Position numbers and translations under genes: made by a program | Part shown: positions 1-64,000 of the stretch, piece by piece | Numbering within the stretch: position 1 is the first letter of the stretch | Layout: the number at the start of each line of letters is the position of its first letter | Source: Salinispora pacifica CNR114 | GTDB taxonomy: Bacteria; Actinomycetota; Actinomycetes; Mycobacteriales; Micromonosporaceae | Length of the DNA: 64,000 nt | NCBI RefSeq assembly: GCF_000514775.1 | Contig: NZ_AZWO01000011.1 | Span: 62,001-126,000 of the forward strand | Direction of reading: 5' to 3' | Notes under the pieces: generated by a model | What the model saw: the letters and a program-made list of their open reading frames with translations, nothing else | Told to the model about the DNA's origin: nothing | The model's database searches: none

Positions 1-20
1 GCAGCACTGGGAGTGTCCGA

Positions 21-509
21 ATGCCCTCTGAGTACGCCAAGTCGCTGGGCGCCCGCCTGCGCTCCATTCGCCAGCAGCAGGGCCTGTCCCTGCAGGGCGT
101 AGAGGAAAAGTCCAACGGACGGTGGAAGGCCGTCGTGGTTGGCTCGTACGAACGCGGCGACCGAGCCGTCACCGTGTCCCGCCTCGCCGAGCTGGCCGAC
201 TTCTACCGTGTTCCCGTCTCCGAGCTGCTGCCCGACGGCAGTGGCGTCCGCCACGAGCCCACCAGCAAGATCGTGCTGGACCTCGAGCGGCTCTACGACG
301 AGGCCTCGGAGGACCTCGCCTACGTCGCCCGGTACGCCCGCGCGATCCAGCAGCAGCGCGGCGACTACAACGGCCGGGTGCTGTCGATCCGCGCCGACGA
401 CCTGCGCGCCCTGGCGATCGTCTACGACGCCTCGCCGTCTGGCCTGATCGAGCGGCTGAACGAGCACGGCGTCCTCGTCGCCGACCCGCGGGCGTTCTTC
501 GCCTCCTGA
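21..509 (+). CDS. bldD: BldD developmental transcription regulator
   Basis: DNA-binding master regulator of development in sporulating actinobacteria. It represses sporulation genes when dimerised by cyclic di-GMP. The 162-residue protein has an N-terminal Xre-type helix-turn-helix (residues about 8-70, including GRWKAVVVGSYERGDRAVTV) and a C-terminal domain carrying both c-di-GMP-binding signatures, RGD at 113-115 and RADD at 124-127. Length and layout match Streptomyces BldD. The ATG is preceded by GGGAG (positions 9-13) at 7-nt spacing, so the start is well supported. It is transcribed convergently with the nusB operon and they share a strong hairpin terminator. Identification is by recalled family similarity; the c-di-GMP function is known for Streptomyces BldD and inferred here. 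Confidence 0.96.
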   Translation: MPSEYAKSLGARLRSIRQQQGLSLQGVEEKSNGRWKAVVVGSYERGDRAVTVSRLAELADFYRVPVSELLPDGSGVRHEPTSKIVLDLERLYDEASEDLAYVARYARAIQQQRGDYNGRVLSIRADDLRALAIVYDASPSGLIERLNEHGVLVADPRAFFAS

Positions 510-522
510 GTAGCGCCACCCG

Positions 523-556
523 AAAAGGGCCCGTGCCGGTCGGCACGGGCCCTTTT
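523..556. terminator. Bidirectional intrinsic terminator between bldD and nusB
   Basis: A perfect 16-bp inverted repeat (arms 523-538 and 541-556) with a 2-nt centre. It begins AAAAGGGC and ends GCCCTTTT, so each strand has a GC-rich stem flanked by a short T run. It lies 13 nt after the bldD stop and about 58 nt beyond the nusB stop, where it can end both convergent transcripts. Confidence 0.85.
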
Positions 557-614
557 GCCTATCCGGTCGCGCTCGCGGCCAGCTCGCTTTCGAGCCAGCG
601 CCCCGGGGCGGCGG

Positions 615-1049
615 CTACCGGGTAGCGTACTCCGCGATCCGGCCGAGAATGCCGTTGAGGAACCGCGGTGAATCGTCGGTCGACATCTGCCGGGCCAGCT
701 CCACCGCCTCGCTGATCGCCACCGCGTCGTCGATCTCGTCCACGTAGAGCAGCTCGTAGACCGCGATCCGGGCGAGGTTCCGATCAACGGTCGGCATCCG
801 GTCCAGCGTCCACCCCTCGGCGTAGCTGGCGATCAGCTCGTCAACCCGGTCCAGGTGGGCAGCGACCCCCTCAACCAAGCTAACCGCGTATCCCAGATGC
901 TCCGGTCGGGGCTTCTCGATCCGCTCCACGTAGCCGGCGAGAACCTCAACCGGTGGACGGCCCCGCAGGTCCGCCTCGAAGAGCACGTCCAGCGCCCGTT
1001 TGCGCGCCTTGCGACGCGCCGGCATCTGCTGCTTGGGCCCCTCGGCCAT
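615..1049 (-). CDS. nusB: Transcription antitermination factor NusB
   Basis: NusB is the all-helical RNA-binding subunit that, with NusE (S10), recognises boxA and supports antitermination of rRNA operons. The 144-residue protein has the usual NusB length and recognisable features: ARRKARKRALDVLFEADLRG near the N-terminus and the C-terminal conserved helix around VDRNLARIAVYELLYVDE, then AVELA and FLNGILGRIA. Its ATG overlaps the efp stop by one base (TGATG), so it is translationally coupled to efp as the last gene of the aroC-aroK-aroB-aroQ-efp-nusB run. Confidence 0.95.
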   Translation of the reverse strand: MAEGPKQQMPARRKARKRALDVLFEADLRGRPPVEVLAGYVERIEKPRPEHLGYAVSLVEGVAAHLDRVDELIASYAEGWTLDRMPTVDRNLARIAVYELLYVDEIDDAVAISEAVELARQMSTDDSPRFLNGILGRIAEYATR

Positions 1050-1606
1050 CAGGCACGGCCGAGGTAACGGCCGTCGCGGGTGTCGACCTTGATCTTCTCG
1101 CCGGTGGTGATGAAGAGCGGCACCTGCACGGTCGCGCCGGTCTCGACCGTGGCCGGCTTGCTGCCGCCGGTCGAACGGTCTCCCTGGAGCCCCGGCTCGG
1201 TGTATGTGATCTCGAGCACCACACTGGTCGGCAGCTCCACGTAGAGCGGCACCCCCTCGTGGGTGGCGACCGTCGCCTCGGCCTCGGGGAGCAGGTAGTT
1301 CGCAGCCTCGCCGACCGTGTCACCGAGCACATTGATCTGGTCGAACGTCTCCAGGTCCATGAAGACGAAGTCCTCGCCGTCGGCGTACAGGTACTGCATC
1401 GTACGCTTGTCAACGGTCGCGGTCTCGACCTTGGTGCCCGCATTGAAGGTCTTGTCGACCACCTTGCCGGAGAGCACGTTCTTCAGCGTGGTACGCACGA
1501 ACGCACCACCCTTTCCGGGCTTGACGTGCTGGAACTCGACGACGGCCCAGAGCTCACCGTCGAGGTTGAGTACCATGCCGTTTTTCAGGTCGTTGGTGGT
1601 GGCCAT
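1049..1606 (-). CDS. efp: Translation elongation factor P
   Basis: EF-P binds between the ribosomal P and E sites and relieves stalling at polyproline stretches. The 185-residue protein has three domains. The tip loop that contacts the peptidyl-transferase centre reads VKPGKGGAF, with the tip lysine at residue 32, so a lysine-type EF-P. Actinobacterial homologues are reported to act without the EpmA/GenX-type lysine modification; I infer the same here but cannot see it. The ATG at 1606 has AAGG 6 nt upstream. A substrate-rich target is nearby: the 798-residue polyproline membrane protein at 25.9-28.3 kb would be expected to need EF-P. Confidence 0.96.
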
Positions 1607-1702
1607 TTCCTGCCTTGATCATAAGGTGGCGGACAGACCCGGCAAGTCTACTAGGCCGTGTTTGGGCAGGCTCGCCCGAGCAGGCCGCGGCCCCACCGGC
1701 GA

Positions 1703-2134
1703 TCAGCGGGCCTGGGCCGCCAGGTGGTGCAGAGCCAGGCGGTAGCCGTCCACGCCCAGCCCACAGATCACCCCGGTCGCCACCGCCGAGACCACCGAGT
1801 GGTGCCGGAACGCCTCCCGGGCATGAATGTTGGAGAGGTGCACCTCGACCAACGGGGCGCGCAGCAGGGCGCAGGCGTCCCGCACCGCGATCGAGTAGTG
1901 CGACCAGGCGGCGGGATTGAGCACCACGCAAGCGCCCAGGTCAGCAGCCTCGTGCAGCCAGCCGAGCAGCTCGTGCTCGGCGTCGGTCTGCCGGACGACC
2001 ACCTCCAGCCCCAGCTCCCGCCCGGTCTGCTGGCACAGCTCGACCAGGTCGGCGTGGGTGGTGGTGCCGTAGACCTCCGGTTGCCGGGTGCCCAGGCGGC
2101 CCAGATTGGGCCCGTTGAGCACGTACACCCTCAT
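1703..2134 (-). CDS. aroQ: Type II 3-dehydroquinate dehydratase
   Basis: Catalyses dehydration of 3-dehydroquinate to 3-dehydroshikimate, the third step of the shikimate pathway, through the trans (type II) mechanism. The 143-residue protein has the family's small dodecamer-forming size and motifs: [10 protein letters not shown] (6-15), RQPEVYG with catalytic Tyr22, NPAAWSHYS (73-81) and EVHLSN with His99. Its ATG overlaps the aroB stop by 4 bp (ATGA), indicating coupled translation. A gap of 96 bp separates it from efp. Confidence 0.95.
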
Positions 2135-3204
2135 TCGGCGATCTCCTGGTAGGCGGCGTGCAGCAACTCGTCGGAGGGCGCCTCGAGAATCGTCGGGTGG
2201 GCGAGCCCGGCCAACACTACGAAGCGCAGGATGCTGCCCCGCGCCTTCTTGTCCACCCGCATCGTGGCGAGCAGGTCCGGCCAGGCCTCCGCCCGATATC
2301 CGGTGGGCAGGCCGAGCGCGCCCAGCATCGCCCGGTGCCGCTGCGCGGTCTGCGCGTCCAGCCGGCCTTCGAGCTGGGCCAGGGTCGCCGCGTAGACCAG
2401 CCCCACCGCGACCGCGTGGCCGTGCCGCCAGCGGTAGCCCTCCACCTTCTCGATGGCGTGCGCCAGGGTGTGCCCGTAGTTGAGTATCTCCCGGGCCCCC
2501 GACTCGCGAAGGTCACCCGCGACGACCTGCGCCTTGACCCGAATCGCCCGCTCGACCAGCTCCCGGAGCACCGGCCCCGCCGGGTCGACGGCGACGGCGG
2601 GCTCCCGCTCGACCAGCTCAAGAATCACCGGGTCGGCGATGAAGCCACACTTGACCACCTCGGCCATTCCCGCGGCCAGGTCGACCGGAGCGAGGCTGTC
2701 CAGCGCCGTCAGGTCACAGATCACCCCGGCTGGCGGGTGGAACGCGCCGACCAGGTTCTTGCCGGCGGAGGTATTGATGCCGGTCTTGCCGCCTACCGCC
2801 GCGTCCACCATGCCCAGCAGCGACGTCGCCACCGGCACCCAGCGCACCCCGCGCAGCCAGCAGGCCGCGACGAAACCCGCCAGGTCGGTAACCGCGCCGC
2901 CGCCCACCCCGACGACGGCGTCGGCACGGGTGAAGCCCGCCGCACCGAGCCGTTCCCAACAGGTGGCGGCGACGTCGATGTGCTTGCCCGCCTCCGCGTC
3001 CGGCACCTCGACCAGCAGCGGCGTCACCCCGGCCGCCCGGGTCCGCTCCGCCAGCTGCTCGGCCCGGCCCTGCAGCGGCGACGCGTACAGCACGGCCAGC
3101 CGATGTGCGCCCGGCAGCAACCGCGGCAGGTCCGGCAGGTCGCGCCCCACCAACACGTCGTACGGCTGGTCACCGCCAACCGCGATCCGGGTAATCTCGT
3201 CCAT
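2131..3204 (-). CDS. aroB: 3-dehydroquinate synthase
   Basis: Converts DAHP to 3-dehydroquinate using NAD+ and a divalent metal, the second shikimate-pathway step. The 357-residue protein shows the nucleotide-binding [14 protein letters not shown] segment, then [19 protein letters not shown] and the metal-ligand region [10 protein letters not shown]. It ends in a 4-bp overlap with aroQ. The 187 bp separating it from aroK is unusually repetitive (see the repeat entry). Expression is probably from the upstream aroC/aroK transcript, but an extra promoter in that gap cannot be excluded. Confidence 0.96.
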
Positions 3205-3280
3205 CGCGCGCAGCCTAACCGAGCCGGCCGTACCGGTGGCGGCGACGGTCGAAGGTGTCCCGGGGCGCGGAACCAGAACC

Positions 3281-3338
3281 GGACCCGGTACTGGGCCAGG
3301 ACCCGGTACTGGGCCAGTACCGGACTCGGACTCGGACT
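3281..3338. repeat. Short tandem repeats in the aroK-aroB intergenic gap
   Basis: Two exact, directly adjacent 18-bp copies (3281-3298 and 3299-3316, unit begins GACCCGGTACTGG) are followed by GGACTC repeated three times at 3321-3338. No coding frame was assigned here. The repeats lie in the leader between aroK and aroB on the minus-strand transcript and could vary by slippage; no function is evident. Confidence 0.8.
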
Positions 3339-3391
3339 CGGAACTGGACCAGACCCGGAACCGTTGGCCGCCCGGTCGGCCCCGGCGCCCG

Positions 3392-3895
3392 TCAGGCGGG
3401 CAGTAGCGTGGCGACCTCGGACGCGAGCTGCTCCGGCGTCCGGCCGTCGGTTACCACCGTCGCCGTCGCCACCGCCGCGTAGTGCGGCCGGCGCTGCTCC
3501 AGCAGGTGTTTGAGGGTGGCCCGCGGGTTGACCGCGAGCAGGGGTCGCCCCGCACCCAGCCCGACCCGGCGTACCGCGTCGGGCAGCTCCACCGACAGGT
3601 ACACGACGGTGTGGCCGGTCAGCGCGGCCCGGGTCTGTTCGGCAAGCACCGCACCGCCGCCGAGGGCGAGCACCCCGGTGGCACCCGCGAGCGCCGTCGC
3701 CACCGCCGCCCGTTCGAGGTTACGGAAGTGCGCCTCCCCCTCGTCGATGAAAATCTCCGAGATCGGCTTGCCCGCCGTCGCCTCGATGTCCAGGTCGGTG
3801 TCCCGGAACTCCACCCCGAGCAGCTCGGCGAGGGCTCGCCCGACGGTGGTCTTGCCCGAGCCGGGCGGGCCCACCAACACACAGACCGGCGCCAT
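3392..3895 (-). CDS. aroK: Shikimate kinase
   Basis: Phosphorylates shikimate at the 3-OH with ATP. The ATG at 3895 gives a 167-residue protein of normal length that begins directly with the P-loop strand: [17 protein letters not shown], Walker A at about 9-16. The shikimate-binding motif FRDTDLDIE and GGGAVL follow, then the lid arginine region GAGRPLL. The frame is open further upstream but that stretch is Arg/Gly-rich and overlaps aroC, so the 3895 start is preferred. The ATG overlaps the aroC stop by one base (TGATG). Confidence 0.95.
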
Positions 3896-5073
3896 CAGCG
3901 GACAACCAGCGCTTCGAGGTAGCCGGCGAGGTTGCGGCGCTGCTCGGCCACCGAGTCGCCGCCGAACTTCTCCACCGCCGCCTCGGCCAGCACCAGCGCC
4001 ACCATCGCCTCGGCGACGACCCCCGCGGCCGGCACCGCGCACACGTCCGAGCGTTGGTTGATCGCGGTGGCGGGCTCACCGGAGGTGACATCGACCGTCG
4101 ACAGCGCGCGGTTCAGGGAGGAGATCGGCTTCATCGCGGCCCGCACCCGCAGCGGCTCACCGGTGGTGATGCCCCCCTCCAGGCCGCCGGCCCGGTCGGT
4201 GACTCGCCGGACCCCGGTCGCGGTGGGAATGATCTCGTCGTGTGCGACGGAGCCCCGGGAACGCGCCTGCTGCCAGCCGTCGCCGATCTCCACCCCCTTG
4301 ATCGCCTGAATGGACATCAGCGCGGTGGCCAGCCGGGCGTCCAGCTTCCGGTCCCACTGCACGTGGCTGCCGAGCCCCGGGGGCACCCCGTACGCCAGCA
4401 CCTCGACCACGCCGCCGAGCGTGTCGGCGTCCTTCTTCGCGGCGTCGACCTCAGCGACCATCCGGCGGCTCGCCTCCGGGTCCAGACAGCGCAGCGGATC
4501 CGCGTCGATCCGCTCGGCGTCGGCCGGGCTGGGTCGCAGCCCCGGTGTCGTCGCGACCGACCCCAGCTCCACGACGTGCGAGACGACCTCGATGCCCAGC
4601 GACTGCCGGAGCAGGGCCTTGGCGACGGTACCGACGGCGACCCGGGCCGCCGTCTCCCGGGCGCTGGCCCGTTCGAGGATCGGGCGGGCGTCGGTGTGCC
4701 CGTACTTCTGCATGCCGGCCAGGTCGGCGTGCCCCGGTCGGGGACGGGTCAGCGGCGTGTTACGGGCCTGCCCGGCCAGCTCCGCCGGGTCAACCGGGTC
4801 GGCGGCCATCACCGTGCGCCACTTGGGCCACTCGGAGTTGCCGACCCGGATCGCCACCGGGCTGCCCAGGGTCACCCCGTGCCGCAGCCCACCGATGACC
4901 TCGATCTCGTCCTGTTCGAACGCCATCCGGGCACCACGGCCGTAGCCGAGGCGACGCCGGGCCAGCTCTCCGGCGATCTCCTCGGTGGTCACCTCGACCC
5001 CGGCCGGGACCCCTTCAAGCAACGCGACCAGGGCGGGACCGTGTGATTCCCCTGCAGTTAACCAGCGCAACAC
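3895..5073 (-). CDS. aroC: Chorismate synthase
   Basis: FMN-dependent enzyme that converts EPSP to chorismate, the end of the common aromatic pathway. The 392-residue protein carries [14 protein letters not shown] at the N-terminus (signature 1), [14 protein letters not shown] (signature 2) and RGSVAHDEI (signature 3). The start is a GTG at 5073 because the family begins with (M)LRW-TAGESHG; the frame is open upstream to a TTG at 5142, but those residues do not fit the family. No clear Shine-Dalgarno precedes the GTG. It is the first gene of the aroC-aroK-aroB-aroQ-efp-nusB run and is divergent from the antiporter gene. Confidence 0.95.
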
Positions 5074-5120
5074 AACGGCCAGTCTGGCACGCCCGGTGGG
5101 CGCCAGGTGCCACACCCGGC

Positions 5121-5157
5121 CCGTCCCGCCCTGCGGACACAACTGTCCGCGGGACGG
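5121..5157. promoter_or_regulatory. Nested inverted repeat between divergent aroC and antiporter genes
   Basis: Outer arms CCGTCCC (5121-5127) and GGGACGG (5151-5157) enclose inner arms GCGGACA (5133-5139) and TGTCCGC (5144-5150) around a 4-nt centre. The only interruption is a 5-nt bulge on one side. It sits about 50 bp upstream of aroC and 98 bp upstream of the preferred antiporter start. It could be a protein-binding operator for either gene or a leader hairpin; function is inference. Confidence 0.5.
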
Positions 5158-5254
5158 TCACGATCACCCCGTTGGCAGCGAATCCGTACGATCATGGCGG
5201 CCTCCCGGAAGTCTGGTCGGCGACGACGTGGTTTCGACCCACCCGGAGGCCCCG

Positions 5255-6490
5255 GTGCTGCTCCTCGCGTTCGCAGCCGTGCTGCTGCTGGCCGTCCTGC
5301 TGTCCAGCCTCGCGCACCGCAGCATCCTCTCCACGGCCGTGGTCTTCCTCCTCGCCGGCGTCCTGCTCGGCCCGGACACCACCGGTGTCCTGGAGATCAC
5401 CGCCGACAGCGAGCTCGTCGCCGGGCTCGCGGAGCTGGCGCTCTTCACCGTGCTCTTCACCGACGGCATGCGAGTCGGCTTCGCCGACCTACGCGCGGCG
5501 TGGCGGCTGCCCGGGCGGGCGCTCGGCTGGGGCCTGCCGCTGACCCTCCTGATCACCGCCGTGTTGGCGCACTACGTGGCCGGACTCGACTGGCCCGAGG
5601 CGCTGCTGATCGGGGCGGTCCTCGCCCCCACCGACCCGGTCTTCGCCGCCGCCCTGGTCGGCAACGTGGGCGTCCCGCGCCGACTGCGGCACCTGCTCAA
5701 CGTCGAGTCCGGCATCAACGACGGCCTCGCACTGCCGTTCGTCATCCTCTTCCTGGCGGTCGTGGAGGGCTCCGACGACCTGCACCTCGACGAGTTGGGC
5801 ATCGAGCTGCTCCTGGGCCTGGTGATCGGGGTGGCGGTGCCATGGCTCGCCCTGCGGCTGGAGAAGGGGCGGTACTTCTCCGCCTCCACCCAGTACGAGC
5901 CCCTCAACGGTGTGGCGATCGGCCTGCTGGTCCTCGCGCTGGGGCTGATCACCCACGCCAACCTGTTCCTCGCCGCGTTCGCCGCCGGCATCACCGTGGC
6001 CACCTTCGGCGAGCGACAGCGGGAGAGCTTCGAACACTTCGGCGAGCTGGTCGCCGAGCTGTTCAAGCTCGCCGCCCTGCTGGTGTTCGGCGCCCTGATC
6101 TCGGTGAAGTTCCTCAGTGAAATCAACTGGACCGGCTGGCTCTTCGCGGTGTTGGCCATCGTGGTGGCCCGCCCACTCGCGCTCGCGGTGTCGTTCCTCG
6201 GTTCGAAGCTGAGCCGCACCGAGCAGTTCGCCGCCATGTGGTTCGGCCCGAAGGGTTTCGCCTCGGTGGTCTACGGCCTGCTCGTGCTCCAGGCCGGGAT
6301 CACCGCGGGTGACGAGGTGTTCCACCTGGTGGCGCTGACCGTCGTCCTGTCGATCCTGGCGCACTCGTCAACCGACGTCCTGGTCGCCCGGATCTTCGAC
6401 CCGGCGATGACCCCCCAGTGGTCAGAACGACTGCGGGCGGCCTCGGCCGATCGCCGAGAACACCCCGGCGACGGCGCTCAGCCGCCGTAG
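5255..6490 (+). CDS. CPA1-type cation/proton antiporter
   Basis: Integral-membrane Na+(K+)/H+ antiporter of the monovalent cation:proton antiporter-1 family, probably for pH and ion homeostasis. About 12 hydrophobic segments are visible, with the family core LIGAVLAPTDPVFAAALVG and LNVESGINDGLALPFV; the paired acidic residues there are the expected transport site. The GTG at 5255 is preferred because GGAGG lies 5 nt upstream (5245-5249), giving 411 residues. An in-frame GTG at 5228 is the alternative. The gene stands alone, divergent from aroC and convergent with the DUF1990 gene. Exact ion specificity cannot be read from sequence. Confidence 0.88.
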   Translation: MLLLAFAAVLLLAVLLSSLAHRSILSTAVVFLLAGVLLGPDTTGVLEITADSELVAGLAELALFTVLFTDGMRVGFADLRAAWRLPGRALGWGLPLTLLITAVLAHYVAGLDWPEALLIGAVLAPTDPVFAAALVGNVGVPRRLRHLLNVESGINDGLALPFVILFLAVVEGSDDLHLDELGIELLLGLVIGVAVPWLALRLEKGRYFSASTQYEPLNGVAIGLLVLALGLITHANLFLAAFAAGITVATFGERQRESFEHFGELVAELFKLAALLVFGALISVKFLSEINWTGWLFAVLAIVVARPLALAVSFLGSKLSRTEQFAAMWFGPKGFASVVYGLLVLQAGITAGDEVFHLVALTVVLSILAHSSTDVLVARIFDPAMTPQWSERLRAASADRREHPGDGAQPP

Positions 6491-6494
6491 GCCG

Positions 6495-6512
6495 CTCCCG
6501 ACCCGTCGGGAG
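6495..6512. terminator. Candidate terminator between convergent genes
   Basis: Perfect 7-bp arms CTCCCGA (6495-6501) and TCGGGAG (6506-6512) with a 4-nt loop start 4 nt after the antiporter stop and 24 nt beyond the end of the convergent DUF1990 gene. There is no T-tract, as is common in actinobacteria. Confidence 0.5.
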
Positions 6513-6535
6513 GGGTCGCCGGAGGTGGGAGCCGG

Positions 6536-7054
6536 TCAGGCAGCCCGGGACAGGGACCGCATCGCGCCAAGGTATCTCGACGTTATGACATCCTGCGCGA
6601 ACCGCCCCAGCGGCCCAGCTATTCGAGCAGTCAACGAATCCGGCCGCGAGAAGGCTCGCACCTCGAAAAATGACCGCCCAGCCCCGTCCCGACGTACCAG
6701 AAACGCCTCCTCGCCACACTCCGGATGCCCCGAGAGCGTACCGTAGGCAAATCCAGCACGATCTTTTTCGTCAATCGTGAAGACAATACGGCAGGGAGCC
6801 TGCACCAGCAGCCCTCGCCACCCGACCCTCAGCCGAAAGTCCACCCCCGGCTCCGGTCTCAGCTCTGGGCGATCAATGCTGATCCCAGCCCGCCGGTGCA
6901 TACGCCACCGAAGCAAGGCCTGAACAGCCCGGTCAAAGACCTGAACATCCGCACCCAGAAATGCAATGCGATGGACGTGTCGATAGCCAGAGGGAAGAAC
7001 GCCCGCTGACGCACCAACCTCCGGATAGGTTAGCTCACCCCACCCCACAGCCAC
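6536..7054 (-). CDS. DUF1990 (UPF0548) family protein
   Basis: A 172-residue protein of the DUF1990/UPF0548 family, recognised by VGWGELTYPEVGAS at the N-terminus, ALLRWRMHRRAG in the middle and FEVRAFSRP near the C-terminus. Biochemical function is unknown. It is a single gene between the antiporter and the polysaccharide block. The GTG at 7054 is the first start in frame; a second GTG at 7048 would fit leaderless transcription from the candidate promoter just upstream. Part of the coding sequence is less GC-rich than its neighbours (for example around 6740-6800), a weak hint of different ancestry. Confidence 0.85.
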   Translation of the reverse strand: MAVGWGELTYPEVGASAGVLPSGYRHVHRIAFLGADVQVFDRAVQALLRWRMHRRAGISIDRPELRPEPGVDFRLRVGWRGLLVQAPCRIVFTIDEKDRAGFAYGTLSGHPECGEEAFLVRRDGAGRSFFEVRAFSRPDSLTARIAGPLGRFAQDVITSRYLGAMRSLSRAA

Positions 7055-7057
7055 CCC

Positions 7058-7085
7058 AAAATAAGGTCGCGCTTTCTCTGGTCAC
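7058..7085 (-). promoter_or_regulatory. Candidate promoter of the DUF1990 gene
   Basis: On the minus strand, GTGACC (7085-7080) and TATTTT (7063-7058) are separated by 16 bp, close to housekeeping -35 and -10 elements. The predicted start of transcription falls near 7051, at the GTG start codons, suggesting a leaderless mRNA. Based on motif reading only. Confidence 0.4.
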
Positions 7086-7147
7086 TCCCGCGCTGCACGG
7101 ATAACACCACGACCCAAACTTCCCGGCCCTGACGAAACAGGCGCCGG

Positions 7148-7813
7148 TCACGCCGACGACAACCCTCGAATCGCAATCAACGATTTGGTGAGGCCCAGTA
7201 GCCGCTCGTTACGGATACCCGCGTCCGGAAAGAGATAACGCAGCTCCGCTCGACCGATCAATTCGGTCGTCAGGACCTGCCGCATGGCCGCCTCGTACGA
7301 CTTGCCCGGCGTGTAGGCCAGGGGCCATTTCCGCGCCACCACCACCCGCGCCGACACCGGCAGGAACTGCATGGCGGGAGCCACCCAGTGCGGCTCTACC
7401 GGAAAGTACCGGTACGGGGTCTGCACCCAGTACGCCGGGGCCAGCTCACGGACCGCCTCCGCCATCCGACGACGACGTTCGTACCCGCCGACATGCTCCA
7501 GGACGCTGTTGCTGAACACCAGGTCGTACCGGCGGCCAAAAAACCGCTTCGGCAGTTCGCAGGCGTCGGCCTGATCGGCCTCAGCCCAAGCTGGCAGCTC
7601 CGTCGGCAACGGCTCCAGATTCACCACGTGCACGTGCGCGGGTCGGACCGGCACCGTCGCCCAGCTCTCCACCCGTCCACCAAGATCAAGCACATTCATC
7701 TCGGCGAGGTCGGGAAACGTGTCGGAGAGCCAGGCCGCCCGGCGCGCCCTCCGTTTGGCACCCACCGAGGAAGGTGAGTCCACCAAACGAAATCTCAACG
7801 AGTGAAATGCCAT
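7148..7813 (-). CDS. Class I SAM-dependent methyltransferase
   Basis: A 221-residue protein with a Rossmann-type methyltransferase core. Motif I is VLDLGG (41-46), an acidic residue follows in VVNLEPL, and DLVFSNSVLEHVG (97-109) resembles the post-motif of small-molecule or sugar methyltransferases. ATG at 7813 has AAGGAG 8 nt upstream. It is the most downstream gene of the minus-strand polysaccharide block, 79 bp after the GT2 glycosyltransferase, so a role in methylating a glycan or its precursor is plausible but inferred. Substrate unknown. Confidence 0.8.
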   Translation of the reverse strand: MAFHSLRFRLVDSPSSVGAKRRARRAAWLSDTFPDLAEMNVLDLGGRVESWATVPVRPAHVHVVNLEPLPTELPAWAEADQADACELPKRFFGRRYDLVFSNSVLEHVGGYERRRRMAEAVRELAPAYWVQTPYRYFPVEPHWVAPAMQFLPVSARVVVARKWPLAYTPGKSYEAAMRQVLTTELIGRAELRYLFPDAGIRNERLLGLTKSLIAIRGLSSA

Positions 7814-7892
7814 CGAACGGGCTCCTTACCTGCTGCGCCGCCGGGATTGCTACTCTCGCGGCTCGTACGGATGAATGGGGTGGTCTGCGGCC

Positions 7893-8831
7893 CTAGATGC
7901 CTCGGCCGCGCTTGTGCAGCGTGCGCAGCACCGCGTCCGCCCGGACCACCCGCCCCGCCACCGCGAGCGCCAGGTACGCCCGTGGCTCCCGGGGATTGCC
8001 GCGGAGGGTACGGCGGGCCCAGCGCAGCGCGCCCTGGCGGTCACCGGAGGCCGCGCGGGCGAAGGCGATCTGCCCCGCCACCCGGGCCGCGCCGGCCGGC
8101 TGGCTGCCGAACTCCGGGTAGCGTTCCAGCAGCCACTGCAGCGCCACCGAGATGGTGTCCCAGCGCTGCGTGAAGTACGACCGGTTGTGCCAACGCACCA
8201 GCACCAGCGGGGTGCGCAGGTTGACCAACGGCGCCCGGCGGGCCGCCCGCAGCAGGAACTCGTAGTCCTCGGCGTAGCTGCCCGGAATCTCCTCGTCGAC
8301 CAGTCCGAAGCCGTCGCGGAGCACGGCGGCGCGGAAGAGGAAGGTTGACGGGTGCAGCTCGGTCAGCCGATCCCGCAACAGGTCGGCGAGCGTGATCCGG
8401 TCCCGGGACAGCGACCGGTCGACGGTGTGTCCGTCGTAGCTCACCCGGATGCCACCCGAGACGAACTCCGCGTCGGGGAGGGCGGTGAGCGCCGCAACCT
8501 GCGCCGACAGCTTGCCGGGCAACCACTCGTCGTCGTCGTCGCAGAAAGCGATCAACTCGCCGGTGGCAGCCAGGGTGCCGGTGTTGCGGGCACCCGCGAG
8601 GCCCGGCGTCCGGCCGTTCTCGGTGACCCGGACCGGCCGACCCGGTCGGGACAGCTCGGTCAGGGTCGAATCCGGCGTTGAACGGTCGTACACGACGATC
8701 ACCTCAAGCTCACCCGGATAGTCCTGGTCGAGGAGGGCGCGGACCGCGGCCCGCAGCAACTCCGGGCGATCCCGGGTGGGCACCACCGCACTCACCCTCG
8801 GCCGTGCGGTCGCCCGCGGCAGCGCGGTCAT
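7893..8831 (-). CDS. GT2-family glycosyltransferase
   Basis: A 312-residue GT-A-fold glycosyltransferase, predicted to add a sugar from a nucleotide-sugar donor during polysaccharide assembly. It starts with the typical RVSAVVPTRDRPELL strand-helix. The DxD-type metal/nucleotide motif CDDDDEW is at 97-103 and a later acidic segment YAEDYEFLLRAA contains the probable catalytic residue. No membrane segments are seen, so it is likely cytosolic. The ATG at 8831 overlaps the stop of the upstream Alg13-like gene by 4 bp (ATGA), which decides the start over an Arg/Gly-rich upstream extension. Donor and acceptor unknown. Confidence 0.88.
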   Translation of the reverse strand: MTALPRATARPRVSAVVPTRDRPELLRAAVRALLDQDYPGELEVIVVYDRSTPDSTLTELSRPGRPVRVTENGRTPGLAGARNTGTLAATGELIAFCDDDDEWLPGKLSAQVAALTALPDAEFVSGGIRVSYDGHTVDRSLSRDRITLADLLRDRLTELHPSTFLFRAAVLRDGFGLVDEEIPGSYAEDYEFLLRAARRAPLVNLRTPLVLVRWHNRSYFTQRWDTISVALQWLLERYPEFGSQPAGAARVAGQIAFARAASGDRQGALRWARRTLRGNPREPRAYLALAVAGRVVRADAVLRTLHKRGRGI

Positions 8832-9460
8832 CCTCGCGCTCCACTCCACGGCGACCGGGACCACGGCCACCACCAGGCCCGTCGGCCGTTCGCCGCGACC
8901 ACCAAGCTCTCCACGGTCTCCCCGACCCGGACCACCGCGGCCTCCCGTTCCCGGGCCGAATCGAGGTCCGCCCGGACGACGAACCGGGCCGGCTCGGCCA
9001 GGCCGGCGGTGAGCGTCGCCACGAACGCCGCTGGGGTTTCGCACACCACCACCAGGCCCGCCGCCCCGAGTCGACGTGCGAACCGCAGCTGATGGTCGTC
9101 GACGTGTTCGCCGTGGGACGGATCCCGGGGTACCACGATCGGCACCCGGCCGTGCCGACGAACCTCCAGGATGGTGGCCGGGCCGCCGTGACAGATCACG
9201 AGGTCGGCCGTGGAGATCGCCGCCTGAAGCTCGTCGTGCCCCAGGAAGGCCAGGGCGCCGGGGACTCCGGCCGCTCCGGTGTGCCCATGCTGGACGGTCA
9301 GGGCCACGCGGTCGGGGACGGTGGAATGCCAGTCCCGAAGCCAGGCAACCAGCCGGTCAAACGGGTGCTTGTCAGTACCGACCATGACCAACACCTGCAG
9401 CCGACCGACACCAGACCGGCTCCGGCGCCGGGGGGCTTGGCTGGACTCGAACCCGCTCAC
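8828..9460 (-). CDS. Alg13-like glycosyltransferase catalytic subunit (GT28 C-terminal)
   Basis: A 210-residue single-Rossmann protein resembling the C-terminal half of GT28 enzymes such as MurG, and eukaryotic Alg13/bacterial PssE. Visible motifs are LQVLVMVGTDKHPFDRLV near the N-terminus and DLVICHGGPATILE, the nucleotide-sugar pocket, followed by VVPRDPSHGEHVDDHQ. The GTG at 9460 overlaps the stop of the Alg14-like gene by 4 bp (GTGA). The pair would work together: this subunit binds UDP-sugar while the neighbour supplies the acceptor side. Sugar specificity is unknown. Confidence 0.82.
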   Translation of the reverse strand: MSGFESSQAPRRRSRSGVGRLQVLVMVGTDKHPFDRLVAWLRDWHSTVPDRVALTVQHGHTGAAGVPGALAFLGHDELQAAISTADLVICHGGPATILEVRRHGRVPIVVPRDPSHGEHVDDHQLRFARRLGAAGLVVVCETPAAFVATLTAGLAEPARFVVRADLDSAREREAAVVRVGETVESLVVAANGRRAWWWPWSRSPWSGARG

Positions 9461-9939
9461 AGCAGCGGCCCCACCACAGTGGCCTCCGGGTAGTGCCGGC
9501 GTTGCTCCTCCCACTGCACGAGCATCGCGGAGAGAAACGGGCGGCACAGGCGCGCGGTCAGGGTCGGGGTGTCGATCCGGTCGTACACCTCGACGTAGAC
9601 AGTGGGAATTCGCCGCAGCCAGGCAAAGACCACGAACGGCACCGCGACCCCGGCTCCGGTCGTCACCACCGCGGCGACCCGATGCCGCCGCAGCACCCGT
9701 ACCGCCAGCACCGCGTTGCGCACCAGATTGGGAATGTTGCGGGTGGTCGGGTGGTGCGCCGCGACGAGCTCTTCCCCCGCGAGCTGGGACAGTGCGTCCG
9801 GGGTGTCGAAGGTTACCCAGCAGCGACGCCAGCGCTCGTACCAGGAACGCAGCGCCAGCAGCTGGGCCAGGTGCCCACCGCTCGATCCGACGAGCAGCAG
9901 GACCGGGGAATCACCGCGACCCCTGGGGTACATCTCCAT
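9457..9939 (-). CDS. Alg14-like glycosyltransferase membrane-associated subunit
   Basis: A 160-residue protein like Alg14/PssD (EpsE, CpsF-type), the partner that anchors the Alg13-like catalytic subunit and binds the lipid-linked acceptor. The signature LLLVGSSGGHLAQLLAL (13-29) and VVTTGAGVAVPFVVFAWLRR are characteristic. ATG at 9939 has GAGG about 6 nt upstream. The gene follows the phosphotransferase after 103 bp and is coupled by GTGA to the Alg13-like gene. In rhizobial and streptococcal capsule loci such pairs add the second sugar of the repeat unit; here that is inference. Confidence 0.82.
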   Translation of the reverse strand: MEMYPRGRGDSPVLLLVGSSGGHLAQLLALRSWYERWRRCWVTFDTPDALSQLAGEELVAAHHPTTRNIPNLVRNAVLAVRVLRRHRVAAVVTTGAGVAVPFVVFAWLRRIPTVYVEVYDRIDTPTLTARLCRPFLSAMLVQWEEQRRHYPEATVVGPLL

Positions 9940-10042
9940 ACGAGCCTCACCGTCCGCTTCCTTCGGTCTACTTCGGCATCGACCGATGGCCTGCGAAAGC
10001 AGACCACGTATCGCGCCGTGGGGGCATCGGGAAACCGGTCTG

Positions 10043-11305
10043 TCACCGGTGGTCCCGCCGCGCTAGGAGCTCCAGCAGGGCGGGGTGTAGCGCGGGGTTC
10101 CAGCCCGCCCCGGCGTTGGCCAGGCGCCAGGTCCGCAACCACAGCTCCAGCAGGTACGCGTCAGCGACCAGACGCTGCCCGGCCTGGTTCAGGCCGAGCG
10201 CGTCGCCGTACCGTCGGAGTTGGAGGTCAACAGCGCCGGCCGCCGCGGCGGCGGAGGAACCCCGCAGCACCAGGGCCCGCTGAAACGCGTCGTGGGCCAG
10301 GTCGAAGCCGAGCGGGACGTCCGGGGCGCTGTGCTCCCAGTCCCAGGCGACCAGCCGGTCGGCCTGCCGACCGAGGTTCCACGGGACCCAGTCGCCATGC
10401 CAGTGCCCGAACTCGACCAGGGTCTCCCCGTGCCGCGAGGCGAGCCTCGCCGCCGCCACGACCGCCCGGGTGTCGGCCGACATCGTGGCGACGGCCCGGT
10501 GCGCGGTCCGGGTGAGCCGGGCCAGGAAGCTCGATCCGGCCAGTGGCCGGTGCTGGGCGGGCGGGCGGCCCCGGCGAGCCACCGCGAGCACCGCGGCGAC
10601 CTCGGGATCGGCGGTGGTGGACAGCCCACGGACCGCCGGCGGCAGTGGCTGCACCAACGCGACGGACCGCCCCGCCCACCGGAGCTCGGCCAGCAGCCGC
10701 GGCGCCACCGGGTGGCCCGGCACCCGGGCCAGCGCGGGGAGTTCCCGCAGGGCCGCCGCCTCGGCGGTCACCAGGGCCCGGGTGGCGTCGTTCCAGCCGA
10801 TCTTTGCGAAGCCGAGCGGGCGGCCATTGGGGGCGAACAGTTGCAGGGTCGGCTTGTGGTTCGGATCCGGCGGTCGCACCCCACACGCCGCGTACGCGGC
10901 TCCCCCGCCCAGCACGGCGGCGAGTCGGTGGCTGAGCAACGCCTCCTCCGCGGCGACCGCGTCGGGCAGCGACACGGTCAGGACCGGAAGCCGGGCAAGT
11001 TCCAGCCCACCGAGCCGGGCGAGCCCACCGAGAACCGCCCGCGCCGCCCGCACCCGGGGTGGTCGCAGCGCGTTGTACGCCAGCAGCGACGCCGCCGTCG
11101 CCCGCGGGGAGCCCAACGGCAACAGAAACCGGGCCCGCCGAACAGAGGGCACGATCGCGTACCGCGCCACCGTCCGGTGCCCGGTCGGCGGCCGGCCGGC
11201 CATGGTGAGCCCGACCTGCTCGGCACCGAAGACCGCCCGGGTGACCCAACCCAACCCATCGGTACGGGTCCGCGGGTCGGTGGAGGCCGTGGCCCGCCCG
11301 GTCAC
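10043..11305 (-). CDS. APH-fold phosphotransferase in polysaccharide block
   Basis: A 420-residue protein with an aminoglycoside-phosphotransferase/choline-kinase-like C-terminal half. The catalytic loop HGDWVPWN is at 303-310 and the metal-binding WDWEHS at 321-326. An ATP-lysine candidate is K168 (FAKIG), with a following Glu in TAEAAALREL. The N-terminal 150 residues are unfamiliar. It starts at a GTG that overlaps the sulfotransferase stop (GTGA). Placement inside a glycan locus suggests it phosphorylates a sugar, lipid carrier or polyol rather than an antibiotic, but no substrate can be read from sequence. Confidence 0.75.
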   Translation of the reverse strand: MTGRATASTDPRTRTDGLGWVTRAVFGAEQVGLTMAGRPPTGHRTVARYAIVPSVRRARFLLPLGSPRATAASLLAYNALRPPRVRAARAVLGGLARLGGLELARLPVLTVSLPDAVAAEEALLSHRLAAVLGGGAAYAACGVRPPDPNHKPTLQLFAPNGRPLGFAKIGWNDATRALVTAEAAALRELPALARVPGHPVAPRLLAELRWAGRSVALVQPLPPAVRGLSTTADPEVAAVLAVARRGRPPAQHRPLAGSSFLARLTRTAHRAVATMSADTRAVVAAARLASRHGETLVEFGHWHGDWVPWNLGRQADRLVAWDWEHSAPDVPLGFDLAHDAFQRALVLRGSSAAAAAGAVDLQLRRYGDALGLNQAGQRLVADAYLLELWLRTWRLANAGAGWNPALHPALLELLARRDHR

Positions 11306-12204
11306 CCGGCGTCACCCGGCCAGTCGAGGGCGATTCCGAGCCGCTGCCGCAGCGCCTCGTTGTAGGGGTGGTAGTAGGCCGTCAGCTCCGCCTGAAGTGC
11401 CGGGTCCAGCGGCGCGGAGCGGCGGTCGTTGTAGACCCGGAAGCTCGCCAGGTCGTACGCCGGCAGCCCGAGGAAGGACAGGGTACGGCGGTACGTCGAC
11501 CGGGCGTCTCGATAGAGGTCCTCGCTGCGCAGGAAGAGGAACTGCGTGCGGTCGAACCGGTCCAGCCACGGCTGAAGGTGTTCGAGGTAGCGGCCCCGGG
11601 CCCGGTAGGTGTACCAGTCGTACGCCTCGCTGACGTACTCCGGCTCGGCCGCCAGCCGCTCCCGCTCCCCCCGGGTACGCTCCGGCTCGGCGTCGAGGGC
11701 GGCGGCGAAGTCCAGCGGCTCGATGCCGTGCGTACGCCGCTCCTTCCAGTGCGAGTAGGCCCGCTGCACCGGATCGCGTAGCAGCACCACCAGCTTGACC
11801 GAGGGCATCAACGCGGCGACCCGCTCGGCGGCGAGCGGATGGAACATGTACAGCGGGGCGGCCTCACCGGCCCGGGCCGGGCCGCCGTGCCGTCGCTGTA
11901 GCGCCGCCCGCTGGCGCCGGGTCGGGAAGTGCGACCGGTACCACGCCTCGCCCCGCCGCCAGTGCTCCTCGAAGTAGTGGGTGGACTTGGTGTTCCAGGC
12001 CGGGAAGAGCCGCGGCACCAGCGGATGCTGGACCAGATAGTTCCACAGTGACGTGGTACCGCCCCGCTTGGTGCCGATTACCAGGAAATCTGGCAGTGGC
12101 CGCCGGTCACTGGTCTGCACGCCGTAGCCGACGAGAGACTCCCGCACCCGCTCGGTCACCTGGTTCGGCACGAACCACTTCACCCGGTCTCGGATCGCCG
12201 ACAC
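11302..12204 (-). CDS. PAPS-dependent sulfotransferase
   Basis: A 300-residue protein of the heparan-sulfate/NDST-like sulfotransferase family, transferring sulfate from PAPS to an acceptor hydroxyl or amine. The 5'-phosphosulfate-binding loop is KRGGTTSLWN (46-55) and the 3'-phosphate-binding motif is LLRDPVQRAYSHW (141-153). The start is a GTG at 12204 with GAGG about 7 nt upstream; a much longer open frame exists upstream but is antisense-like Arg/Gly-rich sequence overlapping the flippase. It lies 8 bp after the flippase stop and is coupled to the phosphotransferase. A sulfated glycan or glycolipid is the likely product, by inference from context. Confidence 0.85.
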   Translation of the reverse strand: MSAIRDRVKWFVPNQVTERVRESLVGYGVQTSDRRPLPDFLVIGTKRGGTTSLWNYLVQHPLVPRLFPAWNTKSTHYFEEHWRRGEAWYRSHFPTRRQRAALQRRHGGPARAGEAAPLYMFHPLAAERVAALMPSVKLVVLLRDPVQRAYSHWKERRTHGIEPLDFAAALDAEPERTRGERERLAAEPEYVSEAYDWYTYRARGRYLEHLQPWLDRFDRTQFLFLRSEDLYRDARSTYRRTLSFLGLPAYDLASFRVYNDRRSAPLDPALQAELTAYYHPYNEALRQRLGIALDWPGDAG

Positions 12205-12212
12205 GACGGACC

Positions 12213-13793
12213 TCACCTGTCCTTCTGCTCTGGTGGGGCGGGGGCGGCCGGGACGGCCGCCCCCGCGCCGCGGAGTTGCCTCAGGACCGCACCGACAACG
12301 GGCCGGATTCGGGACAACGTGCCGACCCCACCGACCGCCAGCACCGCCACCGCCACCAGCAGGCCGGGAATGCCCCGCCCGCCGACCAGCACCCCCACTC
12401 CGGCGGCGGCGGCCACCACGGCGGCGGTGATCGCCGCCGCGCGTAGCATCGCCGGGTCCACCAGCGGGTGCCGCACCACGAGCCAGGCGCACGTCCCGGC
12501 CGTGAGGTTCTCGGTGAGGATGCCCGCGGCCCAGGCGATCGCTGCGCCGGTGGCACCATGCCCGGGAATCCACACCAGGCCGAGCGAGACCGTCACCAGC
12601 AGCCCACCCAGGGTGGCGGCCAGGTGTAGGCCACTGCGACCCCCCATCAGCAGCAGGCTCTGCACATTGCCCGCTCCCGTGCGCACCAGCATGGCCAGGG
12701 CGAGGACGGTCAGCGCGGTGGCTCCGGCGGTGAATCCCGGCCCGAAGAGTTCCAGGAAGGCCATCCCGAAGACAGCGAGCAGCAGGTACACCGGCCAGGA
12801 GAGCACCAACCCCCAGGTGGTCAACCGCCGGTGCACGGCCGCCGCGAGGGCCGTCTGGCCCGCGCCGAGCAGCCGGGACAGCCGGGGGGCAACCGTCACC
12901 CGCAGCCCCTGGATGGCGAGTTGGCCAGCGAGGACGTACCGGCCGACGGCACCGAACACCCCGGCCTCCTCCGCCCCGGCGAGCGCCGAGGTCAACAGCA
13001 CCCCGATCCACAGGTTGCCGGCGTCGATGGCGGCCGAGACGGCTCGGGGCAGCGCGAACCGCCAGAAGGTTGACCAGTCCTGCGGTCTGGGGCGGAGCCG
13101 GGCACCCCGCCCGATGCGCAGCGGCCCCCCGACCAGGGCCAGGCAGACCAGCAGGGCCAGGGCAGCTGGAACCAGCCAGGCGGACACGCCGGCCACCAGG
13201 CCACCGCCGACCAGGACCGCGACGCCGACCAGGACCGGTCGGGCCACCGGCAGGAGGAAGAACTGCACCGACACGTACGCCCGAATCGGCCGCACACACC
13301 GCAGGGCGGCGAGCAGCAGCGTCAGGAGGACAACCACCGGAACGGCGGCGAAGCTCACCGCCAGCAGCTGCGACCCGGCGGCCGGGCCGAACACCCGGGG
13401 TGCCAGGGAGTCGGCGGCGAAGCACCCGATCAGCGCGACCACCACGGCAACCGCCAACGGTGGGAGTAGGGCCACCGGCAGCACCCGGGCGGCCTCCCCC
13501 GGCCCCCCGGCCGCACGGCGGCGCGGCAGCGCCCACAGCAGACCGGTCTCGGCACCCAGCGTGCACACGGCGGTGGCCACTGTGACCACCCCGATCGCGG
13601 CGAAGAAGACGCCGGAGCCGGTGGGGCCGTAGCCGCGGGTGATCACCACCGCAAGAAGAAAGCCGAAGAGGCCGCTGGTCGCCGCGCCGAGCAACCCAGC
13701 GACCCCGCTGCGCACACTGCCCCGGTGCTCCGCCTCGTCCGGCTGCCCGACGGCGCGGCCGGACGCCGCCGCGGGAGCGGTGCCGGCGGTCAT
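12213..13793 (-). CDS. Wzx-like polysaccharide flippase
   Basis: A 526-residue multi-pass membrane protein with about 12-14 hydrophobic segments, similar to MATE/Wzx-type flippases that move lipid-linked repeat units across the cytoplasmic membrane. The first membrane hairpin GLLGAATSGLFGFLLAVVIT is typical, as is the WRFALPRAVSAAIDAGNLWI region midway. The ATG at 13793 overlaps the stop of the polymerase gene by 4 bp, giving tight coupling. Together with the neighbouring Wzy- and Wzz-like genes it completes a Wzx/Wzy-dependent export set. Confidence 0.85.
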   Translation of the reverse strand: MTAGTAPAAASGRAVGQPDEAEHRGSVRSGVAGLLGAATSGLFGFLLAVVITRGYGPTGSGVFFAAIGVVTVATAVCTLGAETGLLWALPRRRAAGGPGEAARVLPVALLPPLAVAVVVALIGCFAADSLAPRVFGPAAGSQLLAVSFAAVPVVVLLTLLLAALRCVRPIRAYVSVQFFLLPVARPVLVGVAVLVGGGLVAGVSAWLVPAALALLVCLALVGGPLRIGRGARLRPRPQDWSTFWRFALPRAVSAAIDAGNLWIGVLLTSALAGAEEAGVFGAVGRYVLAGQLAIQGLRVTVAPRLSRLLGAGQTALAAAVHRRLTTWGLVLSWPVYLLLAVFGMAFLELFGPGFTAGATALTVLALAMLVRTGAGNVQSLLLMGGRSGLHLAATLGGLLVTVSLGLVWIPGHGATGAAIAWAAGILTENLTAGTCAWLVVRHPLVDPAMLRAAAITAAVVAAAAGVGVLVGGRGIPGLLVAVAVLAVGGVGTLSRIRPVVGAVLRQLRGAGAAVPAAPAPPEQKDR

Positions 13794-15208
13794 GCGGCCA
13801 CCCGGCGAAGAGTCGTCGGCAGCCGCGGGGGCTGCCCTCGTGCCGGGCCAGCCGGACCGGGGTCCAGCGGGGGTCGGTGCCGTGGCGCCCGTTCGCCCTC
13901 GGCGCGTGCCATGGCGAAGGCGACCGCGTAGAAGGCGACAGCGAGGTTCTGGTTGGCCATGCCGTAGAAGGGGATCTGCACCAGGCACACCACCGGGATG
14001 ATCGCCAGCCACTGCCCCGCCGGGGAGACCCCCCGGGCACAGCGGAGGGCGGCCACGACGAACCAGGCCAGAAAGCACAGCAGGGCGGGGATCCCGTGGC
14101 TGAACAGCACCATCCACAACTGCCCCTGGGTGCCGATCGGCGCCTCGGCCGAGACGGTGTCGACGTTCACCGGAGCGCCGTAGCCGAGCCACGGCGACTC
14201 ACCGACCCGCCCGAGCACCGCTCGGTAGAGGGCGAGCCGGTCGGTGTTGGTGCCGCTGTTCTCGACCCGATCCCCGATCAGCTGGGTGACCGGAATGAAC
14301 ACGGTGGCGACAAGACCCACCAGCACCACCCCGACAATCGAGGTGGCGACCCGGGTGTTGCCGCGCCAACCGGCCCGGACACCAAGCACCAGCAGGCCGA
14401 CACCGAGGCTGAGGAACATCACTCGGTTCAGGGTGAGGAAAGCCGGTGCCAGGGACAGCGGCAACGACCCGAGCAGCAGCCAGCGCAGCACCCCACGCCG
14501 CCGCAGCATGATCACCGCGATCACACCGGGCAACACCATCGCGTACGCGCTGCCGTAGTTGTTGGTGTACGCGTACGGCGCCGCGGGACGGTAGACCGGG
14601 TTCGGTGACCGGGTGCTGTACTCGGCGGTGGAGAGGTGGACCATGTCTTGGACGAATGGTTCCGCGGCGATCGCATCGGGCAGCAGGACCTCCACCGGGG
14701 TGGTCAGGCCGAGCCGGGGGGCGAGCACGCTGAGCCAGCCCAACGCCACCAACCCGAGCCAGAACGCGCAGAGGGGCAGGAGCACCTCGCTGCCTCCGGC
14801 CCGCTCCCGGGCCACCACGTAGACGTAGACGCCGACCACCAGCGCGGTGGCGTAGAACCCCAGCCGTAGCCCAAAGGTCAACACCGAACTGGGCGACCCC
14901 AGCCGGGTGGCGCTGACCAGGACCACGGCGAGGAAGAGCAGCCAGACCCCGGTGCCAGGCGGCAGCGGAACCCGACCCCGGACCAGCAGCAGGGCCAGCA
15001 GCACGGCACCCAACAACGGCCAGCCCAGATAGAACGCACCGGCCAGCCACCAGATCGGCACCAGGCCGAACATCAGCGCCAGCGGCCAGATCGGTAGCCG
15101 TAGCGGTGGTGGCAGTGGTGGCGGCGCGGGCTGTGGTGGCGGCGCTAGGACGTCGGCGGCCCCGTCCCCGGCCGGCTCGCTCGTCGCCGGGATCCCACCC
15201 ACGGGCAC
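13790..15208 (-). CDS. Wzy-like O-antigen polymerase/ligase
   Basis: A 472-residue integral membrane protein with roughly 10-11 hydrophobic segments and a long extracytoplasmic loop (about residues 180-230, including EPFVQDMVHLSTAEYSTRSP). This layout matches the O-antigen ligase/polymerase superfamily; TLNRVMFLSLGVGLLVLG and the later loop with GYGAPVNVDTVS fit the Wzy_C pattern. The N-terminus is proline-rich (about 20-38). It begins at GTG 15208, 2 bp after the Wzz-like stop. Role: polymerising or ligating lipid-linked repeat units outside the membrane. Polymerase versus ligase cannot be decided from sequence. Confidence 0.82.
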   Translation of the reverse strand: MPVGGIPATSEPAGDGAADVLAPPPQPAPPPLPPPLRLPIWPLALMFGLVPIWWLAGAFYLGWPLLGAVLLALLLVRGRVPLPPGTGVWLLFLAVVLVSATRLGSPSSVLTFGLRLGFYATALVVGVYVYVVARERAGGSEVLLPLCAFWLGLVALGWLSVLAPRLGLTTPVEVLLPDAIAAEPFVQDMVHLSTAEYSTRSPNPVYRPAAPYAYTNNYGSAYAMVLPGVIAVIMLRRRGVLRWLLLGSLPLSLAPAFLTLNRVMFLSLGVGLLVLGVRAGWRGNTRVATSIVGVVLVGLVATVFIPVTQLIGDRVENSGTNTDRLALYRAVLGRVGESPWLGYGAPVNVDTVSAEAPIGTQGQLWMVLFSHGIPALLCFLAWFVVAALRCARGVSPAGQWLAIIPVVCLVQIPFYGMANQNLAVAFYAVAFAMARAEGERAPRHRPPLDPGPAGPARGQPPRLPTTLRRVAA

Positions 15209-15210
15209 GG

Positions 15211-16959
15211 TCAGCCCCGACCGCGGTGGGTGAGGACGAAGCCGAGCGGGACCACGCCGGCCGCTCGCAGCCGCTCCGCCAGCCGACGTAGTTCGCTCTG
15301 CCGGGTCTGGTCCTGCTCGACCACCACCACCGCGACGCCCTGTCGGGCCGCCGCGACGCCCCGCTCATCGGCCTCGGTCGGTGGGGCGTTGAACAGCACC
15401 AAGCCGCTGGCGGCCCGCTGTCCCCAGGTGCCGAACCGGATGGTGCCGGCGCCCACCACAACCGCGTCGGCAGGCGCTGCGACGGCGCTCTTTCCACTGC
15501 TCGGCGTGGTGGATGCAATCCGGGGCAGCGAAATCGTGCCATCCGGGTCGTCGGAGGCCGGGCGGTTGGTGGCAGCGCCGTGACCGGTCCCGGTCGCCCG
15601 GTGGACGGTGGCCTGGCTGGGAAGAACGGTCGGGTGCGGCGCAGCGTTCGGGCGCGGCGCAGCGTTCGGGCGCGGCGCAGCGTTCGGGCGCGGCGCAGCG
15701 TTCGGGCGCGGGGATGGTCGCCGGACGGCAATCGGCTCGGTAACCTCATCAACGGGGGCCGTCCGCCGGCCCTGGCGCGGCTGCGGCGCCACCGGCCGGG
15801 CGAAGTGCGCCGTTGCCGGCAGTCGCGCCACACTAGCCAGCACCTCACTACGCAACCCCCCCAGGCGACCGGTGTCATCGGCGAGGTACACCTCCCGACC
15901 GGTCCCGGCGAGCGCCACCGCCAGCCCGGCGCTCATCGCGGACTGATCCCCCCGGGTGGTCAACAACACGATTCGGGTCGGTTCCCGAGTCCGCCCAGCG
16001 ATGGCCATCGCCACGTACCGGATATCAGCGTCCACGGCCTGCGGTGAGCTGCGTGGTTTCGGGCCGCGGGCGGTACCGAGCAGGGTCAGGCCGGTCGCGT
16101 CCCGGCCGTCGTCAACCGACCGGATGCGTCGGTCCACCGACTCCCACCCGTAGGCCAGCACGACGCCGAGCAGCGCACCGCCCAGGAGTCCCGCGAGCAG
16201 GGGGAAGAGCCAGTCAGCACCGGTGGAGACTAGGTCCGGCTCCGCCTCGCGGGTGACCCAGCCGGGGTTGACGTCGACCGCCGCGATCTCGGTCCGGGCC
16301 GAGCCGAGCTGGACCAGTTGGCTGTTCACACCGGACAGCTCGGCCACCGCCGCGTCCGCCTCGCCCTCCCGAGCACTGGCAATCCGACGCTGCAACGCCG
16401 CCTGCTGGGCCTGCACCTCGCTGATGGTCTCGTCGTACGAGCGCAGGATGTCCGCCCGCTGCTGCTCGTACATGGTGCGGCGCACGTCGAGGTAGGCCGC
16501 GGCGGCGAGGTTGACGCCCGCCACCGCCTCCTGAAGTGAGTTCGCGGTGAATCGGAAGCGCAGGATCTGGCCGCCAGTCGGCACCTCCAGTTCGAGGGCG
16601 TCCTGCACGTCACGCTGGTCCCGGCCGGTGGCGTCCACCAGCCGCCGCACCACCTCGGTCCCAGTGGCGATGCCGCGCTCCACGTTCATGTTCACCGCGC
16701 GGTCAGCGGAGGCGCCGCTCGGGGTGAAGGCGTCGGTGACCACTGGTCGGACCGCCACCACGGCGTCGGCGGTCACCGCGCTCGGCACCAACAGCACGTA
16801 GCCGAGTGCGGCGAGCAGCCCGAGCACGGCCGCACCGGCCAGCACCCGGATCCGGTGCAGCGGCACGCGGAGCAGGTCGGTCAGGGTGACCGTTCGACCC
16901 GGCGTCCCCCCGCCGGCGGCGGCGTCGGCGGTCCAGCCGCCACCACCGGCGTTAGTCAT
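15211..16959 (-). CDS. Wzz/Wzc-like chain-length determinant with degenerate P-loop domain
   Basis: A 582-residue polysaccharide co-polymerase. The Wzz part has TM1 (about 38-58), an extracytoplasmic region with a helical stretch (about 160-225), and TM2 (249-271). The C-terminal part resembles a BY-kinase: IVLLTTRGDQSAMSAGLAVAL at 330-350 lies where Walker A should be, but the GxxGxGK(S/T) residues are missing, and YLADDTG resembles a Walker A' strand. There is also a tandem PRPNAA repeat (four units). It probably controls chain length without kinase activity. ATG at 16959; the gene overlaps the acyltransferase stop by 8 bp. Confidence 0.85.
   Translation of the reverse strand: MTNAGGGGWTADAAAGGGTPGRTVTLTDLLRVPLHRIRVLAGAAVLGLLAALGYVLLVPSAVTADAVVAVRPVVTDAFTPSGASADRAVNMNVERGIATGTEVVRRLVDATGRDQRDVQDALELEVPTGGQILRFRFTANSLQEAVAGVNLAAAAYLDVRRTMYEQQRADILRSYDETISEVQAQQAALQRRIASAREGEADAAVAELSGVNSQLVQLGSARTEIAAVDVNPGWVTREAEPDLVSTGADWLFPLLAGLLGGALLGVVLAYGWESVDRRIRSVDDGRDATGLTLLGTARGPKPRSSPQAVDADIRYVAMAIAGRTREPTRIVLLTTRGDQSAMSAGLAVALAGTGREVYLADDTGRLGGLRSEVLASVARLPATAHFARPVAPQPRQGRRTAPVDEVTEPIAVRRPSPRPNAAPRPNAAPRPNAAPRPNAAPHPTVLPSQATVHRATGTGHGAATNRPASDDPDGTISLPRIASTTPSSGKSAVAAPADAVVVGAGTIRFGTWGQRAASGLVLFNAPPTEADERGVAAARQGVAVVVVEQDQTRQSELRRLAERLRAAGVVPLGFVLTHRGRG
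15641..15712. repeat. Four tandem 18-bp units inside the Wzz-like gene
   Basis: The 18-bp unit GCAGCGTTCGGGCGCGGC is repeated three times exactly and a fourth time with one end-base change. It is in frame and encodes PRPNAA repeats in the linker between the Wzz part and the C-terminus. Copy number could vary between strains. Confidence 0.9.
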
Positions 16960-17494
16960 CGAAACTCTTCACCGTCTGTTGCGGATTTCCGATAACCACC
17001 ACCCGGGGCGGGACATCCGTCCGCACCACCGTGGCGGCACCCACGACACTGTCCCGGCCGATCCGCACACCCTTCAGTACGAGTGCGTGTGCGCCGATCC
17101 AGACGTTGTCCTCAAGGACGATCGGCGCTCGGGTGCGTGAGGTGGGCGGGTCGTGTCGCACCTCGGGCCGTAGATTGTGGAAATCGTTGTCCCGCACCTC
17201 ACAGTTCGACAACAGGCAGCGGTCCCCAATCGTGACCGAGGTCCAGACGCCGACCCAGGTCGCGCTCAGCAGACAGTCGGCGCCGACTCGAACCTCGCCC
17301 GGACCAGCGAACCGCACCAGCTTGTTGATCCGGGTCCGGTCACCGATGCGCACCCGCACGCCACGGCGTAGCCGGACCCGCCCACGAATCTCCACATCCC
17401 GGCCGAGGCTCAGCCCCGGATAGCGCAACCGGTACCAGCCGCGCTTCAGCGCGAACCCGGCTCTTACCCCAATACCACGGCGGATGCCCCGCAA
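16952..17494 (-). CDS. Left-handed beta-helix (hexapeptide) acyltransferase
   Basis: A WcaF/NodL-like O-acetyltransferase of about 180 residues, with hexapeptide-repeat turns visible from GRDVEIRGRVRLRRG through to NVWIGAHALVLKGVRIGRDS and a C-terminal VIGNPQQTVKSF. It probably acetylates a sugar using acetyl-CoA. I chose the TTG at 17494 because a strong GGGGAGGGG lies 5 nt upstream; no ATG or GTG fits between the preceding gene's stop and the first repeat, and a TTG at 17542 is an alternative. It follows the propeller gene by 86 bp and overlaps the Wzz-like start. Confidence 0.72.
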   Translation of the reverse strand: MRGIRRGIGVRAGFALKRGWYRLRYPGLSLGRDVEIRGRVRLRRGVRVRIGDRTRINKLVRFAGPGEVRVGADCLLSATWVGVWTSVTIGDRCLLSNCEVRDNDFHNLRPEVRHDPPTSRTRAPIVLEDNVWIGAHALVLKGVRIGRDSVVGAATVVRTDVPPRVVVIGNPQQTVKSFDD

Positions 17495-17580
17495 CGACCC
17501 CTCCCCACGTCCGGGACGACGGCATAGAACACCGTCAGCCAACGTGAAGCACCCACCATAATCGACGACCGTCGGTCGCC

Positions 17581-19566
17581 TTACTGCACGGTGAAGAACA
17601 GTCGTGGAGTGGACCAAGTCAGCTCCGGTCCCGAAGTCACGAGCAGGACGCGTTCCGCGCCGTCCACCACCGGGTCGACCGCCGGCCGGAAGGGGACGCC
17701 GCGCAGGTTCCCGTCGGTGTTCCCGTACACGATCTTGCCGTCCACCCAGGCCATGCCCCGCACCGTCGACCAGTCGACCCCGGTGGTGGGCAGCGTGAAC
17801 TCGGTGGCACCGAGGTAGTTCCCATCCGTCTCGAAGTACCGGTAGTGCAGGGCGTCGGAGTCGGCCCGGGTGTAGTGGAGGCGACCGCCGAGGAAGAAGG
17901 CGCCGGTCAGCTCCGCCGCGTCGAACCAGTCGTTGTAGCCGGACGACCTCCACGGGGCACCGACAACTCCCCCGGGGAACATCGAGATGTCGATCCGGCT
18001 GCCCGTCGGGGAACCGGCGACGGTGTGTGCCCAGTAGATCCGGTCACCCATTCCCCAGGTCGCCCCGGCGCCGGTGTAGTTCGGCTGGCTGACCGTGGTC
18101 GGTGCGCCGATGCCGGTGCCGTCGAACGGAATCCGGGCCAGCTCGCCCTCCCCGGTGCCCAGGTAGAGGTTGCCGCTGGTCGCGGTGGACGGGGTCTTCG
18201 GGATGATCGTCCGACCACCGGAGCGGGGGAACATCCCGAGCCGGCCATGGTATTCGCCCCCCACTCCGTCGGAGTTGTGCCCGAAGTAGAGCCCGTCGTC
18301 GCCCCGCCAGAGCACCGGCACGGTGGAGCCCCACGGAGTGGCGCCGGGGGGCAGCGCCGAGCCACCGCTGCGCCGGGGATTCCAGTTCACCGGCATTCCG
18401 GTGGCTGGGGTGACCGCAGCTAGCCCGAGCCGATCAATGGCACCGTCGCCGGCCCTGTCGCGGGAGTTCGCGTTGTTCAGCCAGCGGAAGTGCCCACCCA
18501 GATAGATGACGTTGTTGTCCACCTCGACCGAGGTGATGGTGTCGCTACCGGTGTAGTTCGCCCAGGTGGCGAGCTGATCGCCGCCACGGGCCGCGGTCTC
18601 GAAGCGCACCAGTGCGTCGCAGTACGCGGCGGGCCAACCTGATCCACCGTTGGTGCCGACGACGAACCAACTGCCGTCACCACCGAACCTCACATCCTGT
18701 ACGTAATGCGTGAAAACATCGGGGTGGTTGCAGGGCGGCGCGAACTTCTCGGTGCTCCAGTCAAGGACACTTGGCGGGCCCGAAAGGTCGACCAACACCA
18801 TCTGGTTCCGCGACAGGCCGTCAACCTCCGTGAAGTTGCCCCCGGCCACCAGGGTCTCCCCGTCCGAGGACACGTCGATGGTCCAGACATACGAACTGGT
18901 GCCGTGTCGCCCCCCGGTGGCGTTGACGGCGAAGGTCGGATCGATCTCCCCCGTACCGGCGTGCAGGCGGGCAAGCCCGGCGTGCGGAGCGCCGTTCACC
19001 CAGTTGAAGGCGCCCGCCAGGTAGAGCCAATCGCCGTGCAGCGCCATGTCCCGTACGACACCACCGTCGGAGCGGCCCACCCAGCTGGCGACGGTGGCGC
19101 CGGTACTCGGGTCGAGCGCCACCAGATTCTTCCGGGACACCCCGTTGGCGTTCCGGAACGCCCCACCAACGATCAACGTGTCGTTCGGACCGGCGATCAA
19201 GGTGTTCACCGCGCCGTCCAGCACCGGCAGGAAGGTCGTCGAGATCGCCCCGGTGGCCCTGTCGTAGCCGAACAGGTAGCGCCGGTTGGTCCACCCCGCG
19301 GTCGCGTCCGGTCGGATCTGCGTGAAGGTGCCCCCAACGTACACCGTCGAGCCGATCTGCGCGAAGGCACGGACCTCACCGTCACGGGCGTGCGGTGTCT
19401 CGTCAACCGGATCGCTCGACACCAGGATCTGCGTCTCGGGCACCGGCGGGACGGTCGCCGCGGCCGCGGTGGGTACGAGCAACGCGGCGACGACGGTTAC
19501 CGCGCAAACCACAGCCGTCCAAACAGGGCGATTCGAAATCTGCCAACGAAGCGAGAAGTCAGGCAC
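17581..19566 (-). CDS. Secreted DUF5122 beta-propeller protein
   Basis: A 661-residue exported protein. Residues 1-37 form a signal peptide (positive start, hydrophobic VVCAVTVVAALLVPTAAAA). The mature part has repeated propeller blades of the DUF5122/delta-60 type, for example VYVGGTFTQI, LIVGGAFRNANG, LYLAGAFNWVNG, LVAGGNFTEVDG and IYLGGHFRWLNN. No catalytic motif or membrane anchor is seen at the C-terminus. The GTG at 19566 has GGAGG 6 nt upstream. It is the first gene of the minus-strand polysaccharide block, and its leader can form two competing hairpins over the start. A glycan-binding or surface-adhesion role is plausible but unproven. Confidence 0.85.
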   Translation of the reverse strand: MPDFSLRWQISNRPVWTAVVCAVTVVAALLVPTAAAATVPPVPETQILVSSDPVDETPHARDGEVRAFAQIGSTVYVGGTFTQIRPDATAGWTNRRYLFGYDRATGAISTTFLPVLDGAVNTLIAGPNDTLIVGGAFRNANGVSRKNLVALDPSTGATVASWVGRSDGGVVRDMALHGDWLYLAGAFNWVNGAPHAGLARLHAGTGEIDPTFAVNATGGRHGTSSYVWTIDVSSDGETLVAGGNFTEVDGLSRNQMVLVDLSGPPSVLDWSTEKFAPPCNHPDVFTHYVQDVRFGGDGSWFVVGTNGGSGWPAAYCDALVRFETAARGGDQLATWANYTGSDTITSVEVDNNVIYLGGHFRWLNNANSRDRAGDGAIDRLGLAAVTPATGMPVNWNPRRSGGSALPPGATPWGSTVPVLWRGDDGLYFGHNSDGVGGEYHGRLGMFPRSGGRTIIPKTPSTATSGNLYLGTGEGELARIPFDGTGIGAPTTVSQPNYTGAGATWGMGDRIYWAHTVAGSPTGSRIDISMFPGGVVGAPWRSSGYNDWFDAAELTGAFFLGGRLHYTRADSDALHYRYFETDGNYLGATEFTLPTTGVDWSTVRGMAWVDGKIVYGNTDGNLRGVPFRPAVDPVVDGAERVLLVTSGPELTWSTPRLFFTVQ

Positions 19567-19610
19567 GCTACACCTCCACAGGGCAAGGACTCGCGTAGCG
19601 TGCCTTGCCC
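19561..19610 (-). promoter_or_regulatory. Mutually exclusive leader hairpins over the propeller-gene start
   Basis: On the minus-strand mRNA, stem A pairs GGGCAAGG (19610-19603) with CCTTGCCC (19588-19581) and leaves the ribosome-binding site free. Stem B pairs AGGCACGCTA (19605-19596) with TAGCGTGCCT (19570-19561), enclosing the GTG start codon in the stem and GGAGG in the loop. Both stems need bases 19603-19605, so only one can form. This is the layout of a translational on/off switch; any trigger is unknown. Confidence 0.5.
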
Positions 19611-19747
19611 CACCCGGTCAGCGATATCCACCGATTGGTTGGCAATTGCCCCGCCGCCGCAGCGGTCCGACCACGCCCGGCCTCCCACGCTCGGCGCACG
19701 GCACCGCCGGGTCGCCTCTGACCCGGGACGAGTCGCCGCGACGGGAG

Positions 19748-20575
19748 TCAGCCAGCCCGAGCCGCCGTGAGGGCGGCGGCCATCGCCGCCCGCGGCGCCG
19801 GCACCCCGGTGAACTGCTCAAACTGACCGACCGCCTGGGCCAGCAGCAAATCCAGACCAGAGCAGACCCGGCAGCCGGCGGTCTGCGCCGCGGACGCGAG
19901 CGGGGTCGGCCACGGGTCGTAGAGGGCGTCAAAGAGCACAGTGCTGGGCCGCCACGCCACCGCCGTGGCGAGCGGATCGGCGGCCCCGGCCGGCACGGTC
20001 GAGATCACCACGTCGGCGGAGCAGGCCGCGACCGCGTCGGCCCAGGGAGCCCCGGTCAGCGGCACGCCCACCGCCGCGGCGACCGGACGCAACTCGTCGA
20101 TCGCGGTCTTCCGCCGGGCCACCACGGTCACCGTCCGGGTCCGCAGCGCCGCCGCCGCGGCCACCGCCGCCCGGGCGGTACCACCGGCACCGAGCACCGT
20201 CAGCGTCGACTCCGGGGCAACCCCGGCCGCGGTCAGCACCTCCACCATGCCGGCGACATCGGTGTTGTCCGCGTACCAGGAGCCGTCCGGCCGACGTACC
20301 AGGGTGTTGGCCGCGCCGACAGCGGCCGCGACCGGCGACGCCGTCGCGGCCACCGCGAGCGCCGTCTCCTTGCCCGGCATGGTGACCGATAGCCCCGCCC
20401 ACTCCGGGCCCAGGCCGGCGACCAGAGCCGGCAGCTGCGCCTGGGCACACTCGAAGCGGGTGTAGGACCAGTCGTCCAGGCCCACCGCGGCGTAGCCGGC
20501 GTTGTGGATCACCGGGGAGAGGGAATGCGCGATCGGGGCGCCGACCACCGCCGCGCGCCTGCGCTCAGATGACAC
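19748..20575 (-). CDS. aroE: Shikimate dehydrogenase
   Basis: NADPH-dependent reduction of 3-dehydroshikimate to shikimate. The 275-residue protein has the substrate-binding AAVVGAPIAHSLSPVIHN motif at the N-terminus (conserved SLS), NTLVRR and DNTD in the catalytic part, and an NADP-binding LTVLGAGGTARAAV turn. The start is a GTG at 20575 that overlaps the end of mltG by 11 bp and has GGGAGG closely upstream. In many actinobacteria aroE is followed directly by aroC; here about 14.7 kb of other genes lie between the two. Confidence 0.94.
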   Translation of the reverse strand: MSSERRRAAVVGAPIAHSLSPVIHNAGYAAVGLDDWSYTRFECAQAQLPALVAGLGPEWAGLSVTMPGKETALAVAATASPVAAAVGAANTLVRRPDGSWYADNTDVAGMVEVLTAAGVAPESTLTVLGAGGTARAAVAAAAALRTRTVTVVARRKTAIDELRPVAAAVGVPLTGAPWADAVAACSADVVISTVPAGAADPLATAVAWRPSTVLFDALYDPWPTPLASAAQTAGCRVCSGLDLLLAQAVGQFEQFTGVPAPRAAMAAALTAARAG

Positions 20576-21770
20576 CCGCCTCCCTCGCCTTGGCCTCGTT
20601 GCGCAGCTGCTCCTCGTAGGTTTCCGCGAAGGCGGACTCCCCCTCCTTGTTGATCGCGACGAAGAAGAGCCACTTTCCCGGCGGCGGGTCCATAGCACCC
20701 TCCAACGCCAGCCGACCCGGGTTGTTGATCGGCGTGGGGATCAGGCCCCTGAGCTTGCGGCTGTACGGGCTGTCGGTGTCGAGCAGCTCATCCTGGGTCA
20801 TCTCGGCCGAGGTCTTGGTCTCCTGGCCGGTCAACTCCAGGTAGTAGTTGACCGTGACATCCATCTCCAGGCAGTTGCAGTCGAATTCGCCGTAGACCCG
20901 GTTGTAGGCGACCCGGGCGACCTTGCCGAGGTCCTCCGGAGTACCCGCCTCGGCTTGGGCGAGCGACGCGACGATCAGCGCCTCGTACGGCGCGATCTGG
21001 CGTTCGTTCTGCACCCGGTCGACGAACTCCAGCTCCTCGGCGACGGTGAGGAACCGCTCCACCATCAGCGCCAGAATCGACTCCGCCGTGGGATCCGGGG
21101 GAAGCTCGTAGGTGTCGGGGAAGAGGAAACCCTCGATCGACGGCTCGACCTTCCGGTCATCGGTCCGCTTGAACCACCACTCCGGGACACCGAGCGCGAG
21201 CGGATCCTTCGCCGCCGCCTCGAACTCCTCCGCCGGAATCTCGGTCTCCTCGGCGAGCAGCTTGTAGATGCTCTTCGCCGTCCGCCCCTCGGGCACAGTG
21301 AGCCCGTTCACGACCCGATTCTTCGGGTCCAGCATCGCGGCCACCGCGTACTCGCCACTCATCTGCTTACGCAACTCGTACCGGCCGGGCTGGATGTTCT
21401 TGCTCTGGCTGTTGTCCTCCGCCGCATTGACGAAAGCCTTGGTGCTCTTGACCACCCCGGCTTCGTAGAGGGTGACCGCGATCGCGGCGATCGGGGCGCC
21501 CTCCGGGATCTCGACCGTCACCGCCTCGGTCCCGGAACCGTCGTAGTCTGGCGTGCCGAGCAGGCCCTGGATCCGTTCGAAGCCGTAGTAGGCGCCACCA
21601 CCGAGGCCGCCGAGTAGAGTCAGGGTAAGCAGCAGGGCCAGCACGGTCTTGCCGCGCCCGCCGCCCGAGCCGCGCTGGCGTTCGCGCTGGCGCTTCCGCA
21701 CGTAGCCGCGCCGATGCCGGCCCTTCTCTCCCCGATCGGTATCAAAACCGGGGTCCAGTTCCTCGATCAT
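20565..21770 (-). CDS. mltG: Endolytic murein transglycosylase MltG
   Basis: Membrane-bound lytic transglycosylase thought to cleave nascent glycan strands and set peptidoglycan chain length. The 401-residue protein has a basic cytoplasmic N-terminus (1-41), one TM helix (about 42-63), a LysM-like region and the YceG catalytic domain. Motifs are SIEGFLFPDTYELPPD (211-226) and ASLAQAEAGTPEDLGKVARV; Glu274 there aligns with the conserved Glu of the family. INNPGRLALEGAMDPPP near the C-terminus is also typical. The ATG overlaps the ruvX stop (ATGA). A two-Cys cluster, CNC at about 298-300, is present; its role is unclear. Confidence 0.94.
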   Translation of the reverse strand: MIEELDPGFDTDRGEKGRHRRGYVRKRQRERQRGSGGGRGKTVLALLLTLTLLGGLGGGAYYGFERIQGLLGTPDYDGSGTEAVTVEIPEGAPIAAIAVTLYEAGVVKSTKAFVNAAEDNSQSKNIQPGRYELRKQMSGEYAVAAMLDPKNRVVNGLTVPEGRTAKSIYKLLAEETEIPAEEFEAAAKDPLALGVPEWWFKRTDDRKVEPSIEGFLFPDTYELPPDPTAESILALMVERFLTVAEELEFVDRVQNERQIAPYEALIVASLAQAEAGTPEDLGKVARVAYNRVYGEFDCNCLEMDVTVNYYLELTGQETKTSAEMTQDELLDTDSPYSRKLRGLIPTPINNPGRLALEGAMDPPPGKWLFFVAINKEGESAFAETYEEQLRNEAKAREAGVI

Positions 21771-22228
21771 TTCATCCGCCTCCGCTGCGCATCGAGCCAG
21801 CTCTGCAGGATTTCCACCGCGGCCGCCTGGTCCACCACCGCGCGCTGCCGCCGGCCCCGAACGCCACGCTCAGCAAGCCTACGGCTAGCCACCACCGTCG
21901 ACATCCGCTCGTCGGCGAGCGTCACCGGCACAGGCGAAATCACCTCGACCAGACGGCCGACATACGTCTGCACGTGTACGGCGGCGGGGCCCTGCCGACC
22001 GGCGAGATTCACCGGCAGGCCAACCACCACCTCGACCGCCTCGTGTTCGGTCACCAACGCGGCCAGCTCGGCCATGTCGCTGGGGACCGCCTCCGGCGCG
22101 GCGGTGCGATCCCGGGCGAGGGTGACCAGCGGGGTAGCCAGGACGCCGTGTGGGTCGGACCGAGCCACGCCGACCCGGACCTGTCCGACATCCACCCCGA
22201 GGCGTACGCCCCGGGACCACTGCGCCAC
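21767..22228 (-). CDS. ruvX: Putative Holliday junction resolvase / pre-16S rRNA nuclease YqgF
   Basis: A 153-residue RNase H-fold nuclease of the RuvX/YqgF family, implicated in pre-16S rRNA 5' processing. Expected acidic motifs are present: RLGVDVGQVRVGVARSD at the N-terminus, VVVGLPVNLAG in the middle and LADERMSTVVA, then DQAAAVEILQSWLD at the C-terminus. The GTG start at 22228 has GGGAGG 9 nt upstream. It is 64 bp after alaS and overlaps mltG, in the common alaS-ruvX-mltG-aroE order. Confidence 0.92.
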   Translation of the reverse strand: MAQWSRGVRLGVDVGQVRVGVARSDPHGVLATPLVTLARDRTAAPEAVPSDMAELAALVTEHEAVEVVVGLPVNLAGRQGPAAVHVQTYVGRLVEVISPVPVTLADERMSTVVASRRLAERGVRGRRQRAVVDQAAAVEILQSWLDAQRRRMK

Positions 22229-22292
22229 GAATGGTCACCTCCCTGAGAGAACGAGCGGGCTGCGCCTCCGGCACCGGGTGTCCCCCGGCACC

Positions 22293-24967
<2,675 letters not shown>

Positions 24968-24971
<4 letters not shown>

Positions 24972-25273
24972 CGCTGGTGCTCCTCCGGGAAAGTCTCTCG
25001 GTCGCCGGTGCGCGGATATTCCCGCAGGTCAGCGACGGTGTCATCGAACGCCTCGCCGCGCGCGAAGGCCTCGTGAATCTCCTGCTCGCGCTCGGCCATT
25101 CCGATCCGGACGTCCGACACGAAGCTACGTACCGAATCGGCCAGGCCGCCAGCGGATTCGGACAGCCCGCCGGCGATGCCGGCCGGCGTGTAGGCCTGGG
25201 CCGCCTGGGTGGCCTTGCGAACCACCAGCACGCCCACGGCCAGCCCGATGCCCAGCCAGAACAACCGCCTCAT
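24968..25273 (-). CDS. Small membrane protein upstream of alaS (DUF6167-like)
   Basis: A 101-residue protein with one N-terminal hydrophobic segment ([15 protein letters not shown], about 4-18) followed by an amphipathic, acidic tail. It resembles the DUF6167 proteins that precede alaS in actinobacteria; no biochemical function is known. ATG at 25273 has a strong GGAGGGGGAG upstream. It overlaps alaS by 4 bp and follows the DUF948 gene by 30 bp, so it belongs to the alaS operon. Confidence 0.8.
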
Positions 25274-25303
25274 GCTCTCCCCCTCCTGCTCCCCCGACGC
25301 TGC

Positions 25304-25765
25304 TCAGCCGCGGCCGCGCCGGCGGCCCCGTTGTTGCTGCCTGATGGTGTCCCGCACCTCACGTTCGGTCTCCGCGTGCCGGCGGGCCGCCGTGGCCCGG
25401 CGCACGCCGTAGCCGAAGGCAGCCACCTTGACCAGCGGGCTCGCGGCAGCGGCGGAGATGATCGTGGCGAGATTGGCGACGTTGGCGGTGATGCTCTGCG
25501 CGTGGTTGGTCATGGTATCGACCTTGGCGAGCTGGAGGTTCACCCCATCCAACGAGGTCTGCACCTGATCCAGGGCGGTGTTGACGTTCCTCACCGTGAT
25601 GTCGACCTCGCCGAGCAGTGGCGCGGTACGCTCATTGACGTCGTTGATCATCCGGGTGGCCGCGTCGACCGTGTGCCGCAGCCGCAGGATTGGCAGCACC
25701 AGGATCAACACCAGCATCGCGAACGCGATCGCCGCAATCAGCGCCGCGACTTCTCCAAGGTCCAC
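25304..25765 (-). CDS. DUF948 domain-containing membrane protein
   Basis: A 153-residue protein with an N-terminal TM helix (ALIAAIAFAMLVLILVLPIL) and a long helical, coiled-coil-like region (about 30-110) with heptad-like MINDVNERTAPLLGEVDITV and LDQVQTSLDGVNLQLAKVD. This is characteristic of DUF948. The C-terminus is very basic (RRGRRRG-like). GTG at 25765 is preferred over an upstream TTG because AGGAGG lies 6 nt ahead of it. Function unknown; it sits upstream of alaS as in other actinobacteria. Confidence 0.82.
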   Translation of the reverse strand: MDLGEVAALIAAIAFAMLVLILVLPILRLRHTVDAATRMINDVNERTAPLLGEVDITVRNVNTALDQVQTSLDGVNLQLAKVDTMTNHAQSITANVANLATIISAAAASPLVKVAAFGYGVRRATAARRHAETEREVRDTIRQQQRGRRRGRG

Positions 25766-25918
25766 GCCTGTCCTCCTCAAGCCGAATCCGCGGGCACCGG
25801 ACGTCTCGCAGCAAGCCGCCGTCGTCCCCCACGCCCGTGCCGCGCGCCCCGGCCACTGGTTGACCGGAGGCAGGCGGGCCTGCCAGCCCAGACCCTACCG
25901 TCCGTGATGGAGACCGCC

Positions 25919-28315
25919 TCAGGATGGTGAGGGGGTCAGTTCACCGAGCGGATCCACGGACGAGGTGGGGTAGGGATCCTCACCGGTGAGCGACGGGTCG
26001 GTACTCGGCTGCGGTCTCGTCCGGTCGTCGTCGATGGCGTTACGCACCTTCACCGATACCAACGAGCCGGCGCACTCCTCCGCCTGGGTTGACGGATCCG
26101 GGGACGGCACGAGCGCCGGCTCGCCGTCGACTGGCGGCGGCACACAGGCTGGCTCGCGCACCCACAGGTCGAGGGTCAGCTCATCCCGCTGCCAGCAGGT
26201 GTAACTGCCCTTCGCCGGTTGCTCGGGGCAGCGGTCGACCCGCCACGGCCGCCAGCCCTCCCCGCGCAGCGACGCCTCGTAGACCTGGACCGTCTCCTCC
26301 GGAGAACGTTCCGACGCCACGGTGCGCTCGCGCAGTCGACAGTCCAGTAGGCACCAGCGGCTGCCACTGACATCGTCCACCGTCTCGGTCGCTGCCCAAC
26401 TGGGGACCGCCAACCGGTCGAGGGAGGCAAAGACCGGGTCCCGGCTCAGCGTCTGTAGCCCGAAGACGGCCGGGACAACACCGAGCAGCACGATGCTGGC
26501 CAGCGCCAGGGCTCCGGTCCGGAGCCGTTGCTGCGGTTGCCGGCGCAGGTACGAGCGGGGTCCGCCGGGTCCGTCCGGCGTGGTGGTGTCGACCGCGGGG
26601 GGTTCTGCGCCGCCGGGCGGTGGCCCGTCCGGCGCTGCCTCGAACGGCGCCGGCGGGCCGCCCTGGGGCGTGGCCCGGGCCGGCTCTCGGGGTGGCGGCA
26701 GCGCGCGACCCGACGGTCGCTCGTCCACGCTGGGACGGGGCCCAGCCGGCCGGGCCGTCGCAGCCACGGGCCGCGGACCAGCTGGTGCATCGCCGGGTCG
26801 GGCTACGCCGGGTGGGGCCGCCATCCCCGGTCGACCGTCCGGGGCGCCGGGCCGGGCCACGACGGGTGGCGCAGTTCCGCCCGTCGCCGGGGTCGGCGGG
26901 CCGGCATGCCGCGGGGCAACCGCGCCCGGGGGCGGCCCAGCGGCGGCCCGTGGTGGTGGCTGGTCCGGACGGACCGGACGGACAACGCCCGGGCCGGACG
27001 GGGGTGGCTCCCCGATCGCGCCGCTCGCGGCGGCGGACGGGCGGGGCCGCTCGGCAGCCGGTCCAGCGGGCGGGTGTGGCCGCGCGGGGCCAGCCGCTCC
27101 CGGGGGCGGACCAGCGGGGCCGGGTCGCGCTCGGCCGGCGGCGGGAGCGCCCCGGGACGGTTCGGGTCCGGACCGCGGACCGTCAGCGGGTACCCGACCC
27201 TCGGCGGGCGGCACGCTTCGCGGGGTTACCGGCGAGCCGGGGGGGACCGCCGGTTGATTCAGGGAACGCAGCGTGGGATCGGTCTGGTGGGGAGTACGGC
27301 CGGCCTGCCGTAGCCAGTCGGCGGGCCGCTTCGGTCGAGCGCGCCGCCCCTCGCTGGTGGCCGGGTCAGCGCTGTCGGTGCGCGGGCTCGGGATCTCGGT
27401 GTTCACCCCGGGGGTGGCCCGGCCCGGGCCACCCCCGGGGGCGGGCGGGCGGCCCCGAGGTACAACGGTGTCCTCCTCCGACGTCTCCCGTCGGCCATGC
27501 CGAGCGACACCACCGGACGGCGGGGCAGCACCGTGGCCGGGTGACCTGCCGCCCTCGGCTGGGGCACGGTGTCCACCCGGGGCGGGAGGAATCCCGCCGG
27601 TCGGGTCGTCGCCGGCCCGGCCGGGGACGGCCGGCGGGGTGCCCGGAGCGCCCGTCGGCTCGGCGCCACGTCGTCCACCCCGGCCGGCCGGTGGGGCGAG
27701 GCCCGGCTGGGACGCGGCGGCGGCCGGAGGACGGGGCGGCGCTGCCGGGCGGCCACGGCCGACCGGCTCGGCGGCCGGCGGGCCGGGCGGGCCACCACGC
27801 CCGTGGGTCTGGGGGGCCGAGGGGCCGGGAGGAGCGGGCGGCCGGGGAGGTGTGGAAGGACCGGGCGGGCCACCACGCCCGTGGGTCCGCGCGGCCGAGG
27901 GTCCAGGCGGTGCGGGGGTACCAGGCGATGCGGGAGGCCCAGGCCGTGTGGGAGGCCCAGGCAGTGCGGGAGGCCCAGGCAGTGCGGGAGGCCCAGCCGG
28001 AGCGGGGAGCCGGTCAGCGTCGGAACGCGGACGCGGCGCTTCGGGCACGTCTCGACGACCGGGCGGTGCCGCCCCGGTGCCGCTCAGGCCCGGGTCAGCA
28101 CCGGGCCGCTGCGGCGGCGTGGCCGGGCCGGGCCCGCCCTCCGGACCCAACTCCCCCCGCTGCGCCTTGGCCGTACGCAGGTCGTCAATCCAGCCGAACT
28201 CCTCACCGCTGACCGGTTCGTCGGCAGCGGCCTCGGCCTTCCCCCGCCCCCAGCGGCGCCCCCTGCGCCGCTGGTCGGCGCTCTCCTCGGGCTGGTCCGC
28301 CCCTCGCGACTTCAC
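25919..28315 (-). CDS. Proline-rich single-pass membrane protein with cysteine-containing outer domain
   Basis: A 798-residue protein I cannot assign to a family. Residues about 1-45 are charged. Residues 60-600 are extremely rich in Pro, Gly, Ala and Arg, with collagen-like GPP repeats and a 26-residue repeat containing [10 protein letters not shown]. One TM helix follows (about 601-622, [19 protein letters not shown]). The last 175 residues are probably extracytoplasmic and hold six cysteines (CLLDC, then four single Cys), suited to disulfides. The order implies a long disordered cytoplasmic tail. GTG start overlaps the rarA stop (GTGA). Polyproline content suggests dependence on EF-P. Confidence 0.8.
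27783..27996. repeat. Direct and tandem repeats within the proline-rich gene
   Basis: A 27-bp segment is identical at 27783-27809 and 27861-27887, 78 bp apart, matching a 26-residue protein repeat. Four adjacent 18-bp units follow at 27925-27996; the last two (GCAGTGCGGGAGGCCCAG) are exact and the first two differ slightly. All keep the reading frame, so copy number can change without breaking the protein. Confidence 0.85.
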
Positions 28316-29820
28316 TGCTGCCCCTCCTCAGTGGCGTCCGCGCCACCCTCGTACGCCCCGTCGTCACCCGGCCTTTCGAGTTGGCGGCCGTTACCCGCCC
28401 CGGCGCCACCGGGCGCCGCCGCCGGCCGGCGGTCAGCCGTCGGCGCCGACCGGCGAATGATCCGGCGCAGCAGCGGCAGCCGATCAGCGACGGCTCGCTC
28501 GGCCCCGTGCTGGCTGGGCTGGTAGTAGTCGGTGCCGACGAGGTCGTCGGGCACGTACTGCTGGTTGACCACACCCCGTTGGTCGTCGTGGGGATAGCGG
28601 TAGCCGGTGCCGTGGCCGAGCCCCTTGGCGCCGGGGTAGTGCGCGTCCCGTAGCCCGCGCGGCACCGCCCCGCCCCGACCAGCCCGGACATCGGCGAGGG
28701 CCGCCCCGATGGCGGTGGTCGCCGAGTTCGACTTCGGGGCCGTGGCCAGGTGGATCACCGCTTGGGCGAGGTTGAGCTGGACCTCCGGCAGGCCGACGTA
28801 CTCCACCGCGTGGGCGGCGGCGGTGGCCACGCCGAGCGCACCCGGGTCGGCCATGCCGACATCCTCGCTGGCGAAGATGACCATCCGTCGGGCGATGAAC
28901 CGCGGATCCTCCCCGGCGACCAGCATCCGGGCCAGCCAGTGCAGCGCCGCGTCCACGTCGGAGCCGCGCATGCTCTTGATGAACGCGCTGGTCACGTCGT
29001 AGTGGCTGTCGCCGTCGCGGTCGTAGCGGACGGCGGCGCTGTCCACCGCCTGCTCGGCGGTGGACAGGTCGATGTGGTTGGCGCCGACCGCGGTGGCGGA
29101 GGCGGCCGCGGCCTCCAGAGCGGTGAGCGCCTTACGGACGTCACCGGCGGCGAGCCGGACCAGATGCTCCTCGGCGTCGGGGGCGAGGGCGGGCGTGCCG
29201 CCCAGGCCACGACTATCAGCGACCGCACGGCGGAGCAGGCTGCGCACCGCGTCGTCACCCAACGGCTGCAGGGTGAGCAGGACGCACCGGGACAACAGCG
29301 GCGAGATGACGGAGAAGTACGGGTTCTCGGTCGTCGCCGCCAGCAGCGTGACGGTCCGGTCCTCGACCGCGGCGAGGAGCGAATCCTGTTGGGTCTTGCT
29401 GAACCGATGCACCTCGTCAATAAAGAGCACGGTCTGCGGGCCACCGGCGCGGCGCTGCCGGCGGGCGACGTCGATGACGGCACGGACGTCCTTCACCCCG
29501 GCGTTCAGCGCCGACATCGCCACGAAGCGACGGTCGGTGGCTCCGGCCACGAGGTGCGCGATGGTGGTCTTCCCACTGCCGGGCGGCCCCCAGAGAATCA
29601 CCGACATCGGCGCGGCCCCGGAGACGAGTTGGTGTAACGGCGCGCCGGGGGCACGCAGGTGGTCCTGGCCGATCAGCTCGTCGAGCCCGGTCGGGCGCAT
29701 CCGGACGGCCAGCGGCGCATCCTGACCGACCGGCGTGAACCCGGTCATGCCGGCGGTACCCGCGGCCGCGACAGCCGCGGCGGCGGGTTCTCCGAAGGAG
29801 AAGAGGACGTCGGGATCCAT
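28312..29820 (-). CDS. rarA: Replication-associated recombination protein A (RarA/MgsA)
   Basis: AAA+ ATPase of the clamp-loader-like RarA/MgsA/WRNIP1 family that acts at stalled replication forks. The 502-residue protein has [15 protein letters not shown] before the ATPase core, Walker [10 protein letters not shown] (78-86), Walker B VLFIDEVH (131-138), sensor [16 protein letters not shown], and the C-terminal MgsA domain with [18 protein letters not shown] and [17 protein letters not shown]. The ATG at 29820 is chosen because an upstream extension would start at a TTG with no family match. The C-terminal 60 residues are low-complexity. Its stop overlaps the GTG of the proline-rich gene. Confidence 0.94.
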
Positions 29821-29900
29821 CACGGGAACAGTACCGGGCCCGGCCGGGGTCAACAGAATCAGCGCCGCCGGGCAACGCTGACCTGCCCCTCCGGTCCGGC

Positions 29901-29937
29901 CGGTGCCACCGGCAGCGCGACGCGGCCGGTGGCACCG
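29901..29937 (-). terminator. Terminator of the MFS/ArsR transcript
   Basis: Perfect 12-bp arms CGGTGCCACCGG (29901-29912) and CCGGTGGCACCG (29926-29937) with a 13-nt loop start 3 nt past the MFS stop codon on the minus strand. The GC-rich hairpin without T-tract is typical of actinobacterial terminators. Confidence 0.65.
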
Positions 29938-29940
29938 CCC

Positions 29941-31320
29941 TCACCGCCGAGCCGCGCCCGCGCCGGTGGTCGGGTCCCCAGCGCGGGCCGGGGGCGCGCC
30001 GGGCTGCCCGCTGACCGTCGCCGAGCCCTCGGGCTGGGTCACCGGGGGCTCGGGCGAGGCGGCGGCCGTCGGCGTACCGACCGAAGCATCGCGGCTCGCC
30101 CGCCAGGCGGGCAGGTACAGCGGCGCGGCGATCGCGAGCACGACCGCGCCGGCCAGCATCGCGACGCTGACCCCGGCCCGGTCGGCGACCAGGCCGAGCA
30201 CGATCCCCCCGGCGGCACCGGCGGGCATGGCCACCATCGAGTTCAGGGAGACCACACTGGTTCGGTATGGCCCGTCGACCTGCCGGTGCACCAGCCCCAT
30301 GTGCAACGGGTTCGAGGCGCCGTGCACGACGTAGCACACGACGAAGGCGATCAGCACGCCGACCGGACCGGCGAGCAGCGCCATTCCGACCACGGTGACG
30401 CCCTGCGCGATCCGCAGCAGCGCCGCGGCGGGCGCGGCGCCCAGCCGCCGGGTGAGCAGCGGGGTCGCCGCCGCGCCGCCGGCATTCGCGAGCCAGGCCA
30501 CCATGGTTGCCGGCCCGAGCAGCGCCCCGGCTCGATCGGAGTCGCCGAGCACCTCGGCGAGCCGAACCGGCAGGAGAGCTTCGAAAGTGACCATGCCGAA
30601 GCCCCAGAAGAGCTCGACCGCGAGCAGGGCGAGCAGCACCCGGGAGCGGCGCAGCAGCCCCATCGCCTGGCCGATCATCCGGGGGGCCTCCGCGATCGAC
30701 TCGCGGAGCGCCGACGACCCGGCGGCGGCACGACGCTCGCGCAGCAGGGCGAGCAGGGCTACCAGCCCGACGATCTGCAGCACCACGATGGCCACGATCG
30801 GCATGGTCAACGCGCTGAACGGGCCGACCGGTCCGAGCGCGACCAGCCCGCCGCTGAGCAGCGCGCCGGCCGCCATGGCGACGCCGAGCGCCGTCCCGCC
30901 CTGGCTCAGCCCGCGCTCATACTCGGCCTCGGGGTCGGCCGCGAGGGTGCTGTCCACGAACCAGGACTCGAGCGGGCCGCTGTCCAGCGCCCGATAGACC
31001 CCCTGCAACGCCCACACCGCCACCAGCAGGGCGAACGAGTCAGCCACGACGAAGAGCGCTATGGAGACGAGGTTGACCACCGCGGCGAGCACCAGCACCG
31101 GCCGGCGTCCCACGGCGTCGGCGAGCCCGGCGGTCGGCAACTCGAGCACGAGGACGAGGAGACCCTGGGCGGCGAACGCCACGCCGATCTCGGTGAGGGT
31201 GAGGCCCCGCTCCTGCATCAGCAGGACGAAGACCGGGACCAGCAGGCCGACCGGCAGCCAGCGCAGGCTGAGCAGGATGAGGTAGCGATGCCGGACCTGA
31301 TGGACCGAGAGGGTGGCCAT
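29941..31320 (-). CDS. MFS transporter
   Basis: A 459-residue major facilitator superfamily permease, probably a drug or metabolite exporter. About 12 hydrophobic segments are seen, starting with ILLSLRWLPVGLLVPVFVLLM. The loop 2-3 signature is present as GLADAVGRRPVLV. The C-terminal 45 residues are hydrophilic, Pro/Ala-rich and probably cytoplasmic. The ATG at 31320 is preceded by AAGGAGG and overlaps the ArsR stop by one base (TGATG). Coupling to an ArsR-type repressor suggests substrate-inducible expression. Substrate cannot be deduced. Confidence 0.87.
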   Translation of the reverse strand: MATLSVHQVRHRYLILLSLRWLPVGLLVPVFVLLMQERGLTLTEIGVAFAAQGLLVLVLELPTAGLADAVGRRPVLVLAAVVNLVSIALFVVADSFALLVAVWALQGVYRALDSGPLESWFVDSTLAADPEAEYERGLSQGGTALGVAMAAGALLSGGLVALGPVGPFSALTMPIVAIVVLQIVGLVALLALLRERRAAAGSSALRESIAEAPRMIGQAMGLLRRSRVLLALLAVELFWGFGMVTFEALLPVRLAEVLGDSDRAGALLGPATMVAWLANAGGAAATPLLTRRLGAAPAAALLRIAQGVTVVGMALLAGPVGVLIAFVVCYVVHGASNPLHMGLVHRQVDGPYRTSVVSLNSMVAMPAGAAGGIVLGLVADRAGVSVAMLAGAVVLAIAAPLYLPAWRASRDASVGTPTAAASPEPPVTQPEGSATVSGQPGAPPARAGDPTTGAGAARR

Positions 31321-31916
31321 CACGCCTCCTTCGGCAGCGGGTAGGCGGCGAGGTAGACCTGGACCTGCTCGGCGCCGGGCTCCGCCGGGTCGGCTGCTTC
31401 GCGGTATCGCTCCAGGACCTGCCAGAGTTCGTCGTTGAGCGCCTTCAGCCGGTCTGCCGGGAGGGTCAGGAAGGCGTCGCCCATCCCGAAGGCGTCCCGC
31501 CACTCCGACGACCACTCGCTCTGCGCCGCGTGCCACCGCTGCGCCTGCTCGGTCAGCAGGCGCACCTGGTGGCCCTGGATCCACTCCAGGGCGGCACGGG
31601 CGTCCGGGTCGTCGTCGAAGTCGGTGGGCTCGAAGTCGCTGATCTCGTGCGCGGCCCGCCACCAGCGCTGCCGGCCGGTGCCCCGGTCGGGATCCTCGGC
31701 GACCAGCCCCACATCGGCGAGCTGACGCAGGTGGTAGCTGGTGGCACCGGTGTTGGTGTCGAGCTGTTCGGCCAGCATGGTGGCGGTCGCCGAACCCTGC
31801 ACCCGCAGCGCCCCGAGGAGCCGGATCCGCAGTGGGTGCGCCAGCACCCGAATCTGCCGGTGGTCGATGTGCACCACGCGCGGGGTCGGCCCGGCCCGTT
31901 CCCGATCATCAGTCAT
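31320..31916 (-). CDS. ArsR-like winged-helix transcriptional regulator
   Basis: A 198-residue regulator with an N-terminal ArsR/HTH_20-type winged helix (about 15-90: RVLAHPLRIRLLGALRVQG, then TGATSYHLRQLADVGLVAED). A helical C-terminal region probably handles dimerisation or ligand sensing; no metal-binding Cys cluster is visible, so a metal sensor is unlikely. It is co-transcribed with the MFS gene. A 34-bp perfect palindrome covers the -35 region and spacer of its own likely promoter, so it is probably autoregulated and controls the transporter. The -10 lies 6 nt before the ATG, implying a leaderless mRNA. Confidence 0.88.
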   Translation of the reverse strand: MTDDRERAGPTPRVVHIDHRQIRVLAHPLRIRLLGALRVQGSATATMLAEQLDTNTGATSYHLRQLADVGLVAEDPDRGTGRQRWWRAAHEISDFEPTDFDDDPDARAALEWIQGHQVRLLTEQAQRWHAAQSEWSSEWRDAFGMGDAFLTLPADRLKALNDELWQVLERYREAADPAEPGAEQVQVYLAAYPLPKEA

Positions 31917-31922
31917 GCTTGC

Positions 31923-31952
31923 ACACTATCTCTGCACAACTCTTGTGCACAA
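31923..31952 (-). promoter_or_regulatory. Candidate leaderless promoter of the ArsR-MFS operon
   Basis: Minus-strand TTGTGC (31952-31947), an 18-bp spacer and TAGTGT (31928-31923) form a plausible -35/-10 pair. Only 6 nt separate the -10 from the ATG at 31916, so transcription should begin at or next to the start codon. Confidence 0.5.
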
Positions 31953-31964
31953 GAGTTGTGCAGA
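31931..31964. promoter_or_regulatory. 34-bp perfect palindromic operator upstream of the ArsR gene
   Basis: Left arm TCTGCACAACTCTTGTG (31931-31947) is exactly complementary to the right arm 31948-31964, with no spacer. Further half-sites of the TTGTGCA type flank it, AGTTGTGCAA at 31967-31976 and a weaker TTGCACAC at 31919-31926. The palindrome covers the predicted -35 and spacer of the ArsR promoter, so binding would block transcription. The ArsR-like protein is the obvious candidate ligand. Confidence 0.75.
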
Positions 31965-32013
31965 AAAGTTGTGCAATGTCTTCGACGTCGACCGCCCCGC
32001 ACCCAGGCAGACC

Positions 32014-32031
32014 GGGCGCTGAGCAGCGCCC
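32014..32031. terminator. Minor hairpin between aspS and the ArsR gene
   Basis: Arms GGGCGCT (32014-32020) and AGCGCCC (32025-32031) with a 4-nt loop, downstream of the stronger aspS terminator on the minus strand. It may act as a second stop for readthrough towards the ArsR-MFS genes. Confidence 0.35.
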
Positions 32032-32055
32032 GTCCCGACCAGACCCCGCACACAA

Positions 32056-32088
32056 CAGTGGCGGCCCGGCAAAGCCGAGCCGCCACTG
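32056..32088 (-). terminator. Terminator downstream of aspS
   Basis: A 10-bp perfect stem, CAGTGGCGGC (32056-32065) with GCCGCCACTG (32079-32088), contains a further 4-bp stem CGGC/GCCG around an AAA loop. It begins 19 nt past the aspS stop on the minus strand, a strong rho-independent-type hairpin without a long T-tract. Confidence 0.75.
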
Positions 32089-32106
32089 GAATGACCAACG
32101 AGGCGA

Positions 32107-33930
32107 TCAGGTGGGGTCGGCCACCGGAGCAGCCGGGCCGGCGGTGCCGGCCTGCGCCCGCGCCTCGGGCTTGGGCCGGGCATCCACGCCCGCCTCCAGG
32201 CGCTGCGCCGCGGTGATCGGAGTCGGCGCGGCGGTCAACGGATCAAACCCGCCGCGGGTCTTCGGGAAGGCAATGACCTCACGGATCGAGTCGGCACCGG
32301 CGAGCAGCATGCAGACCCGGTCCCAGCCGAAGGCGATCCCGCCGTGTGGCGGCGCGCCGTACTTGAACGCCTCCAACAGGAAGCCGAACTTGTCCTGCGC
32401 CTGCTCGGGGGTGATCCCGAGCAGGTCGAAGACCCGCTGCTGCACGTCGCCGCGGTGGATACGGATCGAGCCGCCGCCGATCTCGTTTCCGTTGCAGACG
32501 ATGTCGTACGCGTACGCGAGAGCCTGGTCCGGCGCCTCCTCGAAGCGGTCCACCCACTCGGCGTTCGGCGCGGTGAACGGATGATGCACCGCGGTCCAGC
32601 CGCTCGCTCCGCCCTCCTCGCCGTCGGTGACCCGCTCGAACATCGGCGCGTCAACCACCCAGCAGAACGCCCAGGCGCTCTCGTCAATCAGCTTCGCCCG
32701 GCGGGCGATCTCCACCCGGGCCGCGCCGAGCAGTTCCTGCGCCGCCCGGCTCTCCGCCCCGGCGGCGAAGAAGATCGCGTCGCCGGGCTTCGCGCCGACC
32801 GCGTCGGCCAGACCCGCCAGGTGCTCGGTGGAGAGGTTCTTGGCGACCGGGCCCCGCGCCTCGCCCGTCTCGGCGTCGAGCACCACGTACGCCAGGCCCC
32901 TCGCACCCCGCGCCTTGGCCCAGTCCTGCCAGCCGTCCAACTCCTTACGGGACTGCGCCGCACCGCCGGGCATCACAACCGCACCGACGTAGCCACCCGC
33001 CTCGATCGCGCCGGCGAAGACCCGGAACCGGGTGCCGCGCAGGTAGTCGGTCAGCTCGGTCAACTCCACGCCGTAGCGCAGGTCCGGCTTGTCCGAACCG
33101 TACCGGGCCATGGCCTCGTGCCAGGTGATCCGCGGGATCGGCCGAGTGATCTGGTGGCCGGCCAGGTCCCGCCACAGCCGGGACACGATCGCCTCGCCGA
33201 GGTCGATCACGTCGTCCTCGGTGACGAAGGACATCTCGATGTCCAGCTGGGTGAACTCCGGCTGCCGGTCGGCGCGGAAGTCCTCGTCCCGGTAGCAGCG
33301 GGCGATCTGGTAGTACCGCTCCATCCCGCCCACCATGAGCAGCTGCTTGAACAGCTGCGGCGACTGGGGCAGCGCGTACCAGGTGCCGGGCTGCAGCCGG
33401 ACCGGCACCAGGAAGTCCCGGGCCCCCTCCGGTGTCGAGCGGGTCAACGTCGGGGTCTCGATCTCCAGGAAGTCCCGCTCGTGCAGCACCGCACGGGCGA
33501 TCTGGTTCGCCGCGGAACGCAGCCGCAGGGCGTTGGCCGGGCCACTGCGGCGTAGATCCAGATACCGGTAGCGCAGCCGGACGTCGTCACCGGCCTCGAC
33601 CTGGTCATCCACCGGCAGGGGCAGGGGCGCCGCCTCGGAGAGCACCTCCAGCTCCTCCGCCGTCACCTCGACCTCGCCGGTGGCCAGCTCCGGGTTCTCG
33701 TTGCCTTCGGGACGACGGGTCACATCGCCGGTGACCCGGACGCAGTACTCGTTGCGCAGCACGTGGGCGTCCTCCTCGCGGAGGACGACCTGGGCCACCC
33801 CGGAGCCGTCCCGCAGGTCGACAAAGATGACACCGCCGTGGTCGCGCCGGCGGGCCACCCAGCCGGCGAGCGTCACCGTGGTGCCGGCGTCCGTCGCGCG
33901 CAGGCTTCCGGCGTCATGGGTACGGATCAC
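32107..33930 (-). CDS. aspS: Aspartyl-tRNA synthetase (aspartate--tRNA(Asp/Asn) ligase)
   Basis: Class II synthetase charging tRNA-Asp; bacterial-type enzymes may also charge tRNA-Asn. The 607-residue protein has the OB-fold anticodon-binding domain ([25 protein letters not shown]), the class II core with [14 protein letters not shown], the insertion (GAD) domain typical of bacterial AspRS, and the motif 3 region [14 protein letters not shown]. The GTG at 33930 is chosen by family alignment, with GGGAG 9 nt upstream; an ATG at 33948 is the alternative. The last 40 residues are an Ala/Pro-rich tail. Its leader holds stable hairpins. Confidence 0.96.
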
Positions 33931-33963
33931 GGCGTGCGTCTCCCTCATCTGCGGTATGAATCT

Positions 33964-34049
33964 GCCCGGCATCCTCGCCGGGCCGCCCCGGGGCCGCATC
34001 CTCATTTCCAGCCTGTTCCGGGGCAGAATGTCTCTGCCCCGGCATTCTG
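33964..34049 (-). promoter_or_regulatory. Structured leader between the desaturase gene and aspS
   Basis: Three pairings are seen. Arms GCCCGGC and GCCGGGC at 33964-33970 and 33977-33983 have a 6-nt loop. Perfect 10-bp arms CCGGGGCAGA (34018-34027) and TCTGCCCCGG (34033-34042) have a 5-nt loop. An alternative CAGAATG (34024-34030) with CATTCTG (34043-34049) shares bases with the second stem and so excludes it. They may form a terminator for the desaturase transcript plus an aspS leader structure. No T-box or known riboswitch was recognised. Confidence 0.5.
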
Positions 34050-34157
34050 TCAGGACTACCGCACCGCCGTTTAGCGGGTGCGCGGAAGGAGAGCCGCCGC
34101 GCGCCAAACCTGGGTGGGTGCCGTGCGCCGGGACCGGTGGCACCGCGACCTGGGCCG

Positions 34158-35093
34158 TCAGCTCCGGGCGGCCTGTCGGGCGCGACGGGCGTCGCGCTTC
34201 TCCTCGAACCGGGACGCGGCGACCTCCAGGCCGTCGAGGTGGGCCGCGATCTGATCCCGGGCCGCCTCGCCCTCCGCGTCCAGGCCCGACACCTCGAAGA
34301 TGTCCCACTGTCGCAGCACCGGCAGCACCACCTCGTCCCGGTGCTGGCGCAGGTCGTAGATGCCGGCCAGGGCGATCGCGACAGACTTCCGGGCGAACCC
34401 CTCGATGCCGTTGCCCGGCATCTGGAACTCGGCCAGCACGTCGGCCACCGCCCGCATCGTCTGGCTGGGAGCCACCTCGAAGGCGGCGGCGAGCAGGTTT
34501 CGGTAGAACAGCATGTGCAGGTTCTCGTCGGTGGCGATTCGCGCCAACAGCGCCTCGCAGTGCGGATCGCCGGTGGCCCGGCCGGTGTTCCGGTGCGAGA
34601 TCCGGGTGGCCAGCTCCTGGAACGACACGTACGCGAGCGAGTGCAGCATCTCCTCGTCGTGCGCGTTGCGGTAGCCGGCCGACATGTGCGTCATCCGGGC
34701 CCGCTCCAGGGCCACCGGGTCGACCGCCCGGGTCACCGTCAGGTAGTCCCGGATCGCGATGCCGTGCCGCGCCTCCTCGGCCGTCCACCGGTGCACCCAG
34801 GTCCCCCACGCCCCGTCCCGGCCAAAGAGCGTGGCGATCTGGTGGTGGTACGAGGGCAGGTTGTCCTCGGTGAGCAGGTTGACGATCAACGCGGTACGGG
34901 CGACCTCGGGCAGCTGGGAGTCGGCCGGCGCCCACGCCTGCCCCCCGAGCGGACCGTCGAAGGTCCGCCCCTCACTCCAGGGCACGTACTCGTGCGGGAA
35001 CCACTCCTTCGCGATCGACAGATGCCGGTCGAGGTTCTTCTCCACGACGACTTCCAGCTCGTGCAGGAGGGCGGTCTGGCTGAGGACGGTCAT
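34158..35093 (-). CDS. Acyl-ACP desaturase (ferritin-like di-iron)
   Basis: A 311-residue soluble di-iron desaturase of the acyl-[acyl-carrier-protein] desaturase family (DesA-like), expected to insert a double bond into ACP-bound fatty acids using O2 and reductant. Iron ligands are visible as EEARHG (about 106-111) and [13 protein letters not shown], with [13 protein letters not shown] supplying the first ligand helix. ATG at 35093 has GGGAG 7 nt upstream. It is placed between hisS and aspS. A 29-bp near-perfect palindrome directly upstream suggests repression by a TetR-type regulator encoded elsewhere. Confidence 0.9.
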
Positions 35094-35103
35094 GCGGGTC
35101 TCC

Positions 35104-35132
35104 CTACGGCGGCGTAACTTACGCCACCGTAG
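35104..35132. promoter_or_regulatory. 29-bp near-perfect palindrome at the desaturase start
   Basis: Outer arms CTACGG (35104-35109) and CCGTAG (35127-35132) enclose GGCGTAA (35111-35117) and TTACGCC (35119-35125). Only the C/A pair at 35110/35126 and the single centre base break the symmetry. It lies 10 bp before the ATG and covers a possible -10 (TAAGTT on the minus strand). Size and symmetry suit a TetR-family operator; the regulator is not next to it. Confidence 0.65.
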
Positions 35133-35241
35133 GTCCGATCGTCGGTACGCGCCAGTAGCGTCCCACGCGCGCCCTCCGAGCAGCGCCTTCCTGCCGAAAC
35201 ATCCACGCCCCGGCCGAACGAGCGCCGGCGGTCGCGGAGAC

Positions 35242-36570
35242 TCAGCTCACCACCGGCCGCAGGTCCGCCGCGGGCGGCTGCCACACCTCGGCCCGCGCCG
35301 ACACCTGCGCGCCGGTACGGATGTCCTTGACCTCGTCCGCGCCCTCGTCCGTGCCGGGGAACCACACGTACGGGATGCCTCGCCGTTCGGCGTAGCGAAT
35401 CTGCTTGCCGAACTTCGCCGCGCTCGGCGCGACCTCGGTGCAGATGCCCCGGGCCCGCAGCGCCTCCGCGACCCGGTTACTCACCGCCCGCTGCGCCTCG
35501 CTGGTCACCGCCACCACCACGCAGGTGGGGACCGGGCGGGAAATGCTCAACGCCCCGGCACCGAAGAGCAGGCCGAGCAGGCGGGTCACGCCGATCGAGA
35601 TGCCCACTCCCGGGAACGCGACGGCACCGGCGCTGGCCAGGTTGTCGTACCGGCCGCCGGAGCAGATCGAGCCGAAGCGCTCGTACCCGATCAGCTGCGT
35701 CTCATAGACGGTCCCGGTGTAGTAGTCCAGGCCGCGGGCGATGCGCAGGTCGGCGACGCAGAGGCCGGGCGCGTGCTCGGCGGCGGTCTGCATCACCTGG
35801 ACCAGCTCCGCGAGGCCCTCGTCGAGCAGCGGGTGACTGACCCCGAGCGCGTTCACCGCGTCGGCGAACGACGCGTCCGGCGCCGAGATCTCCGCCAGCG
35901 CCAGCACGGCCTTCGCCTGCGCCTCGGTCGCCCCGGCCGTGGCGGTCAGAAGGTCGGCCACCCGGGCCGGGCCGATCTTGTCCAGCTTGTCGACCGCGCG
36001 TAGCGCCGCCTCCGGGTCGGTGATCCCCACCCCCCGGTAGAAGCCCTCGCAGATCTTGCGGTTGTTGACCTGGATCCGCACCGGCGGGATCGGCAGCGAC
36101 CGCAGCGCGTCCCCGATCACCAGCGGCATCTCGGCCTCGTGGTGCGGTGCCAGCGTGTCCCGGTCGACGATGTCGATGTCCGCCTGCAGGAACTCCCGGT
36201 AGCGGCCCTCCTGCGGCCGTTCGCCCCGCCACACCTTCTGGATCTGGTAGCGGCGGAACGGGAACTGGAGCTTGCCGGCGTTCTCCAGCACGTACCGGGC
36301 GAACGGCACGGTCAGGTCGAAGTGCAGGCCAAGAGCGTCGTCGCCGGTCGGTCCGTCGGGGTCGGCCTGCAGCCGTCGAAGCAGGTAGACCTCCTTGGAG
36401 GTCTCCCCCTTGCGCAACAACTGGTCGAGCGGCTCGACCGCGCGGGTCTCCAGCGGGGCGAACCCGTACCGCTCGAAGGTGTCCCGGATCCGCTCCAGGA
36501 CGGACTGCTCGATCATCCGCTGGGCGGGCGTCCACTCCGGGAAGCCGGAGATCGGCGTGGGCTTACTCAT
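35242..36570 (-). CDS. hisS: Histidyl-tRNA synthetase
   Basis: Class II synthetase charging tRNA-His. The 442-residue protein starts MSKPTPISGFPEWTPAQR and has FDLTVPFARYV (motif 2 region), RYQIQKVWRGERPQEGRYREF, the histidine-specific motif RIARGLDYYTGTVYE, the SGGRYDNL motif and the C-terminal anticodon-binding domain. The ATG at 36570 has GGAG 5 nt upstream. It ends 148 bp before the desaturase gene and starts 55 bp after the metallo-hydrolase stop, so it may share a transcript with that gene. Confidence 0.96.
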   Translation of the reverse strand: MSKPTPISGFPEWTPAQRMIEQSVLERIRDTFERYGFAPLETRAVEPLDQLLRKGETSKEVYLLRRLQADPDGPTGDDALGLHFDLTVPFARYVLENAGKLQFPFRRYQIQKVWRGERPQEGRYREFLQADIDIVDRDTLAPHHEAEMPLVIGDALRSLPIPPVRIQVNNRKICEGFYRGVGITDPEAALRAVDKLDKIGPARVADLLTATAGATEAQAKAVLALAEISAPDASFADAVNALGVSHPLLDEGLAELVQVMQTAAEHAPGLCVADLRIARGLDYYTGTVYETQLIGYERFGSICSGGRYDNLASAGAVAFPGVGISIGVTRLLGLLFGAGALSISRPVPTCVVVAVTSEAQRAVSNRVAEALRARGICTEVAPSAAKFGKQIRYAERRGIPYVWFPGTDEGADEVKDIRTGAQVSARAEVWQPPAADLRPVVS

Positions 36571-36625
36571 GGTGCTCCGTTCGCGAACCCCGCGCGGTCC
36601 GCGCGAGGGAAAGAGGGTGCGGCGG

Positions 36626-37342
36626 CTACAGGCCGCGGGCAGGGGCCGCCGGTCGCGCCGGCGCGCCCGCGACCTCAAGCAGGTACGGGTTGGCGGCGCG
36701 TTCCCGGCCAATCGTCGTGGTGGGACCGTGGCCGGGCAGCACGACCGTGTCATCCGCCAGCGGGAGGATTTTGCTCCGCAGGCTGGCGAGCATCGTCGGA
36801 TGGCTGCCACCCGGCAGGTCGGTACGGCCGATCGAGCCGGCGAAGAGCACGTCACCGGAGAGGCAGAGCTCGTCTGCCTCCCAGCGGGAGTCCGCGCCGG
36901 GCAACCGGAAGAGCACCGACCCGCCGGTATGGCCCGGCGCGTGGTCGACGGTGATCTCCAGCCCGGCGAGGTCGAGGGTGGCGCCGTCGGTCAGTTCGGC
37001 GACGTCCTCCGGCTCGGTGTACGGCAGCCGGCCGCCGAAGAGCCCGGCCAGGTCAGCCGAGAGCCCCTTCGCCGGGTCGGCGAGGAGTTCCCGGTCGGCC
37101 GGGTGGACGTACGCGGTGACCCCACGGGCGCCACAGACCGGCGCGACGGAGAAGGTGTGGTCGAGGTGGCCGTGGGTCAACAGGACGGCGGCCGGATGCA
37201 GCCGGTGCTCGGCCAGCAGGGCGTCGAGTCGGTCGAGTACCCCGATGCCGGGATCGACCACCACACACTGCTCCCCCGGCGCCGTCGCGACCACATAGCA
37301 GTTGGTGCCGAAGGCGTCCGCGGGAAAACCGGCCACGAGCAC
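36626..37342 (-). CDS. Metallo-beta-lactamase-fold hydrolase (glyoxalase II-like)
   Basis: A 238-residue metal-dependent hydrolase with the fold's signature THGHLDH (56-62), a following His in DHAPGHTGG, Asp in LCLSGDVLFAGSIGR and a C-terminal VVLPGHGP. Spacing fits the glyoxalase II/YcbL-like group that often lies between rel and hisS in actinobacteria, so a thioester hydrolase is likely; substrate unknown. GTG start at 37342 has GGGGAG 5 nt upstream. It is transcribed divergently from the cyclophilin pair, with 240 bp between them. Confidence 0.9.
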   Translation of the reverse strand: MLVAGFPADAFGTNCYVVATAPGEQCVVVDPGIGVLDRLDALLAEHRLHPAAVLLTHGHLDHTFSVAPVCGARGVTAYVHPADRELLADPAKGLSADLAGLFGGRLPYTEPEDVAELTDGATLDLAGLEITVDHAPGHTGGSVLFRLPGADSRWEADELCLSGDVLFAGSIGRTDLPGGSHPTMLASLRSKILPLADDTVVLPGHGPTTTIGRERAANPYLLEVAGAPARPAAPARGL

Positions 37343-37481
37343 GACAGCTCCCCTTCCCTCGAAGTGTCAGGTCGTCTGCTGAGCCTAGTCGCCGAGGCAA
37401 CCATGCTCGCGCGGCGCGGCCCGGGTGGTGGGTGCGGCGAGGTCCACGGGTCACCACCACGCCACCTCGTACACGACAATC

Positions 37482-37509
37482 CCCGCCACTGGCCGTACAC
37501 TCTGGCGGG
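37482..37509. promoter_or_regulatory. Inverted repeat in the divergent hydrolase-cyclophilin promoter region
   Basis: Arms CCCGCCA (37482-37488) and TGGCGGG (37503-37509) with a 14-bp spacer lie 73 bp upstream of the first cyclophilin. It could be an operator or leader element for that gene. Based on symmetry alone. Confidence 0.3.
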
Positions 37510-37582
37510 CGTGTGGCATGGCACACCTGACCAACGGTCGGGCCGCCCGTCACGGAACCAGGGTAGAGGAAGGGGAGCGCGG

Positions 37583-38488
37583 GTGGCCTCCAGCAGGGAT
37601 CGGCAGCGCAAACTGGCGCGGGCAAAACTCGACCGACAGCTGGCCCGACGGGCCGCTCGGGCCCGTCGCCGACGGCAGGTCCAGGCCGGGGTGGGCGTCG
37701 CGGTCGTCCTCGCTCTGATCGTGGCCGGCTCCGCCTGGGCGCTGGGCGCCTTCGATCGGGACCCGGTCGAGAACACCGCGGCCGAGGAGCTCTGCTTCTG
37801 GACCCCGGAGGACGCCACCGCCAACACCAACCTGACCGACGTCGGCACCCCGGCCACCACCGGGCTGCCGACCGAGGGGGTCCGGACGATGACGGTCGTC
37901 ACGAACCAGGGCGCCCCGGTCACCGCCGAGCTGGATACTGCCGCCACCCCGTGCGCCGTCGCGAGCATCTCCCACCTGGCGGCGAACTCCTTCTACGACA
38001 ACACCAAGTGTCACGAAATCACCACCGAGGGTGCGGTACGGTGCGGCGACCCGAGCGGCACCGGACTGGGCGGACCCGCCTACTCCTTCTACGACGAGAA
38101 CGTGCCCACCCCGGCGGATGCCCCGGCGAGCCCGGCAGACGCGTCAGCCACCCCGACGGATGCCTCCGCCAGCCCGGCAGCCGACCAGCCCGCGACCTAC
38201 CCGAAGGGCACGGTCGCGATGGTCGGCAACCGGCCCGGCGCCAACGGAAGCCAGTTCCTGATCTTCTTCAAGGACTTCACCACCGCCGACCCGGCGTACA
38301 CGGTCATTGGCCGTGTCACCGGTGGCCTGGATACGGTCGAGAAGATCGGTGCGCTACCGACCGTGGAGAATGCGGGCGGAGCGAAGGTCAAGCCGCAGGA
38401 CGACGACGTGGTCATCCAGAGCCTGACGGTCACCGAGCCGGCAGCGACGCCGACCGCCACCCCGGCGGCCGACCCGAGCGCCGGCTGA
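37583..38488 (+). CDS. Membrane-anchored cyclophilin-like protein with altered active site
   Basis: A 301-residue type II membrane protein: basic cytoplasmic N-terminus (1-33), TM helix (about 35-56), then a cyclophilin domain outside. It is a paralogue of the next gene, but the catalytic region reads NTKCHEITTEGAVRCGDP. Glu145 replaces the cyclophilin arginine and the downstream Gln is missing in a shortened loop. A low-complexity Ala/Ser/Pro/Asp insert (PADAPASPADASATPT-like) interrupts the domain. It is probably inactive or strongly weakened as a prolyl isomerase and may act as a binder or chaperone. GTG start with GGGGAG 5 nt upstream. Confidence 0.85.
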   Translation: MASSRDRQRKLARAKLDRQLARRAARARRRRQVQAGVGVAVVLALIVAGSAWALGAFDRDPVENTAAEELCFWTPEDATANTNLTDVGTPATTGLPTEGVRTMTVVTNQGAPVTAELDTAATPCAVASISHLAANSFYDNTKCHEITTEGAVRCGDPSGTGLGGPAYSFYDENVPTPADAPASPADASATPTDASASPAADQPATYPKGTVAMVGNRPGANGSQFLIFFKDFTTADPAYTVIGRVTGGLDTVEKIGALPTVENAGGAKVKPQDDDVVIQSLTVTEPAATPTATPAADPSAG

Positions 38489-38528
38489 CCGATCCCAGCC
38501 AACCCACATCGTGCAGGAGGATCCAGGC

Positions 38529-39362
38529 GTGACGTCCACCAATGAGCGGCAACGCGCGGCGGCCCGCGCTCGGCTCGAGAAGGAGATGGCCGAGCGGACC
38601 GCCCGGGCTCGTCGGCGTCGCCAGACCCAGGCGATCGTCGGGGCGGGCGCGGCTCTCCTCCTGGTGGTCGCCGGCACCGTCTGGCTGGTATCGAGCCTCG
38701 GCGACGACTCGGCGACCGACTCGACCACCACCGCCGCTGCCACCGAGTGCGTCTTCACCGAGATCCCCGCCGACCAGCGGACCCCACAGATCAAGGACGT
38801 CGGCCTGCCGGGTGCCCAGCAACCGAACACCGGCACCCAGACCCTCACCATCGACACGAACCTCGGGCCGATCACGGCCAAGGTCGACCGGTCCCAGACG
38901 CCGTGCACCAGCGCCAGCTTCACCCACCTGGCCGAGCAGGACTTCTTCGACAACACCAAGTGCCACCGCCTCGTCACCGAAGGAATCAAGGTGCTCCAGT
39001 GCGGTGACCCGAGCGCGACCGGCGACGGCTGGCGGGAGACCGACGGCACCGGGGGGCCGAGCTTCCGGCTGGCCGAGGAGAACCTGCCCACGGACAAGCG
39101 GCCCCCGTACCCGGAGGGCGTTATCGCGATGGCCAACTCCGGCGCGCCCGGAAGCACCGGCAGCCAGTTCTTCATCGTCTACGGCGACTCGCCGCTCCCC
39201 CCGAACTACACCGTCCTGGGCACGGTCACCGTTGGGCTGGACATCGTCAAGGAGGTCGCGGCGGCCGGCGACGACGAGGCCTACGCACAGCAGGCGGGCG
39301 GCGGGCACCCGAAGAAGGAGGTCACCATCACCGACCTCACGATGAGCGCGCCCCAGGGCTGA
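38529..39362 (+). CDS. Membrane-anchored cyclophilin-type peptidyl-prolyl isomerase
   Basis: A 277-residue cyclophilin with a basic N-terminus (about 1-33), one TM helix (35-57) and an extracytoplasmic PPIase domain. The active-site arginine (NTKCHR, Arg147) and Gln157 (VLQCGDP) are kept, followed by GSTGSQFFIVYGDS and PNYTVLGTVTVGLDIV. It should speed prolyl cis-trans isomerisation of exported proteins. Two cysteines (C74, C126) may pair with others. GTG start with GGAGG 8 nt upstream; 40 bp after its paralogue, so the pair forms an operon from a tandem duplication. Confidence 0.93.
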   Translation: MTSTNERQRAAARARLEKEMAERTARARRRRQTQAIVGAGAALLLVVAGTVWLVSSLGDDSATDSTTTAAATECVFTEIPADQRTPQIKDVGLPGAQQPNTGTQTLTIDTNLGPITAKVDRSQTPCTSASFTHLAEQDFFDNTKCHRLVTEGIKVLQCGDPSATGDGWRETDGTGGPSFRLAEENLPTDKRPPYPEGVIAMANSGAPGSTGSQFFIVYGDSPLPPNYTVLGTVTVGLDIVKEVAAAGDDEAYAQQAGGGHPKKEVTITDLTMSAPQG

Positions 39363-39385
39363 CCGCCGAGCGAAAAGACCACGCT

Positions 39386-39411
39386 GCGCCCCCGGCTCCT
39401 GCCGGGGGCGC
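39386..39411. terminator. Bidirectional terminator between cyclophilins and rel
   Basis: Perfect 11-bp arms GCGCCCCCGGC (39386-39396) and GCCGGGGGCGC (39401-39411) with a 4-nt loop lie between two convergent genes, 24 nt after the cyclophilin stop and 37 nt beyond the rel stop. Confidence 0.8.
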
Positions 39412-39448
39412 TCGTCGTTGCCCGGGGGCGCCGCCCCTCCTGGTCGGG

Positions 39449-41944
39449 TCAGGAGCCGGAGGTAACCCGGTAGGCGTCGAAGACACCGTCAACCTTGCGC
39501 ACCGCGGCCAGCAGGTGCCCCAGATGCTTGGGGTCGGCCATCTCGAAGCTGAACCGGCTCACCGCCACCCGGTCCCGCGTGGTCGTCACGGTCGCCGAGA
39601 GGATGTTGACCCGCTCGTCGGAGAGGACCAGGCTCACGTCGGTGAGCAGCTTGTGCCGGTCGAGCGCCTCGACCTGGATGGCGACGAGGAAGGTGGACGC
39701 GCTGGTGAGCTTCCAGCCCACCTCCACGACCCGCTCCCCCTGTGCCTTGAGGTCCTCGGCGTTGGCGCAGTCGTCCCGGTGCACGCTCACTCCGCCGGAG
39801 CGGGTGACAAAGCCGAACACCGAATCCGGTGGGACCGGGGTGCAGCAGCGGGCCAGCTTGATCCACACATCGCTGACGCCCCGGACCACGACACCCGGGT
39901 CGTTGCTGCTGGCCCGGCTCCGCGGCGGGCGGGTGGCCACCGCGGTCTCGGCGATGTCCTCGACCGCGCCCTCCTCACCGCCGTAGGAGGCCATCAGCTT
40001 CTGTACCACCGACTGGGCGGAGACATGGCTGTCACCGACCGCCGCGTAGAGCGAGGCCACATCGGCCAGGTGGAGATCTCGGGCGATCGCCATCAGGTTG
40101 TCCGAGCTGAGCATCCGCTGCAGCGGCATGCCCTGCTTGCGCATCGCCTTGACGAGTGCGTCCTTGCCGGCCTCGATCGCCTCCTCGCGCCGCTCCTTGT
40201 TGAAGTACTGCCGGATCTTGGTGCGCGCCCGCGGGCTCTTGACAAACCCCAGCCAGTCCTGGGTCGGGCCGGCCGTCTCCGACTTCGAGGTGAAGATCTC
40301 GATCACATCACCGTTGGAGAGCGTCGACTCCAACGGCACCAGCTTGCCGTTGACCCGCGCCCCGATGCACTTGTGCCCCACCTCGGTGTGCACCGTGTAC
40401 GCGAAGTCCACCGGCGTTGACCCCGTCGGCAGCGGAAAGACGTCGCCCTTCGGGGTGAAGACGTACACCTCCTGGCTGGACAGGTCGAAGCGCAGCGCGT
40501 CCAGGAACTCGCTCGGGTCGGCCGCCTCCCGTTGCCAGTCCAGCAACTGCCGCAGCCAGGTCATCTCGTCGATGTGCGCCGGCGGGCCCACGACCTGGGT
40601 GCCCTTGTGTTCCTTGTACTTCCAGTGCGCGGCGATACCGAACTCGGCGGTACGGTGCATCGCGTACGTGCGGATCTGCATCTCCACCGGTTTGCCGGTG
40701 GGCCCGATCACCGTCGTGTGCAACGACTGGTACATGTTGAACTTCGGCATCGCGATGTAGTCCTTGAACCGGCCCGGCACCGGCTGCCAGTTCGCGTGGA
40801 TCACACCCAACGCCGCGTAGCAGTCCCGCACCGTGTCGACCAGGATCCGTACACCCACCAGGTCGTAGATGTCGTTGAAGTCCCGCCCCCGCACGATCAT
40901 CTTCTGGTAGATCGAGTACAGGTGCTTCGGCCGGCCGGTCACCTCCGCCCTGATCTTGGCGGATTTCAGGTCGGTGCTGACCTTCCTGGTCACCTGCCGC
41001 AGCAGCGCCTCCCGCTGCGGCTGGTGCTCTCCGATCAGTCGGTTGATCTCCTCGTACCGCTTCGGAAAGAGGGTACCGAAGGCAAGATCCTCCAGCTCCC
41101 ACTTGATCGTGTTCATACCCAGGCGATGCGCCAGGGGGGCCAGGATCTCCAGCGTCTCCTTGGACTTCTGCTCCTGCTTCGGCCGCGGCAGGAAGATCAG
41201 GGTACGCATGTTGTGCAGCCGGTCGGCCAGCTTGATCACCAGGACCCGTGGGTCCTTCGCCATGGCGACGACCATCTTGCGGATCGTCTCCGCCTTCGCC
41301 GCGTCGCCCAGCTTGACCTTGTCGAGCTTGGTCACCCCGTCCACCAGCAGCGCCACCTCGCCGCCGAAGTCGGCCCGCATCTGGTCCAGCGTGTACTCGG
41401 TGTCCTCGATCGTGTCGTGTAGCAGCGCCGCGACCAGCGTGGTGGTGTCCATGCCCAGATTGGCGAGGATGGTGGCCACCGCGAGCGGATGGGTGATGTA
41501 GGGATCGCCGGACTTACGGTACTGGCCGGAGTGCCAGCGGGCCGCAGTGTCGAAAGCGCGTTGCAACAGCCGCGCATCGGCCTTTGGGTGATTTTCCCGG
41601 TGACTTGAGATCAGCGGCTCCAGCACCTCGCTGACCTGCGACGACTGCCAGGGCGCGTTGAACCGGGCCAGCCGGGCCCGCACCCGGCGCCCGGTCGGCG
41701 CGCTGGAGAGGGCGAATCCGCCGCCGGGAGCGGTCTCGGACGCCAGATCGCCCCGCTTCGGAACGATCGCCTCCTCGTACCCCGGGTCCGCGCCGGTGCG
41801 GGGGGCGCCGGTCACTCCGGCACCGCTACCGGGGCCCGGCCCGGGGCGGGAGCCACCACTGCGGTCGGTCACCGAGCCGTCGCCTGTCGGGTGCACCGTG
41901 TCCTCCACCGGAGGGGCGACATCGTGAGACACCGGCCTCCTCAC
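39449..41944 (-). CDS. rel: Bifunctional (p)ppGpp synthetase/hydrolase Rel
   Basis: Long RSH enzyme of the stringent response. The 831-residue protein has an HD hydrolase domain ([25 protein letters not shown]), a synthetase domain ([26 protein letters not shown] and RFKDYIA, the basic-type motif of bifunctional enzymes), then TGS ([14 protein letters not shown]), a zinc/Cys region ([16 protein letters not shown]) and a C-terminal ACT domain. The N-terminal 90 residues are disordered and Gly/Pro-rich. I keep the GTG at 41944, but an in-frame GTG at 41932 with AGGAGG upstream is possible. It follows apt, as in many actinobacteria. Confidence 0.95.
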
Positions 41945-42101
41945 CGCTCGCCGGACGCGCCGGCCAGGCGGCCGACGTCTGATTCAACCGACCGCACCGG
42001 CCGGCGTTGGGTTTAGCAAATCGCAATGCTACCCGCACCCGGCGGGGTACCGCGTTCTCACCGACCCGGGCCCCGCTGGGGTAATCCGCCCGACAGACCG
42101 G

Positions 42102-42668
42102 TCAAACGGTCAGCAGGGCATGGACCGGGCGCGGCGCCAGCCGTTCGCGACCGCCCAGGAAACCCAACTCCAGCAGAACGCTGAAACCCGCCACCGTACC
42201 GCCGGCTCGCTCGACCAGGTCGAGGGTCGCCTCAGCGGTGCCGCCCGTGGCGAGGACGTCATCCACCACCAGCACCCGGTGCCCGGCCGTGAACGCGTCC
42301 TGGTGCACCTCCAGGGTGGCCGCACCGTATTCCAGCGCGTACGACGCCGAGTAGGCCACCCGGGGCAGCTTGCCCGCCTTGCGTACCGGCACCACACCGA
42401 CGCCGGCGGCGTAGGCGATCGCTGCCGCGACCACGAACCCGCGGGCCTCGATCCCGACCACGGTGTCGAACGAGTCCCGCCCGTGGTGGCGCACGATGCC
42501 ATCAATGATCTCGCGAAAGGTGTCCCCATCGGCGAAGAGCGGCATCAGGTCCTTGAACATCACCCCGGGCTTCGGAAAGTCCGGTACGTCCAACACCCGG
42601 CTGGCCACCAGTTCGGCCATCTCCCGGCCGCTGTCCCCCCGTACCACGGTGGTGTGGGTCTCTGTCAC
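42102..42668 (-). CDS. apt: Adenine phosphoribosyltransferase
   Basis: Purine-salvage enzyme making AMP from adenine and PRPP. The 188-residue protein has PDFPKPGVMFKDLMPLF near the N-terminus, GIEARGFVVAAAIAY, the lysine-containing VPVRKAGKLP and the PRPP-binding VLVVDDVLATGGTA. The GTG start at 42668 has GGGAG 9 nt upstream. It lies between secF and rel, the usual actinobacterial order, and probably shares their transcript. Confidence 0.95.
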   Translation of the reverse strand: MTETHTTVVRGDSGREMAELVASRVLDVPDFPKPGVMFKDLMPLFADGDTFREIIDGIVRHHGRDSFDTVVGIEARGFVVAAAIAYAAGVGVVPVRKAGKLPRVAYSASYALEYGAATLEVHQDAFTAGHRVLVVDDVLATGGTAEATLDLVERAGGTVAGFSVLLELGFLGGRERLAPRPVHALLTV

Positions 42669-42755
42669 GCCGTTTCGCTCCCTTGTTCCGACGACGGCGC
42701 CCTTCCGGCCGCTCGCGCAGCCTGAAGGACGCCGTCGCTCCGCTTCACCGGCGCG

Positions 42756-43940
42756 TCAGCGCCGCTTGCCGCCCGGGCGGTTGCCGCCACCGGCGGCTCG
42801 CCCACCGCGCGCCCCGGCCGGCCGCTTACCCGCCGGCCGCGCCCCCACCTTCGGCGCCGCACCGGCGAGGGCCGTCGCCTCCGGGTCGATCTCCTCGTCG
42901 GCGCTCTCCGTCGGCTGCGGCGCGTTCTTCGCCGAGCCCTCGCCGCGCTCCAGCGCGGCGCGGCGGGTCAGCACCCGCTTGTTGTGCGCCTGGATCCGCG
43001 GCTCCCGGTTCTTCAGCAGCACCAGCAGCGGGGTGGCCAGGGTGATCGAGGAGAAGAACGCCACCGCCATCCCGACGAACAGCACCAGACCGAGGTCCTT
43101 CAGGGTGCCCGCGCCGAAGAAGCCGGCACCGATGAAGAGCAGGCCACCGACCGGGAGCAGCGCCACGATCGAGGTGTTCAGCGACCGCATCAGGCTCTGG
43201 TTGATAGCCAGGTTGGCCGCCTCGCCGTACGTCTGGTTGTTGTTCGCGGTGATGCCGCGGGTATTTTCCTGGACCTTGTCGAAGACCACCACCACGTCGT
43301 AGAGGGCGAAGCCCAGGATGGTGAGGAAGCCGATCACGGTCGACGGGGTCACCTCGAAGCCGACCATCGAGTAGATGCCGGCGCTGAGGACCAGGTTCAT
43401 CAGCAGGGAGCTGACCGCACCGACCGCCATCCGCCACTCGAAGCGCAGCACCAGGTAGACCATCACCAGCACGAGGAAGATCACCAGACCGAGCACCGCC
43501 CGCTTGGTGACCTGGCTACCCCAGGCCTGGCTGACCTGCTCGCCGCCAACGTCGCTGACCGGGAGGCCGAACTCCTGGGCTACCGCCGCCTTGACCGCGT
43601 TGGCCTGCTCCGCGCTGAGCTGCGAGGTACGCATCTCGTAGAAGTCGTCACCGGTACCGCCGACCTTCTGCGCGGTGACCACCTCCGCTCCGCCGCCCTC
43701 CGCGGCCAACGCGGCGTCAACCGCCTCCTCGGCCTGCTCCAGGGTGCCGACGCTGGCGGGCACCTGGATCGAGTTGCCGCCAGCGAACTCGATTCCGAGG
43801 TCGAACCGGAGGAACGCGAAGCTCAGCACCGAGATCAGGGCCAGCGCCCCGGCGACGCTGAACCACACCCTGCGACGGCCGACAATGTCGAGACCGGCCT
43901 CACCACGGTAGAGGCGACTCGCGAGACCAGCACCGGCCAT
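42756..43940 (-). CDS. secF: Protein translocase subunit SecF
   Basis: Membrane partner of SecD that uses the proton-motive force to help Sec-dependent export. The 394-residue protein has six membrane segments around a first periplasmic-type loop, with GIEFAGGNSIQV and the conserved TM4-5 run YDVVVVFDKVQENTRG, then LNTSIVALLPVGGLLFIG. The C-terminal 70 residues are hydrophilic and Lys/Arg/Gly-rich, longer than in E. coli. The ATG follows the secD stop by one base. Confidence 0.95.
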   Translation of the reverse strand: MAGAGLASRLYRGEAGLDIVGRRRVWFSVAGALALISVLSFAFLRFDLGIEFAGGNSIQVPASVGTLEQAEEAVDAALAAEGGGAEVVTAQKVGGTGDDFYEMRTSQLSAEQANAVKAAVAQEFGLPVSDVGGEQVSQAWGSQVTKRAVLGLVIFLVLVMVYLVLRFEWRMAVGAVSSLLMNLVLSAGIYSMVGFEVTPSTVIGFLTILGFALYDVVVVFDKVQENTRGITANNNQTYGEAANLAINQSLMRSLNTSIVALLPVGGLLFIGAGFFGAGTLKDLGLVLFVGMAVAFFSSITLATPLLVLLKNREPRIQAHNKRVLTRRAALERGEGSAKNAPQPTESADEEIDPEATALAGAAPKVGARPAGKRPAGARGGRAAGGGNRPGGKRR

Positions 43941-43941
43941 C

Positions 43942-45915
43942 TCAGGCCTCCTTCGAGCGCGGGTTGCGGGGCTGGGCCGGCTTGGCCCGGGCCGGCAACG
44001 CCCGGCCGAGGCCGCTGACCCGCGGGGACAGGAACGCCCGGGTGCGGGCGAACATCGTCATGATCGGGTGTCGGAAGAGGAAGACCACCACCAGGTCGAG
44101 GATCGTGGCGAGGCCCAACGCGAAGGCGAAGCCCTTGACCACGCCGACCGAGACGATGTAGAGCACCACCGCGGACATCAGGGTGATCGCGTTGGCGGAG
44201 ATGATCGTCCGCCGGGCGCGGACCCACGCCCGGGACACCGCGCTGCGCGGGCTGCGCCCCTCTCGGATCTCGTCCTTGAGCCGCTCGAAGTAGATGACGA
44301 AGGAGTCCGCCGCCACACCGAGTGAGACGATCATGCCGGCGATCCCGGCGAGGGTGAGGGTGAACCCGATCTGCCGGCCGAGGACCACCAACGCGCCGAA
44401 GACGAGCAGCGCGGAGAGGACGAGGCTCAGGAAGATCACGGAGCCGAGCAGTCGGTAGTAGAAGAACGAGTAGATGATCACCAGCAGCATGCCGATGCCG
44501 GCCGCGAGCAGGCCGGCCCGCAGGTGGCTGGCGCCCAGAGTCGCGGTGACGTTCTGCTGTGCCTGCGGCTCGAAGGTCACCGGCAGCGCGCCGTAGCGCA
44601 GCGTGCTCGCCAGGTCGCTGGCGTCCTGCTGGGTGAAGTTGCCGGTGATCTGTGAGTTGCTGGTCAACACGCCCAGGATCTCCGGCGAGGAGACGACCTC
44701 GTTGTCCAGCACGACGGCGACCCGGCAGTTGCCGCTGTCCCCGAGCGCGCTCGGGTCGCAGGCAGCGCCCTCGTTGTTGAACGCCTCGCGGGTCAGCGCG
44801 GTCCACTTCTCCTGGCCGGAGTTGGTGAAGTCCAGGCTGACCACCCACTGGCTGGTCTGGTCGAGCACGGCGTTGGCGTCGTTGATGTCGGTGCCAACGA
44901 CCTTCGCCTGGTCGAGCAGGTACTTGATGCCGCCGAACTCACAGGCGACGACCTGCTGGTCAACGGCGGAGATCGACGCCGGCGGGCGGGCGTCGAGCTG
45001 GGCGCAGGTGATCTGCGGGACGTTGAACTGCACCTGGGCCGGCAGCACCGCGACCTCGCGGTCGGTCAGCGACGCGAACGGCTTGAGCTTCTCGACCAGC
45101 GACGGGTCGGTGGTCAGGTCGTTGGGCGACTGGAGCGCGTTCGCGGCCTCCCAGGCGGCCGCGCCGACCTTCTGCTCGACCGCCCTGCGCTGCTCCTCGA
45201 CGCTGGCCGGGACCGGGGGCGCGCTGTCGCTCGCCGCCGGTGTCGCGCTGGGCGAGGAGGACGCGCTCGGCGTGGGCGTGACGCTGGGTGAGGCCGTGGG
45301 GGTCTCGGTCGGCGCCGCGGCACCACCGCCCGCACCGCCGGTCGGCGAGGCCGTGACCTGGACGCTGCTCGACGGGGTGGGGGAAGCGCTGCCGGTCGCG
45401 GACGGCGAGGCGGAGTCAGACGGCGCAGCGGAGTCAGACGGCGCAGCGGAACCGGACGGCGTGGCGGAGGGGGTGTCGGTCGGGCTCGGCGCCGGGTTCG
45501 CCGCCGCACCGCTACCGTCGGCTATCTGGAGCACCTTACGGAAGCGCAGCTCCGCGGCGCTGCCGACCTCGGTCAGGTCCCGGTTCTCGCCGGGAAGGGA
45601 GATCACGATGTTCCGGTCGCCCTCGGTGACGACCTCGGCCTCGGCAACCCCGAAGGCGTTGACCCGACTCTCGATGATCTGCCGGGCCTCCTCCAGGTTC
45701 TCCGCGGTCGGCGCCTGGCCGTCAACGGTGTTGGTCGCCTCCAGCGTCAGCCGGGTGCCGCCGACCAGGTCGAGACCGAGCTTGGGCTCAAGCCGGTCCT
45801 GCCAGCTACCGCTCGCGCCGCCGCCGAAGAAGACCAGAAGATAGAGGACCACGAAGATGGCCCCAAGCACGGCGAGCTGCCGCCCGGGGCGCATCTGTTT
45901 CTGAGGTGGTGCCAC
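43942..45915 (-). CDS. secD: Protein translocase subunit SecD with Ser/Pro/Thr-rich insert
   Basis: Sec accessory membrane protein working with SecF. The 657-residue protein has TM1 (about 15-33), the large extracytoplasmic P1 region starting LGLDLVGGTRLTLEA, and five C-terminal membrane segments with DSFVIYFERLKDEIREGRS. An insert of roughly 100 residues (about 134-237) rich in Ala, Pro, Ser and Thr interrupts P1; it is absent in E. coli SecD. GTG at 45915 is preferred because the family starts just before the basic MRPGRQ segment; an in-frame GTG at 45942 is the alternative. Confidence 0.93.
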   Translation of the reverse strand: MAPPQKQMRPGRQLAVLGAIFVVLYLLVFFGGGASGSWQDRLEPKLGLDLVGGTRLTLEATNTVDGQAPTAENLEEARQIIESRVNAFGVAEAEVVTEGDRNIVISLPGENRDLTEVGSAAELRFRKVLQIADGSGAAANPAPSPTDTPSATPSGSAAPSDSAAPSDSASPSATGSASPTPSSSVQVTASPTGGAGGGAAAPTETPTASPSVTPTPSASSSPSATPAASDSAPPVPASVEEQRRAVEQKVGAAAWEAANALQSPNDLTTDPSLVEKLKPFASLTDREVAVLPAQVQFNVPQITCAQLDARPPASISAVDQQVVACEFGGIKYLLDQAKVVGTDINDANAVLDQTSQWVVSLDFTNSGQEKWTALTREAFNNEGAACDPSALGDSGNCRVAVVLDNEVVSSPEILGVLTSNSQITGNFTQQDASDLASTLRYGALPVTFEPQAQQNVTATLGASHLRAGLLAAGIGMLLVIIYSFFYYRLLGSVIFLSLVLSALLVFGALVVLGRQIGFTLTLAGIAGMIVSLGVAADSFVIYFERLKDEIREGRSPRSAVSRAWVRARRTIISANAITLMSAVVLYIVSVGVVKGFAFALGLATILDLVVVFLFRHPIMTMFARTRAFLSPRVSGLGRALPARAKPAQPRNPRSKEA

Positions 45916-46135
45916 GGCTGTCCTGTCTCCCTGTAGGGTCACGCCGCCACGCGAGCGGCGGCTGTCGGCCGGGCGAACCGGCCGAAGCTATGTGGGGGTC
46001 GCCGCAGCGGCGCACGGGGCGCCGGCGCGGAACGCCACCACACCCTGCACCTACCGTGCGCGGCGTACCGACCCGATTGTCAAATTTTCGTCCAACTCAT
46101 GCGCTGCCCGGGCCGCCGGCATGGCGGGCGGGGTG

Positions 46136-46474
46136 TCACTCCTTGACGGCGTCCGCGTCGTCAACCGCCGCCTCAGCGGGCTCCTCCGCCTTGGTGACGA
46201 CCCGCGCGATCGCGGGACGGGCGTACCGGGTCTCCACACCGGGGGCGATCTCCAGCAGCACCGTCTCGTCGTCCATGCCGGTGACGGTGCCGTAGAGCCC
46301 GCCGATGGTGACGACCTCGTCACCATGCCCCAGCGAGGACTGCATGTTCGCCGCCTCTCGGCGCCGCTTCTGCTGCGGACGGATCATCATGAAGTACATG
46401 ACTCCGAAGAGCAGGATGATCATAAGGATGGGCGTGAAGCCGCCGGCGCCGCCGCCATCTTGTGCCAAAAGCAC
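46136..46474 (-). CDS. yajC: Preprotein translocase subunit YajC
   Basis: Small Sec accessory protein. From the GTG at 46474 it has 112 residues: a short N-terminus, one TM helix (FTPILMIILLFGVMYFMMI), the conserved RPQQKRRRE just after the membrane, then the soluble domain with GDEVVTIGGLYGTV and VLLEIAPGVETRYARPAIARV. GGGAAGG lies about 10 nt upstream of the GTG; a longer in-frame start at 46519 would add 15 residues not typical of the family. It leads the yajC-secD-secF run. Confidence 0.93.
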   Translation of the reverse strand: MLLAQDGGGAGGFTPILMIILLFGVMYFMMIRPQQKRRREAANMQSSLGHGDEVVTIGGLYGTVTGMDDETVLLEIAPGVETRYARPAIARVVTKAEEPAEAAVDDADAVKE

Positions 46475-46618
46475 GGTGGTAAAACCTTCCCATTGGCCCT
46501 CATACCGGCACGAGGGCACCGGGGTGAAGGCGATTTCTTACATCTGTACAGACCGCGGCGAGTCTAGTCGCTCCACCTGGGAACACCGAATGCGGCACAG
46601 ATCACGTTCGCATCACGG

Positions 46619-47677
46619 CTAATCAGGCTCCACCGAGAACAGGTCACCCGCGGGAGGGGCATCCGTGCCAAATGTACCATTCGGTGGCGTACGCCCCAGA
46701 TGGCGCCAGGCCGCCTCGGTGGCGACCCGCCCCCGCGGGGTACGGGCGAGGAGACCGGCCCGCACCAGGAACGGCTCACAGACCTCCTCCACCGTGTCCG
46801 GCTGCTCCCCCACCGCCACCGCCAGCGTGGACAGGCCGACCGGACCACCCCGAAACAGGTCCACGAGCGCGGTGAGCACCGCTCGGTCCAGCCGGTCCAG
46901 CCCCAACGCGTCCACGTCGTACACGGTCAGGGCCGCCTGCGCGGTCTCCCGGGTAACCACGCCGTCGGCCCGGACCTCGGCGAAGTCACGCACCCGGCGC
47001 AGCAGCCGGTTCGCGATCCGGGGAGTGCCCCGCGCTCGGCCGGAGATCTCGGCCGCACCATCGGCGGTGATCGGCACACCGAGGATGCGGGCCGAGCGGT
47101 TCAGCAGCCGTTCCAGGTCGGCCGGGGAGTAGAAGTCCAGGTGCGCGACGAAGCCGAACCGGTCGCGCATCGGGCCGGTCAGCAGCCCAGCCCGCGTGGT
47201 CGCCCCGACCAGGGTGAACGGCTCCACGTCCAGCGGGATCGCGGTCGCCCCGGGCCCCTTGCCCACCACCACGTCAACCCGGAAGTCCTCCATCGCGCTG
47301 TAGAGGAGTTCCTCCGCCGGCCGGGCGATCCGGTGCACCTCGTCGATGAAGAGCACATCCCCCTCGCCGAGACTGGTCAGGATGGCCGCCAGGTCACCGG
47401 AACGCTCGATCGCCGGGCCGCTGGTCACCCGGATGCTGGTGCCCAGCTCGGCGGCTACGATATTGGCCAGGCTGGTCTTACCCAGCCCGGGCGGGCCCGA
47501 CAGGAGAATGTGATCGGGGGGGCTACCGCGGCGTAGCGCGCCCTGGAGCAGCAGGTCAAGCTGATCCCGGACCCGCTCCTGCGCGATGAACTCGGCCAGC
47601 CGGCGCGGCCGGACGCTGGCCTCCGCGTCCCGCTCGGCGTCGTTGACATACGCCGAAACCAGATTGTCACCCGTCAT
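46619..47677 (-). CDS. ruvB: Holliday junction DNA helicase RuvB
   Basis: AAA+ motor that drives branch migration with RuvA. The 352-residue protein has [14 protein letters not shown], Walker [13 protein letters not shown], Walker [10 protein letters not shown], sensor [19 protein letters not shown] and the C-terminal winged helix with the conserved [18 protein letters not shown] at 47677. It lies 55 bp after ruvA; ruvC-ruvA-ruvB form one operon. Confidence 0.97.
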
Positions 47678-47732
47678 CCCGACTCCTCACCCGTGACCTG
47701 GATGCGGTCGCCCGACGCACTCCGCCCACCCG

Positions 47733-48335
47733 TCATCGGGCTCGGCCCAGCAGTCGAATCGCCTGGCGGAGCAGGACCGGCACCGGGGGCACCTCCCCGT
47801 CCACCGTCTCCGCCACCGCGGCGACCGCCTGATCCGCCTGCGCCGCCGTCCAGCCGAGCCCGACCAGGGCCTGACGCACCTGCTCCGGCCAGTTGCCGGT
47901 CGTGACGCCGGCCGCGGCGTCGGCACCGACCGGGGCCGGACCGATCCGGTCGCGCAGCTCCAGCACGAGCCGCTCGGCGCCCTTCTTGCCGATCCCCGGC
48001 ACCCGGGTCAAGGCGGCGATATCGGCGTTGGCGACGGCCGCCCGGACCGCCTCCGGCGCGTGCACCGCGAGGACGGCCTGGGCCAGTCGGGGGCCGACCC
48101 CGCTGGCCGTCTGCAAGAGCTCGAACAGGGCCTTGGCATCGTCGTCGGCGAACCCGTAGAGGGTCAACGAATCCTCCCGGACGACCAGGCTGGTGGCGAG
48201 GCGGGCCGACTGACCCACCCGCAGGTCGGCGATCGTGCCCGGCGCACACTGCACCGCCAGGCCCACCCCGCCGACCTCCACAACGGCGTGGTCGGGACCG
48301 GTCGCCGTCACCACCCCCCGGACACTGGCGATCAT
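47733..48335 (-). CDS. ruvA: Holliday junction DNA helicase subunit RuvA
   Basis: Tetrameric DNA-binding subunit that holds the four-way junction and loads RuvB. The 200-residue protein has the OB-fold N-terminus ([13 protein letters not shown]), two helix-hairpin-helix motifs ([17 protein letters not shown] and [22 protein letters not shown]) and the C-terminal RuvB-binding domain. ATG at 48335 follows GGAGGAGG and overlaps the ruvC stop by 4 bp. Confidence 0.97.
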
Positions 48336-48862
48336 CGGCCTCCTCCTCCTCGTCGGGCCCGGTCGGCGGCGATCGCCAACTTCGAGCGAGTGCCACCGCG
48401 CCACACATGGCAGATGGCCAGGGCCAGGGCGTCGGCGGCATCCGCCGGGCGGGGCGGAGCGGAGAGCCGCAGCAGCCGCGTCACCATCGCGGTCATCTGG
48501 GCCTTGTCGGCCTGGCCGGAGCCGGTCACCGCCGCCTTCACCTCGCTCGGAGTGTAGGTCTGCACCGGCAGGCCGGCCCGCGCCCCGGCCAGAACCGCGA
48601 CCCCGCTGGCCTGCGCCGTGCCCATCACCGTGCGGACATTGTGCTGGCTGAACACCCGCTCGACAGCCACGCTGTCCGGCCGGTGCTCAGCCACCAGGGC
48701 GGTGAGCGAACGGTCCAGGGTCAGCAGGCGCAGCGGCAACTCGTCGTCGGGATCCGTGTGGACGACGTGGTAGGCCACCAACGTGCAGGGACGCCCCGGC
48801 ACGCCCTCGACCACGCCGACCCCGCACCGGGTCAGCCCCGGGTCAACGCCGAGCACGCGCAC
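48332..48862 (-). CDS. ruvC: Crossover junction endodeoxyribonuclease RuvC
   Basis: Dimeric resolvase that cuts Holliday junctions. The 176-residue protein has the RNase H-fold acidic residues: Asp in [14 protein letters not shown], Glu in VAVERVF, and the C-terminal pair in [13 protein letters not shown]. The GTG at 48862 is preceded by GGAGGAGG; a second GTG two codons later is possible. It is the first gene of the ruvCAB operon and is transcribed divergently from the SDR gene. A candidate SOS box lies 24 bp upstream. Confidence 0.96.
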
Positions 48863-48885
48863 GCCGCCTCCTCCCCGACCGCCAG

Positions 48886-48901
48886 CAGTACGTGTGTTCG
48901 A
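48886..48901. promoter_or_regulatory. Candidate LexA (SOS) box upstream of ruvC
   Basis: CAGTACGTGTGTTCGA compared with the mycobacterial/actinobacterial SOS box TCGAAC-RNRY-GTTCGA: the right half matches in full, the central RNRY fits, and the left half matches 3 of 6. It is 24 bp before the ruvC start and just downstream of a possible -10 (TAGGGT, 48910-48905 on the minus strand), where LexA would block transcription. Confidence 0.5.
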
Positions 48902-48945
48902 CACCCTATCGAGATCGTCGGAGCCGCAGCCGGCGGGACACGCCG

Positions 48946-48986
48946 GAGCCCGACGGCGGTGCGGGCGCCGAGCCCGACGGCGGTGC
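48946..48986. repeat. Imperfect tandem repeat in the ruvC-SDR intergenic region
   Basis: GAGCCCGACGGCGGTGC occurs at 48946-48962 and again at 48970-48986, a 24-bp period. It lies upstream of the SDR start and shows no coding sense. Function unknown. Confidence 0.7.
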
Positions 48987-49087
48987 CGGGATCCGCCCGA
49001 TGTCGACTGCGACCACACAGCACCGACAACGAGTATGTGCCGCTACCCCATGTGCGCCTGACCGTACAGGTCGTAGTTTCATCCGCC

Positions 49088-49870
49088 ATGACGGCAGATC
49101 CGAGGACGACCCCCCACGTCGTACAGGTCGATCTCAGCGGCCGCACCGCCCTGGTGACCGGAGGCGGCAGCGGCATCGGGCGGACGTGCGCGCGCCGACT
49201 CGGCGCCGCCGGCGCCGCCGTGGTCGTAGTGGACCGGGACCTCACCGCCGCCCGGACCGTCGCCGCCGAGGTGGGCGGCCGGGCCGTCGGTGCCGACCTG
49301 GCGGACCCGGAGACGGTCAACCGCCTCGACACCAAGGTCGACATCGTGGTCAACAATGCCGGGCTCCAACACGTCGCCCCGGTCCCGGAGCTCGCCATGG
49401 AACGCTTCGAATACCTACACCGGGTGATGGTCGAAGCCCCGTTCCTGGTCATCCGCCGGGCCCTGCCGCACATGTACGCCGCCGGCTGGGGACGCATCGT
49501 CAACATCTCCTCAGTGCACGGGCTGCGCGCCTCGCCGTACAAGGCGGCGTACGTCTCGGCGAAACACGCGTTGGAGGGTCTGTCCAAGGTAGTCGCGTTG
49601 GAGGGGGCCGCGCACGGTGTGACCGCCAACTGCGTCAATCCGGCGTACGTGCGCACCGCGCTGGTGCAGCGCCAGATCGCCGACCAGGCCGCCCGCCACG
49701 ACATCCCGGAGTCCGAGGTCGTCGAGAAAATCATGCTGGGCCGGGCGGCCATCAAGCGGCTGCTCGAACCGGAGGAGGTGGCCGAGTTGGTGGCGTACCT
49801 GTGCTCACCACCGGCGGCGTTCATCACCGGCGCGTCCATCGCGCTCGATGGGGGGTGGACGGCGAACTAG
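49088..49870 (+). CDS. SDR-family 3-hydroxybutyrate dehydrogenase-like oxidoreductase
   Basis: A 260-residue classical short-chain dehydrogenase similar to D-3-hydroxybutyrate dehydrogenase, which interconverts 3-hydroxybutyrate and acetoacetate with NAD+. It has the cofactor turn TGGGSGIG (24-31), NNAG (89-92), catalytic Ser in NISSVHG, and Tyr155/Lys159 in YVSAK, ending in GASIALDGGWTAN. Residues lining the substrate site cannot confirm the substrate. ATG at 49088 lacks a clear ribosome-binding site. It is followed after 14 bp by the GAF/PucR regulator on the same strand and faces the Liv-type ABC operon. Confidence 0.88.
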   Translation: MTADPRTTPHVVQVDLSGRTALVTGGGSGIGRTCARRLGAAGAAVVVVDRDLTAARTVAAEVGGRAVGADLADPETVNRLDTKVDIVVNNAGLQHVAPVPELAMERFEYLHRVMVEAPFLVIRRALPHMYAAGWGRIVNISSVHGLRASPYKAAYVSAKHALEGLSKVVALEGAAHGVTANCVNPAYVRTALVQRQIADQAARHDIPESEVVEKIMLGRAAIKRLLEPEEVAELVAYLCSPPAAFITGASIALDGGWTAN

Positions 49871-49884
49871 GGCAGCGGCACACA

Positions 49885-51804
49885 ATGGCCGTCATGTCCT
49901 CGCCGGTGGAGTTCCTGGAGCTACTCGTCCGCGAAGCCGCGGCGGTGGAGTTCGAGGGCCCGCTGGTGGCCGCGCGCACCACCGGCGCACCCCCGGAGCG
50001 GCTGGCCGAGCTGGAACGGGCCAAGCAGGTCGCGCTGCGGGTACGGGCGCTGCTGGAACGACGGCGACGCCGGGAAAGCGAGCTCTCCGGGCTGTACGAC
50101 ACCGTCAGCGACCTGGCCGGGCTCCGCGACCTGGACGACGTGCTACGGGCGATCGCGCGCCGGGCCCGGCACCTACTCGACGCCGATGTCGCGTACATGA
50201 CGCTCAACGACGACCGGCGCGGCGACACCTACATGCGGGTGACCGACGGCTCGGTGTCCGCCCGGTTCCAACGGCTACGGCTACCGATGGGCGCCGGCCT
50301 CGGTGGTCTGGTCGCCCAGTCCGGCGCCCCCTACGTCACCGCGAACTATCCGGCGGACGACCGGTTCCACCACACCCGCGAGATCGATGCCGGCGTCGGT
50401 GAGGAGGGCCTGGTGGCGATCCTCGGCGTGCCGCTGCGGCTGGGCTCGATCTCGATCGGCGTGCTCTACGCGGCCAACCGCTCGGCGCGCCCGTTCGCCC
50501 GGGAGGAGGTGGCCCTGCTGGCGTCGCTGGCCGCGCACGCCGCCGTCGCGATCGACACCGCTCGGTTGCTCACCGAGACCCGCTCCGCGTTGGCGGAGCT
50601 GTCGGCGGCCAACACCACCATCGGGGCGCACAGCGCGTCGGTAGAGCGCGCGGCGGCGGCCCACGACCGGATGACCGCGCTGGTGCTCCGCGGGGGCGGA
50701 GTGGAGGAGGTCGCCGCCGCCGTACCGGAAGTCCTGGGTGGGGCGCTACTGGCCCTGGACGCCGAGGGCCGGCTCCTGGCCCGGGTCGGTGCGATCGACG
50801 AACCGAGGCGGGCGGAGATCGTGGCGGCGGTGGCCGCGTCCCGGGCCGCCGGGCGCAGCGTGCGTCGCGGCCCACTCTGGTACGCCGCCGTGGTCGCCGG
50901 CGCCGAGAATCTGGGGGCGTTGGTGCTTCGCCCGGACGACGAGTTGGTCGACGCCGACCAGCAGATCCTGGAGCGGGCCGCCCTGGTCACCGCGCTGCTG
51001 TTGTTGTTTCGGCGGACGGTCGCCGAGGCGGAGGGGCGGGTCCGCGGTGAACTCCTCGACGACCTGATCGCCGACCCGCCACGGGACACCGACGCGCTCC
51101 GCGACCGGGCCCGCCGACTCGACGTGGACGTGGACACCGCGCAGCTGCTGGTCTGCGTGCACGACGGCGCGGTCGCCGCGACGGACTCGGCCCGGCAACG
51201 GACCCTCTCCTGGGCCAGCACCTACGCCGGCACCCGCGGCGGGCTGGCCGCGGCCCGGGACGGGAAGGTGGTGCTGATGCTGCCCGGCTCGGATGCGGGC
51301 GCCGCCGCCCGCGCGGTGGCGCGGGACCTGTCCCGGCTGACCGGTCGTCGGGTGACCGCCGGCGGCGCTGGTCCCGCCACCGGTCCGGCCGCACTGGCAG
51401 CGGCGTTCCGCGAGGCGGAGCGCTGCCTGACCGCGCTCGGCTCGCTCGGGCGGGCCGGGGAGGGCGCCAGCGCGGACGAGCTGGGCTTCGTCGGTCTGCT
51501 GCTGGGCGCGGTCGATATCGGCGGCGACCGCGATGTCTCCCGGTTCCTGGCAGCGACCGTGGGGCCCGTGCTCGACTACGACGCTCGCCGGGGCACCGCC
51601 CTGGTGCGGACCCTGGAGGCGTACTTCGCGGCGGGGAGCAGCCTGACTCGCGCCGCGGAGCAGCTACACGTGCACGTGAACACGGTCACCCAACGGCTGG
51701 AGCGGGTCGGTCATCTCCTCGGCGTCGACTGGCAGCAGCCGGAGCGCGTGCTCGAGGTGCAGCTCGCACTCCGGCTCCACCGCCTCCGCCAACCGCCCGG
51801 CTGA
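49885..51804 (+). CDS. GAF/PucR-type transcriptional regulator
   Basis: A 639-residue regulator. A helical N-terminus (about 1-70) is followed by a GAF domain (about 74-206) with VAYMTLNDDRRGDTY and ILGVPLRLGSISIGVLYAANR. A middle region resembling the CdaR/PucR GGDEF-like domain (about 395-505) follows, then a C-terminal PucR helix-turn-helix with AEQLHVHVNTVTQRLERVGHLLG. It probably senses a small carbon metabolite. ATG at 49885; a second ATG at 49894 is possible. It lies 14 bp after the SDR gene and convergent with livM, so it likely controls the SDR and/or the transporter. Confidence 0.87.
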   Translation: MAVMSSPVEFLELLVREAAAVEFEGPLVAARTTGAPPERLAELERAKQVALRVRALLERRRRRESELSGLYDTVSDLAGLRDLDDVLRAIARRARHLLDADVAYMTLNDDRRGDTYMRVTDGSVSARFQRLRLPMGAGLGGLVAQSGAPYVTANYPADDRFHHTREIDAGVGEEGLVAILGVPLRLGSISIGVLYAANRSARPFAREEVALLASLAAHAAVAIDTARLLTETRSALAELSAANTTIGAHSASVERAAAAHDRMTALVLRGGGVEEVAAAVPEVLGGALLALDAEGRLLARVGAIDEPRRAEIVAAVAASRAAGRSVRRGPLWYAAVVAGAENLGALVLRPDDELVDADQQILERAALVTALLLLFRRTVAEAEGRVRGELLDDLIADPPRDTDALRDRARRLDVDVDTAQLLVCVHDGAVAATDSARQRTLSWASTYAGTRGGLAAARDGKVVLMLPGSDAGAAARAVARDLSRLTGRRVTAGGAGPATGPAALAAAFREAERCLTALGSLGRAGEGASADELGFVGLLLGAVDIGGDRDVSRFLAATVGPVLDYDARRGTALVRTLEAYFAAGSSLTRAAEQLHVHVNTVTQRLERVGHLLGVDWQQPERVLEVQLALRLHRLRQPPG

Positions 51805-51886
51805 GGCACTCCGGTTGAGCCCCGCCCGGGTTGAACCAGCCCGATCGGGTCCCCTCCGGCTGAGCCCGCGCGGCCGGCGGCCGAAG

Positions 51887-52900
51887 TCAGTCCCGGCGCC
51901 CCCACCAGCGCCGGGCCAACGCGGACGCGGTGCCCCAGATGCCCCGCCGGAACAGCAGCACCACCACGACGAAGATGCCGCCGGTGACCAGCCCGATCGC
52001 CTCGAAGCCGGAGAACGACAGCCAATCCTCCAGGCGGACCACGATGCCGGCGCCGAGCACGCCACCCCAGAGGGTGCCGATGCCGCCGAGGACCACCACG
52101 ATCACCGCCTTGCCGGAGGTGGTCCAGTGCAGGACCTCCAGCGAGACGAAGCGATGGCTGACGGCGAAGAGCCCACCGCCGAGGCCGGCGACGAAGCCGG
52201 AGAGCACAAAGACGGTGAGCTTGTACCGGTGCACCGGGTAGCCGAGCGCCCGGGCGCGCGCCGGGTTGTCCCGGATCCCGACCAGCACCCGACCGAACGG
52301 CGAGTGGACGATCCGCCAGGCGCCGGCCAGACCGAGCAGCACGATCGGCAGGATCGCGTAGTAGAAGTAGTAGTCGTCGGTCAGGTCCAGCCCGAACAAC
52401 TCCCGCGGCACCCCCTGCAGGCCGTTCTCGCCCCGGGTCACCGACCGCCACTCGTTGGCGACGTAGTAGACCAGCTGCGCGAAGGCCAGGGTGACCATGG
52501 CGAAGTAGATTCCGGTTCGCCGTACCGCCAGGTAGCCGATCGGCACCGCGAGCACCGCCGCGGCGAGCGCCCCGGCCAGCACCGCGGCCGGAAGCGGCAG
52601 GCCCAGGTGGATCGCCACCAGACCGGTCGCGTACGCCGACACGCCCCAGAAGGCCGCGTGCCCGAAGGACAACAAGCCGGTGAAGCCCAGCAACAGGTCC
52701 ACCGCGACGGCGAAGAGCGCCCAGCAGAGGATGTCCACCGCCACCGCCGGGTACAGGCCGTTCGGCAGCCAGAGCGCCACCGCCAGGCCGGCGACGAGCA
52801 GCGCGTGCCGGACCCACCCGGGGGCCCGGGCCGCCGCGACCAGCCCACTGGGCGCCCCCCGCCCGGCCGGCTCGGACCTGCTCTCCACGGTGCTCGTCAT
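51887..52900 (-). CDS. livM: Branched-chain amino acid-type ABC transporter permease LivM
   Basis: A 337-residue permease with 8-10 membrane segments, of the LivM family. The characteristic AVDLLLGFTGLLSFGHAAFWG is at about 65-85, with RTGIYFAMVTLAFAQLVYY, and the EAA-like loop is VGIRDNPARARALG. It is the last gene of the ABC operon; the ATG at 52900 overlaps the livH stop by 4 bp. The substrate depends on the binding protein and is not necessarily branched-chain amino acids. Confidence 0.92.
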   Translation of the reverse strand: MTSTVESRSEPAGRGAPSGLVAAARAPGWVRHALLVAGLAVALWLPNGLYPAVAVDILCWALFAVAVDLLLGFTGLLSFGHAAFWGVSAYATGLVAIHLGLPLPAAVLAGALAAAVLAVPIGYLAVRRTGIYFAMVTLAFAQLVYYVANEWRSVTRGENGLQGVPRELFGLDLTDDYYFYYAILPIVLLGLAGAWRIVHSPFGRVLVGIRDNPARARALGYPVHRYKLTVFVLSGFVAGLGGGLFAVSHRFVSLEVLHWTTSGKAVIVVVLGGIGTLWGGVLGAGIVVRLEDWLSFSGFEAIGLVTGGIFVVVVLLFRRGIWGTASALARRWWGRRD

Positions 52901-53778
52901 GCTGGCGCCTCCGCCCGGCCGAAGAGTCCGGCCGGGCGCCAGAGCAGCACGGCGGCCATCACGATGAAGACGATCGTCTGGGCCACGATCGGGAAGGCGG
53001 AGAGGTAGGCCTCGGCCCACGCCTGCACCATCCCGATCCCGAAGCCGGCGGCGACCGAGCCGAAGATCGACCCCAACCCACCGATCACCACCACCGCGAA
53101 CACCACAATGATCAGGTCCGCTCCCATCAACGGGTTGACCGCCCGCATCGGCGCGGCGAGCACCCCGGCCAGCCCGGCCAGCGCGATGCCGAAGCCGAAG
53201 ACCGGGGTGATCCAGCGCCCGACGTTGATGCCGAGCGCCCGGGTCAGCTCCGGCCGCTCCGTCGCGGCGCGAACGACCATGCCGACCCGGGTACGGGCCA
53301 GCGTCCACCACACCCCGACGCAGACCGCCACCGCGAAACCGAGGATGAAGACCCGGTACGTCGGGAAGTCGAAGAGCCCGAGGTCGACCGAACCACGGAG
53401 CCCGGCCGGCATCTCGTACGGGCTGGACTGCACCCCGTACCGGAGCTTCACCAGGTCCTGCAGGATCAGCGTGAGGCCGAAGGTGAGCAGGAAGTTGTAG
53501 AGCGGGTCGAGCCGGGTGAGCCGGTGGACGAACGCCCGCTCCAACGCCATGCCGAGCAGCGCCAGGGCCAGCGGCACGACCATCAGGGCGACCCAGAACG
53601 GCACCCCCGCCTCGGCCAGCAGCACGTACGCGCCGAAGGCACCGAGCATGTAGAAGGCGCCGTGGGCGAAGTTCACCACCCGCAGCATCCCGAAGATGAC
53701 CGCGAGGCCGAGCGCGAGCAGGGCGTAGAACGCCCCGCTGACCAGCCCGTTGAAGGTGCTCTGGAGAAAGGCGGTCAC
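52897..53778 (-). CDS. livH: Branched-chain amino acid-type ABC transporter permease LivH
   Basis: A 293-residue permease of the LivH family, about 8 membrane segments. FNGLVSGAFYALLALGLAVIFGMLRVVNFAHG is abridged here as the typical N-terminal region, with GLNFAHG-like VVNFAHGAFYMLG and the EAA loop RAATERPELTRALGIN. GGLGSIFGSVAAGFGIG near the C-terminus is also typical. The GTG at 53778 overlaps the binding-protein stop (GTGA). Confidence 0.92.
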   Translation of the reverse strand: MTAFLQSTFNGLVSGAFYALLALGLAVIFGMLRVVNFAHGAFYMLGAFGAYVLLAEAGVPFWVALMVVPLALALLGMALERAFVHRLTRLDPLYNFLLTFGLTLILQDLVKLRYGVQSSPYEMPAGLRGSVDLGLFDFPTYRVFILGFAVAVCVGVWWTLARTRVGMVVRAATERPELTRALGINVGRWITPVFGFGIALAGLAGVLAAPMRAVNPLMGADLIIVVFAVVVIGGLGSIFGSVAAGFGIGMVQAWAEAYLSAFPIVAQTIVFIVMAAVLLWRPAGLFGRAEAPA

Positions 53779-55028
53779 AGCGTGCAGTCTGGGGACGGGG
53801 CTCGGAACGCCTCCTCAGCCGGGATGGTGTCGAGGATCCGGACGTAGTCCCACTCCTCGGTGACCTCGGACTGCGGCTTCACCTGGGCCAGGTAGGCGTC
53901 GTGGATCACCCGGTGGTCCGCCGCGCGGATCTTGCCGTTACGCAGGAAGACGTCGTTGATCTCCTTGCCCTCCAGCTCGGCGACGATCGTGTCGGCGTCG
54001 TCGGTGCCGGCCGCCTGCACCGCCTCCAGGTACTGGGTGGCGGCGGAGTAGTTCGCCGCGTGCGCGAACGACGGCCGGGTGCCGGTCTCCTGCTGGAAGC
54101 GGTCGGCGAACTCCCGGTTCTGCTGGTCGAAGTTCCAGTACCAGGCGTCGGTGTAGGTGGTGCCGGCCAAGGCCGCCGGGGTGAGCGAGTGAATGTCGGT
54201 GATGAACATCAGGCCGACGGCCAGACCCACGCCCTTGTCGCGCAGCTCGAACTCGTTGTACTGCTTCACCACGTTGACGAGTTCCGCCCCGGCCTGCATG
54301 GTGCCGAGGACGTCCGGCTTCGGGTCCAGCGTCGCCGCCTTGAGCAGGTAGCTGGAGTAGTCGCCGCTGGTGTTCGGGAACGGCGCCCCGTCCTTGCCGA
54401 CCACCCGCCCACCGGCGTCGGCGATGGCCGCGGAGAAGCTCTTCTCCATGTCCTGACCGAAGGCGTAGTTCGGGTAGAGGAGGTACCAGTTCCGGCCGAC
54501 CTGCTCGGTGGTGGTCCGGCCCGTGCCGTTGGCCAACATGTACGTGTCGTACGCGTAGTGGAAGGTGTATTTGTTGCAGCTTTTGCCGGTGAGGTCGGTG
54601 GTCGCCGCGCTGATGTTGAAGTAGAGCCTGCGCTTCTCCTTCGCCACGTCGGCGACCCGCAGCGCCGCCGACGAGGTGGGCACGTCCAGGATCAGGTCGA
54701 CCCCCTGCCGGTCGTACATCTCCTGGGCCTTGCTGTTCGCCAGGTCCGGCTTGTTCTGGTGGTCCGCGCTGCGCACGCTGATGTCCGTGGTGACCGCCCG
54801 GTCGCCGTACTTCGCCTGGAAGTCGGCGATCGCCAGCTCCACGGCCGTGACCGAGTTTCGGCCCGACAGCTCGGAGTAGGCACCGGACTGGTCGTTGAGG
54901 ACGCCCAGCACGATCGCGCCACCGGTCACCTTCTCGTCCCCATCAGATTGGGGACCCCCACCACCGCAGCCGGCGACCACGAGCGCCGTGGCCGTTGCCG
55001 CCGCGACCAAACCCACCGTCCTACGCAT
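53775..55028 (-). CDS. ABC transporter substrate-binding lipoprotein (Liv type)
   Basis: A 417-residue periplasmic-binding-protein-type lipoprotein. The signal peptide ends in the lipobox LVVAGC, so the mature protein is anchored by the acylated cysteine. IVLGVLNDQSGAYSELSG and the later RNWYLLYPNYAFGQDM fit the type I Liv/AmiC/aromatic-acid binding fold. The ATG at 55028 is preferred because GAAGGG lies 6 nt upstream; an ATG two codons earlier sits too close to it. Ligand unknown: the neighbouring 3-hydroxybutyrate-dehydrogenase-like gene hints at a hydroxy or keto acid, but this is inference. Confidence 0.88.
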   Translation of the reverse strand: MRRTVGLVAAATATALVVAGCGGGGPQSDGDEKVTGGAIVLGVLNDQSGAYSELSGRNSVTAVELAIADFQAKYGDRAVTTDISVRSADHQNKPDLANSKAQEMYDRQGVDLILDVPTSSAALRVADVAKEKRRLYFNISAATTDLTGKSCNKYTFHYAYDTYMLANGTGRTTTEQVGRNWYLLYPNYAFGQDMEKSFSAAIADAGGRVVGKDGAPFPNTSGDYSSYLLKAATLDPKPDVLGTMQAGAELVNVVKQYNEFELRDKGVGLAVGLMFITDIHSLTPAALAGTTYTDAWYWNFDQQNREFADRFQQETGTRPSFAHAANYSAATQYLEAVQAAGTDDADTIVAELEGKEINDVFLRNGKIRAADHRVIHDAYLAQVKPQSEVTEEWDYVRILDTIPAEEAFRAPSPDCTL

Positions 55029-55073
55029 GACCATCCCTTCGTCCGCGCACCGCGCGGGATCGGTCCTGAGCTC

Positions 55074-55766
55074 TCAGATGCCGAGGTAAGACAGCAGTTC
55101 GCGTTCCCGCGACCGCACCTCGGAGTTCTCCATCGCCGCCGTGACGCGCCCCTCGGCCAGCAGGTAGTGCCGGTCGGCGACGCTGGTGGCGAAGCGCAGG
55201 TTCTGCTCCACCAGCAGCACCGTCACCCCGTGCCGCTTGGCTTCCCGCAGCAGGTCACCGACCTGCTGTACGAGCAGCGGCGCCAGCCCTTCGGTCGGTT
55301 CGTCGCAGAGCAGCACGCGGGCGCCCATCCGCAGGACCCGGGCCAGCGCCAGCATCTGTTGCTCGCCGCCGGAGAGCGTCGTGGCGGCCGAGTTGCGCCG
55401 CTGGTAGAGGGCGGGGAACGCCTCGTACACCCGCTCCAGCGACCACGGGTCGGGCCCAACAGTGGGCGGCAGGGTCAGATTCTCGGTCACGGTCAGGGTG
55501 GCGTAGCTACCCCGATCGTCGGGGACCCAACCGAGTCCCAGCCGGGCCCGCCGGTCCGCCGACAGGTTGCCGAGCGCTGTCCCGCTCAGCTCGACGGTGC
55601 CCCGCCAGCCGGAGTGCAGGCCCATGACGCAGCGCAGCAGGGTCGACTTGCCGGCGCCGTTGCGGCCCACCAGGGTGACCACCTCGCCGGGGTCCACGTG
55701 GAGGCCGGCGTCTCGCAGCACCTGCGCCTCGCCGTACCAGGCGGAGAGGTTCTCAATGCGCAGCAT
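55074..55766 (-). CDS. livF: ABC transporter ATP-binding protein LivF
   Basis: A 230-residue ABC ATPase of the LivF type. Walker A is GRNGAGKST (about 34-42), the signature is LSGGEQQMLALARVL, Walker B is ARVLLCDEPTEGLAP and the switch His region is LLVEQNLRFA. ATG at 55766 has GGGAG 6 nt upstream. It overlaps the end of livG by 14 bp and is followed after 45 bp by the binding-protein gene. Confidence 0.93.
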   Translation of the reverse strand: MLRIENLSAWYGEAQVLRDAGLHVDPGEVVTLVGRNGAGKSTLLRCVMGLHSGWRGTVELSGTALGNLSADRRARLGLGWVPDDRGSYATLTVTENLTLPPTVGPDPWSLERVYEAFPALYQRRNSAATTLSGGEQQMLALARVLRMGARVLLCDEPTEGLAPLLVQQVGDLLREAKRHGVTVLLVEQNLRFATSVADRHYLLAEGRVTAAMENSEVRSRERELLSYLGI

Positions 55767-56514
55767 CGGCTGCTCCCAGATAGGCAGTGATCACCCGTTC
55801 GTCGGCGCGAACCTGTTCGTACGGGCCTTCGACGAGGACCCGGCCGGCCTGCAGGACGGTGACGGTGTCGGCGAGCCGCCCGACGACGCTCATGTTGTGC
55901 TCGACCAGCACCACGGTTCGGCCCTGCCGGACCTGGGCAATCAGCTCGACGGTGCGGTCGACGTCCTCCAGCCCCATACCCGCGGTCGGCTCGTCCAGCA
56001 GCAGCACCTTCGGGTCCAGGGCGAGGGCGATCGCCAGCTCCAGGGCGCGCTTACGGCCGTAGGCGAGCGCCTCGGCGGGAACCGCCGCCAGCTCGGCCAG
56101 GCCGACCATCTCCAGCAGCTCGTCGGCCCGATCGGTGTAACGCCGCATCAGCTTCGCCGACCGCCAGAACCGCCAGCCCAGCCCGCTCGGACTCTGCAAC
56201 GCCAACTCGACATGTTCCCGGGTGGACAGCTGCGGAAAGAGGCTGGTGATCTGGAAGGAGCGGGCGATGCCCCGGCGGGCGACCTGCTCAGCCGGCAGGC
56301 CGGTGATGTCCCGTCCCGCCAGCTCGATCCGGCCAGCGGTGGGCGACAGGAAGCCGGTGAGCAGGTTGAACAGGGTCGTCTTGCCCGCACCGTTCGGGCC
56401 GACGAGCGCGTGCACGCTGCCTTCGGCCACCACCAGGTCGATGCCGTCAACGGCACGGAAGCCCCGGAAGTCGCGGGTCAGCTCGTGGGCCGACAGGAGG
56501 TCTTGCCTGGCCAT
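55753..56514 (-). CDS. livG: ABC transporter ATP-binding protein LivG
   Basis: A 253-residue ABC ATPase of the LivG type and first gene of the five-gene operon. Walker A is GPNGAGKTT, Q-loop SFQITSLFPQLS, Walker B VLLLDEPTAGM and switch VLVEHNMSVV. The signature LAYGRKRALELAIAL is the usual LivG variant of LSYGQQR. ATG at 56514 follows a GAGAGGGG stretch. A CRP-like site is centred about 45 bp upstream, so catabolite-type control is possible. Confidence 0.92.
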   Translation of the reverse strand: MARQDLLSAHELTRDFRGFRAVDGIDLVVAEGSVHALVGPNGAGKTTLFNLLTGFLSPTAGRIELAGRDITGLPAEQVARRGIARSFQITSLFPQLSTREHVELALQSPSGLGWRFWRSAKLMRRYTDRADELLEMVGLAELAAVPAEALAYGRKRALELAIALALDPKVLLLDEPTAGMGLEDVDRTVELIAQVRQGRTVVLVEHNMSVVGRLADTVTVLQAGRVLVEGPYEQVRADERVITAYLGAADAAH

Positions 56515-57084
56515 CGCCACCCCTCTCCCCGGCCTGGCGACGGACAAAGTCGGTGACTGCGGTCACAGGTCCGTCGGGTGTGCAGGAAACCTACGGCCGT
56601 AGATCGAAGAGAGGCTATGTTGCCAGACACCACATTCCGACACCCGGATGCGTGGCCGGACTACGCCCCCGGGGCGCGCGGTCCCGGGGACGGTCGGACG
56701 ACGCCCGCGAACGCCGCTTCCGGGGGTCGTCCGGAACGCGGGGTTCGGGGCCTCGCCAGCGCGGACTCGGTCCATTGTGGGGGTCGAGGCAGTAGAGGTC
56801 ATGCATCGCCTCGTACATGCGCCCGGCGAGGTAGCCAGCGAGTGACGCGGTTGGTCCCTCGTACTCGGCCTTCAACAGCAGGCGGGCTTCGCTTATTGAC
56901 GCCGTCGGGCAGCCTCTTCGACCGGCTACCCGACGACACCAGGTGCTATCCGGGCCACGGGGCAGGACTCGACGTTGGGATGGAAACGTCCGCCACTCGA
57001 CCAGTGACGGTCGAGGGGCTGGTGGTAGCCGTCAGCCAACGAAGTGTCACCCTGAAGCAGGGTGCCGTACAGTGCAGACAATCG
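56515..57084. other. 570-bp gene-poor stretch between livG and the secreted hydrolase
   Basis: No convincing gene. It contains the CRP-like site, a perfect 12-bp palindrome CTACGGCCGTAG (56591-56602) and a 6-bp hairpin CACCCT/AGGGTG (57048-57064), which is 21 nt past the hydrolase stop and may be its terminator. A minus-strand frame through 56900-56615 includes a protein-like piece (LLLKAEYEGPTASLAGYLAG, then RMYEAMHDLYCLD) followed by Arg/Pro-rich nonsense. This may be the remnant of a lost gene or a small unknown protein starting at TTG 56875; I cannot choose. Confidence 0.5.
56552..56567. promoter_or_regulatory. Candidate CRP/FNR-type operator upstream of livG
   Basis: On the minus strand this reads TGTGACCGCAGTCACC, matching the CRP consensus TGTGA-N6-TCACA at 9 of 10 fixed positions. 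It lies 38 bp before the livG ATG. A CRP/GlxR-type regulator is not encoded in the window. Confidence 0.45.
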
Positions 57085-58140
57085 TCACGGCGCGCAGCCG
57101 GCGAACTCCGGGCTCGCCGGGGTACCGGTGGACGGGCCGAAGAACAGCAGGGCGCAGTCGCCGAAGAAGTCGGGGTTCTCCTCGGGGATCCAGTGTCCGG
57201 AGTCAGGGGCGAGCACCGTCCGCACATCGTCGGCGACCTGCTGGAAGGATTCGGCTACGAGCGACCCGAAGACATGCTCAGCGCCCATCGCCATCACCGG
57301 TATCTCGAGCCGCTTCGACTCGGCGTGCTCCTGATAGTCGGCGGCGTCGGTCACGAATGCCCGATAGTACTCGTAGCCGGCCGAACGCTTGTCCGGGTTC
57401 TTGTAGGCCCTGAAGTAGACATCCTGTGCAATCAGCTCAGGGTGCTGGGTCTTCTCGAAGAGCATGCCCAAATAGGTGGAGACTTCATCGTTGTCCATGA
57501 TGGTCTCAGGGATCGGTGCCGGCGAGGCGTTGAACAGGAAGTGCCAGCTGATGCCGTACAGGTCTTCCAGTCCGAAGCCCGGGAGCGGGCTCTCCACGAC
57601 ACCGATGCGGGTGACCTCCGTGGGGTAGTCACGCGCATAGTTGAAGGCCACCATCGCCCCAAGGTCGTGCCCGAGCAGCGCCACCTGGGTATAGCCAAGA
57701 TTGTTGACCGCCTGACGGACAAGGCGTGCCGTGGTGGCCTTGTCGTATCCGGCCGTTGTGGGGTCAGAGCCGCCGAGCCCTGGCAGGTCCAGGGTAATCA
57801 CCGTGTGCTGCTCGGCCAGGGCGGGGATCACCGGCTGCCACGACCACGAAGTCTGGGGCCAGCCGTGCAGCAGCACCAGCGGCGAACCAGAACCCGTTAT
57901 GGTGTACCGCAACGTGCCACCTTCCACAGGGACATCACCCCGCCGGTCAGCACCGCCGCTGACTGTCGTCACGGCCGGTTCCGCCTCGGCGGCTGACACC
58001 GCAGCGGTAGCGCTCGCCCCCATGGTGACCAGAAGCCCCGCGGTGACCGCGGCGGAGGCAGCGGCTCGTCGTGCGCGACCACGAGGTCGGTACGACACGA
58101 GGCCTGCAACAGCACGTAATGCTCGCACATGCATAGACAC
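57085..58140 (-). CDS. Secreted epoxide-hydrolase-like alpha/beta hydrolase
   Basis: A 351-residue alpha/beta-hydrolase with an N-terminal signal sequence (Arg-rich 18-25, hydrophobic AASAAVTAGLLVTMGASATAA to about 50), so it is probably exported. The catalytic pattern is that of epoxide/haloalkane hydrolases: HGWPQT (92-97) as oxyanion loop, GHDLGA (157-162) with nucleophile Asp159, and a late His in DSGHWIPEENP. Substrate unknown. GTG start at 58140 with GGGAAG 4 nt upstream; an ATG two codons later is an alternative. It lies 175 bp after the aminotransferase and appears to be a separate unit. Third-position GC is slightly lower than in neighbours. Confidence 0.87.
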   Translation of the reverse strand: MSMHVRALRAVAGLVSYRPRGRARRAAASAAVTAGLLVTMGASATAAVSAAEAEPAVTTVSGGADRRGDVPVEGGTLRYTITGSGSPLVLLHGWPQTSWSWQPVIPALAEQHTVITLDLPGLGGSDPTTAGYDKATTARLVRQAVNNLGYTQVALLGHDLGAMVAFNYARDYPTEVTRIGVVESPLPGFGLEDLYGISWHFLFNASPAPIPETIMDNDEVSTYLGMLFEKTQHPELIAQDVYFRAYKNPDKRSAGYEYYRAFVTDAADYQEHAESKRLEIPVMAMGAEHVFGSLVAESFQQVADDVRTVLAPDSGHWIPEENPDFFGDCALLFFGPSTGTPASPEFAGCAP

Positions 58141-58314
58141 ATCACTTCCCTGGTCGGGAACCGCTCATACGGCTCGTGAGTCGTCGCTGCCCTGTGGTAG
58201 CCGTGGACCCGGCCCCGGACATCGGGCAGGCCCACTATTTATACAGTCCCGCTCCATTGTGCTGTAGTGGGCGAAGGCGACGCGCACGGCCCCTGCGCGG
58301 ACGCGTCGGGGCCG

Positions 58315-59358
58315 TCAGCCGGTCAGCGCCTCAAGCGCCCGGTCAACGTCGTCCTCACTGGAGTAGAGGTGGAACGAGACCCGGACCCGGCCGGCGCGTA
58401 CCGCCGCCCGTAGGCCGGCGCGCTCCAGCCGCGACTGCGCCTCCGGCACCTCGACGGTGGTGATCGCGCTGTCACCAGGCGGTAGCCCCAGGCCGGCGCG
58501 GAATCGGTTGGCCAGCGCCACGTTGTGCGCGTGGATCGCCGGCACCCCCACCTGCAGCAGCAGCTCCAGGGCGGGAGCCGCGCCGAGGTAGCTGAACCAG
58601 GCCGGGGCGATGTCGAAGCGGCGGGCGCCGTCGGCGAGGCGCAGCGGCGGACCGTACAGGGATGTCAGTGGGTCGGCTCCGGCGTACCAGCCGGCGGCGT
58701 CGGGGCGCATCCGGTCCCGCAGCTCGGGGGCGTAGTACGCCAGGGCGGTCCCCTTCGGGGTCAGCAGCCACTTGTACGCGGCGACGACGACCACATCCGC
58801 GAGCGCGGCGTCGAACGGGAGCCAACCGCAGGCCTGGGTGGCGTCAACCGCCACCAGGGCGCCGTGTGCCCGGGCCGCGGCGACGATGTCCGCGTACCGG
58901 GCCACCGTGCCGTCGGCGGACTGCACCAGGCTGAACGCGACCAGGTCGGTGTCGGCGTCGATCGCGTCCACGAGCCCCGTCAGCGGCACGGTGCGCACCC
59001 GGACGCCCCGCTGTTCCTGGGCCAGCCAGGGAAAGAGGTTGGAGGTGAACTCGACCTCGGGGACCAGCACGGTCGCGCCCGCCGGCAGCGCCGCGGCCAC
59101 CGGCGCGAACAGCTGCGACGCCGCGCTGCCGATCGCCACATCCCGTTCGGGGACCCCGACCAGACGCGCGAACGCGGCCCGGGTGCGCGTCTGGGCCTCG
59201 TCCCAGCCCTCCCCTGTCACACCCATGTTCCCCGTGCGCCAGCCGGCGAGCGCCTCCTGCAACGCCGTCCACGCCGGGTCGGGCGGCAGCCCGTAGCTGG
59301 CGGTGTTCAGCCAGCCCTCATGGGGCTGCCACAGCTGCTGTGCCTGCTCGATCCGCAT
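58315..59358 (-). CDS. Class V (cysteine-desulfurase-like) aminotransferase
   Basis: A 347-residue PLP enzyme of aminotransferase class V, similar to isopenicillin-N epimerase/EgtE-like proteins. PLP-binding features are Asp172 and the nearby VDATQACGW, then the lysine in VVAAYKWLLTPKG (Lys196). Residues at the N-terminus (WLNTASYGLPP) fit the family. It may be a racemase, desulfurase or C-S lyase; the sequence does not decide. The ATG at 59358 is preferred over an upstream GTG/ATG candidate on family length. It is 79 bp after dnaE. Confidence 0.85.
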   Translation of the reverse strand: MRIEQAQQLWQPHEGWLNTASYGLPPDPAWTALQEALAGWRTGNMGVTGEGWDEAQTRTRAAFARLVGVPERDVAIGSAASQLFAPVAAALPAGATVLVPEVEFTSNLFPWLAQEQRGVRVRTVPLTGLVDAIDADTDLVAFSLVQSADGTVARYADIVAAARAHGALVAVDATQACGWLPFDAALADVVVVAAYKWLLTPKGTALAYYAPELRDRMRPDAAGWYAGADPLTSLYGPPLRLADGARRFDIAPAWFSYLGAAPALELLLQVGVPAIHAHNVALANRFRAGLGLPPGDSAITTVEVPEAQSRLERAGLRAAVRAGRVRVSFHLYSSEDDVDRALEALTG

Positions 59359-59437
59359 GGCACCGACGCTAGCGACCGGGCCCACCGCCGCAGAGGACCA
59401 ATTCGGAACAGGCGGCCCGGTACCGGGCCGGTCAAGG

Positions 59438-62400
59438 TCAACCCACGTTGGCCGGGCCCAGAACGCTCTTCAGGTCGGCCATCAGGGCGGTCGTCGGTGC
59501 CACCCGGAACGGGCCGAGGCGCAGCCGGGTCACCTTGCTGCCGTTGAGGAGCTTGACGTGCACCTCCGCGTCGCCCGGGTGCAGCACCAGGGTCTCCTTG
59601 AGCCGCTCCACCAACGGTGGAGTGCAGCGGGTCACCGGGATGGTGAGGGTGACCGGCTTGTTGGCCGAGTTGCTGCTGACATCCGGAATCGACATGTCCA
59701 TGGCCATGATCCGCGGGGTGTCGTCCCGGCGGTCGACCCGCCCCTTGACCACCACGATCGCGTCCTCGGCGATGTACTCCCCGATCACCTCGTAGGTGTT
59801 GGGGAAGAACAGCGTCTCCACCCCGCCGGCGAGGTCCTCCAGCGTCGCCGACGCCCACGCCCGGCCCTGCTTGGTGACCCGGCGCTGCACCCCGGAGAGG
59901 ATGCCCGCGAGGGTCACCACCGTCCCGTCGGGGACGGTGCCCTCCTCGGAGAGGGCCGCGATGGTGGTGTCGGCCGCCGCGCCGAGCACATGCTCCAGCC
60001 CGAACAGTGGATGGTCGGAGACGTAGAGGCCGAGCATCTCGCGCTCGAAGGCGAGCTTCTCCCGCTTGTCCCACTCCCCCTCGGCGATGACCGGCATCAC
60101 CGTGGTGCTTTGTCCGGCGTCGGTGTCGGCGAACCCGGCGCCGAAGAGGTCGTACTGCCCGACGGCCTCCTTGCGCTTGACGTCGGCGTACGCGTCGATG
60201 GCGTCGGCGTGCACCGTGAGCAGGCCCCGGCGGGAATGGTTGAGCGAGTCGAACGCCCCAGCCTTGATCAGGGATTCAATGGTCTTCTTGTTGCAGACGA
60301 CCGCCTCCACCTTGGCGAGGAAGTCGTAGAAGTCGGCGTAGGCGCCCTTCTCCCCCCGGCAGCGCATGATCGCGGTGACCACGTTCGCGCCGACGTTGCG
60401 GATCGCGGCCAGGCCGAACCGGATGTCCCGGCCGACCGGGGTGAACGGCCCGGCCGAGGTGTTCACATCCGGCGGGAGCACCTGGATGCCCATCCGGCGG
60501 CACTCCGACAGGTAGAGCGCCATCTTGTCCTTGTCGTCCCCCACCGAGGTGAGCAACGCCGCCATGTACTCGGCCGGATAGTTCGCCTTGAGGTAGCCGG
60601 TCCAGTACGAGACCAGGCCGTACCCGGCGGTGTGGGCCTTGTTGAACGCGTAGTCGGCGAAGGGGACGAGGATGTCCCACAGGGTCTGGATGGCCTCGTC
60701 GGAGTAGCCGTTGCCGCGCATGCCGTCGCGGAACGGCACGAACTCCTTGTCGAGGACCTCCTTCTTCTTCTTACCCATCGCCCGGCGCAGCAGGTCGGCC
60801 TTACCGAGGCTGTAGCCGGCGAGGACCTGGGCGGCGCGCTGCACCTGCTCCTGGTAGACGATCAGGCCGTAGGTGGGGCCGAGGATCTCCTCCAGTGGCT
60901 CGGCCAGCTCGGGGTGGATCGGGGTGATCTCCTGGAGGCCGTTCTTGCGCAGCGCGTAGTTGGTGTGGGAGTTGGCGCCCATCGGGCCCGGCCGGTACAG
61001 CGCCAGAACGGCGGAGATGTCCTCGAAGTTGTCCGGCTTCATCGTCCGCAGCAGCGACCGCATCGGCCCGCCGTCGAGCTGGAACACGCCGAGGGTGTCG
61101 CCCCGGGACAGCAACTCGTAGGTCGGTTTGTCGTCCAGCGGCAGCTGGAGCAGGTCGACGGTGCGCCCATGGTTGCTCTCGATGTTCTTCAGCGCGTCGT
61201 CGATGATGGTCAGGTTGCGCAGGCCGAGGAAGTCCATCTTCAGCAGCCCGAGCGACTCGCAGGTCGGGTAGTCGAACTGCGTGATGATCGCCCCGTCGGC
61301 GTCCCGGCGCATCAGCGGGATGTGGTCGACGATCGGCTCGGCGGACATGATGACCCCGGCGGCGTGCACCCCCGTCTGCCGGATCAGCCCCTCGATCCCG
61401 CGCGCCGTGTCGATGACCTTCTTGACGTCCGGGTCGGACTCGTAGAGACCACGGATCTCGCCGGCCTCCGCGTACCGGGAGTGCTTCGGGTCGAAGATGC
61501 CGGTCAGCGGGATGTCCTTGCCCATCACCGCCGGCGGCATCGCCTTGGTGATCCGGTCGCCGACCGCGTACGGGTAGCCGAGCACCCGCGCCGAGTCCTT
61601 GATCGCAGCCTTCGCCTTGATCGTGCCGAAGGTCGCGATCTGGGCTACCTTGTCCTCGCCCCACTTCTCCGTGACGTATTTGATCACCTCACCGCGCCGA
61701 CGCTCGTCGAAGTCGATGTCGACATCCGGCATCGAGACCCGCTCGGGATTGAGGAACCGCTCGAAGATCAGACCGTGCGGCAACGGGTCCAGGTCGGTGA
61801 TGCCGAGGGCGTACGCGACGAGCGAACCGGCGGCCGAACCGCGGCCCGGCCCCACCGCGATTCCCTCACCCTTGGCCCACTGGATGAAGTCGGCCACCAC
61901 GAGGAAGTAGGACGGGAACCCCATCTGGATGATGACGCCCAGCTCATATTCGGCCTGCTTGACGTGGGTCTCCGGGACGCCGTTCGGGAAGCGACGGGCG
62001 AGCCCCTTGAACGTCTCCTTGCGGAACCAGGACTCGTCGGTCTCCCCCTCCGGCACCGGGAAGACCGGCATCAGGTTCCGGAAGTCGAACATCCCGGCCG
62101 GGTCGACCATCTCCGCGACCAGCAGGGTGTTCCGGCAGCCCGCGAGCCACAGGTCGGAGGAGTCGACGGCGCGCATCTCGTCGGCGGACTTGATGTAGTA
62201 GCCGCTGCCGTCGAAGCGGAACCGGTTCGGATCGGCCACGTTCGCCGCGGTCTGCACGCAGAGCAGCACGTCGTGCGCCTCGGACTGCGCCTGGTAGGTG
62301 TAGTGCGAGTCGTTGGTAACCACCGGCGGGATATCCAGCTTGTGGGAGATCTCCGTCAGCTCCTGGCGGACCCGGCGTTCGATGTCGATGCCATGGTCCA

Positions 62401-62971
62401 TCACCTCCAGGAAGAAGTTTTCCTTGCCGAAGATGTCCTGATATCTCGCGGCGGCCTTCAGCGCCTCGTCGAACTGGTCCAGCCGGAGCCGGGTCTGCAC
62501 CTCGCCGGAGGGGCAGCCGGTGGTGGCGATCAACCCCTCGGCGTGCTCGGCGAGGAGCTCCGCGTCCATCCGCGGCCACTTGACGAAAAACCCCTCGGTG
62601 AAGGAGCGGCTGGTCAGCTTGAACAGGTTGTGCAGACCGACCTTGTTCTTCGCCCAGATGGTCATGTGGGTGTAACCACCGCTGCCGGAGACGTCGTCGC
62701 TCTTCTGCTCCGGCCGCCCCCAACGTACCCGCTTCTTGTGGAACCGCGACTCCGGCGCGACGTACGCCTCGATCCCCAGGATCGGTTTGACGCCGGCCGC
62801 CGTCGCCTGCTTGTAGAAATCGTTCGCGCCGTGCATGTTGCCGTGGTCGGTCATCGCCACGGCGGGCATCCCCTGCCGGTTGACCTCGGCGAACAAGTCC
62901 TTCAGCCGGGCCGCACCATCGAGCATCGAATACTCAGTGTGCACGTGCAGATGCGCGAACGAATCGCCCAT
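59438..62971 (-). CDS. dnaE: DNA polymerase III subunit alpha
   Basis: Replicative polymerase catalytic subunit. The 1177-residue protein starts with the PHP domain ([19 protein letters not shown], then MTDHGNMHG), which in actinobacteria can supply proofreading activity. It continues with the Pol3 palm (the catalytic Asp motif PDVDIDF), fingers, the helix-hairpin-helix region and an OB-fold near the C-terminus ([14 protein letters not shown]). All metal-binding residues of the PHP segment appear intact. ATG at 62971 is chosen on the family start; an in-frame ATG at 62995 is possible. Confidence 0.97.
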
Positions 62972-63080
62972 GCGTGGCCCCCCGGGTCGCTTCATGGGTG
63001 GTGAGAAGAACGGTCGGCCCACCCTATCCCTGGCCGCCGACACAGCTCCAGCGAGCCGCGCGGGGCGCCCGCCCGGGGGG

Positions 63081-63103
63081 CGGGGCGCCGGAGAAGCGCC
63101 CCG
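63081..63103 (-). terminator. Candidate terminator downstream of proS
   Basis: Arms CGGGGCGC (63081-63088) and GCGCCCCG (63096-63103) with a 7-nt loop, 10 nt past the proS stop on the minus strand. No T-tract. Confidence 0.5.
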
Positions 63104-63113
63104 CCGGCGGGGA

Positions 63114-64000
63114 TCAGTCTGCGCGCACCTCGACCGGCAGCTCCACCGGGACTACTGTCGCGTCGATGTCGGCCCGCAGGGCGGCGATCCGCCGGACCAA
63201 CTCGGCCACCACCTCGGCGAAGGGCACCCGCATCGTGACCCCGGTCACCCGGTCCCGGACCTCGGCCGCGCCCTCGGCGACGCTGCGCCGACCGATGGCG
63301 AGCCGCAGCGGCAGACCGATCACGTCCGCGTCGGCGAACTTGACGCCGGCCCGCTCGGCCCGGTCGTCGAAGAGCACCTCCACTCCGGCCGCCCAGAGCT
63401 CGTCGTAGACCCGCCGGGCCAGCTCACCGGCGGCGGACGCCAGGTCGTCGAGGAGGGTGAGATGCACCTGGTACGGCGCGATGGTGACCGGGAGCCGCAG
63501 CCCCCGCTCGTCTCGGTGCTCCTCCGCGAGGCAGGCGAGCAACCGCCCCACGCCGATGCCGTAGCAGCCCATGGTCACCGGCCTACGCTCGCCGTCGGCG
63601 TCGAGATACTCCGCGCCAAGGGCGGCCGAGTAGCGGGTACCGAGCTGGAAGATCTGTCCTACCTCGACCCCGCGGGCGGTCCGCAGTTCGCTGCCGCACT
63701 CCGCGCAGGCGTCACCGGCACGGGCGGCGGTGATGTCGCCGACGTGATCGGCGACGAAGTCCCGCCCCAGGTTGACGTTGCGCAGGTGCACGCCCTCCCG
63801 GTTGGCGCCCGCGACCAGGTTCGTGGACGCGGCGACCAACTCGTCAACGACGACGGTCGCGCCCGTCACCCCGACCGGCGAGCCGTAACCGGCCACTGCG
63901 CCGATCTCGGCGATCTCCTCCTCGGTCATCGGACGCAGCTCCGCCGCCTGCACGAGGTTACCGATCTTGGTCTCGTTCGCCTCCATGTCGCCCCGCACGA
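63114..64000 (-). CDS. proS: Prolyl-tRNA synthetase, C-terminal part (gene runs off the window)
   Basis: The end of a bacterial-type (class II) prolyl-tRNA synthetase; the N-terminus is beyond the window edge. About 295 residues are visible. They include the end of the editing (INS) domain ([24 protein letters not shown]), [15 protein letters not shown], motif 3 [18 protein letters not shown] and the anticodon-binding domain ([13 protein letters not shown]). The intact stop is followed by a candidate terminator and then dnaE on the same strand. It should be read as partial, not truncated in the genome. Confidence 0.93.

Follow-up and report, generated by a model that had tools for sequence, protein, structure and literature searches.

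Hairpins that cover a translation start are known from the Tn10/IS10-type protection from external promoters, in which the hairpin forms only in read-through RNA, and from RNA thermometers and translational riboswitches, in which a stem covers the start codon and an alternative stem may compete with it. Activator-dependent promoters, on the other hand, carry an operator near -40. For one alternative sigma-factor family, the ECF41 promoter consensus is given as TGTCACA-n16-CGTC (PMC3426412). The leader described here precedes a gene on the minus strand of a 64,000-nt stretch of the Salinispora pacifica CNR114 genome (hereafter the window), and we compared it with the corresponding leaders of 150 propeller homologs among the matches listed (the best 110 and 40 more). 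As in Tn10/IS10, the left arm of its start-codon hairpin would lie upstream of the gene's own, here predicted, transcription start, and the hairpin would form only in read-through RNA; unlike Tn10/IS10, it precedes an actinomycete chromosomal gene, not a transposase gene, and any read-through is hypothetical. As in thermometers and riboswitches, the start codon is covered and an alternative stem is possible, but the nearest relatives do not share the 3' arm of that alternative, and Rfam offers no match: a search of 18500-20700 returned three hits with E values of 5 or less, none at the leader and none near the gathering score, and none reached the gathering score in seven relative loci. As in activator-dependent promoters, a 13-nt block lies at a near-fixed distance upstream of a -10-like core, although this core, GCTAC(G), departs from the standard -10. 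Finally, a TGTC like that of ECF41 promoters stands about 24-27 nt before the block in many leaders that are not of the Salinispora type, but in none of the eight Salinispora-type leaders (the window, L002-L006, and the next nearest by protein identity, L007 and L008); since the window leader has no TGTC at the corresponding place, an ECF41 promoter was rejected. Overall, two inverted repeats in the leader are real and the one over the start codon is non-random, a two-state switch between them is unsupported, and what is chiefly conserved is a promoter-like module.

The gene encodes a secreted DUF5122-type beta-propeller protein and starts with GTG (17581-19566, minus strand). Its nearest named relatives are Salinispora, with S. 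vitiensis at 93%, and 323 of the family's 354 genomes carry a homolog. Upstream and co-directional, across a gap of 181 nt, lies aroE (shikimate dehydrogenase; 19748-20698, minus strand), the candidate source of read-through transcripts, whose C-terminus precedes the propeller gene in all eight Salinispora-type leaders. The upstream gene was co-directional in every context read, which also included two Micromonospora and two sister-genus loci. In these four, the place of aroE directly 5' of the propeller gene is taken by a gene that we take to be glycoside-hydrolase-like (L163, 1042-2742; L169, 1072-2835; L267, 1078-2829, minus strand; L269, 1766-3505). No intrinsic terminator was called at 19400-20000 in the window, or in one further locus scanned among the relatives. 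Downstream of the propeller gene come a hexapeptide acetyltransferase, a protein weakly matching EpsG/EpsF and an O-antigen-ligase-like protein, and a scan of nine more ORFs returned one each of a sulfotransferase-like protein, a family-2 glycosyltransferase, chorismate synthase, dehydroquinate synthase and a sodium/hydrogen exchanger, with no match for the other four. The first-pass annotation had called the propeller gene the first of a polysaccharide block, a description that holds broadly, though not in full.

Both inverted repeats that this annotation had placed on the minus-strand leader are present. The start-codon stem (stem B) joins a left arm, AGGCACGCTAC (19595-19605, minus strand), which ends in the GCTAC core of the promoter-like module, to a right arm, GTAGCGTGCCT (19561-19571, minus strand), which lies in a conserved start region and includes the GTG. 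Its 11 perfect Watson-Crick pairs (19605-19595 with 19571-19561) extend to 13 with G19594-U19572 and C19593-G19573, so that the start codon is buried as proposed, in a stem longer than the 10 bp originally given. Stem A pairs GGGCAAGG (5' arm, 19603-19610, minus strand) with its inverted repeat CCTTGCCC (3' arm, 19581-19588, minus strand) over 8 positions (19610-19603 with 19588-19581), and its overlap with stem B at 19603-19605 is confirmed. The Shine-Dalgarno GGAGG, recognized by its sequence (19573-19577, minus strand), had been thought to be looped out; in the minimum-free-energy fold its GGA (19577-19575) instead pairs with UCC (19589-19587), and its last G, 19573, lies in the helix. Thermodynamic folding, one of the checks originally proposed, favors stem B: taken alone in one 58-nt frame, stem A is worth -13.0 kcal/mol and stem B (11 pairs) -19.2 kcal/mol, a difference of 6.2 kcal/mol between the two stems. 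For 19561-19612, the best fold reaches -26.6 kcal/mol, and 19540-19625 (86 nt) folds to -43.3 kcal/mol with a z-score of -3.28 (0 of 200 dinucleotide shuffles as good), which falls to only -1.44 in a slightly different frame.

Stem B exceeds chance across relatives. Among the 110 best leaders, 100 could be parsed; the unparsed ones, L094 and L102-L110, were kept out of all counts of 100 and examined apart. A perfect run of at least 8 bp between left arm and start region occurs in 69 of the 100 parsed leaders, which are related and thus not 69 independent cases, vs. 10 of 500 start-shuffled controls; 11 of the 25 clade representatives have one as well. Stem B is thus more than a chance pairing. 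The 3' arm of stem A is found in only one of the eight Salinispora-type leaders, that of the window.

A conserved block lies upstream of both stems. The block CCAATCGGYGGAT is almost invariant across the parsed leaders and reads CCAATCGGTGGAT in the window (19626-19638, minus strand), where its conservation and the module score mark it as a proposed activator or sigma-factor contact site. It stands at a near-fixed distance from the core GCTAC (19595-19599, minus strand), a proposed -10 region: counted from the second C of the block, the spacing is 38 nt in 85 of the 100 leaders, 37 nt in 14 and 39 nt in one, equivalent to 39, 38 and 40 nt from the first C. Between core and Shine-Dalgarno the distance is variable (20 to 29 nt), and that from Shine-Dalgarno to start is 11 nt in 91 of the 100. 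Within the window, the module scores 33.7 at the 19626-19638 site and the runner-up 14.0. In its own genome, the block occurs at 33 places with up to one mismatch vs. 5 for a reversed control, and a longer form matches at 35 places in 22 of 31 genomes of the genus; a wider regulon may share it. The left arm alone, again with up to one mismatch, matches at 24 places vs. 13 for its control, and the exact spaced module matches three times, as does the reversed control, which makes this a weak test of its uniqueness. No sigma-70-like -35/-10 site was found in 19400-20000, and GCTAC lacks the final T of the usual -10. Among the literature matches listed, no title announced a start-site study of Salinispora, and the Actinoplanes SE50/110 literature mentions transcription start sites.

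Diverged homologs separate this module from the stem. These comprise 23 of the 150 leaders (L105, L106, L109, L110 and L197-L215), come from the window's own genus (Micromonospora genus) and share about 53-56% protein identity. In 16 of the 23, a CCGGTCGGTTGAT-like block scores above the 95% control, with a GCTAC-like core 38 nt from its first C; of the rest, L110 has the core at 38 nt but scores below the control, L211-L215 have it at 37 nt by pattern, and L105 has none. In all 17 with the core at 38 nt, the start lies at +74 and pairing with the left arm amounts to only 3-6 bp. The spacing is offset by one from that of the window's group, in which 85 of 100 leaders have 39 nt from the first C. 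Two of the unparsed leaders are similar: L102, a leader of another genus, retains GCACGCTACGCG and pairs over 3 bp, and L094 keeps GCACGCTACGCG with, by eye, a different start region. The module scan of 50 further leaders gave 24 passes at the 95% control, 13 of them above the highest of 200 controls; the passes of L107, L215, L217 and L218 are probably chance or off-place, and the scan excluded a spacing of 37, so that L211-L215 were recovered by pattern only. In an Actinoplanes-type genus (g4), 7 of 18 leaders (L222-L226, L228 and L229) show a similar block with GCTGCG or GCTTCG at 38 nt, matches that score below the 95% control and were made by eye and spacing. An Actinoplanes-genus pattern matches 45 of 67 genomes, and by their coordinates the matches in G010, G012, G015, G016, G029 and G042 fall in propeller leaders. 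Since the module is kept in diverged homologs that lack the stem, the left arm seems to be retained for a reason other than pairing, which suggests, from sequence comparison, that the shared left arm is mainly conserved promoter-like sequence.

Predicted structure follows the left arm. Across the 25 clade representatives, RNA that includes it has a mean z of -1.64, vs. +0.20 (unstructured) for RNA from core+14 onward, and the leaders of ten diverged homologs average +1.31. The window shows the same contrast, with z +0.29 for 19540-19590 vs. -3.28 for 19540-19625. When 82-nt segments were compared, the leader-covering ones averaged -1.85 and -1.67 and others -0.7 to +0.6, except for the two that begin 100 and 60 nt before the block (-1.33 and -1.06) and one that overlaps the leader (-0.94).

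We consider it about an even bet (probability near 0.5) that the main role of this leader is that of a dedicated promoter whose left flank can pair with the start codon. The block (19638-19626) and the core (19599-19595), 38-40 nt apart, would position RNA polymerase, and treating GCTAC as the -10 predicts a transcription start near 19585 (zone 19582-19588, minus strand). Such a start would lie downstream of 19596, the very position that the first-pass annotation had named as fatal to its proposal. The main mRNA would carry an open leader of about 20 nt without the left arm of either stem, and hence no switch between A and B could operate in it. If this is correct, at least 100 genomes carry, before a cell-surface gene, a rigidly spaced promoter module with an unassigned regulator. 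It would also serve as a warning: in GC-rich genomes, a strong leader hairpin may coincide with promoter DNA and be missing from the mRNA.

Longer transcripts reading in from aroE would include both arms of stem B, and in these the hairpin may cover the GTG and block its translation. A more tentative extension, which we regard as unlikely, is that the promoter's left flank has been recruited as an antisense arm, such that translation is reserved for transcripts that start at the dedicated promoter. The co-directional upstream gene and the absence of a called terminator, in scans of two regions, make such a read-through filter possible; the GTG lies inside stem B, and the gene's own transcription start is a predicted one. 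The fully developed form of the filter might then be the stem of a sister genus (g24; seven leaders with four distinct arm pairs), which has 17-19 Watson-Crick pairs and one G-U over 20 positions. Five of its positions vary: one shows a two-sided A-U/G-C change, two show G-U exchanges, and the other two are adjacent and become paired in L097. This stem reaches well upstream of the core and its changes keep pairing, with G-U states on the sense strand among them, which counts against the promoter reading by suggesting that the left arm is transcribed there in at least some RNA; a transcript with the left arm could arise by read-through or from a start farther upstream. Were the filter real, an ordinary chromosomal gene would carry a protection device of the transposon kind. 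As to the start-codon stem originally described, it does recur in the genus and is longer, with pairing-keeping changes, in the sister genus, while the switch between competing stems built upon it is not borne out.

Alternatively, and in our view unlikely, the stems could be mutational by-products of little function, left by template switching during replication, which would perfect short inverted repeats and has been reported to create and maintain hairpins (PMC8794818). At 19581-19588, seven of the eight Salinispora-type leaders read TTCTCACC, and the window alone reads CCTTGCCC; the three clustered letters that distinguish the two all improve pairing with GGGCAAGG and make the 8-bp complement perfect, the kind of change expected from template switching. 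Similarly, the two adjacent changes in L097 complete the 20-position stem. Against such an origin, much of a diverse genus retains at least 8 bp of stem-B complementarity, in the 69 leaders and 11 clade representatives given above.

The first-pass annotation favored a translational switch, in which a leader transcribed from upstream of 19610 is closed at the start codon by stem B and freed by stem A, with a signal shifting the balance. We find this improbable, although both stems exist in the window, pairing resembling stem A recurs in some lineages such as L017, L031, L035, L043 and L049, and both stems stay paired across relatives. On an alignment of 86 distinct leaders, scored against 500 shuffles (which, as the tool warns, related sequences can beat without any structure) and against slid stems as a second control, stem B is 81.7% paired (shuffles 81.0%, reached by 6 of 500; slid stems at most 46.9%) and stem A 72.3% (shuffles 70.6%, reached by 1 of 500). 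The covariation score of stem A is 0.178 vs. 0.161 in shuffles (12 of 500 reach it), with no slid version above 48% paired or a score of 0.067, and that of stem B is reached by 49 of 500. These excesses are weak, however, and covariation, a further check originally called for, does not back the switch: pairs with two-sided changes are no more frequent than expected for stem B (4 vs. 2.9 in shuffles; 114 of 500) or stem A (7 vs. 6.5; 244 of 500), and an inner pair of stem B (alignment columns 52/88) is broken in 56 of the 86 leaders. RNAalifold predicted seven pairs on the aligned leaders, none of them from stem A or B. Swapping arms between leaders gave mean own-minus-cross energies of -0.31 for stem B (mean rank 0.53) and -0.81 for stem A (mean rank 0.42), an effect that is large in some clades only, led for stem B by the sister genus (-16.98), whose pairing-keeping changes favor a switch but include a single two-sided change among seven leaders.

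Nor do the two stems travel together, as a switch would have them do. The longest stem-B runs in Salinispora-type leaders are 11 bp in the window, 8 in L008, 7 in L002 and 4 in L007, and by eye L003-L006 have 5 to 7 pairs or an interrupted stem, so that several close relatives have a shorter or broken stem B. Among the eight clade representatives with a stem-A run of at least 9 (G-U allowed), five have a stem-B run of at most 5. Joint conservation of the two stems in orthologous leaders, which a switch would call for, is not seen: the 3' arm of stem A is absent from seven of the eight Salinispora-type leaders, and stem-B runs of 8 bp or more are kept in 69 of 100. With the greater stability of stem B, the absence of an Rfam match and a left arm that lies in a promoter-like module, these results weigh against two alternating states.

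A DNA operator, in which a dimeric regulator would bind both arms at the promoter core and the start codon, is likewise improbable: the arms are near-perfect inverted copies around the predicted transcription start, and the sense strand exceeds the antisense strand only slightly in structure (mean z -1.65 vs. -1.37; sense stronger in 18 of 25), but the distance between the arms follows the 20-29 nt from core to Shine-Dalgarno, so that half-sites would rotate against each other, and the states tolerated in the sister genus are G-U on the sense strand, which favors RNA over a DNA site there.

Several smaller features emerged from the same leaders. A small GGYG/CRCC hairpin beside the upstream block is among the pairs predicted by RNAalifold and is 90.7% paired; with one two-sided pair and a covariation score reached by 332 of 500 shuffles, it was set aside. 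An upstream ORF acting as attenuator, considered by eye in L018, was dropped because leader lengths vary between species. In L017, L031, L035, L043 and L049, a repeat of 9-15 pairs (G-U allowed) surrounds the GCTAC core, and the start-codon stem shrinks to 4-5 bp. Many of the L013-type leaders (19 distinct in the cluster) were seen by eye to enclose the GCTAC core in a short CGAGG...CCTCG hairpin.
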